Assembly (NCBI GenBank): GCA_025463925.1
Contig: JAODBK010000018.1
Span: 1-41,264, forward strand
Source of the DNA: Acidimicrobiales bacterium
GTDB taxonomy: Bacteria > Actinomycetota > Acidimicrobiia > Acidimicrobiales > AC-14
Reading direction: 5' to 3'
Length of the DNA stretch: 41,264 nucleotides
Shown here piece after piece: positions 1 to 41,264 of this stretch. Below the pieces are notes generated by a model, which worked only from the letters and a program-made list of their open reading frames with translations, was not told the DNA's origin and made no database searches. Positions within the stretch are counted from its first letter, which is position 1. The number at the start of each line of letters is the position of its first letter. A program made the translations under genes and the position numbers.

Positions 1-251
1 GCGGCGCCGCCGGTCACGTCGGACGAGCCGCCAGGGCCGAGCCCGGCCGGGTTCGGCGTGCCGGCCTTCACCTTGCTGGCCGACTTGGACGTCGAATCCG
101 ACGCCGTCCGCACCCCCGCGCTCACGACGTCGGCGAGCAGCACGACGGCGAACGCGAGACCGAGGGCGCGGTGCGCGACCGGGCCGGTCCGGAACAGCCG
201 CCAGAAGCGCCGCAGGCGAACCGGCAGCGGTGCATCGCTCATGTGGTTCAC
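1..251 (-). CDS. N-terminal part of secreted or membrane-anchored protein, probable substrate-binding protein of the Liv-type transporter (partial)
   Basis: Only the first ~83 residues are in the window; the C-terminus lies beyond base 1. The N-terminus is basic (VRLRRFWRLFR), followed by a hydrophobic segment (about residues 29-46, ALGLAFAVVLLADVV) and a Ser/Thr/Lys/Pro-rich linker, as in an exported protein with an uncleaved anchor or signal peptide. There is no lipobox cysteine. I chose the GTG at 251 because GGGGAGG lies 6 nt upstream; an in-frame ATG at 242 is the alternative. It follows the LivG-type ATPase by 22 nt on the same strand, and the operon has no other solute-binding component, so a periplasmic-type binding protein is the natural guess. 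That role is inferred from context only; no binding-protein domain is visible yet. Confidence 0.6.
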   Translation of the reverse strand, partial: MNHMSDAPLPVRLRRFWRLFRTGPVAHRALGLAFAVVLLADVVSAGVRTASDSTSKSASKVKAGTPNPAGLGPGGSSDVTGGA

Positions 252-273
252 AGCATGCCTCCCCAACTCGAGC

Positions 274-1086
274 TCATGTCGTCGCGGCCGCGCCGGACCG
301 CGCCAGCGCCTCGTGCGACGCCCCCAGGTAGGCGGCGATCGCGGCCGGGTCCTCGAGCACGTCCTGCGGCGGCCCGGCGCTGACGACCCGCCCGGCCTCC
401 ATCACGACCAGCCGGTCGCACAGCGCGACGGTCAGCGGCACGTCGTGCTCGACCAGCAGGATCGTCGCACCGGTGACCGCGTGCAGCCGGCGCAACAACG
501 GCCCGAATGCCTCGGCCTCGCGCTGCGCGATGCCGGCGGTCGGCTCGTCGAGCAGCAGCAGGCGCGGCTCGGCGGCGAGGATGCACGCGAGGTCCACCAC
601 GCGCCGGGTGCCGGTGGAGAGCTCGGCCACCTGATGGCGCCGGAAGCGGGTGAGCCCGAGGGACGACAACAGCCCGTCGACCTTGTCACGCTTCTCGGCC
701 TCCGCTCGCCGGGCGCCCGGCAGCCGCAACGTCGTCGACAGCACGCCGGTGCGGCGCCGGCCGTCGAACGCGACCATCACCGTCTCCTCGACGCTCAGCT
801 CCGGGTAGAGGCGGCAGTCCTGGAACGAGCGCACCAGGCCGGTGGCCGACCGGTCGGCCGGCAGGTAGTCGACCAGGTCCTCGTCGTCGAGCACGATGCG
901 GCCGCTCGACGGCCGCAACTGGCCCGACACCACGTCGAGCAGCGTCGTCTTGCCCGAGCCGTTCGGTCCGATGAGGCCGACGATCTGGCCGGGCTCGACC
1001 GCGAAGCTCACCCCGTCCAGCGCCCGCACCCCGCCGAACGACACCCGCACGTCGTCGATGACGAGCCGGGCGGCGCGCCCGGTCAT
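274..1086 (-). CDS. ABC transporter ATP-binding protein, LivG type
   Basis: A 270-aa cytoplasmic ATPase that would energise uptake of branched-chain amino acids or another organic acid/amide through the adjacent LivHM-type permease. Walker A is GPNGSGKTT (about residues 40-48), Walker B is LLLLDEPTAG, and the H-loop is in LLVEHDVPL. The signature is LSTGT instead of the canonical LSGGQ; I have seen this variant in actinobacterial Liv-type ATPases. The C-terminal DVLEDPAAIAAYLG segment is typical of LivG/LivF proteins. The ATG overlaps the permease stop codon by 4 nt (ATGA), indicating translational coupling. Substrate is not deducible from sequence. Confidence 0.92.
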   Translation of the reverse strand: MTGRAARLVIDDVRVSFGGVRALDGVSFAVEPGQIVGLIGPNGSGKTTLLDVVSGQLRPSSGRIVLDDEDLVDYLPADRSATGLVRSFQDCRLYPELSVEETVMVAFDGRRRTGVLSTTLRLPGARRAEAEKRDKVDGLLSSLGLTRFRRHQVAELSTGTRRVVDLACILAAEPRLLLLDEPTAGIAQREAEAFGPLLRRLHAVTGATILLVEHDVPLTVALCDRLVVMEAGRVVSAGPPQDVLEDPAAIAAYLGASHEALARSGAAATT

Positions 1087-3074
1087 GAGGTGACGACCTC
1101 GACGATGTCGGCGGCCGGCAACACGTCTTCGGATGGCGACGCGAGGAAGCCGGTGACCGCGTCGCCCAGCTTCGTGAGAACCGCGGCCAGGCCGCCCGGC
1201 AGATAGAGGATGAACACGAGCAGGCCGATGCCGCTCGTCGCGAACTGCGTCGTCACTCCTGACCCGAAGGCCGCCGGCAAGCCGATGAGGTACACCGCGC
1301 CGAGCACCGCGCCCTGGACCGAACCCAGGCCGCCGATGATCACCATCGACACGACGAGGATCGACTGCGACGCGCTGAACGCGTCGGCTTTGAACCGCTG
1401 CGTCACGAGCGCGAAGCACACGCCGGCGACACCGGCGAGGAACCCGGACAGCGCGAACGCCAGGAGCTTGGTGCGGGCCACGCGGATGCCCATGGCGGCG
1501 GCGCCGATCTCGTTCTCCCGCACCGCGACGAACGCCCGGGCCAGGCCGTGGTCGCGCCAGACCCGGACGATGCCGAGCACGACCACCAGCACCGCCAGCG
1601 CGAACCACGCGAACGCCCGCTCGGAGACCAACGAGATGCCGAAGATGCTCGGGCGGGCGATGTACTGCGAGGCCGGGTCGGGCAGGCCGGTGCATGCGTG
1701 GAAGCCGAACAGCGGCGACTTCCAGCAGGGCGTGTTGAGGACCGCGGTCTGCATCAGCAGCGCGAAGGCGAGCGTGCTGACCGCGAGATAGAGGCCTTTG
1801 ATCCGCAGCGCCGGCAGGCCGACGAGGATCGCGACCGCAGCCGACATCAGGCCGGCCACCATCAGGACGAGTGGCAACGGCCAGTGCGGGGCGAGCCGGC
1901 TGGCGACGATCGCGCCGACCGCGACGAGGCCGAAGTGCCCGAGCGAGAGCTGCCCGGCCCATCCGGTGAGCACGGTGATCGACACCGCGATCACCGCGAA
2001 GACGAAGATGCGCGACAGCAGGAACGCCCGGCCCTGTGACACCAGCGCCGGCAGGACGGCGGCGGCGCCGATCGCCAGCGCCACGCCGGCCCAACCGACC
2101 TGCCGCCGCAGCGCCTCGACACCACCGGCGCCCGCCATGCGCCCGGCCACGCCGAACCGCCACGACGACCGCTCCTCGTCGCGCGCGCCGGTGCGCAGCC
2201 CGCGCACCCGGACGAGCAGCGCCGCGATCAGGACCGCGAACATGATCGTCTGCAGCGCGGGGTCCGAGTGGACGTTCCACGCCATCACCTGCTCGAACAC
2301 GCCGATGCCGATGCCGGCGGCGAACGCGATCGGCAGGCTCGTCATCGCGCCGATGAGCGCCGCGGCCAGCGCCCGCAACAAGAGGTCGGGCCCGAGGACC
2401 TCCACGAAGCCGTTGCCCTTGGCCGGCGCGGCCAGGATCGCAGTCACCGCCGACAGCAGCGCGGCGATGACCCACGCGAGCGTCGACGTCCGGCGGACCC
2501 AGACGCCGGCGAGGCGCGCCGAGTCGGCGTTCTCGGCCATCGCCCGCATGGCCAGGCCGTGCGGCGAGCGGGCGAAGAACACCGCGAGGGCCAGTGCGGC
2601 GAGCGGCGCGACGATCAGCGTCAGCACGTCGGCGCCGGTGAAGTGATGGGCGGCCAGGCCGTTGCCGATGGTGAAGCCGGAGTGGAAGGGCAGCGGGTAG
2701 GCGGACGCCGCGGTCTTCGGACGGATGAACGGCGCCAGCGTCAGCAGGAACAGCACCTGCGACAAGCCGATGGTGGCGACCATGACGAGGAGGCGCGGCC
2801 GGTCGAACAGCCGGCGCAGGATCAACTCGGTGCCGGCGCCGATGACCGCGGCGACGATCAGCACGAACACCAGCGCCGGCCAGTAGTTGATGCCGAGGTC
2901 GACCACGAGCTTCGACAGCAACACCGCCGACGTCACACCCAGCTGGCCGTGCGCGAAGTTCAGCACCCGGTTGGACCGGTAGATCAGCACCAGTCCGAGC
3001 GCGAGCAACCCGTAGCCGAGGCCGTTCACCAGGCCGGCGACCACGGTCCACGCCGGGATCGAGAACGCGACCAT
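1083..3074 (-). CDS. Fused LivH-LivM branched-chain amino acid-type ABC permease
   Basis: A 663-aa integral membrane protein carrying two permease domains that are usually separate genes. The LivH-like half spans about residues 1-290 (GLVNGLGYGLLALGLVLIYRSNRVLNFAHG is the LivH hallmark; quoted in part: YRSNRVLNFAHGQLG). The LivM-like half spans about 320-630 (LTGWAGQLSLGHFGLVAVGA and IKGLYLAVSTLAFALL). The linker around 290-320 is polar and charged (TGARDEERSS). The ATG shares one base with the stop of the upstream MFS-ATPase gene (TGATG), and its own stop overlaps the LivG start. One polypeptide therefore supplies the whole membrane pore; ATPases come from the flanking genes. Confidence 0.93.
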   Translation of the reverse strand: MVAFSIPAWTVVAGLVNGLGYGLLALGLVLIYRSNRVLNFAHGQLGVTSAVLLSKLVVDLGINYWPALVFVLIVAAVIGAGTELILRRLFDRPRLLVMVATIGLSQVLFLLTLAPFIRPKTAASAYPLPFHSGFTIGNGLAAHHFTGADVLTLIVAPLAALALAVFFARSPHGLAMRAMAENADSARLAGVWVRRTSTLAWVIAALLSAVTAILAAPAKGNGFVEVLGPDLLLRALAAALIGAMTSLPIAFAAGIGIGVFEQVMAWNVHSDPALQTIMFAVLIAALLVRVRGLRTGARDEERSSWRFGVAGRMAGAGGVEALRRQVGWAGVALAIGAAAVLPALVSQGRAFLLSRIFVFAVIAVSITVLTGWAGQLSLGHFGLVAVGAIVASRLAPHWPLPLVLMVAGLMSAAVAILVGLPALRIKGLYLAVSTLAFALLMQTAVLNTPCWKSPLFGFHACTGLPDPASQYIARPSIFGISLVSERAFAWFALAVLVVVLGIVRVWRDHGLARAFVAVRENEIGAAAMGIRVARTKLLAFALSGFLAGVAGVCFALVTQRFKADAFSASQSILVVSMVIIGGLGSVQGAVLGAVYLIGLPAAFGSGVTTQFATSGIGLLVFILYLPGGLAAVLTKLGDAVTGFLASPSEDVLPAADIVEVVTS

Positions 3075-5272
3075 CAGACGGTGACCTCGGCGGTGAGGAA
3101 GATCGGCCGGAGGAGGTCGTCGCGCGCCAGGAGCTCGGTGGTCGGGCCGTCGAAGCGGACCTGGCCGCGCTCGAGGAAGAAGGCGTGGTCGGCGAGGGTG
3201 AGCGCGAGGTTGACGCTCTGCTCGACGAGGAGGATGGTGGCGCCGTCGGCGTTGATCTGGCGGACGGTCGCGATCAGGCCCTCGACGATCTTCGGGGCCA
3301 GCCCCAGTGTCAGCTCGTCGATCAACAGCATGCGCGGCCGCGTCAGCAGCACCCGGCCGAGCGCGAGCATCTGCTGCTCGCCGCCCGACAGCGTGCCCGC
3401 CCGCTGGTCCCGCCGCTCGACCAGCACCGGGAAGCGCTCGTACACCTCGTCGACGGCGGCGCGCAGTCGCGGGCCGTCGCGCCGGATCGAGTGGCCGGCG
3501 ACGCGGAGGTTCTCGGCGACCGTGAGGTTGGGAAACGTCACCTTGCCGCCCGGCAGCATGGCGACGCCGAGCCCGAGGACCTGCTCGGCCTCGAGGTAGG
3601 TGGAGTTGGAACCGAAGATGCGGATGGTGCCGCGGGTCGGATGGTCGAGGCCCGACACCGCGCGCAGCAGCGTCGACTTGCCGGCGCCGTTGGTGCCGAG
3701 AAGCGCTGCCACCTCGCCCTCGGCGACTTCGAGGCTGATGTCGAACAGCACCTGCTGGGTCCCGTAGTTGAAGTCGAGGTGGTGCACCTGCAGCGCCGGG
3801 ACCGCGCCCCCCGCTTGGCGGCGCCGGCCTTCCTGGTACCGCTCGAGGGTGTCCTCGATCACGAGGGTGATGTCGCGGCGGACGTGCCGGCTGCCGATCG
3901 CGAGCAGCGCACCACCGACGACGCACACCGGTCCGATCAGCGCCAGCGCGAAGCGCGCGCTCGTCGCGTCGCTGATGGCGCCGAGCACCACCGCGCCGGT
4001 GAAGCCACCGAACACCAGCGCGTAGATCCCGAACAGGCCGTAGGCGAGGCTGCGCATGTCAGGCGGCGCGGTGGCGGCGACGGTCTGCGCGATGGCGGTG
4101 GCGACCGGGGCCAGCATGCACTCGGCGAGGAACCAGCCGGCCGTCACCACCCAAAGGTTCGGCGCGTACAGCGACGCCGCGTAGATCGTGCCGAACGCGG
4201 CCAGACAGGCGCCGGCGAGGACGAGGCACGATTCGGGCCGGCGCCGGAACATGCGGTCGCCGACGAAGCCGGCGACGGGGATGCCGAGGAAGGCGGCGAG
4301 CCCGACGACGAGATAGACGTGGCCGCGCTGGCCGGCGTCGAGGTGCCACGTGCGCTTGAGGTACAGCGAGCCGAAGAGCGGGATGCCGGTGCCGGCGAAC
4401 CCGAGTACCGCGACGGCGACGAGCTGCCAGTACAGGCTGCGGATGCGGAGCAGCCGCTGCAACGCCGAGCCGAACAGCACCTTGGGCGCGCCGGCGTCGG
4501 CGCCGTCGTCGTCGAGCCCCGACCGCTTCAGGATGTGGCTCGACTCGTTGAGGCCCTTGGCCGGTTCGCGCAACCGCAGGATCGCCAGCGCCACAGGGAT
4601 CCCGAGCAGCGCGATGACGGTGGACCACCGCCAACTGCCGGTGGCCGACGCGATGGTGCCGACGATGAAGATGCCGATGGTGCGGGCGATCGGGTCGGCG
4701 CCGCTGTGGTACGCGAAGATCCGGGCGCGCGCCTCGGTGGGATAGGCGTCGGTGAGGTACGACATGTGCGTGGTGTCACGCGGCCCGTGCCCGATCGCCG
4801 AGATGACCGCCAGCCCGGCGAACACCCACACCGAGTTGGCCAGGCCCATCAAGGGGACGACGACCGCGAACAGCAGCAAGGTGAACGCCGCCATCTTGAT
4901 GCGGCTGCCGCGATCACTGGCGAGCGCGATCGGCAGGGCGAAGATGAACTGCGCGGCCGACGCCGCGAACACCACCGCGCCCAGCGCGGCGTCGTTGATG
5001 TGGAACGACTTCTGGATGTCGGGACCGAGCAGCGCGAAGCCGTTGTCGATCGTCAGCGTGACGAGCGCGGCGATGGTGAAGAGGCTGACCCCGGCGACGC
5101 CGTGCTCCCGCAGGATCGGCAACATCGGCGGCGGCTTGCCATCGCCGGTTCCCGGCATGAGCCGGAGGTCGGCCACTGCTGCTGCGGTTCCCGCGCCGCC
5201 GTGCGCGATCGCCTCCGAGAGCAACTCGTCGGGGACCGCGAAGTCGAGCAGCGGCTGGTCGTCAGCGCTCAC
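3074..5272 (-). CDS. MFS transporter fused to LivF-type ABC ATPase
   Basis: A 732-aa protein joining two transporter classes. Residues about 60-455 form an MFS-like 12-helix region (LTIDNGFALLGPDIQKSF, then ASDRGSR in the loop 2-3 position and a second half with GFVGDRMFRRRPES). Residues about 500-732 form a LivF-type ATPase: Walker A LLGTNGAGKST, signature TLSGGEQQM, Walker B MLLIDELTLGLAP, and ILLVEQSVN. The aspartate-glutamate of Walker B is present although the usual DEP is DEL. It is the first gene of the Liv-type operon, so the ATPase half probably pairs with the LivG protein. The GTG at 5272 was chosen because it lies 12 nt after a TACGTT box and translation further upstream runs into the divergent gene. 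Whether the MFS half is an independent pump, a regulator or a vestige cannot be told from sequence. Confidence 0.88.
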   Translation of the reverse strand: MSADDQPLLDFAVPDELLSEAIAHGGAGTAAAVADLRLMPGTGDGKPPPMLPILREHGVAGVSLFTIAALVTLTIDNGFALLGPDIQKSFHINDAALGAVVFAASAAQFIFALPIALASDRGSRIKMAAFTLLLFAVVVPLMGLANSVWVFAGLAVISAIGHGPRDTTHMSYLTDAYPTEARARIFAYHSGADPIARTIGIFIVGTIASATGSWRWSTVIALLGIPVALAILRLREPAKGLNESSHILKRSGLDDDGADAGAPKVLFGSALQRLLRIRSLYWQLVAVAVLGFAGTGIPLFGSLYLKRTWHLDAGQRGHVYLVVGLAAFLGIPVAGFVGDRMFRRRPESCLVLAGACLAAFGTIYAASLYAPNLWVVTAGWFLAECMLAPVATAIAQTVAATAPPDMRSLAYGLFGIYALVFGGFTGAVVLGAISDATSARFALALIGPVCVVGGALLAIGSRHVRRDITLVIEDTLERYQEGRRRQAGGAVPALQVHHLDFNYGTQQVLFDISLEVAEGEVAALLGTNGAGKSTLLRAVSGLDHPTRGTIRIFGSNSTYLEAEQVLGLGVAMLPGGKVTFPNLTVAENLRVAGHSIRRDGPRLRAAVDEVYERFPVLVERRDQRAGTLSGGEQQMLALGRVLLTRPRMLLIDELTLGLAPKIVEGLIATVRQINADGATILLVEQSVNLALTLADHAFFLERGQVRFDGPTTELLARDDLLRPIFLTAEVTV

Positions 5273-5284
5273 CGGATGCGCGGG

Positions 5285-5294
5285 AACGTAGCAT
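5285..5294. promoter_or_regulatory. Symmetrical divergent promoter element (shared -10)
   Basis: AACGTAGCAT reads as TAGCAT on the plus strand (7 nt before the ATG at 5302) and TACGTT on the minus strand (12 nt before the GTG at 5272). The central TA at 5289-5290 belongs to both hexamers. Inferred from match to TAnnnT and position only. Confidence 0.5.
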
Positions 5295-5301
5295 GACGGC
5301 C

Positions 5302-6078
5302 ATGTCAGGTTCAGTTCGCCGTCTGACCGTCGGTGACCTTGTTGTCGACGTCGCCACTGATGGTCGCGAGCTGGGCCGGATGGCCGCCGACGACGCCGAG
5401 GCGGCGATCGCATCGGCGCTGGCCGACCGGGGCGAGGCCAACGTCATGTTGGCCACCGGCAATTCGCAGCTGGCGTTCCTCGCCGAGCTGGTTCGGCGGC
5501 CCGTCGACTGGTCGAGAGTCGTTGTGTTTCACATGGATGAATATCTCGGGATGGGCGCCGATCACGCGGCGAGCTTCGGTCGCTACATCCGCGAGCGGGT
5601 GGCCGACGTCGTGCATCCGAAGGCGACGCACTACGTCGACGGCGGCAACCCGGGTGGCGGCGAGGCCGAGTGCTCGCGTTACGCCGCGCTTCTCGCCGAG
5701 CACCCCGTCGACCTCTGTTGCCTCGGCATCGGCGAGAACGGCCACCTCGCGTTCAACGACCCGCCGGTCGCCGATTTCGACGACCCGCTCGACGTCAAGG
5801 TGGTCGAGCTGGACGAAGCGTGCCGGCGGCAGCAGGTCGGCGAGGGCCACTTCGCCACCGTGGCGGACGTGCCCACACACGCGATCACCGTGACGATCCC
5901 CGCGCTGCTTCGGGCCCGACGGGTGCTCGCCATCGTGCCCGAGGTCCGGAAGGCCGAGGCGGTGCGGCAGGCGCTGGTCGGCCCGGTCGGCACCGCGTGC
6001 CCGGCGACCGCGTTGCGATCGTGCGGCCACGCCCGGCTGCTCCTGGATGCGGGTTCGGCGTCGCGCCTGGTCGGGTAG
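5302..6078 (+). CDS. Glucosamine-6-phosphate deaminase/6-phosphogluconolactonase family protein, NagB type
   Basis: A 258-aa NagB-fold protein expected to deaminate and isomerise glucosamine-6-phosphate (or a related aminosugar phosphate) to a ketose phosphate and ammonia in the cytoplasm. Visible motifs are the substrate-loop ATGNSQLAFL, the catalytic region VVFHMDEYLGM, and GIGENGHLAFNDPP. The last corresponds to the E. coli segment with Asp141, His143 and Glu148: the His is kept, Asp is Glu, and Glu is Asp. This variant is common in NagB-like proteins of unproven substrate. The ATG at 5302 is preferred over 5293 because TAGCAT (5289-5294) would give a leaderless transcript at 5302. No nagA or sugar uptake gene is adjacent. 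Confidence 0.85.
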   Translation: MSGSVRRLTVGDLVVDVATDGRELGRMAADDAEAAIASALADRGEANVMLATGNSQLAFLAELVRRPVDWSRVVVFHMDEYLGMGADHAASFGRYIRERVADVVHPKATHYVDGGNPGGGEAECSRYAALLAEHPVDLCCLGIGENGHLAFNDPPVADFDDPLDVKVVELDEACRRQQVGEGHFATVADVPTHAITVTIPALLRARRVLAIVPEVRKAEAVRQALVGPVGTACPATALRSCGHARLLLDAGSASRLVG

Positions 6079-6137
6079 CCCTGTTCGAGTACGGCGAGGA
6101 AGGACCCGAGGGCGAGGACTTCGCGCCGCTGTAGCGG

Positions 6138-7274
6138 TCAGAGGACGCGGGCGGTCGTGTGCGCCCACGCGAGGAAGGTGCGGAGCTCGGCGAGCCAGAA
6201 CGGCCAGTCGTGGATGCCGCCGGAGTAGAAGTGGAACGTGGCGCGCCGGCAGCTCGTCGGCTGCGGGCACACTTTCTGCCGGAACGACTCGTTCTGTTGG
6301 CGCACGCCCCATTCGGTGAAGATGCCGCCGGCCTTGGCGGGATCGAGGACGCCCTGCGCCTGGCACGCCGCCGGCGCGCCCGGGTCGGGATTGAAGGTGC
6401 TGGGCAGGCAGCCGTCGCCGCTCGACGCGTAGAACGGCATCGTCGCGAGGGTCGCGGCGTGGTCGGCCGGGTTGTGGTCGATCCAGTTCTGCTTCTGGGT
6501 GATGCCGTCGCCCCATACGCACTGGTCGGGGGGCTGGCGGTCGGCGGCGTTGGCGGCCGTGGCCTGGACGAGCGGCTCCACCGGATCGAACAGGCGGGTG
6601 TCGATGGCACCGGAGAAGGAGCCGGCGGCCGCGAACAGGTCGGGGTGCCGCGCCGCGTAGCTCAGCGCGCCGAAGCCGCCCATCGACAACCCGGCGATGA
6701 GACGCCCGCCGCGGTCCTTCCGCACGTGGTACGTGGTGTCGATGAACCGGATGAGCTCGGCGGTGTGGAACGTCTCCCACGCCGGTGCCGACGCGGCCGC
6801 GCCGGAATGGCCGTCCACGTCGACGCCGTACCAGTCCGAGTACCACCCGTCGTAGCCGCCGTCGGGCATGACCACGATCAGCGGCAGCCCGCCGACGATC
6901 TTCTCGAGTGAATCGCCGTTGGTGCCGGTCTTGGACCACCAGTCGTTGGCGCTTCCGCCGTGCCCGTGCAGGAGGTAGAGGACCTGGTACGGCGCCGCGG
7001 TCGGCGAGTAGCCGGCCGGCACCAACACGTTCACCTTCTCGGTGCGCCCGCTCATCGCTGGTGAGGTGACGATCCACGGTTGGCGTCGAGCGGTGCGGTC
7101 GGGCGCCTTGGCGTACGTGAGCATCGTGCCCGTCGCGACCTTGCCGCGTCGGGGGGTGCAGACGGGGGAGTCGACGGCTCGGGCCGCGGTGCGGTGCGCC
7201 ATCGCCGGGAGCGCGGCCACCAGTGCCGTCACCACGACCAGCACGCCGAGCCGGCGCGGCATTCGGGCGCCCAT
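6138..7274 (-). CDS. Secreted alpha/beta-hydrolase, esterase D/antigen 85-like family
   Basis: About 378 aa. An N-terminal signal peptide (MPRRLGVLVVVTALVAALPA, cleavage near AMA-H) indicates export. The mature domain shows the putative esterase (PF00756-type) pattern: YQVLYLLHGHGGSANDW (oxyanion region), IVVMPDGGYDGWYSDWY, the nucleophile elbow AGLSMGGFGAL with serine in GLSMGG, and a C-terminal histidine in GGIHDWPFW. These match the Ser-Asp/Glu-His triad order of the family. Several cysteines (CTPRRG, QCVWGDG, DGCLPS, KVCPQPTSC) suggest disulfides outside the cell. The start is uncertain: a GTG at 7292 overlaps the methyltransferase stop (GTGA) and ATGs lie at 7274 and 7262. Substrate unknown; an acyl ester of a cell-surface glycolipid is possible. 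Confidence 0.85.
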   Translation of the reverse strand: MGARMPRRLGVLVVVTALVAALPAMAHRTAARAVDSPVCTPRRGKVATGTMLTYAKAPDRTARRQPWIVTSPAMSGRTEKVNVLVPAGYSPTAAPYQVLYLLHGHGGSANDWWSKTGTNGDSLEKIVGGLPLIVVMPDGGYDGWYSDWYGVDVDGHSGAAASAPAWETFHTAELIRFIDTTYHVRKDRGGRLIAGLSMGGFGALSYAARHPDLFAAAGSFSGAIDTRLFDPVEPLVQATAANAADRQPPDQCVWGDGITQKQNWIDHNPADHAATLATMPFYASSGDGCLPSTFNPDPGAPAACQAQGVLDPAKAGGIFTEWGVRQQNESFRQKVCPQPTSCRRATFHFYSGGIHDWPFWLAELRTFLAWAHTTARVL

Positions 7275-7288
7275 GCCGTCCAGGTCCG

Positions 7289-8002
7289 TCACTTGAAGGC
7301 GTGGAAGACCATGCGATGGCCGCGCTTCAGCAGCCGCGTCGCGACCCATTTGGGCACGTTGTAGAGCCGTGACGCCGGCGGCTGGATCTCGACGCGGGTG
7401 AAGCCGGCGGCGTACAGCATCAATGCGACCGCGGCCGGGTTGGGGCCGCAGAAGTTCGTGGTGTCGGCGTCGAGCTCCATCCAGTTGTAGAGCCGCACGG
7501 TCGGCTTGCGCTGCGCGACGCAGTCGACGTGCGTCTCGAGGATGAGCTGGTGGTCGCAGACGCTGGCCACCTTCTCGATGGCGAGCATCGGGTGACGCAG
7601 GTGGTAGAGCACGCCGAGGAACAGCACGACGTCGAAGGTGCCGATCCGCTCGGGCGTGAGGTCCATGACGTCGATGTCGTGGTCCTCCACCTTCGACTCG
7701 AGCACCCGCCGGGCCAGCTCGAAGCCGCGCTTGCTGCCCCAGCCGGTGCCGCTCCATGCGTAGGAGTCGGTCGCGAGCACGCGCGCGGCTCCCCGGCGCT
7801 CGGCTTCGAACGAGAAGAAGCCGTCCCACGCGCCGATGTCGAGCACGGTCCGGCCGCTGAGATCGGCGGGGATGTGGTAGCGCGCGACCTTGTCGGCGGG
7901 GTCGTAGAGGCCGGGCGTGCGCACTCCGTTGCCCAGGTCGATGGCGTGATACCACCGGATCGCGTCGACCTCGGCCTTCAGCTCGGCGATGTCCGTCCCC
8001 AC
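7289..8002 (-). CDS. SAM-dependent methyltransferase, CmoB/DUF1698-like
   Basis: A 237-aa class I methyltransferase. Motif I is TVLDIGAWDGFFSFEAERRG (about residues 51-70), followed by a long insert (ATDSYAWSGTGWGSKRGFELA), motif II VMDLTPERIGTFDVVLFLGVLYHLRHP, and LILETHVD. This layout matches the Methyltransf_9 family that includes the tRNA carboxymethyltransferase CmoB, but proteins of this type in actinobacteria often sit in glycan or natural-product loci, so tRNA modification should not be assumed. The GTG at 8002 lies inside the end of the upstream radical SAM gene (25-nt overlap), which suggests coupling. The next gene (secreted esterase) overlaps or abuts its stop. Confidence 0.85.
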   Translation of the reverse strand: MGTDIAELKAEVDAIRWYHAIDLGNGVRTPGLYDPADKVARYHIPADLSGRTVLDIGAWDGFFSFEAERRGAARVLATDSYAWSGTGWGSKRGFELARRVLESKVEDHDIDVMDLTPERIGTFDVVLFLGVLYHLRHPMLAIEKVASVCDHQLILETHVDCVAQRKPTVRLYNWMELDADTTNFCGPNPAAVALMLYAAGFTRVEIQPPASRLYNVPKWVATRLLKRGHRMVFHAFK

Positions 8003-9024
8003 GGCAGTTGTTGTTCGACTCCCGCCTCCGGATGTCCTCCGGCCGGCGCTCGGCCCGTGCTCCTGGCCGGTCGAACCGGCCGATACCGCCGGTTCGACCG
8101 GGCCGAAGCCGTGACCTCGGCCACGACGCGGCTGATCGCGTGTTGGACCGACTTGGGTTGGTAGGCGCGGCCGTCGAAGCGCTCGCGGTACAGGTCGACG
8201 AGGTCGGGCCGGGCGCCTTCGAGCCATTGCAGGTAGTGCTCGCGCACGCCGGGCCGCAGGTGGAGGCCCATGGCCCCGATGGACGTGGCGCCGGCGTCGA
8301 TGCACGCCTCGACCACCGCCGCGATCTGCTCGGGCCGATCCGACAGGCCCGGCAGGATCGGCGCGACCAGCACGCCGCACCCGATGCCGGCGTCGTTCAG
8401 CTTGCGGACCGCTTCCAGCCGTTTGACCGGCCGGGGTGTGCCCGGCTCGGTGAGCCGCCACACCTCGTCGTCGATCGTGCCGATCGAGAAGCTCGTGCGC
8501 ACATCGGTACGCCGCGCGGCATCGACCAGCACGTCGAGGTCGCGCAGGATCAGCGACGACTTGGTGAGGATCGAGAACGGGTTGTGGGCGTCGCCCAGCA
8601 CGCCGATGATCCCGCGGGTCAGCCGGTACTTGCCCTCGCACCGCTGGTACGGGTCGGTGTTGGTGCCCATGGCGATCGGCTCGCCTTGCCACTTCGGCGA
8701 CCTCAGCTCGGCCCGGACCCGTTCGACGGCGTTGACCTTCACCACGATCTTGCGCTCGAAGTCGTCACCGATGTTCAACCCGAGATAGTCGTGCGTCGGC
8801 CGCGCGAAGCAGTACGCACATGCATGCGAGCAGCCTCGGTACGCGTTGATGGTGAAGCGGAACGGCATGCGCGACGCCGCCGGGACCTCGTTGATGACCT
8901 TCTTGGCCTTCACGTGGAGGAACTCCATGCCGCGGAACTCGCCGACGCCGCGCTGCCAAGCCGCGGGGTCGTCGTCGAAGAGGACGCCCTGGCCGCCGTC
9001 GTCCTCGGCCAGCCGCCAGCGAAC
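7978..9024 (-). CDS. Radical SAM protein, Rv2578c/SplB-like family
   Basis: About 348 aa. The 4Fe-4S ligand motif is CSHACAYC within YRGCSHACAYCFARPTHDY, the classic CxxxCxxC. Further conserved segments are AMGTNTDPYQRCEGKYRLTRG and ILTKSSLILRDLDVL, placing it with Rv2578c-type proteins related to spore photoproduct lyase. Homology appears to begin at VRWRLAED, but that Val codon is GTT and there is no in-frame ATG, GTG or TTG upstream before leaving the region; the first in-frame ATG is at 8928 (MEFLHV), already inside the conserved domain. The C-terminal 45 residues are Arg/Pro/Ser-rich and low complexity. An SOS palindrome lies 25 nt upstream. As I recall, Rv2578c is in the LexA regulon of M. 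tuberculosis, which would fit a role after DNA damage. Confidence 0.85.
   Translation of the reverse strand, partial: VRWRLAEDDGGQGVLFDDDPAAWQRGVGEFRGMEFLHVKAKKVINEVPAASRMPFRFTINAYRGCSHACAYCFARPTHDYLGLNIGDDFERKIVVKVNAVERVRAELRSPKWQGEPIAMGTNTDPYQRCEGKYRLTRGIIGVLGDAHNPFSILTKSSLILRDLDVLVDAARRTDVRTSFSIGTIDDEVWRLTEPGTPRPVKRLEAVRKLNDAGIGCGVLVAPILPGLSDRPEQIAAVVEACIDAGATSIGAMGLHLRPGVREHYLQWLEGARPDLVDLYRERFDGRAYQPKSVQHAISRVVAEVTASARSNRRYRPVRPARSTGRAPAGGHPEAGVEQQLPWGRTSPS
8069..8099. repeat. Inverted repeat near 3' end of the radical SAM gene
   Basis: GGTCGAACCGG (8069-8079) and CCGGTTCGACC (8089-8099) form an 11-bp perfect stem with a 9-nt loop. It lies in the low-complexity C-terminal coding part of the radical SAM gene and about 70 nt before the methyltransferase start. 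No U-tract follows on either strand, so attenuation or mRNA processing is only a possibility. Confidence 0.5.
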
Positions 9025-9041
9025 CCGTCGGCCATTCCCGG

Positions 9042-9073
9042 AGTGTAGCGAACAGATGTTCGATCGGTAGAGT
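9042..9073. promoter_or_regulatory. SOS (LexA) box between two divergent -10 elements
   Basis: The palindrome CGAACAGATGTTCG at 9049-9062 matches the actinobacterial LexA consensus CGAAC-N4-GTTCG. On the plus strand TAGAGT (9068-9073) lies 8 nt before the GTG start of the HAD gene. On the minus strand TACACT (9047-9042) faces the radical SAM gene. A repressor on this site would occlude both promoters at once. Confidence 0.82.
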
Positions 9074-9081
9074 GACCCGCC

Positions 9082-9834
9082 GTGCTGTGGCTGTTGGACC
9101 TCGACGGGGTGATCTGGCTCGGCGACCAGTCGATCCCGGGGTCGGCCGACGCCGTCACGCGGCTCCGGCAACAGGGCCACACCGTCGCGTTCGTCACCAA
9201 CAACTCCTTCTCGACGGTGCACGACTACGTCGACAAGCTGGCGCGGTGTGGCGTGCCGGCGGACGCGGGCGACCTGCTGACGTCGGCGATGGCCGCGGCC
9301 GGTCTCCTCCAACCGGGCGACACCGCGTTGATCGCCGGCGGACCGGGCATCGTCGAGGCGCTGTCGGCGCGCCGCGTCGCGATCGTCGATCGCGCGCCGG
9401 CGAGCGCGGTGGTCGTCGGTTGGCACACCTCGTTCGACTACCAGGGCCTCACCCGCGCGTTCCGCGCGGTGCACGGCGGCGCCCGGCTGATCGGCACCAA
9501 CGACGACGCGACCTATCCGACACCCGAGGGACTGCTCCCCGGCGGCGGTTCGATCCTTGCCGCCGTCGCGTTCGCCGGCGGGGTGACGCCGACGGTCGCC
9601 GGGAAGCCGTACCGGCCGATGGCCGACCTGGCGCGTGACCGCTTCGGGCCGCTGCTCGCCGACGCGGTGTTCGTCGGCGACCGGCCGGACACCGACGGCC
9701 GCATGGCCGCCGAGCTCGGTGTGCGCTTCGGGCTCGTCCTCACCGGTGTGACACCCGAGGCGAGCCCGCTCGACCCGCCGCCGGCCTTCGTGGCCCCCGA
9801 CCTGGCCGCGCTGGTCGGTCAGCTGTTGGCGTAG
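9082..9834 (+). CDS. HAD-IIA family hydrolase (NagD/phosphoglycolate phosphatase-like)
   Basis: A 250-aa cytoplasmic phosphatase. HAD motif I is LLDLDGVIWLG (nucleophile and acid Asp in DxD), motif II is VAFVTNNS, the conserved Lys is in VAGKPYRPM, and motif III is VFVGDRPDTD. A C2a-type cap lies between motifs II and III (about residues 75-180, WHTSFDYQGLTRAF), which defines subfamily IIA (NagD, p-nitrophenyl phosphatase, pyridoxal phosphatase). The GTG at 9082 is 8 nt after TAGAGT, so the transcript is probably leaderless. It shares the SOS box with the divergent radical SAM gene. Its 3' end overlaps the convergent gene by 16 nt. Substrate unknown; nucleotide or sugar-phosphate housecleaning is one option. 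Confidence 0.88.
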   Translation: MLWLLDLDGVIWLGDQSIPGSADAVTRLRQQGHTVAFVTNNSFSTVHDYVDKLARCGVPADAGDLLTSAMAAAGLLQPGDTALIAGGPGIVEALSARRVAIVDRAPASAVVVGWHTSFDYQGLTRAFRAVHGGARLIGTNDDATYPTPEGLLPGGGSILAAVAFAGGVTPTVAGKPYRPMADLARDRFGPLLADAVFVGDRPDTDGRMAAELGVRFGLVLTGVTPEASPLDPPPAFVAPDLAALVGQLLA

Positions 9835-10277
9835 ACCCAGGGCTTCGAGGTCAGGGTTGTCCGGCGATCGAGGCACCCGTCGTCCTGGACGGTGAACTGC
9901 AGCGCCGCCCGCCCCGCCTCTTGCGGTCCGGTGACGATCACCACGTACGTGCCCCGGACGTCGCCGCAGCGCGTCGTCTTCACGTCGAAGCGGCCGTCGA
10001 CCAGCCCGAAGACGCCGCCGTCGGCGCCGTGCTTGTCGGTCAGGGTGAACTGGCCGTCCGCTCGGAGCTGCAGCACGTCCTGCCCGATGCTGCGGTAGAT
10101 GCCGCTCACCGACTTCGCCGAAGGTGGGACGCCGGCCGCCGGGGGCTTGACGTTCTCCTGGGCGGTGAACGGCCGGTTCACGGTGGCCTTCGGGTCAGGG
10201 TTCAGCACGACGACCAGGAAGACGATGACGAGGAACAGCGCGCCGGCCGCGATCGCGGCGTATTTCAGCCGCTTCAT
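9819..10277 (-). CDS. Conserved-looking small membrane-anchored protein, function unknown
   Basis: 152 aa, not assigned to a family. Residues about 7-26 (AAIAAGALFLVIVFLVVVLN) are one transmembrane helix after a basic MKRLKY start, so the rest is outside the membrane. The linker is Pro/Ala-rich (KPPAAGVPPS). The C-terminal ~95 residues look like a small beta-rich domain (GIYRSIGQDVLQLRADGQFTL ... GRFDVKTTRCGDVRGTYVVIV ... FTVQDDGCLDRRT) with two cysteines that could pair. The Gly-x-Tyr ... Leu-x-Asp-Gly-x-Phe pattern resembles lipocalin/META-like repeats that report on bound small molecules, but this is only a resemblance. Its ATG overlaps the stop of a possible upstream 44-codon ORF (ATGA). 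Confidence 0.7.
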   Translation of the reverse strand: MKRLKYAAIAAGALFLVIVFLVVVLNPDPKATVNRPFTAQENVKPPAAGVPPSAKSVSGIYRSIGQDVLQLRADGQFTLTDKHGADGGVFGLVDGRFDVKTTRCGDVRGTYVVIVTGPQEAGRAALQFTVQDDGCLDRRTTLTSKPWVYANS

Positions 10278-10408
10278 GTCGCACCGGTCGCGTCGTGCAT
10301 CACGAGATGGAAGATCGTCACGGTCGTGAACAACTTGTAGCGCGCCCGGCGACGGTTGGCGAAGTCACGTCGTTCGCGCGACACGATCCGCGTGGTGCGC
10401 GCTTGCAT
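10274..10408 (-). CDS. Possible 44-aa basic small protein coupled to the membrane-anchored protein
   Basis: An ATG at 10408 opens 44 codons ending in a TGA that overlaps the next ATG (ATGA at 10277-10274). The peptide begins MQARTTRIVSRERRDFANRR, is strongly basic in its first half, and has a short hydrophobic stretch (YKLFTTVTIFHLVM). Third positions are mostly G or C, as in real genes here. There is no clear Shine-Dalgarno; CAGCAT 6 nt upstream is a weak -10 candidate. The overlap and codon bias support coding; no homologue is recognised, so it may also be a leader peptide. Confidence 0.45.
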   Translation of the reverse strand: MQARTTRIVSRERRDFANRRRARYKLFTTVTIFHLVMHDATGAT

Positions 10409-10700
10409 CTGGTAATGCTGTCACGGCCTTTCTCAGTCGGTCGTCGACGCGCGCAAGAGCAATGCCGCGTTGTCGCGATTGCGTGCTGATCATGCCGATG
10501 TCGGCCACGCGCGGTGAAAAACCATGAATCGACGTATCGCGTGCGCGCGCGCCGAAAATCGTTGCAACTACGGGGAATTTTCGCTGCGACGTCGCGCGTG
10601 ACAACGCGCAATCCCCTGAGCCTCATGGAGAAATGCTTGATTGATGGCGCGCAATCGGTTGTGATTATCGAGAACTTCCCCAATGCAACAGGAGGCGCTG
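10409..10700. promoter_or_regulatory. HU upstream region: AT-richer intergenic stretch with candidate promoter
   Basis: This ~290-bp stretch has visibly lower GC than its neighbours (for example AAAATCG and GGGAATTTTCGC runs) and no convincing gene. Near the HU start, TTGATG (10641-10646) and GATTAT (10663-10668) are spaced 16 bp and could be -35/-10 boxes. AGGAGG (10690-10695) lies 5 nt before the HU GTG, so HU, unlike many neighbours, has a true Shine-Dalgarno. Several GCGCGC/CGCGCAA clusters of unknown meaning occur between 10452 and 10657. Confidence 0.45.
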
Positions 10701-11087
10701 GTGAACAAGTCGGACCTGATCGACACAGTCGCGAACGCGACTGACGTCGCAAAGGGTCAAGTCGAAAGCGTGCTCAGCGCGTTCTTCGACACCCTGACCA
10801 CGGGTGTGAAAGGCGGCGACAAAGTCTCGTGGCCGGGCTTCGGCTCGTTTTCGATGACGCAACGTCAAGCGCGGATGGGACGCAACCTCCGCACTGGTGC
10901 GCCAATGAAGATCGCCGCCTCCAAGGCCATGAAGTTCACCTCCAGCTCGGTGCTGAAGGAGGCCATGAACAGCAAGAGCGGGTCGGCCAAGAAGGCCGGT
11001 CCTGCCAAAAAGGCATCCGCCAAGAAGGCTCCGGCCAAGCGGGCGGGTGCCGCGAAGAAGGCCTCCAAGGCCTCGAAGAAGCGCTGA
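10701..11087 (+). CDS. hup: HU-family DNA-binding protein with lysine/alanine-rich C-terminal tail
   Basis: 128 aa. Residues 1-90 are a complete HU/IHF domain: VNKSDLIDTVA, the dimer helices, and WPGFGSFSMTQRQARMGRNLRTG, which contains the GFGSF signature and the start of the DNA-binding arm with MKIAASKAMKFTSSSVLKEAM. Residues about 95-128 are a tail of KKA/PAKK units (SAKKAGPAKKASAKKAPAKR) similar to the histone H1-like tail of mycobacterial HupB. The GTG at 10701 is favoured by AGGAGG. An ATG at 10683 precedes this site but would put the Shine-Dalgarno inside the coding region. It compacts the nucleoid; the tail is expected to bridge DNA. Confidence 0.93.
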   Translation: MNKSDLIDTVANATDVAKGQVESVLSAFFDTLTTGVKGGDKVSWPGFGSFSMTQRQARMGRNLRTGAPMKIAASKAMKFTSSSVLKEAMNSKSGSAKKAGPAKKASAKKAPAKRAGAAKKASKASKKR

Positions 11088-11109
11088 GGCGCTGAAAGGC
11101 GGCAATCCC

Positions 11110-11466
11110 ATGGCAGTTGCCAAGAAATCCACGGCCCGAAAGGCCACGAAGAAGCGGGCACCCGCGAAGAAGGCGGCCAAGAAGCGGACGACCGCGCGCA
11201 AGACAACGGCGCGCAAGACCACCGCTCGGAAGACCACCAAGAAGCGGGCACCGGCGAAGAAGGCCGCGAAGAAGCGGTCGCCGGCGAAGAAGGCCGCGAA
11301 GAAGCGGGCTCCCGCCAAGAAGGCGGTGAAGCGGCGCACGGTCAAGAAGGCCGCGAAGAAGCGGGCTCCCGCCAAGAAGGCGGCGAAGCGGCGCACGGTC
11401 AAGAAGGCTGCGAAGCGCACCGTCAAGAAGGCCCGCAAGGCCACGAAGCGGGCCGTCAAGAAGTAG
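11110..11466 (+). CDS. Lysine-rich histone H1-like nucleoid protein
   Basis: 118 aa made almost wholly of Lys, Arg, Ala, Thr and Pro. Repeated units are KKRAPAKKAAKKR and KRRTVKKAAKR, plus RKTTARKTTARKTT. There is no globular domain, so this is a pure basic tail-like protein comparable to bacterial H1-like proteins (Hc1/Hc2, BpH1 type). It begins 22 nt after the HU stop with AAAGGCGG 7 nt upstream of the ATG, so the pair is probably one transcript ended by the hairpin at 11489. Low complexity prevents reliable homology assignment; the function in DNA condensation is inferred from composition and neighbour. Confidence 0.8.
   Translation: MAVAKKSTARKATKKRAPAKKAAKKRTTARKTTARKTTARKTTKKRAPAKKAAKKRSPAKKAAKKRAPAKKAVKRRTVKKAAKKRAPAKKAAKRRTVKKAAKRTVKKARKATKRAVKK
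11130..11460 (+). repeat. Degenerate tandem repeats encoding basic units
   Basis: The DNA repeats units such as AAGAAGCGGGCTCCCGCC and AAGAAGGC[GC]GC[GC]AAGAAG, giving KKRAPAKKAA-type modules at least four times. Such tracts can expand or contract by slippage, so repeat number may vary between strains. Confidence 0.75.
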
Positions 11467-11488
11467 CGACCCGGCTTCAGGCATTCCG

Positions 11489-11514
11489 ACGAGGGGCCCT
11501 CCGGGGCCCCTCGT
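11489..11514 (+). terminator. Strong hairpin terminator after the two nucleoid genes
   Basis: ACGAGGGGCCC (11489-11499) and GGGCCCCTCGT (11504-11514) form an 11-bp perfect stem with a TCCG tetraloop, 22 nt after the H1-like stop. The following TTCGCG is a poor U-tract, as is usual in high-GC actinobacteria. Confidence 0.8.
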
Positions 11515-11568
11515 TCGCGCCGGCGCCCGCCCGCTTTCCCGCCGGCGCCCGCGCCGGCTTTCCCCGCA

Positions 11569-11593
11569 GTTGGTGTCGCTCTGCGACACCAAC
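11569..11593. terminator. Perfect 11-bp palindromic hairpin, downstream of cofC
   Basis: GTTGGTGTCGC (11569-11579) and GCGACACCAAC (11583-11593) pair perfectly around a TCT loop. It lies 24 nt beyond the cofC stop on the minus strand and 100 nt beyond the H1-like gene on the plus strand. It may terminate the cofC operon; it is also suitable as a protein-binding operator or a repeated palindromic element. No U-tract. Confidence 0.55.
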
Positions 11594-11616
11594 GATGTCC
11601 AGAACCGCCGTGGGGG

Positions 11617-12183
11617 TCAGTGCGCGCCGAGCAGGTCCGCGGGGATGTCGACGTCGTGGCCGAGGCCCGGCTCCCGGACGACGCGCAGCGGCAGACCGAG
11701 CCGGCGGGCCTCGGCCGAGTGGCGGAGGAACGAGCCCGGGCCGTACGCGAAGGAGAAGCCCGACGTCGCCGGTACGCACACCACGTTGGTGCCGTCGTCG
11801 CGCCGATCCGGCACGAGCGTGACACCGGGGAACCGCGCGACCCAACCGAGGTCCGTTGCCAGCGGCAGGTCGGCGTGGGCGACGATCACGCGCGCCGCGC
11901 CGAACGACGCCAGCTTCTCGACGCCGGCGGCCACCGCGTTGTTCAGGCCACGGCCGGGTTCGGGGAGCGGGGTGGCGCCCACCCGGCGAGCCCACTCGGC
12001 AACCTCGGGGTCGTCGCACACGACCGCGACCGGCAGCGCGCCGGCCGCTCGCACGACGTGCGCGGCCATCGTCTCGGCCAACCGCCGCCGTTCGTCAGGG
12101 CCGACCGCCGGCGCCAGCCGCACCTTGGCCTCCGCGAACGTCTTCACCGGGACGAGCACCCATGTGGGCGAGCCCACGGCCAC
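11617..12183 (-). CDS. cofC: 2-phospho-L-lactate (or phosphoenolpyruvate) guanylyltransferase, F420 biosynthesis
   Basis: 188 aa, matching CofC/FbiD. It activates 2-phospho-L-lactate or phosphoenolpyruvate with GTP to give the precursor that CofD/FbiA joins to Fo, so it belongs to coenzyme F420 synthesis in the cytoplasm. Family hallmarks visible: WVLVPVKTFAEAKVRL at the N-terminus (GTP-binding; Lys and Arg), RVIVAHADLPLAT (metal-binding region), LVPDRRDDGTNVVCVP, and FSFAYGPGSFLRH. The GTG at 12183 immediately follows the TAG of the ABM-like gene (zero spacing), so translation is coupled. gpsA lies just upstream in the opposite orientation; in M. tuberculosis the cofC homologue (Rv2983) also neighbours a gpsA homologue. 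Other F420 genes are not in this window. Confidence 0.93.
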   Translation of the reverse strand: MAVGSPTWVLVPVKTFAEAKVRLAPAVGPDERRRLAETMAAHVVRAAGALPVAVVCDDPEVAEWARRVGATPLPEPGRGLNNAVAAGVEKLASFGAARVIVAHADLPLATDLGWVARFPGVTLVPDRRDDGTNVVCVPATSGFSFAYGPGSFLRHSAEARRLGLPLRVVREPGLGHDVDIPADLLGAH

Positions 12184-12498
12184 CTATGCGAGGACCTCGT
12201 AGACCTTCGAGACCGGCTCCTGCCGGAGCAGCTGGCGCACCCGGACGAGGGTGTCGATCACGGCGCGGGCGCGCAGCGCGGCCTCCATGGCGTCGAGCGA
12301 CGTCCACCGCGACACCGCGGTGCCCTCGACCAGGCCGCCGGCGTTCTTCTCGATGTTGACCGCGAGCTCGATGCCGAGGCAGCCGGCCTGCGCGGTGAAC
12401 GTGGGCACCACGTCGGCGACGAAGAGCTTGCGCACGTCCTCGACGTCGGCCGGGTCGACCGACGACTGGAACAGGCGGAGAAACTGGGTCTGCTCCAT
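12184..12498 (-). CDS. Antibiotic biosynthesis monooxygenase-like small protein
   Basis: 104 aa with the ABM/dimeric ferredoxin-like layout: FLRLFQSSVDPADVEDVRKLF (strand and helix), a central VVPTFTAQAGCLGIELAVN with the family's GCLG/E pattern, VSRWTSLDAMEAALRA and a C-terminal helix and strand VRQLLRQEPVSKVYEVL. Members bind quinones, heme or other aromatic ligands or have no proven activity. It is the middle gene of a three-gene operon: its ATG overlaps the metallophosphoesterase stop (TGATG), and cofC follows with no gap. A link to F420-dependent chemistry is possible but unproven. Confidence 0.75.
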   Translation of the reverse strand: MEQTQFLRLFQSSVDPADVEDVRKLFVADVVPTFTAQAGCLGIELAVNIEKNAGGLVEGTAVSRWTSLDAMEAALRARAVIDTLVRVRQLLRQEPVSKVYEVLA

Positions 12499-13349
12499 CA
12501 CGGCCTCCAGCTCGTCTTGTTGAACATGCTCGCCAGCTCCGGGCTGGTGTGCAGCGCCATGCGGCCCCGGTCGAGCTCGCCGGCCAGTCGCTGGCCGGTG
12601 CCCGGGTACGCCAACGTCACCCGCACGCGGTCGGGCGAGATCTCGATCACGTTGTACGACGGCCGCGTGTACCCCCGCACGCGGTGCGAGGACACCGTCC
12701 CCGAGTTCGCGATCAGCATGTGGTCGAGGAGCCAGATGTGGGGCACGTGCTTGTGGCCCGAGAGCACCAGATCGACCTTGAGCTCGGCCAGCAGCGCCAG
12801 CACGTCGCCGGCGTCCCACACGGTGTTGCGCTCCCGGCCGCTGCCCGGCACCGGCACGAGGTGGTGGTGCAGCACGAACACCTTGAAGTCGGCGTCCATC
12901 GCGAACTGCTGGCGGATCCAGAGGTATCGCTCACGCCCGACCTCGCCCTCGGCCAGATCGGGCTTGGAGGAGTCGATGGCGACCACCTGCACGGTCATCG
13001 GGTGCTCGTCGCCGCCGACCCGCAGGCGCATCACGCGGTCGCCCTTGTCGGCGACGTCGCCGGGGCCGAAGGTGTCGCGGAAGTGGAGGTACCCGACGTT
13101 CTTCGAGTCGTGATTGCCGGGGATGACCATCGTGGTGAGCCCGGCCTCGAACAGCGGATCGAGGTGGGTCTGGGCCATGCGGAACTCACCGGCGTAGCCC
13201 TCGGCGGTGAGGTCGCCGCCGATGACGACCAGGTCGGGATCGAGCCCGATGACCTCTTTGACCGCGGTCGTCAGCAGCTGGCTGTCGAAATAGGGCGAGC
13301 CGCAGTGCAGGTCCGACAACTGCGCGATGACGAACGGCTCGCGGGTCAT
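12498..13349 (-). CDS. Calcineurin-like metallophosphoesterase
   Basis: 283 aa. The dinuclear-metal motifs are in order: QLSDLHCG (D-x-H), VVIGGDLTAEG (GD), VIPGNHDSKN (GNHD), VLHHHLVPV (H) and VLSGHKHVPH (GHxH). The length and the order suit cytoplasmic phosphodiesterases of the 3',5'-cAMP (CpdA)/Icc class, but no further specificity is visible. First gene of the operon with the ABM-like gene and cofC. The ATG at 13349 lies 9 nt after a TAGACT box shared with the divergent gpsA promoter, so the message is probably leaderless. Confidence 0.92.
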   Translation of the reverse strand: MTREPFVIAQLSDLHCGSPYFDSQLLTTAVKEVIGLDPDLVVIGGDLTAEGYAGEFRMAQTHLDPLFEAGLTTMVIPGNHDSKNVGYLHFRDTFGPGDVADKGDRVMRLRVGGDEHPMTVQVVAIDSSKPDLAEGEVGRERYLWIRQQFAMDADFKVFVLHHHLVPVPGSGRERNTVWDAGDVLALLAELKVDLVLSGHKHVPHIWLLDHMLIANSGTVSSHRVRGYTRPSYNVIEISPDRVRVTLAYPGTGQRLAGELDRGRMALHTSPELASMFNKTSWRP

Positions 13350-13358
13350 GCCCTGACG

Positions 13359-13368
13359 AGTCTAGGTT
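13359..13368. promoter_or_regulatory. Symmetrical divergent promoter element between metallophosphoesterase and gpsA
   Basis: AGTCTAGGTT contains TAGGTT on the plus strand (9 nt before the gpsA ATG) and TAGACT on the minus strand (9 nt before the phosphoesterase ATG). The TA at 13363-13364 belongs to both. Only 28 bp separate the two start codons, so both transcripts should be leaderless or nearly so. Confidence 0.6.
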
Positions 13369-13377
13369 TTCGCCCCG

Positions 13378-14394
13378 ATGGCGACGAAGGTGGCGGTGCT
13401 GGGGGCCGGCTCGTGGGGAACCGCAGTGGCCAACATCGCCATCCGCAACGTCGCCACGACGCTCTGGGCCCGCCGGCCCGCGCTGGCCGAGACGATCGCC
13501 ACCACCCACGTCAACGAGGACTATCTCCCGGCGTTCCGGCTGTCGAAGAAGCTGAAGGCCACGGCTTCGCTCGAGGAGGCGCTCGCCGGCGCCGACGCGG
13601 TGGTGATGGGCGTGCCGTCGCACGGCTTCCGCGAGATCCTCGCCGAGGCGGCACCCTTCCTGGCCGCGGGCGTGCCGGTGATCAGCCTCACCAAGGGCGT
13701 CGAGCAGGGATCGCTGAAGCGGATGACCGAGGTGATCGACGAGGTGCTGCCCGGGCACTGCACCGGCGTGCTCACCGGGCCGAACCTGGCCAAGGAGGTC
13801 ATGTCCGGCTATCCGGCCGGCACCGTGATCGCGATGACCGACATGGACATCGCCGCCGAGCTGCAGCCGTTGTTCTCGGCCGAGTTCTTCCGCGTCTACA
13901 CGAACCACGACGTCATCGGCTGCGAGATCGCGGGCGCGTTGAAGAACGTCATGGCCATCGCCGCCGGCATCGCCGACGGGATGGGCTTCGGCGACAACAC
14001 CCGGGCTACGTTGATCACGCGCGGCCTGGCCGAGCTGAGCCGGCTCGGCGGCGCGCTGGGCGGTGAGCCGCTCACGTTCTCCGGGCTGGCCGGCATGGGC
14101 GATCTGGTGGCGACGTGCATCAGCCGCCAGAGCCGCAACCGCCACGTCGGCGAGGAGCTCGGCCGCGGCCGCACGATCGACGAGATCGTGAAGGAGATGA
14201 ACATGGTCGCCGAGGGCGTCAAGACGTCGAAGGCGGTTTCCGACCTGGCGGCGCGCGTCGGTGTCGACATGCCCATCGCCGAGCAGGTGGTCGCCGTGCT
14301 CTACGGCGGCAAGTCGGCGGCCGAGATCGTGCCGCCGCTGATGATGCGGGCCCCCGGCGCCGAGCTCGACGGCATCAACCCCCAGCGCCGCTGA
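13378..14394 (+). CDS. gpsA: NAD(P)-dependent glycerol-3-phosphate dehydrogenase
   Basis: 338 aa. It reduces dihydroxyacetone phosphate to sn-glycerol-3-phosphate for phospholipid synthesis. The N-terminal Rossmann motif is VLGAGSWGTAVANIA; VMGVPSHGF and SLTKGVEQGS follow; GPNLAKEVMSGYP and CEIAGALKNVMAIAAGIADGMGFGDNTRATLITRGLAEL carry the catalytic Lys of the GpsA family (within ALKNV, quoted in parts; Lys about 192). The C-terminal half holds TFSGLAGMGDLVATC. Length is normal. ATG at 13378; short leaderless-type spacing to TAGGTT. Divergent from the cofC operon, and ended by the hairpin at 14395. Confidence 0.96.
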   Translation: MATKVAVLGAGSWGTAVANIAIRNVATTLWARRPALAETIATTHVNEDYLPAFRLSKKLKATASLEEALAGADAVVMGVPSHGFREILAEAAPFLAAGVPVISLTKGVEQGSLKRMTEVIDEVLPGHCTGVLTGPNLAKEVMSGYPAGTVIAMTDMDIAAELQPLFSAEFFRVYTNHDVIGCEIAGALKNVMAIAAGIADGMGFGDNTRATLITRGLAELSRLGGALGGEPLTFSGLAGMGDLVATCISRQSRNRHVGEELGRGRTIDEIVKEMNMVAEGVKTSKAVSDLAARVGVDMPIAEQVVAVLYGGKSAAEIVPPLMMRAPGAELDGINPQRR

Positions 14395-14421
14395 GGCCCG
14401 GCCGGTCGTCCCGGCCGGGCC
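14395..14421 (+). terminator. Hairpin terminator immediately after gpsA
   Basis: GGCCCGGCCGG (14395-14405) and CCGGCCGGGCC (14411-14421) form an 11-bp perfect stem with a 5-nt loop directly after the TGA. Between two convergent genes it may act on both strands. Confidence 0.75.
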
Positions 14422-14430
14422 CTGCTCAGC

Positions 14431-14454
14431 GACTCAGCGACTCAATGACTCAGC
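14431..14454. repeat. Three 8-bp repeats giving stop codons in all frames
   Basis: GACTCAGC, GACTCAAT and GACTCAGC lie head to tail. On the minus strand each contains TGA, at an 8-nt period, starting with the true stop of the CWB2 gene (14450-14452); a fourth TGA is at 14426-14428. The 8-nt period places stops in all three frames. Confidence 0.7.
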
Positions 14455-16900
14455 GGGCGAACGTGATCGCGCTGTTGGTGCCGTTCACGGTGACCATGAG
14501 GCGCACGATCGTGAATGACTGACCGGGATCGTCGACGACGTTCTTCGACTGACCCGGGATCGGGCAGTCCGCCTGGTGGGTGTTGTTCTCCTCGATCAGC
14601 AGGGTCAGCCCGTAGATGCGGTTGGCGACGCCCGAGTAAGTGCTCGTCATGATGCGACCCCGGAACGTCTTCGGCCCCGACGGCGTGTTGATCGTGTACA
14701 GCACGGTGCGGCTGGTGTTGGGATCGCCCAGGGTCTGGCACTGGCTGGACCCGTTGCCACCGTCGTCGGTGGGCTCGACCACACCCATCCCGGGTGTGCC
14801 GGCATCCGTCTGGCACTCGCGGACGTTCTGGATGTTGAGCGTGCCCGGGAAGTGCGGCGTGACGACGCCGGCGGCGAAGGTGTGGCCGGTCTTCAGCCCG
14901 CTGGCGGTGTTGGGTGTGCCGGCGGGGCAGCCACCGGAGTCGCTGTCCGCCGTGGTGCCGGCGATGGAGACGCCGAGCCCGGTCTGGTTCTCCGGCATCA
15001 GCTGCACCATCCCCGGCGATTGGGAGCCGGTGGCGTGGAGCGGACTGCCACTCAGGGCGGCGTAGATGTCGACGAGACCCTGGTCGGTGCGGATCTGGAG
15101 GCCGAGGTCGCCGGCGCGCCGGACGCCCGCGATCACCTGGCCGGTGTAGGTGCCGCCGATGACGACGCCGCCACTGATGCGGTAGATGTCCGTGCTGTCG
15201 CTGCTGGCCAGCTTGCACCACGTCATCCCGACGATGTTGAACGTGTTCACGCCGAGGGCACCGTTGAAGCCGATGCTGCCATCGCAGTTCCCGGCACTGG
15301 GCAGTGTCCCGCTGAAGTTGCCGTCGAAGCTCTGACGGGTCGCGGCACCGACGACGGCGAGCACGCCGTCACTGATGGCGCTGCCGCCGTTGTTGACGAA
15401 GTTCAAGTGGCCGACGAGGTTGGCGGTGTCGATCACGAAGTCGATCGTGGTGCGGCGCGCCGTCTGCACGCCGGGCGGCTGCCCGACGTCGTTGGCCGCG
15501 AACCCGCCGATCACCTTCCCGGCGGAGGCCACGCCTCCGGTCGGCGTGAAGCTGACCGCCGTCCCGGGCAGCACCGTCTCCGTCTCCGAGGAAGGCGGCG
15601 GGATCGGCGGCAGCGTCGGTGTGGCCGCGCAGAACTGTGCCGTAACGGTGAGCTTGCCGGGCATGTCGCCGGCGGCATCGAGCGTGAAGACCTGCTGGCG
15701 CTGGCTGGCCTGGCAACCGTTCACCGTCGACGTCGAGGGCGCCGCCGAACTTCCGGACACGGTGTCGCGGTACGTCGCCGACCGTCCGGCCACCGGAAGG
15801 AGCCCGTTCAGCAGCTTGGACCACGACGTTGCGGTGGCGGCGGTGATCGCCGCCGTTCCACCCAGCAGATACGAGTTCGCGGGCTCGAGCGGGCGGTCGT
15901 AACCCAGCCCGGAGATGTAGCTCTGCAGTGGCGCCGGCACCGTGTTCGGGTCGGTGAGCAGCAGCGGTGACCCGAGCGAGCCCGACAGCGGGCCGCCGCT
16001 CAGTGCGTCGGCACCGCCGCCGGCGTCGTCACCGCGCGCCAGCACGAGGTTGTCGAACGACTGTGAGGTGGACGGGTTGAGCCCGAGCAGGTCCTTGGCG
16101 ACGAGTGTCGCGGTGTGGTACCGGTCCGTGCCGGCATGAGGCACGACGCTGATTCCCGCGGGCGCCGACGGCTGCGCGACGGCCAATGGCCCGCCGATGA
16201 CGTGCACCGTCGTCGAATTGTCGGCGTGGGCGTTGAGGAACTTCTGCGTCGCCGCCGGCATGCCGGATGGTGTCCCGAGGAGGACCGGGATGCCATTCAT
16301 GGACGCGTACGACGATGCCGAGAGCGCGTCCGGGAACTTGAGGCCGCTGGCGACGATGATCTGCGAGAGCTTCGTCGTCGGAGCCGACTGGAGACTCTCG
16401 GCGAGTGCTGCCGCGGTGTCGAAGCGGTCGACCGGTTGGCCGGTGCCGTTGAGGTAGCTGACGAGGCGGATGGCCTTGTAGCCGCCGGCGACGACCGCGG
16501 CGTCGATGCTCGGGCTCAGCGCCGCGTCGCCACCCATGATGAGCACGCTGTCGCCCGGGTCGAGGCGGCGGTCGATCTCGTTCTTGACCCGCGCATCGAG
16601 CGCCGCGCCGGGCGTGAGGAGCACCGGTGCGAACTCGGGGCCGGCCGGGTCGTTCGTCGCCGGCGAGGCGGCCAGCGCGTCGGCGAAGACGTCGCCGCGC
16701 GCGAGCACGACGTAGTGCGGTCCGAGTGGCAACTTGTTGGAGATCGCCACCGAGGTCGCATAGCGATCGGCGCCCGCGATGCGATCGGACGTGCCGACGG
16801 GAGGCGTCGCCCCGGTCGCTGCTGACACCGACGACGGGAGCAGGACCGCCCCGATCGCGACTGCGGAGAGTGCAGCCGCCCAACGTCCTCGTGAGCGCAT
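14450..16900 (-). CDS. Secreted cell-wall-binding-repeat (CWB2) surface protein with novel C-terminal region
   Basis: 816 aa. Signal peptide at residues 1-27 (MRSRGRWAAALSAVAIGAVLL ... SVSA-A, quoted in parts). Residues about 38-365 hold three cell wall binding repeat 2-type units: DRIAGADRYATSVAIS with VLARGDVFADALAASP and VLIMGGDAALS; a second with VDRFDTAAALA, IVASGLKFPDALSASS and VHVIGGPLAV; and a third with GTDRYHTATLVA, VLARGDD and SYLLGGTAAI. These anchor proteins to wall polymers. The remaining ~430 residues are rich in Gly, Thr, Ser and Asn with scattered cysteines and belong to no family I recognise. A 40-50 nt leader with GGTGGG lies upstream, and TACCGT (16951-16946) is a possible -10. 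A single gene with no secretion partner nearby. Confidence 0.88.
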   Translation of the reverse strand: MRSRGRWAAALSAVAIGAVLLPSSVSAATGATPPVGTSDRIAGADRYATSVAISNKLPLGPHYVVLARGDVFADALAASPATNDPAGPEFAPVLLTPGAALDARVKNEIDRRLDPGDSVLIMGGDAALSPSIDAAVVAGGYKAIRLVSYLNGTGQPVDRFDTAAALAESLQSAPTTKLSQIIVASGLKFPDALSASSYASMNGIPVLLGTPSGMPAATQKFLNAHADNSTTVHVIGGPLAVAQPSAPAGISVVPHAGTDRYHTATLVAKDLLGLNPSTSQSFDNLVLARGDDAGGGADALSGGPLSGSLGSPLLLTDPNTVPAPLQSYISGLGYDRPLEPANSYLLGGTAAITAATATSWSKLLNGLLPVAGRSATYRDTVSGSSAAPSTSTVNGCQASQRQQVFTLDAAGDMPGKLTVTAQFCAATPTLPPIPPPSSETETVLPGTAVSFTPTGGVASAGKVIGGFAANDVGQPPGVQTARRTTIDFVIDTANLVGHLNFVNNGGSAISDGVLAVVGAATRQSFDGNFSGTLPSAGNCDGSIGFNGALGVNTFNIVGMTWCKLASSDSTDIYRISGGVVIGGTYTGQVIAGVRRAGDLGLQIRTDQGLVDIYAALSGSPLHATGSQSPGMVQLMPENQTGLGVSIAGTTADSDSGGCPAGTPNTASGLKTGHTFAAGVVTPHFPGTLNIQNVRECQTDAGTPGMGVVEPTDDGGNGSSQCQTLGDPNTSRTVLYTINTPSGPKTFRGRIMTSTYSGVANRIYGLTLLIEENNTHQADCPIPGQSKNVVDDPGQSFTIVRLMVTVNGTNSAITFAR

Positions 16901-16985
16901 GTGAATCCCACCAGCCTTTCCTCAACCCGCCGTCGAGATCGGGAAACGGTACCAACCGACCTTCTGGCTTGTCAGAACACGGGCT

Positions 16986-16991
16986 TATCCT
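16986..16991 (+). promoter_or_regulatory. -10 element of the six-hairpin glycosidase gene
   Basis: TATCCT lies 6 nt before the ATG at 16998, so the transcript would start at or next to the start codon. Confidence 0.5.
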
Positions 16992-16997
16992 TCCGGC

Positions 16998-19319
16998 ATG
17001 GCGCTGCGGACTTGGCTGCTCAGGCGGGCCATGGGGCGCTTCCGCATCACCGACGACATCGTCCGGCACCTGACGACGTTCCAGCGGCTGGGCGAGACGG
17101 TGGAGGTGCAGCTGCCGACCGAGCTCCTGCCAATCGGCGCCCGGACCGTGTTCCGGGCGCTGCGCACCCGGGCGGCCTCGCAGCTCGGCGTGGATTGGGT
17201 GTGGCCCTACTGGCTCGAGCGGCAGGTCGACCCACGCGATCCGGCATTCGTGCCGCGCGGTCACCTTCCGTTCCTCGCCAACATCACCAACCGCAACTGG
17301 ACGATGGTCGGCAACGTCGCCTCGCCGTGGGAGGCGATCGTCGACCCGCGGGGGCTGGTGACGCCGTGGTACGACGGCTGGTCGCTCGACTGGTGGGTGG
17401 GTGCCGACGACCGCTGGCACGTGCCGTCACGCGACTCGGGCGTGCGCCAGCGCCTGGTCGACAGCGCGCCGATCGTCGAGACCGCGATGCGGGTACCGGG
17501 TGGCGACGTGATCCATCGCGCGTACGCGGTACAGGCCGACGAGGAGTACGTCGTCATCGAGATCGAGAACGCGTCGCGCCTGCCGGTGGCGATCGCGCTG
17601 GCTGTCCGGCCGTACAACCCGGAAGGGTTGGCGGTGGTCGAGCGCGTCGCGCTCCACGACCGCACCGTCACCGTGGACGGCCGACCCGCGCTCCTCTTCC
17701 CGCGGCCGCCATCGCGCGCCACCGGCTCCACCTTCCGGCGCGGTGACTCGGCGGCCGAGGTCTTCCGCGGCACTGCCGCGGATGCGCTGCCCGATCCGTT
17801 GCGTTGCGAAGCCGGTCTCGCGCAGGCAGCCTTCCTGTTCCCGCTCGCGCACCAGGCCACGTTGCAGGTCGCGCTGCCGCTGGTGGCCGAGCGGCGGACC
17901 CGCCGACGCCGCCTGGCGCGCCGGCGCGTCGAGCGGATGCCCGAGATCCCCGCGGGCGGCCTGCCCCCGAGCGCGGTGGTGGCGCGCGGGTGGCGGGTGC
18001 AGACGGATCGCGGGATGCGGCTCGTGCTGCCCGATGCGCGTCTGGCCGAAGCGGTCGACGCCAACCGCCGGTACCTGTTGCTGCTGCACGACGGCACCGA
18101 GATCACGCCGGGGCCGGCGACGTACCACCGCTTCTGGTTCCGCGACGCCGCGTACATGCTGGCCGCGCTCGACCGCTACGGCTTCCACGGCGAGGCGACC
18201 GAGGTCATCAGCCACTTCCAGGACCGCCAACGGGTCGACGGCTTCTTCTTCAGCCAGCGGCAGGAGTGGGACTCGAACGGCGCCGCCCTCTGGTCGATGG
18301 CGGAGCACTGGCGCCTCACCGGCGAGCTGGTCGCCGACGGCGACTCGGTGTCGCGCGCCGTGCGCTGGATCGGGCGCAAGCTCCGGGGCGCCCGCCGCGA
18401 CGAGGAGGTCGCCGGGCTCATGCCACCGGGCATCTCGGCCGAGCACCTCGGGCCGTTCGACCACTACTACTGGGACTCGTTCTGGTCGTGGCGCGGCCTG
18501 CTCGACGGCGCCGCCATGCTCCGCCATCTCGGGCGCGACAAGCAGGCGGCCGCGGCCGAGGAGTGGGCCGCCGCGCTCGGCGCGGCGCTCGATCGGTCGA
18601 TGGCGCGGGTCGCGGCCGAGCTGGGCGGGGCCGCGGTCCCGGCCGGGCCGCGCCGCCATCTGGACCCGGCCATGATCGGATCGCTCGTCGCGTGCTGGCC
18701 GCTCGCGCTGTACCGCGGCGACGAGCCCCGCATGGCGGCCACCGCCGACGTCATCCGCGAGCGCTTCTGCATCGGCGACGCGTTCTTCCAGGGCATCAGT
18801 CACACCGGCCTCGGCACGTATCTCACGATGCAGCTGGCGTTCGCCGAGCTCGATGCCGGCGACCGCCGGGCGTTGGCCCGCCTGCAGTGGCTGCTCGGCG
18901 CGGCCACGCCGACGTGGACGTGGCCCGAGGCGATCCACCCGCAGCTCGGCGGCGGCTGCATGGGCGACGGGCATCACGGCTGGGCGGCGGCCGACTTCCT
19001 GTCGATGGTGCGGGCCCTGCTGGTGCGCGAGGTCGACGGTGGGCTGGCGCTGTGCTCGATGCTTCCCGACCACTGGTTGGGGCAGGGCATCGAGGTGCAC
19101 GACGCACCGACCCACGCCGGCCTCATGTCGTTCGCGGTGCGCTGGCACGGCGACCGGCCGGCGCTGCTGTGGGACCTGAAGCGGCGCGGCGACGGCTCGG
19201 CACCGGTCACGCTCACCGCGCGGGGCCTCGACCCGGCCTGGTCGTCGACCGAGGCGCGCGGCGAAGCGCTGCTGGCCACGCCGCCCGAGCTGCAGGCCGC
19301 CGCCGGAGGCTTCTCGTGA
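16998..19319 (+). CDS. Six-hairpin (alpha/alpha-barrel) glycosidase, amylo-glucosidase/trehalase-like
   Basis: 773 aa, cytoplasmic (no signal peptide). The first ~330 residues form a beta-rich domain (NWTMVGNVASPWEAIVDPRG; WYDGWSLDWWVGADDRWHVP) followed by a (alpha/alpha)6 catalytic domain. Signatures of GH15/GH63-type folds are YHRFWFRDAAYMLAALDRYGF (W-x-R-D), QEWDSNGAALWSMAEHWRL and DHYYWDSFWSWRGLLDGA, and a likely acid/base region TWPEAIHPQLGGGCMGDGHHGW. Exact linkage cannot be read from sequence; glycogen/oligoglucoside, trehalose or glucosylglycerate are candidates. The stop overlaps the start of the adenylate cyclase gene (GTGA), so the two proteins are made together. Confidence 0.8.
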   Translation: MALRTWLLRRAMGRFRITDDIVRHLTTFQRLGETVEVQLPTELLPIGARTVFRALRTRAASQLGVDWVWPYWLERQVDPRDPAFVPRGHLPFLANITNRNWTMVGNVASPWEAIVDPRGLVTPWYDGWSLDWWVGADDRWHVPSRDSGVRQRLVDSAPIVETAMRVPGGDVIHRAYAVQADEEYVVIEIENASRLPVAIALAVRPYNPEGLAVVERVALHDRTVTVDGRPALLFPRPPSRATGSTFRRGDSAAEVFRGTAADALPDPLRCEAGLAQAAFLFPLAHQATLQVALPLVAERRTRRRRLARRRVERMPEIPAGGLPPSAVVARGWRVQTDRGMRLVLPDARLAEAVDANRRYLLLLHDGTEITPGPATYHRFWFRDAAYMLAALDRYGFHGEATEVISHFQDRQRVDGFFFSQRQEWDSNGAALWSMAEHWRLTGELVADGDSVSRAVRWIGRKLRGARRDEEVAGLMPPGISAEHLGPFDHYYWDSFWSWRGLLDGAAMLRHLGRDKQAAAAEEWAAALGAALDRSMARVAAELGGAAVPAGPRRHLDPAMIGSLVACWPLALYRGDEPRMAATADVIRERFCIGDAFFQGISHTGLGTYLTMQLAFAELDAGDRRALARLQWLLGAATPTWTWPEAIHPQLGGGCMGDGHHGWAAADFLSMVRALLVREVDGGLALCSMLPDHWLGQGIEVHDAPTHAGLMSFAVRWHGDRPALLWDLKRRGDGSAPVTLTARGLDPAWSSTEARGEALLATPPELQAAAGGFS

Positions 19320-20479
19320 GCCTGCGCGAGAAGTTGCTCGCGCGTGGCGTGCCGGAAGCCGAGATCGACGAGGCCGAGCGCACCGGGACGCTGTTCCAGC
19401 TCGCGGTCGAGCGGATCATCGTCGGTGAGCCGCGCTACACCAGCGAGGAGATCGCAGAGAAGGCGGAGACGGATGTCGAGGTGCTGCGCCGGCTCTGGCG
19501 CGCCCTCGGCTTCACCGACACCGAACAGCGCATCTTCACCGACGCCGACCTCGAGGCGATCGGGTGGGTCCGCCGCGCCAACGAGGACGGCTGGGCCGAC
19601 CTGCGGGTGACGACGCAGTTGACGCGCGTGGTGGGTTCGTCGCTGGCTCGCATCGCGGACGCGCAGGTGGACGTGCTGAGCGACCGGATCGAGGAGCTGG
19701 CCAGGGCCGGCGTGTCGCAGGACGAGGCCGACGAAGTGCTCATCGACCTGCTCGAGGAGCAGTTGCCGCAATGGGCCGAGACGTTCGCATACGTGCACCG
19801 GCGCCATCTCGCGGCGGCGCTGCAGCGCGCCGAAGCGGCGCGGCGCGGCGACGCCGACCACGTCATCCACACCGTCGGCTTCGCCGACCTCGTCGGGTTC
19901 ACGGTGTTGAGCCAGGCGCTCGACGAAGCCGAGCTGGCCGACGTCGTGGACCGGTTCGAGTCGCTGGCGTTCGACGTGGTCGGCCGGGTCGGCGGGCGGG
20001 TGGTGAAGATGATCGGCGACGAGGTGATGTTCGTCGCCGACGACGTCGCCGCCGCGGCCGAGATCGCGCTGACGCTGTCGGAGACCTACGCCAACGACGA
20101 GACCCTGTCCGACGTCCGGGTCGGGCTGGCGCGGGGCGCCGCCATCGTGCGCGAGGGCGACTTCTTCGGGCCCGCGGTGAACCTGGCGAGCCGGCTCGTC
20201 AACATCGCGTACCCGGGCAGCGTCGTCACCGACGAGGCCGTGCACGACACCCTCGAGGGCCATGAGGGGTTCGCGTGGAAGTCGATGCGGCCGCGACGGC
20301 TCAAGGGCATCGGGTGGACCGCGCCGGTGGTGCTGCTCCGGGCCGACGACGCGCAGGGGCGCCGACCGGCCAGCGACGTCGCCCGCAAGGTGCGGGCCAA
20401 GCGGTCGCAACTGGTGAAGCGGTCGCGGCGCCCGTCGGCGTTGGAGACCGCGGCCGACGACGAGACGCCGACTGTCTAA
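19316..20479 (+). CDS. Class III adenylate cyclase with N-terminal regulatory domain
   Basis: 387 aa. Residues about 1-165 look like the alpha-helical regulatory domain found in mycobacterial Rv1264-type cyclases (VERIIVGEPRYTSEEIAEKA; LWRALGFTD). Residues about 180-345 are the catalytic domain: FADLVGFTVLSQ (first metal Asp), VVKMIGDEVMFVADD (Lys and second metal Asp), and FGPAVNLASRLVNIAYPGS (transition-state Asn and Arg in NLASR). All core residues of an active cyclase are present. A basic C-terminal tail follows (KVRAKRSQLVKRSRRP). No transmembrane helix. The GTG at 19316 has GGAGG about 6 nt upstream and overlaps the glycosidase stop. In Rv1264 the N-terminal domain senses pH; that is only a family precedent here. 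Confidence 0.9.
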   Translation: MSLREKLLARGVPEAEIDEAERTGTLFQLAVERIIVGEPRYTSEEIAEKAETDVEVLRRLWRALGFTDTEQRIFTDADLEAIGWVRRANEDGWADLRVTTQLTRVVGSSLARIADAQVDVLSDRIEELARAGVSQDEADEVLIDLLEEQLPQWAETFAYVHRRHLAAALQRAEAARRGDADHVIHTVGFADLVGFTVLSQALDEAELADVVDRFESLAFDVVGRVGGRVVKMIGDEVMFVADDVAAAAEIALTLSETYANDETLSDVRVGLARGAAIVREGDFFGPAVNLASRLVNIAYPGSVVTDEAVHDTLEGHEGFAWKSMRPRRLKGIGWTAPVVLLRADDAQGRRPASDVARKVRAKRSQLVKRSRRPSALETAADDETPTV

Positions 20480-22422
20480 CCGCCCACCGTCGACGTGCAG
20501 GCTTGGCCGTGGCAGACGTCGGTGAGCGCGCCGGCGAAGAACGCCAGCGCCAGTGCGGCGACGCGCGGCTCCGCGGCACCCGAGCCGTGCGGGTCGTTCC
20601 CGTCGGTCGGCGGCGTCGCGGCGTCGGGCGGCGCCGGCGATCCGTAGTCCCACACCACCAGCGCGTTGCCCGGATAGGCGCCCGCGGGGATCGGGTCGAG
20701 GCCCCAGTACGGGTCGCCGGCCCCGGTCCGTCCCGATTGGAGCGCGGGCTGATGAATGCGGGCGCCGATCGTGCGCGCTTCGACCTGCGTCGTCACGTTG
20801 GCCACCTGGTGGTCGCCGAAGGCTTCGATCAGCAGCACCGTGTGCTTCGGCGTGCCCGGATACGGATCGTCGGTCATGTGGGCCGCGTAGCCGTCGGCCT
20901 CGCCGCGGTCCCACAGCAGTTGCATGAGCGCCAGCGCGAGCGCCTGGTCGACCGCGGACCGGTACGACGCGCCGAGGAACGTCGCGAAGCGGCTGAAGTC
21001 GACGCTGCGCGGGATCAGCGTGGAGAAGTTCATGCCGGGCACGCCGAGCACGGCGCGGGTCCATTCGGTGGACACCGCGGTGGCGGCGCCGCCCAGGATG
21101 CCGCCCTGGCTGTTGCCGTTGAAGAACACCTCGCCGGGCTTGATCGCCGGGTGACCGCCGAGTTGGAACGCCGGATCGGTCGCGAACCCCTTCGGGTCCT
21201 TCAGCAGCCGGGCGAGGAACTGCATGTCGAGGACCGCCTGCTGGAGGCGGTCGACGACCGTCGGGAAGCGGGTGAGGTCGCCGAGCACGCTGATGAGGTT
21301 CGGGATGTCGGCGCTCGACATGCCGATCCAGTCGGTGCCGCACAGCACCGCGTCGCCGGCCTGTGCCAGCGGGCCGAAACCGTCGACCTCGCTGGCCGAG
21401 CCCAGCAGGCCGTGGCCGTAGACGATGGCCTGCGCCGGCTTTGACGCCGCCGCCTTCGGGATGACGCACACGAAGTTCGCCTGCTGGTTGCCGTTGCGCG
21501 TCGGCAGCCCATCGGGGCCGAGCAGGAACCGCTGCCCGGGACCGCCGTCGCCGGTGAGGTACCGCGGCACGGTGAAGGTGCCGGTGACCCGCCGGGCGAG
21601 ATCGGGCGTCGGCGCCGGGTCGACCTTGTCGACGTGGAACGACGGCGCGCCGCCATTGCTCCCGAGTGAGGCGAACGCGTCGTCGCGCATGTGCAAGAGG
21701 CGACCGGCGAGGCTGGCCGCGCTGGCGACGGTGAAGTCCCAGGCCAGCGCGAGATCAGCCTTGGCGACTCCGGCCTTGGTGAGGTCGGCGATCGCGGCGC
21801 CGATCGCGGCTCGGCGCGTTTCGACGGCGGGCGCGTCGGTGCGGGTGCCGTCGCGTATGGCGAGGAAGGCCGGCCACGTCGCCGCCGGAGCCAGGTTGCG
21901 CGTCAGCCCGACGACGTACCGGTGCGCCTCGTGCAGCGCGATCGCCGGGCGGATCGTGAGCAGTCCGGACGGGTCGGCGTCGACCCAGAACGGTTGGCGC
22001 GTCCCCGTGGTGGCGTCGAGGAGCACGATCGCCGATCCCGGTGCCTCGGACGTGGCGATGGTGCCGGGCGCCGGAAGGTGGGCCGCGGCGGCATCGAAGC
22101 CCGGGACCATCACGAGGATGGGCGACCCGGGGCTGAAGCCGTCGGCCCGGTTCCACTCGGCGGGGTCGACCGGAGTGCCCGCGGTGTTCTTCGGCATGAC
22201 GGACGCGTCGAGCGCGAGCCGGCGCCCGGTGGGGCTCGACGGGTCCGACGCGGTGAACGCGTTGCTGGGAAACGGAAGGAGGCACGCGCCGCCCGAGAGC
22301 GGCTCGCAGTGTGGCGCGACCGCCGGGAGGTGCTCGACCGCTTTCTTCGACGATCCCGACGTGCACCCGGCGAGCGCGGTGACGGTGGCGAGGAGGGCGA
22401 GGAGAGCGGTGATCCGGCGCAT
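20476..22422 (-). CDS. Lipoprotein with alpha/beta-hydrolase-like domain
   Basis: 648 aa. The lipobox LALLATVTALAGC places the mature protein on the outer face of the membrane (acylated Cys about 20). The middle holds a hydrolase-like core: AIVYGHGLLGSASEVDGFG (oxyanion loop), CGTDWIGMS, and VFFNGNSQGGILGGAATAV, where NSQGG is a G-x-S-x-G-type nucleophile elbow with Asn in the first position. HTVLLIEAFGDHQVANVTT is a candidate acid/His region. Residues 40-260 form an N-terminal domain with a conserved PFPSNAFTASDP start. Homologous lipoproteins of unknown substrate are widespread in soil and marine bacteria. The stop TAG at 20476-20478 overlaps the TAA of the cyclase, a tightly convergent arrangement. 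Confidence 0.8.
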   Translation of the reverse strand: MRRITALLALLATVTALAGCTSGSSKKAVEHLPAVAPHCEPLSGGACLLPFPSNAFTASDPSSPTGRRLALDASVMPKNTAGTPVDPAEWNRADGFSPGSPILVMVPGFDAAAAHLPAPGTIATSEAPGSAIVLLDATTGTRQPFWVDADPSGLLTIRPAIALHEAHRYVVGLTRNLAPAATWPAFLAIRDGTRTDAPAVETRRAAIGAAIADLTKAGVAKADLALAWDFTVASAASLAGRLLHMRDDAFASLGSNGGAPSFHVDKVDPAPTPDLARRVTGTFTVPRYLTGDGGPGQRFLLGPDGLPTRNGNQQANFVCVIPKAAASKPAQAIVYGHGLLGSASEVDGFGPLAQAGDAVLCGTDWIGMSSADIPNLISVLGDLTRFPTVVDRLQQAVLDMQFLARLLKDPKGFATDPAFQLGGHPAIKPGEVFFNGNSQGGILGGAATAVSTEWTRAVLGVPGMNFSTLIPRSVDFSRFATFLGASYRSAVDQALALALMQLLWDRGEADGYAAHMTDDPYPGTPKHTVLLIEAFGDHQVANVTTQVEARTIGARIHQPALQSGRTGAGDPYWGLDPIPAGAYPGNALVVWDYGSPAPPDAATPPTDGNDPHGSGAAEPRVAALALAFFAGALTDVCHGQACTSTVGG

Positions 22423-22486
22423 GGCGACCGCGACGACAGTACCGATGCCGGCAGGCCGGTGAGCCGCGGGCGCCGAATGGTTCGCG

Positions 22487-24289
22487 GTGCGCCGTCGTGT
22501 CGTCGTCTGCCTGGTCGCGCTCGCCGCGACGGGCGTGGTGCCGCTGGCGCGGGCGGCGGCGCCCCCGCCGCCACCGGTGCGGCAATCCGGATATCTCGCC
22601 ATGGCCGACGGGGTGAAGCTGCGGTACACGGTCGTGCGGCCGGCGAAGTCCGGGACCTACCCGACGTTGTTCGAGTACTCGGGTTACGACCCGGGCACCA
22701 ACCCGGACGCGGCGTACGTCGACCAGTTCGTGGTGAAGGACGGCGGATACGCGTACATCGGCGTCAATGTGCGCGGCACCGGCTGTTCGGAGGGCACCTT
22801 CGACTTCTTCCAACCGAAGGAGGCCACCGACGGCGCGGCCGTCATCAAGTGGGTGACGTCGCAGCCGTGGAGCAGCGGCAAGGTCGGCATGATCGGCAAG
22901 AGCTTCCCCGGCATCACGCAGCTCTTCGTCGCCGAGCAACGCCCGCCCGGGTTGGCCGCCATCGCGCCCGGCCACTTCTTCGGCGACGCGTACCGCGACA
23001 TCGCGCGGCCGGGCGGCATCATGAACGACGGGTTCTCGTCGTTGTGGAGCTTCGTCGGCCAGCCGAGCTACGAGTTCCAGTCGTCGCCGAAGCAGGTCGC
23101 GGCCGGCGACGCCGGCTGCCGGCGCGGCATCACCGCGGGCGCCACCGGGCTGCCGACCAACCCGTTCGTGCAGCTCCTGCAACACCAATGGGACGACGCA
23201 CTGGTGCGCGAGCGGTCGCCGGACACCCACCTCGATCGCATCCAGGTCCCGATGCTGGCGACGTTGTCCTGGCAGGACGAGCAGCTCGGCAGCCGCAACA
23301 CGGATCTGCTGGCGCGCCTGGACGACATGGGTCGCAGCAACTGGTGGGCCACCCTCACCAACGGCGACCACGGCATGGCCCGCACGAAGACCGAGCTGGC
23401 CGACCTCGAGCGGTTCTACGACCACTTCCTCAAGGGCGAGGCCAACGGGTGGGAGACGCGTCCGCGCGTGCAGGTGTGGTGGGACGCGGGGCGCGACGGT
23501 GCCCGCGCTCCCGGATGGGTCACCGGCATGGCGCACTGGTCGGAGAAGTGGCGCACGCACGACCAGCAGCTCGCGCCGTTCGCGCTGGCGCTCCGCTCCG
23601 GTGGCGCGTTGCGGCCCGCGCCGCCGGCCGCGGCGGAGGGCGGCGACACCTTCGTCGACGCCGGCGGCCAGAGCATCGGCAACCCGAAGTACGGGTCGTC
23701 GGGCTTGCCGGACTCGTACGCGTTGTGGAGCAGCCCGCCGGCGCCCGGCTCGTTCCTCGCGTACACGAGCGCGCCGTTCGCCGCCGATCGCACGTTCCTC
23801 GGGTCGGCGTCGGTGGACCTCTGGCTGTCGTCCTCGGCGCCGGACACCGACCTCGAGGTGATGCTCACCGAGGTGCGGCCCGACGGCACCGAGGTCTACG
23901 TGCAGAAGGGCTGGCTGAAGGCGTCCCACCGCAAGCTCGACCCGCTCCTGTCGACCGCGCTGCGGCCGTACCAGACGCACCAGGCGGCCGACGCCGCCAA
24001 CCTGCGACCCGGCGCCGCCACGATGGTGCGGGTCGAGCTGTTCCCGTTCGGCGCGCTGATCCGCAAGGGCTCACGGGTCCGGCTGTGGGTGCAGGCGCCG
24101 ACCGCGTTGCCCGAGTTGTGGGCGTTCGCGCCGTCGCCGTACCCGGCGGTCGACACCGTCCTGCACGACGCCGCCCACGTCTCGCGCCTGGTGCTGCCGC
24201 TGGTGCCGAACGACGCCAACCGCGTCGCCGCGTTCCCGCGATGCGGCTCGTTGATCCACCAGCCGTGCCGTCCCGACCCACTGGGCTGA
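22487..24289 (+). CDS. S15/CocE-NonD family hydrolase, secreted
   Basis: 600 aa. Signal peptide (VVCLVALAATGVVPLARAAA). The catalytic domain has the X-Pro dipeptidyl-peptidase/CocE layout: PTLFEYSGYDPG, YIGVNVRGTGCSEGTFDFF, and the nucleophile elbow VGMIGKSFPGITQ with Ser in GKSFPG. WQDEQLGS carries the likely Asp and NGDHGMARTKTEL the likely His. Residues about 400-590 form a jelly-roll C-terminal domain (SASVDLWLSSSAPDTDLEVMLTEVRPDG, quoted in parts; FPFGALIRKGSRVRLWV). Members cleave Pro-peptides or acyl/aryl esters and beta-lactam-like amides. The GTG at 22487 matches the start of the signal peptide; a nearby ATG (22477) is out of frame. It diverges from the lipoprotein gene. Confidence 0.88.
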   Translation: MRRRVVVCLVALAATGVVPLARAAAPPPPPVRQSGYLAMADGVKLRYTVVRPAKSGTYPTLFEYSGYDPGTNPDAAYVDQFVVKDGGYAYIGVNVRGTGCSEGTFDFFQPKEATDGAAVIKWVTSQPWSSGKVGMIGKSFPGITQLFVAEQRPPGLAAIAPGHFFGDAYRDIARPGGIMNDGFSSLWSFVGQPSYEFQSSPKQVAAGDAGCRRGITAGATGLPTNPFVQLLQHQWDDALVRERSPDTHLDRIQVPMLATLSWQDEQLGSRNTDLLARLDDMGRSNWWATLTNGDHGMARTKTELADLERFYDHFLKGEANGWETRPRVQVWWDAGRDGARAPGWVTGMAHWSEKWRTHDQQLAPFALALRSGGALRPAPPAAAEGGDTFVDAGGQSIGNPKYGSSGLPDSYALWSSPPAPGSFLAYTSAPFAADRTFLGSASVDLWLSSSAPDTDLEVMLTEVRPDGTEVYVQKGWLKASHRKLDPLLSTALRPYQTHQAADAANLRPGAATMVRVELFPFGALIRKGSRVRLWVQAPTALPELWAFAPSPYPAVDTVLHDAAHVSRLVLPLVPNDANRVAAFPRCGSLIHQPCRPDPLG

Positions 24290-24306
24290 GGTCTTCGTCG
24301 CACGGC

Positions 24307-26976
24307 TCATTCGGCGAGGTGCGCGGTGGCGATGCCCCACGCGGCGAGCACGAACGAGCCGTCGAAGGGCGCGAGCGGGCGGCCGCGGAGGTCGACGAGC
24401 CAGCCGCGGCGGCCGTCGACGGCCACGGTCGTCGGTTCGGGCCGGGGGTTGAACACCCGCAGCTCGAGCGCGCCGCCGGCGTCGCGGCGCAGCGCGGAGA
24501 CCTCGGCGCCGTCGACCGTCAGCGCGGTGCCTTCGGGCGGGCGGTCGGCCTGGCCGACGCCGGTGACGACCTCCATCGGCAGGAAGACGTCGTCGACCAG
24601 CGCGTAGGGATCGGCGTCGGGGTCGACCGACAGCGCGTAGCGGAACGAGCGGCGGCCGGGGAGCTGCGGGCCTTCGACCGCGATCGGGGGCCCGGCCGGG
24701 AGCGGGCGGGCCGCCATCTCGGTGCCGGAGATCAGGCCGGTGCAGCGCAGCAGCGTGAGCGCCAGCGCGCTGGCGGCGCCGTTCTCGATCCGCACCAGCT
24801 CGTACTCGAGCAGGCCCTCGTGGAGGACGGTGAGGCCGCCCGCCTGGACGAACCGGCGGCTCGGAAACGTCGGCAGCGGCAGCTCGTGGGGCCCGCCTTC
24901 CGCGGTGAGGCCGCGCTCGACGGTCGCGAACGCGCACTCGGCGCGCGAAGTCGTCGCCGGCGCGGGCAGCGGGAACCAGGTCCGCATCCGATGGTCGCGC
25001 GACTGGTTGTCGAGCGACGTCGTGACCCGCACGACGTGTTCGCCGGCGCGCAACTCGATCTCGGTCGTCACCTCGGTGCGACGGGTGCCCACCCGCTCGT
25101 CGCCGACCACCGCGGCCGGCCAGTCGAACGATCGCACCACGCGCAGGGTGGCGCGCAGCGGGCCGGTGTCGGCCACCTCGGTGGCGACGAACGCCGGATG
25201 GTGGACGACGGTGTCGTTGGCCGGCGGCGACCAGTTGTAGGTGTCGCCGTGGTCGCCGTCGTCGACGAGCTGGTCGAAGCCGGCCAGCCCGTTGATCGCG
25301 AACGTCCCCGACTCCTGGTCGACCTCGACCCGCACGATCCCGTTGTCCAGCCACGCCGAAGGCTCGAGCCCGGCCCGCGCCGGCGCGACGTCGAGCGTCG
25401 CCGCCGGCTCGATGTGCCGCCAACCGAAGCCCGGTGCGCCGGTGACGCGGACGAGCGACCGCCGGAAGCCGTCGCGCTCGACGCGGATGCGGAGCCGGTC
25501 GGTCCGCCGGCCGCCGGCCAAGGCGTAGAGATCGTTGATGCTCGCCGCGGTGCTCGCCACCTGCGCCCGGCCGACACCGCTCCGGAGCACGACGTCGATG
25601 GTCCCGTCACTGTCCTCGACGTCGATCGAGCTGAAGTCGAGGCCGTCGGCCAGCTCGTCGTTGCGCAACTGGCCGAGCGCGATCGACAGCCCCGCGCCGG
25701 TGGTCTCGCGCTCGACGACGGCGTCGGACCGTGACCACACCACTTGCTCGTTCGGCCCGGCCGCGGCGGCGCCGCCCGGCAACCGCACCTCCACCAGGCC
25801 CGACCGGGCGCGCGCCGACGGGTTGACGGCGTGGGGACCGCGCTCGGCGAGCGTTGCCGCGAGGAATCGCAGGCCATGGCGCGCCAGCCCGGCGGCCGCG
25901 GTCGTTGCTTCGGCGAACCGGTGGAGCACCGCGTCGGCGACGTCGTCGACCGAGCACGCGCAGATCGAGTCGTGCGCGGCGTTGCGGATGACCTCGCGCC
26001 ACGCGAGATCGAGCAACCGGCCGGGCCAGTGGTCGGCCGGCGCGAAGAGCGCGTTCAGCGGCTCGGCGCGTCGCTCGAGCTCGCGCTCGGCGCGGGCGGC
26101 CGCCTGCTTGACGTCGACGCGGTTGGACAGCACGCCCATCAGGAGGTTCGACCGGGCCGCCGACCGCAGTTCGCCGGACCACGACGGCAAGCCGGTGACC
26201 GGCGCGTCGGCCAGATACTCCGGCAGCGACGTGACGACGAGCCGGTAGTCGTCCTGCAGGTCGTTGGCCTCGGTGACGACCCGGCCGAGCCATCGCTGCG
26301 GCGCCTGGTGGTCGGTGCCGTTCATCCAGAGCATCGGCGCGCCGGCCGGCAGCGCGTCGCCGAGCTCGGCTTCGTGCGACCGGATGCGCGCGACCAGCGC
26401 CTTGGCGTCGTCCGGCATGGCGGCGCCGTTGCCGTAGCCGACCCAGAGATGCTCGGCTCGCACGGTGGAACCGTCCGGTGCCGACCACCAGAACGCCGTG
26501 CGGTCGACGCTCGACGGCACGCCGCGCCACACCACCGCGTGCCCGAAGCCGGCGAGCCGCAGGATCTGCGGCATCTGCGCGACGTGGCCGAACATGTCCG
26601 GGAGGTACCCAACGTTCATCGCCCCGCCGAACGCCGCCGCCCGCTCGATGCCGAGCTGCAGGTCGCGCACGATCGTCTCACCCGACACGCAGAACTCGTC
26701 CATGAGGACGTACCACGGGCCCATCGCCAGCCGGCCGCTGGCGGCCAGCCGCCGGATGCGGTCTTCCGCCTCGGGCCGCACCTCGAGGTAGTCGTCGACC
26801 ACCGCCATCTGCCCGTCGAGCAGGAAGCGGGCGTAGCTCGGGTCGGCCTCGAGGCGGGGGAGGAACTCGTCGAGCAGGTGCACCAACCGGAGGCGGAACG
26901 CCTGGAACGGCGCGTACCACTCGCGGTCCCAGTGGGTGTGCGGCACGACGGCGATCGTGCGGGGCGGGTCGGCCAT
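24307..26976 (-). CDS. Glycoside hydrolase family 38 protein, alpha-mannosidase
   Basis: 889 aa, cytoplasmic. The N-terminal GH38 barrel has the zinc-binding AVVPHTHWDREWY (H-x-D, about residues 12-16), MDEFCVSGETIVRDLQ, and GYLPDMFGHVAQMPQILRLAGF, where the Asp of PDMFGH is the nucleophile. A helical middle domain follows (DHWPGRLLDLAWREVIRNAAHDS, quoted in parts) with beta-sandwich domains to the end. Length is normal for bacterial enzymes. It shares the divergent promoter at 26983 with an RpiB-type isomerase, suggesting co-expression for sugar salvage. Substrate probably alpha-mannosyl oligosaccharides or a mannose-containing lipoglycan fragment; no transport genes are adjacent. Confidence 0.93.
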   Translation of the reverse strand: MADPPRTIAVVPHTHWDREWYAPFQAFRLRLVHLLDEFLPRLEADPSYARFLLDGQMAVVDDYLEVRPEAEDRIRRLAASGRLAMGPWYVLMDEFCVSGETIVRDLQLGIERAAAFGGAMNVGYLPDMFGHVAQMPQILRLAGFGHAVVWRGVPSSVDRTAFWWSAPDGSTVRAEHLWVGYGNGAAMPDDAKALVARIRSHEAELGDALPAGAPMLWMNGTDHQAPQRWLGRVVTEANDLQDDYRLVVTSLPEYLADAPVTGLPSWSGELRSAARSNLLMGVLSNRVDVKQAAARAERELERRAEPLNALFAPADHWPGRLLDLAWREVIRNAAHDSICACSVDDVADAVLHRFAEATTAAAGLARHGLRFLAATLAERGPHAVNPSARARSGLVEVRLPGGAAAAGPNEQVVWSRSDAVVERETTGAGLSIALGQLRNDELADGLDFSSIDVEDSDGTIDVVLRSGVGRAQVASTAASINDLYALAGGRRTDRLRIRVERDGFRRSLVRVTGAPGFGWRHIEPAATLDVAPARAGLEPSAWLDNGIVRVEVDQESGTFAINGLAGFDQLVDDGDHGDTYNWSPPANDTVVHHPAFVATEVADTGPLRATLRVVRSFDWPAAVVGDERVGTRRTEVTTEIELRAGEHVVRVTTSLDNQSRDHRMRTWFPLPAPATTSRAECAFATVERGLTAEGGPHELPLPTFPSRRFVQAGGLTVLHEGLLEYELVRIENGAASALALTLLRCTGLISGTEMAARPLPAGPPIAVEGPQLPGRRSFRYALSVDPDADPYALVDDVFLPMEVVTGVGQADRPPEGTALTVDGAEVSALRRDAGGALELRVFNPRPEPTTVAVDGRRGWLVDLRGRPLAPFDGSFVLAAWGIATAHLAE

Positions 26977-26982
26977 GGCCCC

Positions 26983-26992
26983 AGGGTACGGT
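26983..26992. promoter_or_regulatory. Symmetrical divergent promoter element between GH38 and RpiB-type gene
   Basis: AGGGTACGGT gives TACGGT on the plus strand (8 nt before the ATG at 27001) and TACCCT on the minus strand (6 nt before the ATG at 26976), sharing TA at 26987-26988. Only 24 bp separate the start codons, so both messages should be leaderless. Confidence 0.6.
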
Positions 26993-27000
26993 CAGCACGC

Positions 27001-27420
27001 ATGCGCATCGCGTTCGGCACCGACGAGCGGACTCCGGTCACGGACGCGGTCGTCGTCGCCATCGCCGAGCGCGGGCACGAGGTCGTGCTGCGGGTCGAGG
27101 ACGACGCCTGGCCCGACGTCGGCCGCCGCGTCGGCGAGGCCGTCGCCGGTGGTCAGGCCGACCGCGGGATCGTCTGCTGCTGGACCGGCACCGGGGTGTC
27201 GATCGCGGCCAACAAGGTGCCCGGCGTTCGCGCCGCGTTGTGCACGGACGCCGAGACGGCGCGCGGCGCGCGCACGTGGAATGACGCCAACGTGTTGGCC
27301 TTCGGCCTGCGGCTCACGTCGCCCGCGATCGCGTCGGAGCTCATCGACGCGTTCCTCGACACCGACACCGATCCGGACGAGGCCGGCACCATCGCGGCCG
27401 TGGAGCCCCGCGAACCATGA
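27001..27420 (+). CDS. RpiB/LacA/LacB-family sugar-phosphate isomerase
   Basis: 139 aa. The RpiB signature GVSIAANKVPGVRAALCTDAETARGARTWNDANVLAFG is complete (quoted in parts: SIAANKVPGVRAALCTD and NDANVLAFG). The catalytic cysteine position is CCWTGTG, aligned to the ICGTGIG of E. coli RpiB, so Cys is kept but the following Gly is Trp. The short N-terminal motif FGTDERTPVTDAVV is also recognisable. It interconverts ribose-5-phosphate and ribulose-5-phosphate or an analogous aldose/ketose phosphate; the Trp change makes another pentose or hexose substrate plausible. Divergent from the mannosidase. Confidence 0.88.
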   Translation: MRIAFGTDERTPVTDAVVVAIAERGHEVVLRVEDDAWPDVGRRVGEAVAGGQADRGIVCCWTGTGVSIAANKVPGVRAALCTDAETARGARTWNDANVLAFGLRLTSPAIASELIDAFLDTDTDPDEAGTIAAVEPREP

Positions 27421-27433
27421 GGCGGGTGTCGGT

Positions 27434-27439
27434 TACGTT
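27434..27439 (+). promoter_or_regulatory. -10 element for the GYD-domain gene
   Basis: TACGTT lies 6 nt before the ATG at 27446, again a leaderless-type position. Confidence 0.45.
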
Positions 27440-27445
27440 CATGGC

Positions 27446-27733
27446 ATGCCCAAGTACATCATGCTCTCCACGCTCGGTCCCGACGGCATGGCAACCCTGC
27501 GTTCGCACCCGGAACGACTGCTCGCGGTGAACTCCGAAGTGGAGGCGATGGGTGTCCGGGTGGAGCAGCAGTACGCGCTGCTCGGCAGCTACGACTTCCT
27601 GAACATCCTCGACGCGCCCGACGAGAAGGCACTCGCGAAGGTCGCGGTCGCGCTCGGCGCACGCGGCACGCTGAAGACGCAGACCATGGTCGCGATCCCG
27701 ATCGAAGACTTCATCGAAGCCGTGCGGGACTAG
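27446..27733 (+). CDS. GYD domain-containing small protein
   Basis: 95 aa, PF08734-type dimeric alpha-beta barrel. The name motif appears as LLGSYDFLNILDAP, with the usual start PKYIMLSTLGPDGM, the segment EAMGVRVEQQYAL and a closing VAIPIEDFIEAV. The function of the family is unknown. I chose the ATG at 27446 because it is placed correctly after TACGTT and matches the family start; an ATG at 27441 is out of frame. Confidence 0.85.
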   Translation: MPKYIMLSTLGPDGMATLRSHPERLLAVNSEVEAMGVRVEQQYALLGSYDFLNILDAPDEKALAKVAVALGARGTLKTQTMVAIPIEDFIEAVRD

Positions 27734-27743
27734 ACGCGGGCGG

Positions 27744-27980
27744 TCAGTACCACCACATGCCTTGGCGACGACGTTCCTTGCGGACGTCGTCGAACACGAA
27801 CTCGACCGGGAGGATCATGCGGTCGGAGAGGCGGCGGATCCGGTAGCCGGAGGCGGTGACGTCGGCGACCTCGAAGCCGTGCGACCAGGCGTCGTCGAAC
27901 CGCCTGCGAACCTCGACGCGCGTTCCTGCCGCCAGGGCCTCATCGTGATCCTGGAGCTGCTCGAGTGTCGTGATTGCCAC
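27744..27980 (-). CDS. Small SH3-like protein of unknown function
   Basis: 78 aa. LAAGTRVEVRRRFDDAWSHGFEVADV followed by YRIRRLSDRMILPVEFVFDDVRKERRRQGMWWY (quoted in parts) looks like a Tudor/SH3-type small beta-barrel: GTRVEVRRRFDD and GFEVADVTASGYRIRRLSD are typical strand-turn patterns. The C-terminus ends RRQGMWWY, basic and aromatic. AAAGGGGG lies 6 nt before the GTG at 27980, so this gene has a real Shine-Dalgarno. It diverges from selD. Its role is unknown. Confidence 0.75.
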   Translation of the reverse strand: MAITTLEQLQDHDEALAAGTRVEVRRRFDDAWSHGFEVADVTASGYRIRRLSDRMILPVEFVFDDVRKERRRQGMWWY

Positions 27981-28059
27981 GGGCACCCCCTTTGTCCGGT
28001 TTCCATCATCGACCGCGGCGCGCCGACGATCAACCCCCGCAGCGTGAATACTGGGTTTC

Positions 28060-29073
28060 GTGGATGTGAAGCTGACGGAGTGGACGTCGTGCGGTGGTTG
28101 TGCCGCGAAGTGGGGCGCAGCCCCGCTCGCGGGACTGCTCCGCACGGTGGCGGGCGGCCCCTCGGCGGAGGTCTCCGGACTGCTGGTGGGGCTGGCGCCG
28201 TTCGACGACGCCGCGGTGCTCCTGCTCGCCGACGACCTCGCGCTCGTCTCCACGACCGACTTCTTCCCACCGCTCGTCGACGACCCGGCGGACTTCGGTG
28301 CGATCGCGGCGGCCAACGCGTGCAGCGACATCTTCGCCATGGGCGGACAGGTGAAGATCGCCCTCAACGTCGCCGCCTTCCCGGAGCGGCTGCCGGTCGA
28401 GGCGATCGGCGCGATCCTCACCGCGGCCGCCGAGGTGGTCGTCGAGGCGGGTGGCGTGATCGCCGGCGGCCACACCATCCGGTCCGAGGAGCCGATCTTC
28501 GGGCTGGCCGTGCAGGGTGTCGTCGACCCCCGCCGCGTCTGGACCAAGGCGGGGGCGTTGCCCGGTGACGCGTTGGTGCTCTCGAAGCCGATCGGCTCCG
28601 GCATCGTGCTGGCCGGCGCGGGCGACGAGGACAAGGCCGCCGCCATCGCGGTGATGCGCCGCCTCAACCGGGCGGCCGCCGAGGCGCTGTCGGCGCTGCC
28701 CGACCCGCCGCACGCGGTCACCGACGTCACCGGGTTCGGTCTCCTCGGCCACGGGTGGGAGATGGCCGAGCGTTCGGGCGCGACGCTGGCGTTCGACGCC
28801 GGCCGGCTCCCGCGGTACGCCGGCGCGCTGGTCGCCGCCGAGGCCGGCACCCGCACGGGCGGGGACGCCCGCAACCGGGCGCACCTGGAAGGCAAGGTCG
28901 CGGTGGCGGATGGCGTCCCCGATTCGCTGGTCGCGCTGGCGTACGACCCGCAGACATCGGGCGGCTTGCTGGCGTCGGTGGCGCCGTCGGCGGTCGACCG
29001 GCTGGCCGGCGCCGGGTTCGTCGTGGTCGGTGAGGTCCTCGCCGGCCCGGCCGGCGTCACCCTGCGGCGGTAG
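28060..29073 (+). CDS. selD: Selenide, water dikinase
   Basis: 337 aa. It makes selenophosphate from selenide and ATP for selenocysteine or selenouridine synthesis. Features: the N-terminal loop LTEWTSCGGCAAKWG (active-site Cys in GGCAAK, conserved Lys kept; the second Cys of the E. coli GCGCK is Ala, and an extra Cys precedes); FDDAAVLLLADDLALVSTTDFF (PurM-like ATP/Mg site, Asp-rich); NACSDIFAMGG; GGHTIRSEEPIFGLAVQG; and YDPQTSGGLLAS at the end. The protein is cysteine-type, not selenocysteine-type. The GTG at 28060 lies 7 nt after AATACT. selA, selB and a tRNA-Sec are not in the window. Confidence 0.93.
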   Translation: MDVKLTEWTSCGGCAAKWGAAPLAGLLRTVAGGPSAEVSGLLVGLAPFDDAAVLLLADDLALVSTTDFFPPLVDDPADFGAIAAANACSDIFAMGGQVKIALNVAAFPERLPVEAIGAILTAAAEVVVEAGGVIAGGHTIRSEEPIFGLAVQGVVDPRRVWTKAGALPGDALVLSKPIGSGIVLAGAGDEDKAAAIAVMRRLNRAAAEALSALPDPPHAVTDVTGFGLLGHGWEMAERSGATLAFDAGRLPRYAGALVAAEAGTRTGGDARNRAHLEGKVAVADGVPDSLVALAYDPQTSGGLLASVAPSAVDRLAGAGFVVVGEVLAGPAGVTLRR

Positions 29074-29083
29074 GCCGCCGCGC

Positions 29084-29089
29084 TACGGT
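29084..29089 (+). promoter_or_regulatory. -10 element for rnhB
   Basis: TACGGT lies 9 nt before the rnhB ATG at 29099. Confidence 0.4.
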
Positions 29090-29098
29090 TCGACGCAC

Positions 29099-29797
29099 AT
29101 GGCTTTGGCGATCCAGCGGCCGACGCGCGGGCAGATCCGCCGAGGCATCCCCGGCCTCGTCACCGAGCGCGCGCTGTGGGACGAGGGTGCCGAGTGGGTC
29201 GTGGGCGTCGACGAGGTGGGCCGGGGCTCCTGGGCCGGGCCGATCTCAGTGGGCGCCGCGGTCCTGCCCCGTGACCGCCGGGTGTACAAGGTGCGTGACT
29301 CGAAGCTGCTCACCGAGACCGAGCGCGAGCGCCTGTTCGATCGCATCGGCGATTGGTGCGCCGCCTGGGCCGTCGGCCACGCCAGCCAGGTCGAGTGCGA
29401 CGAGCTCGGCATGTCGGCGGCGCAGAAGCTCGCCGCCCGCCGCGCCATCGCCGGGCTGGCCCTGCCGTCGGCGCCGGACGCGGTGCTGGTCGACGGCACG
29501 TGGGACTTCGTCGCCGGCGGCCAGGCCCGCCGGCTGGTGAAGGGCGACCGGACGTGCCTGTCGATCGCGGCGGCGTCGGTGCTCGCCAAGGTCGTACGCG
29601 ACCGGTTGATGCGCGCCGAGGCCGAGCACTTCCCGGCGTTCGACTTCGACCGGAACAAGGGCTACCCGTGCCCCCGTCACAAGGCGGCGCTGGCCGCGTT
29701 CGGCCCCACGTCGATCCACCGACGGACATGGGTGTTCATGGACCACATCCCGTGGTCGGGCGTGCCGCGCGCCAGCAATCAGCAGTCGCTCTGGTAG
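29099..29797 (+). CDS. rnhB: Ribonuclease HII
   Basis: 232 aa. Removes ribonucleotides from RNA/DNA hybrids. Catalytic signature VVGVDEVGRGSWAGP (Asp-Glu pair), VYKVRDSKLLTETERERLF, AVLVDGTWDF (Asp), LVKGDRTCLSIAAASVLAKVVRDRLM (Lys and Asp; quoted in parts) and NKGYPCPRHKAALAAFG. All four active-site carboxylates are visible. About 30 residues precede the core motif, slightly longer than usual. Downstream is a 51-aa lipoprotein after 9 nt. Confidence 0.95.
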   Translation: MALAIQRPTRGQIRRGIPGLVTERALWDEGAEWVVGVDEVGRGSWAGPISVGAAVLPRDRRVYKVRDSKLLTETERERLFDRIGDWCAAWAVGHASQVECDELGMSAAQKLAARRAIAGLALPSAPDAVLVDGTWDFVAGGQARRLVKGDRTCLSIAAASVLAKVVRDRLMRAEAEHFPAFDFDRNKGYPCPRHKAALAAFGPTSIHRRTWVFMDHIPWSGVPRASNQQSLW

Positions 29798-29806
29798 GAG
29801 GGTGCC

Positions 29807-29962
29807 GTGAGAGCTCGCCATCGCGCCGTGGTGCTGGTCGGCGCCGCGCTGTTCGGTGTCCTCGGCGCGGCGTGCACCAACGACAACGGTGGTGCCATGC
29901 AGCCGGGTGCCGCGACGACGACCGCACCGGCGACCACTGCGCCGGCGACGACCGCGCCCTGA
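29807..29962 (+). CDS. 51-aa small lipoprotein
   Basis: The GTG at 29807 is preceded by TAGGAGGG 4 nt upstream (overlapping the rnhB stop). It encodes VRARHRAVVLVGAALFGVLG then AAC, a good lipobox (LGAAC), and a short tail (TNDNGGAMQPG and three A-T-T-A-P units). It is co-directional with rnhB by 9 nt and convergent with the FtsX-type gene, whose stop begins 2 nt later. Function unknown; small proline/threonine-tailed lipoproteins are usually spacers or anchors. Confidence 0.6.
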   Translation: MRARHRAVVLVGAALFGVLGAACTNDNGGAMQPGAATTTAPATTAPATTAP

Positions 29963-29963
29963 C

Positions 29964-32342
29964 TCATTCGGTCCGCAGCAACGATCCGGCGCGCACGCGG
30001 CTGTTCCGTGCGCCCACGAACCCGCCGACCGCCGCGCCGATGACCAGCGCCATCAGCGCGACACCGGCGGTGGGCCGCGGCGAGATGATCGGGCGAGGGA
30101 CCACGCCGAGGTAGTCGGCGACCTGGCGCCAGGCCACCCGTCCGGCGACGATCCCGATCGGGATCGCCGCCACGCCGGCGATCACCGCGACGATCCCGCC
30201 TTGCACCAGCTCCGAACGGCGCACCTGCGACGGGGTGAAGCCCAGGCTCCGCAGCGTTGCCAGATGGCGCCGGTGGCGTCGTGACGTGACGACGATGCGG
30301 TGGACGATGGTCACGACGGCCAGCGCTGCGAGCACGCCCAGCAAGGCGTCGACGAGGCCGGTGATCCGTCGGAGCGATGCGACCGCCGCGTTGTCGGGCC
30401 GGGTGAAGGCGTAGTCCGGGTGCAGCCGTTCGGTGAGCACCGGGTACGCACTGCTCAGCCGTTCGGGGTGTCGGAGTCGCACGAAGAAGCCCGGCGTGCT
30501 CGCCGGCGGTGCGCCCAGGCGGTCGAGCATCGCGGTGGTGATCGCCCCGCCTTCACCTTGCTTCAGCGTCCGGTACACCGGCGACGCCAGCACCGATCGC
30601 CCGGTCACGACGGCACGGACCGGTTCGCCGGCCGGCGCGGGCGAGTCCGAGGACTCGCTGGGACCGAGGCCGACGCGCACGGTGTCGCCGATGGCGACGT
30701 GGAGCCGCGACAGCTCACCTGCGCCGAGGGCGATCTCGCCGACTGCGGCCGGCGCGCGGCCCCGGTCGATCGCCGGCGCGATGCCGGTGTCGGGCTCGAA
30801 GAGCATGCCGTAGACCGGTGTGCCGTTGACGACCAGCTCGCCCCAGCCACCGCGCGCCGTCGCCGCGACCGTCGGGTCGTGTCCGAGAGCGGCCCGCGCG
30901 GCATTCGCCTGCGCGGCGTCCTCGAAGACGAGCGTGACGTCCCAGGTGCCGCCGGCGAGGCGAGGATCGCCGAGCAACCGGTGCAGGCTCGTGCCCAGTG
31001 TCATCGTCGCGACGAGCATGGCCACGGCGACGCACCCGCCGAGCAATCCGCTCCGCGCGCGCCGGTCCATCGGACGCTCGGAGAAACCGAGGGCCATCCG
31101 GGCGCCGGTCGCGGTCACCGGATCGAGTCTCGAGATGGCCGCCGCGGTCCGACGGGCCGGGCGGTACCGCGCCGCCGAGCGCCGGGTCGCCAGGCCGACA
31201 GCGACGGCAGACGCGGTCATCGCGAACAGCAACGTGGTCAGCACGCCGATGCCGATGACGACGAGGTCGGCGTGCAGGCCGAGATGAGGATCCGCGGTGC
31301 GCGACACGCCGACCGGCAGCAGAGGCGAACAGGCCACCGCGACGACGGAACCGGCGAGTGCGCCGAGCGCACCGACTCGCACACCGCGCACGATGCCCGC
31401 GCCGACGAGGTCGCGCCGCGACATGCCGAGCCCACCGACGATCGCCAACTGGTCGGCGACCAGTGCCGCGCTCCGGCGGAAGATCTGCGCGAGCACGACC
31501 AGTGCGGTGGCGCCGAAGATGCCGCCGAGGAGCCAGAGGGCGCGCGCCTCGACCGACACGAGACGCCGTACGCCGACGGCGCCGTCCGCCGCTGACGCGA
31601 TGTTGTCGAAGTGCAGGTTCGCGGCGTCGGCCGCGGCCGTGAACGCCTCGAACGAACGCGCCCCGCCGCGGAGGCGAATGGCGAGCGTGCCGTTCGTCCA
31701 GTCGACGACTTCCGGGTGGGCCTCGCGGAAGGCGGTGTTGAGGTAGATGATCGGATCCGGACGCCCCGTCAGGCTCGGGAAGCCGCCGGCGTCGGCGATG
31801 ATGGCGGTGACGGTGACCGGCTCGACCCGGCTCACATCGTCGGCGTCGAGCAGGATCTTCACGACGTCGCCGACGTGCAGCGAGAGCACGTCGGCGGCGA
31901 CGAATCCCACCGCCGCCTCGTTGACGGCCGACGGGTGGGGCAGCCGGCCGCGCAGCACTTTCACCCGCCCGATCACCGGATTGGTCATGTCGAGCGCGAT
32001 CGGGAACACCTGGGGGAGGAGCCGCGGCCGCCCGTCGGCCAGCATCACGCCGGCGCCCGACACCAGCAGCCGGGTGGTCGACTCGACCTGTGGCAGCCGG
32101 GCCGCGGCCGAGAGCACCGCGTCGGCCTCTTCGGACGAGCCGGCGCCGGTCCCGCCGGTGAGCGCGTCGACGCCGTGCGACCAGGTGAGCAGCCGGTCGT
32201 AGGACGTCGAAGCCCGGCGGGCGCCGGCCGCGGTCGCCATCACCGAGCCCGACGCGAGCGCCAGCAGCGCGACGAGCAGCAGCATCGGCGCTCGCCGGCG
32301 CGAGAGCAGCCGAGCCTCGATGAATCGCACCGCGGCCACCAC
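29964..32342 (-). CDS. FtsX-like permease (MacB-type), no adjacent ATPase
   Basis: 792 aa. Two FtsX/MacB-type permease modules. The first starts with TM1 (APMLLLVALLALASGSVMATAAG) and an extracellular periplasmic-type domain (about residues 60-260), then TM2-4 (WLLGGIFGATALVVLAQIF; GVRVGALGALAGSVVAVAC; VVIGIGVLTTLLFAMTASA). The second has GLLGGCVAVAMLVATMTLG, a second extracytoplasmic domain (about residues 450-640) and three C-terminal helices (VDALLGVLAALAVVTIVHRI; IVAVIAGVAAIPIGIVAG; ALMALVIGAAVGGFVG). LRSLGFTPSQVRRSELVQGG is the cytoplasmic loop that contacts the ATPase. GTG start at 32342. No ABC ATPase lies next to it here, so the partner is encoded elsewhere. Exports lipoproteins, peptides or small molecules in known relatives. 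Confidence 0.88.
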   Translation of the reverse strand: MVAAVRFIEARLLSRRRAPMLLLVALLALASGSVMATAAGARRASTSYDRLLTWSHGVDALTGGTGAGSSEEADAVLSAAARLPQVESTTRLLVSGAGVMLADGRPRLLPQVFPIALDMTNPVIGRVKVLRGRLPHPSAVNEAAVGFVAADVLSLHVGDVVKILLDADDVSRVEPVTVTAIIADAGGFPSLTGRPDPIIYLNTAFREAHPEVVDWTNGTLAIRLRGGARSFEAFTAAADAANLHFDNIASAADGAVGVRRLVSVEARALWLLGGIFGATALVVLAQIFRRSAALVADQLAIVGGLGMSRRDLVGAGIVRGVRVGALGALAGSVVAVACSPLLPVGVSRTADPHLGLHADLVVIGIGVLTTLLFAMTASAVAVGLATRRSAARYRPARRTAAAISRLDPVTATGARMALGFSERPMDRRARSGLLGGCVAVAMLVATMTLGTSLHRLLGDPRLAGGTWDVTLVFEDAAQANAARAALGHDPTVAATARGGWGELVVNGTPVYGMLFEPDTGIAPAIDRGRAPAAVGEIALGAGELSRLHVAIGDTVRVGLGPSESSDSPAPAGEPVRAVVTGRSVLASPVYRTLKQGEGGAITTAMLDRLGAPPASTPGFFVRLRHPERLSSAYPVLTERLHPDYAFTRPDNAAVASLRRITGLVDALLGVLAALAVVTIVHRIVVTSRRHRRHLATLRSLGFTPSQVRRSELVQGGIVAVIAGVAAIPIGIVAGRVAWRQVADYLGVVPRPIISPRPTAGVALMALVIGAAVGGFVGARNSRVRAGSLLRTE

Positions 32343-32426
32343 GGGGTGCAGTGTGCGCCGGCGGCGCCGTCCGGGAAAGGGAGGCGGCTTCCGGCGGCGA
32401 GGGATGCCAGCACCCCTCGGCCGGCG

Positions 32427-33644
32427 TCAGTTGGCGGCCGGCTCCTTCGGCAGCCCGAGCACCCGCTCGCCGACGATGTTGCGCATGACCTCGTCGGTGC
32501 CGCCGGCGACGCGCATGCCCGGGACGCCGAGGACCAGCTCGCTCCACGCGTACGTGCCCCACTCGCCGGTGTCGGCGACGAGCCGGGGCCCGAGCAGCGT
32601 GCTGAGGACCGCCGCCATGCGCTGGTAGTTCTGCGTCAGGCTGAGCTTGGCGGTCGACATCTCCGGCCCCGGCAGCTGACCCGACTTGATGCGCTCGAGG
32701 CCTCGCTGGTTGGTGTACCTCGCCACCGTCATGTGGATGTAGAGGTCGGCCAGCGCCTGGCGGTCGACGGGATCATCGGTGCGACCCAGCCAGCGGGCCA
32801 GCTGCAGGATCCGGGTGAGGCCGCCACCGCCGCCACCGCCGCCGCCGGCGCCGATCGACGCCCGCTCGTTCATCAGCGTCGTGAGCGCGACCGTCCAGCC
32901 CTGGTTCACGTCGCCGAGCCGGTGGTCGTCGGGGATGCGAACGTCGGTGAAGAACACCTCGTTGAACGACGCCCCGCCCGTCATCTGGCGCAGCGGCCGC
33001 ACGTCGACCCCGGGCGCGTGCATGTCGACGACGAAGCCGGTGAGCCCCTTGTGCTTTGGCAGGTCGGGGTCGGTGCGGCAGATGATCTCGCCGATCTCGG
33101 AGAACTGCGCGCCTGAGGTCCACACCTTCTGGCCGTTGACGATCCATTCGTCGCCGTCCCTGGTGGCGCGCGTCTGCAACCCGGCGAGATCCGACCCGGC
33201 GACCGGTTCGCTGAACAGCTGGCACGCGACGATGTCGCCGCGCCACAGCTTCTTGAGGTAGCGCTGCTTCACGTCCTCGGTCGCGTGGGCCAGGATCGTC
33301 GGCGCCACCATGCCGAGCCCGATGCTGAAGGGTGACTCGCTCGGCGTCCGGAACCCGGCTTTGACGGCGTCGTAGGCCCGGGCGAACGAACCCGGCAGCT
33401 CGCGCCCCCCGTACTGCGCCGGGCCGGTGATGAAGCTGAAGCCGGCGTCGTACTCCGTCGCCTTCCAGGCCTTGGCCTCGACGAGCTCGGCCTGCTCCTC
33501 CTCGGGCGTCTTCTCGGTGAGGAGGTTGACGCTGTCGCTGCCCTCGCCCCATGCGAGCGTCACGTCCCGACGCGGCTCGGCGTTGGCCTCCAGGAAGGCG
33601 AGCGCATCGGCGCGGAACGCGGCTTCGGTGATGTCGTCCGGCAT
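32427..33644 (-). CDS. Acyl-CoA dehydrogenase family protein
   Basis: 405 aa. Flavoenzyme of the ACAD fold. Visible motifs: AQYGGRELPGSF, GMVAPTILAHATEDVKQRYLKKLWRGDIVACQLFSEPVAGSDLAGLQTRATRDGD (signature; quoted in parts: CQLFSEPVAGSDLA), WIVNGQKVWTSGAQ, GASFNEVFFTDVRIPDDHRLG and the C-terminal GTDEVMRNIVGERVLGLP. A catalytic Glu is not assigned. Between helices there is an unusual run of nine Gly residues (after ASIGAG), encoded by GCC/ACC-rich repeats at 32821-32850. The ATG at 33644 is 7 nt after a TAGCCT box shared with the divergent small membrane gene. Which acyl-CoA it oxidises is not evident. Confidence 0.9.
   Translation of the reverse strand: MPDDITEAAFRADALAFLEANAEPRRDVTLAWGEGSDSVNLLTEKTPEEEQAELVEAKAWKATEYDAGFSFITGPAQYGGRELPGSFARAYDAVKAGFRTPSESPFSIGLGMVAPTILAHATEDVKQRYLKKLWRGDIVACQLFSEPVAGSDLAGLQTRATRDGDEWIVNGQKVWTSGAQFSEIGEIICRTDPDLPKHKGLTGFVVDMHAPGVDVRPLRQMTGGASFNEVFFTDVRIPDDHRLGDVNQGWTVALTTLMNERASIGAGGGGGGGGGLTRILQLARWLGRTDDPVDRQALADLYIHMTVARYTNQRGLERIKSGQLPGPEMSTAKLSLTQNYQRMAAVLSTLLGPRLVADTGEWGTYAWSELVLGVPGMRVAGGTDEVMRNIVGERVLGLPKEPAAN
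32821..32850. repeat. Triplet-repeat tract encoding a glycine run
   Basis: A (CCGCCA)/(CCG) trinucleotide tract codes for nine consecutive Gly codons (GGC/GGT/GGCGGC on the minus strand) in the acyl-CoA dehydrogenase. Slippage could vary its length. Confidence 0.7.
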
Positions 33645-33651
33645 GGAGCGG

Positions 33652-33661
33652 AGGCTACCGT
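33652..33661. promoter_or_regulatory. Symmetrical divergent promoter element between the acyl-CoA dehydrogenase and a small membrane gene
   Basis: AGGCTACCGT gives TACCGT on the plus strand (6 nt before the ATG at 33668) and TAGCCT on the minus strand (7 nt before the ATG at 33644), sharing TA at 33656-33657. Confidence 0.6.
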
Positions 33662-33667
33662 CGGGCG

Positions 33668-33871
33668 ATGCGTTGGCGTGATTCGATGGTCCTCCGGGCG
33701 GCCGCGGTGTGGACGGCATTCGTGTGGGTGACGTTCGTCCGCAACATCGCCGGCGACAACCACAGCACCGGGTTCAAGGTGGTCCACATCACGCTGGCGG
33801 TCATCTCGATCGGGTTCGCGGTGCTCATCTGGCGGGTCGCGACCCGGGCCCGGAGCCGCGAAGAGTCGTAG
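33668..33871 (+). CDS. Small two-helix membrane protein, SCO4848-like
   Basis: 67 aa. Two transmembrane helices (about residues 8-24, VLRAAAVWTAFVWVTFV; and 38-56, VVHITLAVISIGFAVLIWRV) joined by a short loop VRNIAGDNHSTGFK. The WTAFVWVTFVRNI segment is reminiscent of a small actinobacterial membrane family (SCO4848 type), recognised only by resemblance. It has a TACCGT box 6 nt upstream. Its TAG stop overlaps the -10 box of the following gene. Confidence 0.7.
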   Translation: MRWRDSMVLRAAAVWTAFVWVTFVRNIAGDNHSTGFKVVHITLAVISIGFAVLIWRVATRARSREES

Positions 33872-33874
33872 CCT
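33869..33874 (+). promoter_or_regulatory. -10 element overlapping a stop codon, for the TIGR03086-type gene
   Basis: TAGCCT includes the TAG stop of the small membrane gene (33869-33871) and lies 8 nt before the ATG at 33883. Confidence 0.5.
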
Positions 33875-33882
33875 TTCCGGCC

Positions 33883-34452
33883 ATGGCCCTCAACCTTCCG
33901 AAGCTCCACGAGCTGGCGCTGGCCGCGACCCGGTCATACGTGGCCAACATCGAGCCCGACCAGTTGTCGTTGCCGACGCCGTGCGAGGACTACGACGTCC
34001 ACGCGCTGCTGAACCACGTCATCGGCGGCAATCAGTGGGTGGCCCCGCTGGTCGAGGGCCAGACGATCGAGCAGGTCGGGGACCGGCTCGACGGGGACCG
34101 GGTCGGGGACGATCCGCTCGGCTCGTACGACGCCTCGGCCAAGGAGGCCGCGGCGGCATTCAACGCGCCGGGCGCGATGGAAGCGCCGGTCGCGGTGTCC
34201 TACGGGCCGGTGCCGGGCGAGATCTACGCCGGCCACCGCCTCATCGACGTGGTGATCCACGGGTGGGACCTGGCGACGGCCACCGGCCAGGACCCGTCGC
34301 TCGATCCCGCGCTGGTCGCGGCGTGCCGCGAGGTCGTCGAGCCGCAGCAGGAGCTGCTCGCCGCGTCGGGCATGTTCGGCAGCCGGCAGGACGTCGGCGC
34401 CGACGCCGACCCGCAGGCGCAGCTGTTGGCGATGCTCGGCCGCCGCCCCTGA
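33883..34452 (+). CDS. TIGR03086-family DinB/mycothiol-type metal-binding protein
   Basis: 189 aa. DinB/MDMPI-fold helical bundle: TPCEDYDVHALLNHVIGGNQW (first His ligand), PGEIYAGHRLIDVVIHGWDLATATGQ (HxxxDxxxHxWD-type metal ligands), which are typical of mycothiol-dependent enzymes such as maleylpyruvate isomerase. Such proteins act in thiol-dependent detoxification or isomerisation with a divalent metal. The ATG at 33883 matches both the family start and the -10 spacing. Specific substrate not evident. Confidence 0.88.
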   Translation: MALNLPKLHELALAATRSYVANIEPDQLSLPTPCEDYDVHALLNHVIGGNQWVAPLVEGQTIEQVGDRLDGDRVGDDPLGSYDASAKEAAAAFNAPGAMEAPVAVSYGPVPGEIYAGHRLIDVVIHGWDLATATGQDPSLDPALVAACREVVEPQQELLAASGMFGSRQDVGADADPQAQLLAMLGRRP

Positions 34453-34479
34453 TTTTCCGATGTGCGGTCGAGCGCCGGG

Positions 34480-35616
34480 TCAGTCGCGCCGTTGCCAGCG
34501 GCCGTTGACGGTGTTGCGGTGGCCCTCCGGATCCTCGGGCGTGCGGTCGACCGGCCGCAGGGGCTCGATCGTCCCGCCGCGTGAGCGCGGCCCCGACCAC
34601 GGTGCCGGCGCGGCCACGGTGAAATCGGCCAGCGCGTAGCTGATCGACTCGTAGTTCACCCGCCACCCACGGAAGTGCGGCCACGCCTCCTCGGGCGACC
34701 GCTCCATGGGGAAACCGACTTCCTCGAGCCGTCGCACGCCCTCGAGGAAGTCGTCGTAGGTCAGGTCGAGCGGCGCGTCGGGCCGCGGGTCCGGGTCGTG
34801 TGGGATCTTCAGCACGTTGGCGATGTCGCGCAGCGCGACGAACCCCATGCGCAGGCAGAGGCGCGCGTCGGTGGGCGCGGCGGCGGGGTCGAGCGCAAGT
34901 TGCAGCGCGGCGGCGTCCAGGACCGAGAGCAGGCCGAGCACCCACGACCGCAACGGGTGGGGTGACCGGAAGGTGATGAGCACCGGGTAATTGGCGTGGC
35001 TCTCGGCGACGTCGGCCGCCCAGTACTCCCACTCGCGGTAGAACGCCGGCAGGTTGGCCATCAGCCCGACGAGCTGGTGCCGGGCGAGGATCTCCGGTCC
35101 CCACGCGGGCACGCCGGCGCGGCTCTGCAGGACGGTCACCAGCGTCTCGCGCCGGTTGAACGACGCGTAGATCGTCGGCAGGTACCCGATCTCGAGCGCG
35201 ACGACCAGCAGACCGGTGCCGGCCGCTGCGAAGTCGACCGCCGTCGACGCTGCGCTGTGGGGCGACGTCGCGAAGCCGAGGGTGAACATCGAGGAGCCGG
35301 CCTCGCGCAGCGCGGTCGCGAAGGAGTGGCCGGCGAGCGGCCACAGCAGGAGGGCGAAGCCGAACAGGTAGCCGACGATCCAGACGAACAGCAGGGTGAG
35401 CAGCGAGATCGGCCCGGACAGCGCCAGGACGCGGTCCTTGCGCGCGAAGTCATCGAACCGGTTGGCGACGAACAAGAACGCGGTCCGGACCAGTCGCCGG
35501 CTCACGAACACCGACAGGCGCGACGGGATGGCGCGAGGGATGACGAGGGTGAACAGCACGCTCGTCGAGACGAACGGCAGCACGAACAACCCGAGTGCGA
35601 ACCCGACCCACGCCAT
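34480..35616 (-). CDS. Membrane protein with ion-channel-like pore segment
   Basis: 378 aa, not assigned with certainty. Helices at about residues 3-24 (AWVGFALGLFVLPFVSTSVLFT), 68-96 and 125-145, with a re-entrant pattern between them: AGSSMFTLGFATSP, which looks like a pore helix followed by a TLGF-type potassium-channel filter. The hydrophobic GYLFGFALLLWPLAGHSF precedes it. Residues about 190-378 are cytoplasmic, helical and charged (LQSRAGVPAWGPEILARHQLVGLMANL; GFVALRDIANVLKIPHD). The filter is degenerate relative to TVGYG. TAGCGT lies 11 nt before the ATG at 35616. Downstream (14 nt after the arginine-dihydrolase stop) it may share that operon. Confidence 0.65.
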   Translation of the reverse strand: MAWVGFALGLFVLPFVSTSVLFTLVIPRAIPSRLSVFVSRRLVRTAFLFVANRFDDFARKDRVLALSGPISLLTLLFVWIVGYLFGFALLLWPLAGHSFATALREAGSSMFTLGFATSPHSAASTAVDFAAAGTGLLVVALEIGYLPTIYASFNRRETLVTVLQSRAGVPAWGPEILARHQLVGLMANLPAFYREWEYWAADVAESHANYPVLITFRSPHPLRSWVLGLLSVLDAAALQLALDPAAAPTDARLCLRMGFVALRDIANVLKIPHDPDPRPDAPLDLTYDDFLEGVRRLEEVGFPMERSPEEAWPHFRGWRVNYESISYALADFTVAAPAPWSGPRSRGGTIEPLRPVDRTPEDPEGHRNTVNGRWQRRD

Positions 35617-35630
35617 CTCGCCCGCCGACG

Positions 35631-36464
35631 CTACGCGAGCGGGCCGAGCTTCACGTCGAGCGCCAGCGTCAGGCAGCGGCAGCCGCCGCCCGCCTTGAGG
35701 AACTCGGCCACCGGGACGACCACCACGTCGAAGCCCCAGGCCTCGAGCTGGCGACCGACGCGCCGCGGGCACGCCGGCATGACGATGGTGCGGCCGACGA
35801 CGACCGAGTTGGCGCAGAACGAGAGCGCCTCGTCCGGTTCCAGCACGAGCGGCTCCCGGACGAGCGCCTCGACGACCCGGCGGCCGTAGGCGTCCCAGCC
35901 CGTCGGCGCCACGATCGCCCGCTCGTCGTCGAGCGGGCAGAACGTGAGGTCGAGGTGGTACATCCGGGCGTCGACCAGCTCGATCGAGCGCACCGCGGCG
36001 CCGGTGAGGCGCGACAGCGCGACGTGCGACGACGCGTCCGACCGGAAGCGATAGCCCGACAGCAGCACGTCGCGGAAGGGAAGGGCGTCGCCCGCGCCCT
36101 CGTGGTGGACGCCGTCGGGCAGCTCGTCGACGGTGAAGCCGTGCGACCGGAACCAGGCGACATCGTGCGGCACCTCGGCCTGCCGTTCGGGATGGCGGAA
36201 GCGGGCCGGCACGAACTGCGTCCCGTTGACGACGCCGGCGTTGGCGGTGAACACGAGGTCGGGCAGCCCTTCGACGGGCTCGAGGAGGTCGATCTCGGCG
36301 CCGGCGTCGCGCAACGTGGCGACGAGGCCGTCCCACTCGGCCCGCGCCTCGTCCGGGTCGACCTGCACCTCCCGATGCATCCACGGGTTGATCTCGTAGA
36401 GGACGCCGAAGTGCTCGGGCGGGCACATGAGGTACCGGCGCCCCCACGTGAGCGGCTCCGCCAT
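35631..36464 (-). CDS. Arginine dihydrolase/dimethylargininase-like amidinohydrolase (AgrE/ArgZ N-domain type)
   Basis: 277 aa, of the amidinotransferase superfamily. RRYLMCPPEHFGVLYEINPWM closely resembles the N-terminal domain of cyanobacterial arginine-guanidine removing enzyme. Active-site regions: LVFTANAGVVNG (substrate binding), HHEGAGDALPF (Glu/Asp), MYHLDLTFCPLDD (catalytic His-x-Asp) and KAGGGCRCLTLALD (nucleophile Cys in the GGGxxCxT pattern). Expected reaction: L-arginine to L-ornithine, two ammonia and CO2 (dihydrolase), or hydrolysis of a methylarginine to citrulline. Its ATG shares one base with the stop of the LOR/SDH gene, so the two are made together; that is the strongest hint for the dihydrolase reading. 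Confidence 0.85.
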   Translation of the reverse strand: MAEPLTWGRRYLMCPPEHFGVLYEINPWMHREVQVDPDEARAEWDGLVATLRDAGAEIDLLEPVEGLPDLVFTANAGVVNGTQFVPARFRHPERQAEVPHDVAWFRSHGFTVDELPDGVHHEGAGDALPFRDVLLSGYRFRSDASSHVALSRLTGAAVRSIELVDARMYHLDLTFCPLDDERAIVAPTGWDAYGRRVVEALVREPLVLEPDEALSFCANSVVVGRTIVMPACPRRVGRQLEAWGFDVVVVPVAEFLKAGGGCRCLTLALDVKLGPLA

Positions 36465-37681
36465 CAGCCGGGCGAGCAGAGCTGATCGCAGAGGTCGCGC
36501 GCGAACAGCCCGACGTCGGTGACGATCCCGAGCGCCTGGTGACTGCCGCGGTCGGCCAGCTTGGTGACCACCGCCTGGTTGATGTCGACGCAGAACGTCT
36601 CGACGCCCGCCGGCAGCAGGTTGCCGGTGGCGATCGCGTGGAGCGTCGTCGCCAGCATCAACGCGACACCGACGCCCGGCAGCTGCGCGCGCATGGCGTC
36701 GGCGGCTTCGACGACGTTGGTGTGGACGTCGGGCAACGGGCCGTCGTCGCGCACCGATCCGCCGAGCACGAACGGGACGCCGTGGGTGACGCACTCGTAC
36801 ATCACGCCACCGGTGACGAGCCCGTCGCGAACCGCGCTGGCGATCGATCCGTGACGGCGGACCTCGTTGATGACGCGCAGATGGTTGGCGTGGCCGTGCT
36901 CGGTGGGCCGGCCTTCGCGCAACAGCACACCGAGCGAGGTGCCCATCACGTTGGACTCGATGTCGTGGGTCGCGAACCCGTTGCCGGCGAACAGCACGTC
37001 GACCCATCCGGCCGCGACCAACCGCGCGATGGCCGGACCGGCTCCGGTGTGGATCACCGCCGGCCCGCAGACCGCGAGGATCCGCCGGCCGTCGGCGCGG
37101 GCCCGGCGCATCCGCTCGGCGACCTGCGCGACGACGAGCTCCTTCGGCTTCTCCGAGCTCACCTCCGAGTTCATGAACTCGAACGGGTTGGCGCCGCGGG
37201 GCCGCTCGGGCGCGGTGACGCGGACGCCGTCGAGCCCGACGACGACCTGATCGCCGAGGTGGACGCGGTGCATCGGTTCGGTGCGGATGCGCCCGTCGGC
37301 CAGCACGACGAGCGCGCAGTCCATCTCGGGGTTCTCGACGTCGGTCCAGTGCCCACCGAGGCGAACCTGGGTCGGCAGGTTGGTGGTGGAGTAGAAGCCG
37401 GCGGGGAGCACGCCGTCGATGGTGCAGGTCTCGAGCCGGGCATCGGCGGTGGTCACCCGGTTGGCGCCGTGGATGCTCAGCTGCTCGAGCAGGTTGGTGA
37501 GCGTCTCCTCGTCGTCGCAGCTCACCTCGAGGCGCGCCCGGCTGGGGTCGACGTTCGTCTTGCCGATCTCCACGTCGACCATGCGGTAGTCGGCGCCCGC
37601 TTCGACGATGACGTCGAGCACCTTGGCGAGGATGAGCGAGTCGATGATGTGGCCCTCGACCTCGACCAACTCGCTGGGCAC
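36464..37681 (-). CDS. LOR/SDH (TIGR00300) family protein, ornithine cyclodeaminase-like
   Basis: 405 aa. Conserved blocks: VEVEGHIIDSLILAKVLDVI (start), VLPAGFYSTTNLPTQVRLGGHW (LOR/SDH conserved), MDCALVVL, FMNSEVSSEKPKELVV, and AVCGPAVIHTGAGPA with AGWVDVLFAGNGFATHDIESNVMGTSLG (nucleotide-binding). It ends in GVGVALMLATTLHAIATGNLLPAGVETFCVDIN (quoted in parts). The family includes the C-terminal ornithine cyclodeaminase domain of AgrE/ArgZ and archaeal ornithine cyclodeaminase, converting ornithine to proline and ammonia. GTG at 37681 shares a base with the stop of the AI-2E gene. With the downstream gene it would give arginine to proline plus three ammonia. Confidence 0.85.
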   Translation of the reverse strand: MPSELVEVEGHIIDSLILAKVLDVIVEAGADYRMVDVEIGKTNVDPSRARLEVSCDDEETLTNLLEQLSIHGANRVTTADARLETCTIDGVLPAGFYSTTNLPTQVRLGGHWTDVENPEMDCALVVLADGRIRTEPMHRVHLGDQVVVGLDGVRVTAPERPRGANPFEFMNSEVSSEKPKELVVAQVAERMRRARADGRRILAVCGPAVIHTGAGPAIARLVAAGWVDVLFAGNGFATHDIESNVMGTSLGVLLREGRPTEHGHANHLRVINEVRRHGSIASAVRDGLVTGGVMYECVTHGVPFVLGGSVRDDGPLPDVHTNVVEAADAMRAQLPGVGVALMLATTLHAIATGNLLPAGVETFCVDINQAVVTKLADRGSHQALGIVTDVGLFARDLCDQLCSPG

Positions 37682-38787
37682 TAGTCCCCGGCCTCGACGT
37701 GCGACACCGGGATCTCGTCGGCGCCGACCGTCGGCTCGGGCTTCAGCCGGCGCTGCCGCTCGTCGTAGACGTCGCGCACGATCACCTGGATGACGCCGGC
37801 TGCCGGGATGGCCAGCAGCGCGCCCACCAGCCCGAGCAGCTCGGCGCCGATCAGCGCGGCCACCAGCACGACGAGCTGGTTGATCGCGACCGTCTTCGCC
37901 ATGATCGCCGGTTGGATCACGTGGTTCTCGATCTGCTGGTAGACGATGTACACGGCGATCATGGCGATGCCGGCAGTCGTCGAGTGCAGGAACGCCACGC
38001 CGATCGTCGGCACGGCGCCGAGGGTGGCGCCGACGAGGGGGATCAGGTCGGCGAAGCCGACGAAGAGCGCCAGCACGCCGCGGAACGGGACGCCGAGGAT
38101 CCAGAGCGAGACGTAGGTGACCATGCCGGCGATCACGCTGATGAGCAGGTTGCCGAAGACGTACCCGGTGATGGCGCGGCTGGCATCCCGACCGATGGCG
38201 CGCACCCGTTTCTCGGTTGGTGGCGACAGCATGCCCACGCCACCTTCGAGCATCCCCGGGCCGTACATGATCATCATGAACGCCATCACGAACACCGTGA
38301 GGAGCTCGGCGACGACGACGGCCGCGCTCCGAGCCGCCTTGAGCGCGCCGGTGCCGACGTGCTGGAGCGAGTTCTGGATGTTCTTCTTGTTGCGGTTCAC
38401 CCAGTCGTCGAGCTTGTACCGCTTGACGACGTGGCCGACGGTGCCGCGGCCGGCCTTGGCGTCGTCGACGTAGGTCGAGAAGTTGTTCCCGAACTTGCTG
38501 CCCTCGTGGACGATCGGCCGGATGAAGGCGTAGAGCATCGCGCCGACGAGAACGGCGCCGGTGAGGAAGACGAGCAGCGCGGCGACGCCGCGCCGGACGC
38601 GTGCATGGCGCATGACGAACTCGGTCGGCGGGTTGAGGACCGTGGCGAAGAACGCCGCCACGACCAGCAGGATCTCGATGCGGAACAGGAGGATCGACAG
38701 CTTGACGAGCGCGTACGCCACGATGACCAGCGCGATCGTCGCGATGATCGTCCGGTAGGGGACCCGCTCGGTCGCCTGGTCGGGCAT
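37681..38787 (-). CDS. AI-2E family transporter (PerM/YdiK type)
   Basis: 368 aa. About eight transmembrane helices: TIIATIALVIVAYALVKLSI, ILLVVAAFFATVL, GVAALLVFLTGAVLVGAMLYAFI, then a soluble segment (about residues 90-150), AAVVVAELLTVFVMAFMMIMYG and a C-terminal block with ITGYVFGNLLISVIAGMVTYV and GFADLIPLVGATLGAVPTIGVAFL, the family signature (DLIPxxG). Such proteins are proton- or sodium-linked exporters or antiporters of uncertain substrate. ATG at 38787 is 6 nt after TACCAT. First gene of the minus-strand run with the LOR/SDH and arginine-dihydrolase genes, so it could move an amino acid or ion; this is context only. Confidence 0.9.
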   Translation of the reverse strand: MPDQATERVPYRTIIATIALVIVAYALVKLSILLFRIEILLVVAAFFATVLNPPTEFVMRHARVRRGVAALLVFLTGAVLVGAMLYAFIRPIVHEGSKFGNNFSTYVDDAKAGRGTVGHVVKRYKLDDWVNRNKKNIQNSLQHVGTGALKAARSAAVVVAELLTVFVMAFMMIMYGPGMLEGGVGMLSPPTEKRVRAIGRDASRAITGYVFGNLLISVIAGMVTYVSLWILGVPFRGVLALFVGFADLIPLVGATLGAVPTIGVAFLHSTTAGIAMIAVYIVYQQIENHVIQPAIMAKTVAINQLVVLVAALIGAELLGLVGALLAIPAAGVIQVIVRDVYDERQRRLKPEPTVGADEIPVSHVEAGD

Positions 38788-38793
38788 TGGCCG

Positions 38794-38839
38794 ATGGTAT
38801 GCCCCGGTTGTGCGCGCTTCGGGCATCCACCGGTACGCT
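38794..38839. promoter_or_regulatory. Divergent -10 elements between the AI-2E transporter and NifU-N gene
   Basis: TACCAT on the minus strand (38799-38794) is 6 nt before the AI-2E ATG, and TACGCT on the plus strand (38834-38839) is 9 nt before the NifU-N ATG. Here the two boxes are separate, not overlapping. Confidence 0.5.
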
Positions 38840-38848
38840 CCGCTCGCC

Positions 38849-39166
38849 ATGGGCCAGCCGATCACCGCCGTCGAGAAGCCGACGCACCGACCCGGCATGG
38901 TCCGCTTCGAGATCGACCGGACCCTCACCGGGATGGGCCACGAGCGGTACCGCGACCGTGACGAGATCACCGGCCATCGTCCGCCCGACGAGTTGGCTCG
39001 CCGCCTCATCGCCACCGGCAAGGTCGACGCAGTGCACATCTACTCGAACGAGATCACCGTCGACCTGAAGAAGGGCTTCGACGACACCGGTCTCAAGGAC
39101 ATCCTCGAGAACCTCTTCATCTACTACCGGCCCGATCGAGATGGCGTGACTCCCGCGGCGCGGTAA
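38849..39166 (+). CDS. NifU/Nfu N-terminal domain protein, Fe-S-scaffold-like
   Basis: 105 aa. FEIDRTLTGMGHERYRDRDE and PPDELARRLIATGKVDAVHIYSNEITVDLKKGFDD (quoted in parts: RRLIATGKVDAVHIYSN) match the Nfu_N (PF08712) domain, whose LARRLF-x-V-x-x-V-x-I-x-x-x-x-ITV pattern is clear. No CxxC motif is present, so it is not itself a Nfu C-terminal Fe-S carrier; it could be an accessory or a degenerate scaffold. It may precede the glutamate dehydrogenase on the same strand (17-nt gap). Confidence 0.75.
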   Translation: MGQPITAVEKPTHRPGMVRFEIDRTLTGMGHERYRDRDEITGHRPPDELARRLIATGKVDAVHIYSNEITVDLKKGFDDTGLKDILENLFIYYRPDRDGVTPAAR

Positions 39167-39183
39167 GGGAACATTGGGGCCTG

Positions 39184-40428
39184 ATGCCCCGCGATCCTTG
39201 GGCCGAGGTCCTCGAGCGGATCGACGACGCCGCCAAGCTCACCGGAGTCGACCCCGACATCCACCGGCTGCTGCGCCACCCGAAGCGCGTCCTGGAGGTG
39301 TCGGTGCCGGTGCGCATGGACGACGGGCGCGTCGAGGTGTTCCTCGGATGGCGCGTGCACCACGACACCACGCGCGGCCCGGCCAAGGGCGGCATCCGCT
39401 TCCATCCCGATGTCGACGCCAACGAGGTCACCGCGCTGGCCGCCAACATGACGCTGAAGACGGCGGTCGCGGACTTGCCGTTCGGCGGCGCCAAGGGCGG
39501 AGTCCGGTGCGACCCGCGACAGCTCTCCCTGCACGAGCTGGAACGGCTGACGCGCCGCTACGCGTGGGAGATCATGCCGCTGCTCGGTCCGGACAAGGAC
39601 GTGCCCGCGCCCGACGTCAACACCGACGGGCGGGTGATGGCGTGGTTGATGGACACCATCTCGATGGCGCAGGGCGTCGACATGCCCGGCGCGGTCACCG
39701 GCAAGCCGCTGGCGATCGGCGGTACTCGCGCCCACGCCGGCGCGACGTCGAGCGGCGTCGTCGTGTGCACGCGGGCCGCGTTCGCGGCGCTCGACATCCC
39801 GCTGGTCGGCAGCCGGGCGATCATCCAGGGCTTCGGCAAGGTCGGTGGGCCGCTGGCGTTCCTGCTGGCGTCGGCCGGCATGCGCGTGGTCGCGGTGAGC
39901 GACGTCGGCGGCGCGGTGGCCAACGCCGGCGGGCTCGATCCGTTCGCGCTGTCGGACCACGTCGACGCGACGGGATCGGTCGCGGGGTTCGCCGGCGGGG
40001 AAGCCATCGACGAGGCCGACATGTGGGGCCTCGAGTGCGAGCTGGTCGTCCCGGCGGCGTTGGCCGACGCCATCACGCCGGAGGTCGCCGAGCGGCTGCA
40101 GACGAAGCTGATCGTCGAGGCGGCCAACGGTCCGACCACCACCGACGCCGACCCGGTGCTCGAGCGGCGCTCGATCACGGTGGTGCCGGACATCCTGGCC
40201 AACGGCGGCGGGGTGACGGCGTCGTACTTCGAGTGGGCCCAGAGCCGGCAGGGCTACGCGTGGGACGAGGAGACGGTGGCGCTCCGGCTGCGGCGGCGGA
40301 TGGAGGAGGCCTTCACCGCGGTGTGGGCCAAGTCCGACGCGCTGTCGGTCAGCCTCCGCCGGGCGGCGTTCGGCCTGGCGATCGAGCGGGTCGCCGAGGC
40401 CATCGCCGCCCGCGGCCTGTTCCCCTAG
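39184..40428 (+). CDS. Glutamate (Glu/Leu/Phe/Val) dehydrogenase
   Basis: 414 aa. Catalytic domain: GWRVHHDTTRGPAKGGIRFHP, VADLPFGGAKGGVRCDP (catalytic Lys in GGAKGG) and KDVPAPDVNTDGRVMAWLMD (active-site Asp in APDVNT). Rossmann domain: IIQGFGKVGGPLAFLLA and VVAVSDVGGAV. Cofactor choice is not obvious: Val-Ser-Asp at the strand 2 end suggests NAD+. The glutamate/leucine preference cannot be decided; GDH is more likely because of the length and the KGG/PAPDVNT motifs shared with GDHs. It interconverts glutamate with 2-oxoglutarate and ammonia, and lies next to the ammonia-releasing arginine pathway genes. Confidence 0.88.
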   Translation: MPRDPWAEVLERIDDAAKLTGVDPDIHRLLRHPKRVLEVSVPVRMDDGRVEVFLGWRVHHDTTRGPAKGGIRFHPDVDANEVTALAANMTLKTAVADLPFGGAKGGVRCDPRQLSLHELERLTRRYAWEIMPLLGPDKDVPAPDVNTDGRVMAWLMDTISMAQGVDMPGAVTGKPLAIGGTRAHAGATSSGVVVCTRAAFAALDIPLVGSRAIIQGFGKVGGPLAFLLASAGMRVVAVSDVGGAVANAGGLDPFALSDHVDATGSVAGFAGGEAIDEADMWGLECELVVPAALADAITPEVAERLQTKLIVEAANGPTTTDADPVLERRSITVVPDILANGGGVTASYFEWAQSRQGYAWDEETVALRLRRRMEEAFTAVWAKSDALSVSLRRAAFGLAIERVAEAIAARGLFP

Positions 40429-40492
40429 GTCTCAGAGCGCTTTTGCGGTCACGACTGTGGGCGCGGCCGACATTCGTGACCGGAGAAGCGGG

Positions 40493-40735
40493 CTACTGGA
40501 GGTAGCCCTCCACCTCGCCGGCGGGTCGAACGGTGGCCGAGTCGGGATCCTCGCCGGAGGCCCGGCGGGCCCGGCGCTGCCGGAGCAGGTCCCAGCACTG
40601 GTCGAGGCCGACCTCGATGTCGCGGAGCCGCGTGATCTCGGCGTCGCTCAGGCCCTTGCCGTCCGCCTGCGACTCGAGCCGGTGCTCCTCGGCGACGAGC
40701 TCGTCGATGCGGCCGATGACGTCTGCATCATCCAC
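40493..40735 (-). CDS. DUF2630 family small protein
   Basis: 80 aa. VIGRIDELVAEEHRLESQADGKGLSDAEITRLRDIEVGLDQCWDLLRQRRARRASGEDPD (quoted in parts; start VDDADVIGRIDEL, core CWDLLRQRRARR) fits the small helical DUF2630 family common in actinobacteria, ending with the usual VEGYLQ-type tail. GTG at 40735 is 8 nt after TAGGTT (40749-40744). It diverges from the ImuA'-like gene. Function unknown. Confidence 0.85.
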   Translation of the reverse strand: MDDADVIGRIDELVAEEHRLESQADGKGLSDAEITRLRDIEVGLDQCWDLLRQRRARRASGEDPDSATVRPAGEVEGYLQ

Positions 40736-40743
40736 GGTCGCGA

Positions 40744-40749
40744 ACCTAT
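40744..40749 (-). promoter_or_regulatory. -10 element of the DUF2630 gene
   Basis: TAGGTT (minus strand, 40749 to 40744) lies 8 nt before the GTG start, a leaderless position. Confidence 0.45.
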
Positions 40750-40786
40750 CGCCCGCGGGCCGGGTCGCCCGCCCGCCCCTTGCACA

Positions 40787-40809
40787 TCGAACACACGTTC
40801 GATACGGTC
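40787..40809 (+). promoter_or_regulatory. SOS (LexA) box and -10 of the ImuA'-like gene
   Basis: ATCGAACACACGTTCGAT (40787-40804) is a perfect 18-bp palindrome matching the actinobacterial LexA box TCGAAC-N4-GTTCGA. TACGGT (40804-40809) begins on its last base and lies 6 nt before the ATG, so a bound repressor would cover the promoter and the message would be leaderless. Confidence 0.92.
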
Positions 40810-40815
40810 GATCCA

Positions 40816-41264
40816 TGGCGGTGGCCTGGCCTGTCGACGACTCGCCGTCCCGGGAGGAACTGCGGGAGATCGCGGGCCGAGGCCAAGCGGTGGTGCCGTC
40901 GAACGGGCGGCTGCTGCCGGTGCTGCCCGCCCTCGCCGGCATCCTGCCCGACGGCGGGCTGCGGCGGGGGTCGGTCGTGTCGGTGGCCGGGGCGACGTCG
41001 CTGGCCCTCGCCCTGCTCGCCGGTCCGTCGGCCGCCGGCTCGTGGTGCGCCGCGGTGGGGCTGTCGTCGCTGGGGCTGTCGTCGCTGGGGCTGGTCGCGG
41101 CGGCCGAGCTCGGGGTCGCCCTCGAGCGCTTCCCGTTGGTCGCGGCCCCGTCGTCGGGAAGCAGCGTCGGGTGGGCCACCGTCGTCGCCGCGGTGCTCGA
41201 CGCCATGGACGTCGTCTTGGCCTGGCCGCCGGCCCACGTGCGAGCGGCCGACGCGCGCCGCCTG
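40816..41264 (+). CDS. imuA': ImuA'-like SOS mutagenesis protein, N-terminal part (cut by window end)
   Basis: 149 complete codons to the window edge, still open. The sequence begins MAVAWPVDDSPSREELREIAG and continues RLLPVLPALAGILPDGGLRRGSVVSVAGATSLALALLAG, quoted in parts; the LPDGGLRRGSVVSV segment is the RecA-like start seen in actinobacterial ImuA' (Rv3395c type) proteins. ImuA' acts with ImuB and DnaE2 in damage-induced mutagenesis, with LexA control, which fits the perfect SOS box directly upstream. A 15-bp tandem repeat at 41056-41085 doubles LGLSS (GLSSLGLSSLG). Symbol given from motif and regulation, without a full-length sequence. Confidence 0.82.
41056..41085 (+). repeat. 15-bp tandem repeat in the ImuA'-like gene
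   Basis: TGGGGCTGTCGTCGC is present twice in a row and a third partial copy starts at 41086. In-frame, it adds Leu-Gly-Leu-Ser-Ser. Confidence 0.8.

Follow-up and report, generated by a model that had tools for sequence, protein, structure and literature searches.

A probable LexA-controlled imuA'-imuB-dnaE2 operon with a predicted leaderless start in an Acidimicrobiales bacterium

We analyzed a 41,264-nt stretch of DNA from an Acidimicrobiales bacterium (the window), which is the whole of contig C2 in a source assembly of 119 contigs and 4.08 Mb with an estimated contamination of 3%; the end of the window is also the end of the contig. That end cuts through a gene which the original prediction had called ImuA'-like, an identification borne out by the NCBIfam model NF058630, to which the encoded fragment scored 90.1 bits over profile positions 2–99 of 153, above the curated cut-off of 65, and a wrong gene identity was rejected on this evidence. 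The fragment scored only 21.5 bits against the ImuA model NF033429 (cut-off 150), had no meaningful match in Pfam, and was 59–68% identical in alignments to full-length relatives. A 15-bp tandem duplication at approximately 41058–41095 of imuA' adds five residues (GLSSL) that are absent from the aligned relatives. Upstream of imuA' are a divergently oriented gene for a DUF2630 protein and a glutamate dehydrogenase-like gene (Table 1).

Table 1. Features at the imuA' end of contig C2, with a further LexA-type box of the same contig.
Feature	Position	Strand	Remarks
Divergent neighbor, DUF2630 protein	40493..40738	-	PF10944, 109.8 bits (cut-off 27)
Candidate -35 element, TTGCAC	40780..40785	+	weak
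LexA (SOS) box, TCGAACACACGTTCGA	40787..40802	.	candidate operator; sequence match
-10 hexamer, TACGGT	40803..40808	+	
imuA' (ImuA'-type mutasome accessory gene), 5' 150 codons	40815..41264	+	NF058630; cut by contig end
Second LexA-type box, GCGAACAGATGTTCGA	9048-9063		one mismatch

The candidate operator before imuA', TCGAACACACGTTCGA, fits the LexA motif tCGAAC-N4-GNNCGa described for Streptomyces venezuelae (part of PMC9380542). It had been proposed to be a perfect 18-bp palindrome. Extended by one pair, the box does span 18 bp, beginning at 40786 and ending at 40803, and its 7+7 arms (ATCGAAC and GTTCGAT) pair perfectly; however, its 4-bp center, ACAC, is not self-complementary, and the palindrome is therefore an interrupted one. 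The remaining details of the proposed layout were found as described: the T at 40803 is both the last base of the extended box and the first of TACGGT, and six nucleotides (40809–40814) separate that hexamer from the imuA' ATG (40815–40817). TTGCAC precedes TACGGT by 17 nt, and the space between these two promoter elements is taken up by the LexA box. No promoter at imuA' appeared in the output of a generic sigma-70 scan because TTGCAC has only TTG in common with TTGACA. The position of the box within the spacer suggests that repression of imuA' would be direct, and the same sequence features point to LexA binding, induction of imuA' by DNA damage and leaderless transcription. The divergent DUF2630 gene is probably outside the SOS unit; a -10-like hexamer of its own, TAGGTT, sits on the divergent strand between its start and the LexA box, and divergent control of this gene was left out of the interpretation because that hexamer falls outside the box.

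Exact matches to the 12-letter box motif numbered six in the 4.08-Mb assembly, compared to approximately 0.07 expected from base composition and none for a reversed control pattern, and a chance box before imuA' was accordingly rejected. Weaker box matches alone say little, as six sites with at most two mismatches were counted in the 41,264-nt window versus a mean of 2.29 in shuffled sequences, with one of 100 shuffles reaching six.

The arrangement was then compared across the class Acidimicrobiia, where 119 of 198 genomes had an ImuA' match at 1e-15 (109 of them above the cut-off). We examined 111 of the 119 and seven more of the same family, 118 altogether, three of which lacked room upstream, leaving 115; the eight genomes left out had weak or short matches (G147, G185, G099, G065, G116, G027, G075 and G197). 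With no more than one mismatch to CGAAC-N4-GTTCG allowed, a core box was found upstream of imuA' in 111 of the 115 genomes, including the source genome, versus 5 of 115 for control windows inside the coding region, although these and the following conservation counts are not independent because genomes of one class are related. An in-frame ATG or GTG was present 10–15 nt past the box at 81 of the 111 boxed loci (displaced six-base windows gave 4–14 of 111), a spacing that fits a leaderless SOS promoter. A hexamer of the form xANNNT lay 6–7 nt before the start at 67 of these 81 leaderless-geometry loci, compared to 36 of 945 internal ATG/GTG codons, and TTG occurred 16–19 nt before the -10 in 40 of the 81 (displaced controls, 2–6). 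Named relatives were taken from the best 80 of at least 581 DnaE2 matches; among the matches listed, 36 named loci had an ImuA' match and room upstream, 33 with the box and 24 with the leaderless geometry, and two more lacked room. Many of the nearest named loci in that listing bear Acidimicrobiales or Acidimicrobiia labels, the basis on which the class was taken to be Acidimicrobiia. A search of open-licence literature by title returned no work on such a promoter layout, which is weak evidence of absence.

These comparisons bear on the possibility that imuA' is SOS-controlled and not leaderless, with transcription starting elsewhere or a later start codon (GTG at 40821 or beyond) being used behind a short leader. 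The GTG at 40821 is in frame and 18 nt past the box, and the class does hold departures from the leaderless geometry, which is absent from 30 of the 111 boxed loci, as is xANNNT at 6–7 nt from 14 of the 81. The 30 exceptions include short-leader genomes and one family, f5, that has a -10-like hexamer ahead of the box, and an SD-like motif was found in 7 of the 28 other loci with a later start. That motif was detected at only 2 of the 81 leaderless-geometry loci, however, and the prevalence of both the 10–15 nt start spacing and the xANNNT register makes a leadered imuA' unlikely in our view. The leaderless start of the original prediction is thus supported by a promoter geometry conserved among relatives. 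In family f5 (for example, L183, L187 and L199) the box is located just past the -10-like hexamer, and a T-rich stretch, which reads TTTTTC in many members, comes after it; the f5 operator would therefore cover the transcript start, and f5 may represent a second promoter geometry for imuA'.

It had also been predicted that the module continues past 41264, with a search for imuB and dnaE2 proposed and their absence from the continuation named as counting against the idea. Both genes were found, as predicted, on contig C82 of the same genome, which ends at 40966 inside a frame continuing ImuA' and encodes, in order and on the same strand, the C-terminus of ImuA', then ImuB and DnaE2. The ImuA' part on C82 scored 28.4 bits against NF058630 (profile 115–153), which alone is below the cut-off. 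The two contigs have no overlapping bases; judging from relatives, approximately 2–3 ImuA' residues are missing between the end of C2 and the resumption on C82, equivalent to a gap of approximately 7 bp (two bases already being on C82, and assuming no indels). We infer that C2 and C82 adjoin within imuA'. It is very improbable that they represent two loci, an isolated truncated imuA' on C2 and another cassette on C82, as the lack of overlap and the fragmented assembly with its estimated contamination might allow, since the two ImuA' parts are complementary in profile coverage, both continue past the end of their contig in the same orientation with so few residues missing, and the genome search gave no further ImuA' match above the cut-off.

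On C82, the imuB ATG overlaps the imuA' stop (TGATG) and the dnaE2 GTG begins 1 nt past the imuB stop. DnaE2 was identified by NF004225 (1493.4 bits, cut-off 939). ImuB has a Y-family core (PF00817, 42.1 bits, cut-off 23.2); the NCBIfam scan of this protein produced no ImuB model, only DNA polymerase IV models that were all below their cut-offs. Alignment to the genome's own DinB (on C9) placed LVVWCPD opposite ILHVDMN and GMCAI opposite LDEAF, that is, ImuB lacks the catalytic Asp and Asp-Glu at the aligned places, and ImuB has been described as catalytically dead (part of PMC6511836). A clamp-type motif at residue 343, QLGFWG, is a candidate clamp-binding site; its mycobacterial equivalent is given as QLPLWG (part of PMC10421592).

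Considered together, the end of C2 very probably holds the first gene, with its operator and promoter, of a leaderless translesion-mutagenesis operon, imuA'-imuB-dnaE2, under LexA control. In undamaged cells, LexA bound in the spacer between the -35 and -10 elements would keep RNA polymerase off; upon DNA damage, RecA filaments would stimulate LexA self-cleavage and the promoter would open, yielding a transcript that begins at or next to the imuA' ATG. Because imuB overlaps the imuA' stop and dnaE2 follows imuB by 1 nt, one operator would govern all three genes. By analogy with the mycobacterial homologs, DnaE2 would be the error-prone polymerase, ImuB an inactive Y-family adapter on the sliding clamp and ImuA' a RecA-like partner.

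Whether dnaE2 has an operator of its own appears to depend on its distance from imuB. Upstream sequence was sufficient at 102 of 125 loci with a DnaE2 match, the other 23 having too little. A box was present no more than 200 nt from the estimated start of dnaE2 at 69 of 74 loci where dnaE2 is apart from imuB, and at 3 of 28 where the estimated imuB-dnaE2 gap does not exceed 30 nt, with no box in any of 121 control windows; a gap limit of 150 nt gave 68 of 73 and 4 of 29, respectively. Fifteen of the 74 loci in the former group showed no imuB on the dnaE2 strand; of the 59 where it was seen, 55 had the box. The three abutting exceptions (L198, L201 and L220) have a box approximately 75–100 nt past the imuB end, and their true dnaE2 start may therefore be further on. 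On a quick FastTree phylogeny of DnaE2 the imuB-dnaE2 arrangement changes 11 times; across nine independent contrasts, the box changes in the opposite direction in an average of six and in the same direction in none (median p 0.03, range 0.016–0.06). The source genome belongs to the abutting class and its dnaE2 has no box of its own, whereas in G001 (L050), a relative from its own family, dnaE2 begins 79 nt past imuB and has its own box. We lean, by a modest margin, towards a scenario in which the mutasome promoter of Acidimicrobiia is nearly fixed (box in the spacer, leaderless, ~35 bp) and fusion of imuB to dnaE2 brought the loss of the second operator. The pattern suggests a rule of one LexA box per mutasome transcription unit, with a box being lost upon unit fusion. 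This would be an advance in detail only, because published work already states that the loci of a split imuABC cassette may each have an SOS box and that a separately located cassette gene tends to have one (part of PMC3901139).

In the source genome a two-mismatch box-like site, TCGAAGCCACGTACGA, ends 5 nt before the dnaE2 GTG. It is a possible relic of a dnaE2 operator, a reading that we do not claim because intact dnaE2 boxes are positioned in another register and the bases of this site also code for the last part of ImuB.

Cassettes that are fused, or almost so, were also observed in Dactylosporangium (L113), a Micromonosporaceae MAG (L130) and Frankia (L152). No LexA box was found by the same measure before imuA' or dnaE2 of these three, which are perhaps under another regulator. 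The sequence GTCRGTG, which we take to be a PafBC-type motif, was not seen by eye in 40740–40815 of the window. That the box before imuA' matches by chance and a different damage regulator, for instance PafBC, drives the operon, for which the boxless L113, L130 and L152 and the joint control of the mycobacterial split cassette by LexA/RecA and PafBC (part of PMC10421592) might be cited, is hardly credible given an exact box, the number expected in the genome, and a register shared with relatives. LexA control of the operon is the reading retained here, and if the one-box rule is true there would be a single switch for the whole mutasome wherever imuB and dnaE2 are fused.

Damage-induced mutagenesis by ImuA', ImuB and DnaE2 has been studied chiefly in mycobacteria, in which the cassette is split over two loci. 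The mycobacterial mutasome (Rv3395c-Rv3394c and Rv3370c) comprises the same three protein families as the cassette described here, and common to both are a LexA box before imuA' and an ImuB that lacks catalytic residues and has a clamp-type motif. In Mycobacterium tuberculosis, imuC/dnaE2 is apart from imuA'-imuB (parts of PMC3901139 and of PMC10421592, which calls the arrangement "split"), whereas here dnaE2 is boxless and 1 nt past imuB. The imuA-imuB-imuC cassettes of Proteobacteria such as Pseudomonas putida form one LexA-controlled unit (part of PMC3901139), as proposed for the present operon, although they begin with ImuA and the first gene here is of the ImuA' type. A precedent for the promoter is M. 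tuberculosis lexA, a LexA-regulated gene whose transcript was mapped to begin at the translation start (part of PMC2897130); that gene is leaderless by experiment, whereas imuA' is predicted to be so from promoter geometry. The find is a probable unsplit imuA'-imuB-dnaE2 operon under one predicted operator, a system of known kind in a little-studied actinobacterial class, and its compact promoter offers a simple model for SOS repression of a leaderless gene.

Boxes elsewhere in the genome outline a putative wider SOS regulon. SOS boxes have been reported at recA, lexA, ruvC, dnaE2 and uvrA in S. venezuelae, where the relevant passages of PMC9380542 group dnaE2 with dinP and mention no imuA' cassette; the source genome likewise has boxes before recA, lexA, ruvC and uvrA. 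Its lexA, on contig C99 (TIGR00498, 227.8 bits, cut-off 110.95), is preceded within approximately 130 bp (L263, 1354–1479) by four LexA-box-like sites with 0, 1, 1 and 1 core mismatches, suggesting layered autoregulation. An ORF on C99 that was read by eye as recA, with a weak NF058630 cross-match, has a one-mismatch box upstream. Upstream boxes with one mismatch or none were likewise found at several DUF222/HNH genes, a gene with an exonuclease domain, ruvC and uvrA, all as read by eye. One-mismatch sites numbered 55 in the genome, many of which are chance matches as the control gave 9.

Apart from the box before imuA', the six exact boxes comprise four before DUF222/HNH-type frames and one, on C23, without a clear gene. 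The SOS promoters before the DUF222/HNH-type genes are nearly identical (C16:621, C53:19481, C88:296 and C92:12931 of the source genome, G000; L007, L009–L011 and L039–L042), those of L041 and L042 having the layout TTGACAGG-box-TAGGGT, and a further such promoter at C68:606 (L064) has a box with one mismatch. These genes appear to constitute a repeated, LexA-linked HNH family, of which Pfam confirms one DUF222/HNH copy.

The second LexA-type box of C2 lies between a minus-strand radical SAM gene that is Rv2578c-like, its 396.1 bits falling slightly short of the cut-off of 430, and a plus-strand gene for a HAD-type hydrolase; an ATG 12 nt past this box is not in the frame of the radical SAM gene. 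On the minus strand of C44 (L062, 1577–1592), a box overlaps the likely start of the ruvC-like gene, with TATTGT just upstream, so that the candidate operator would cover the start codon instead of preceding it.
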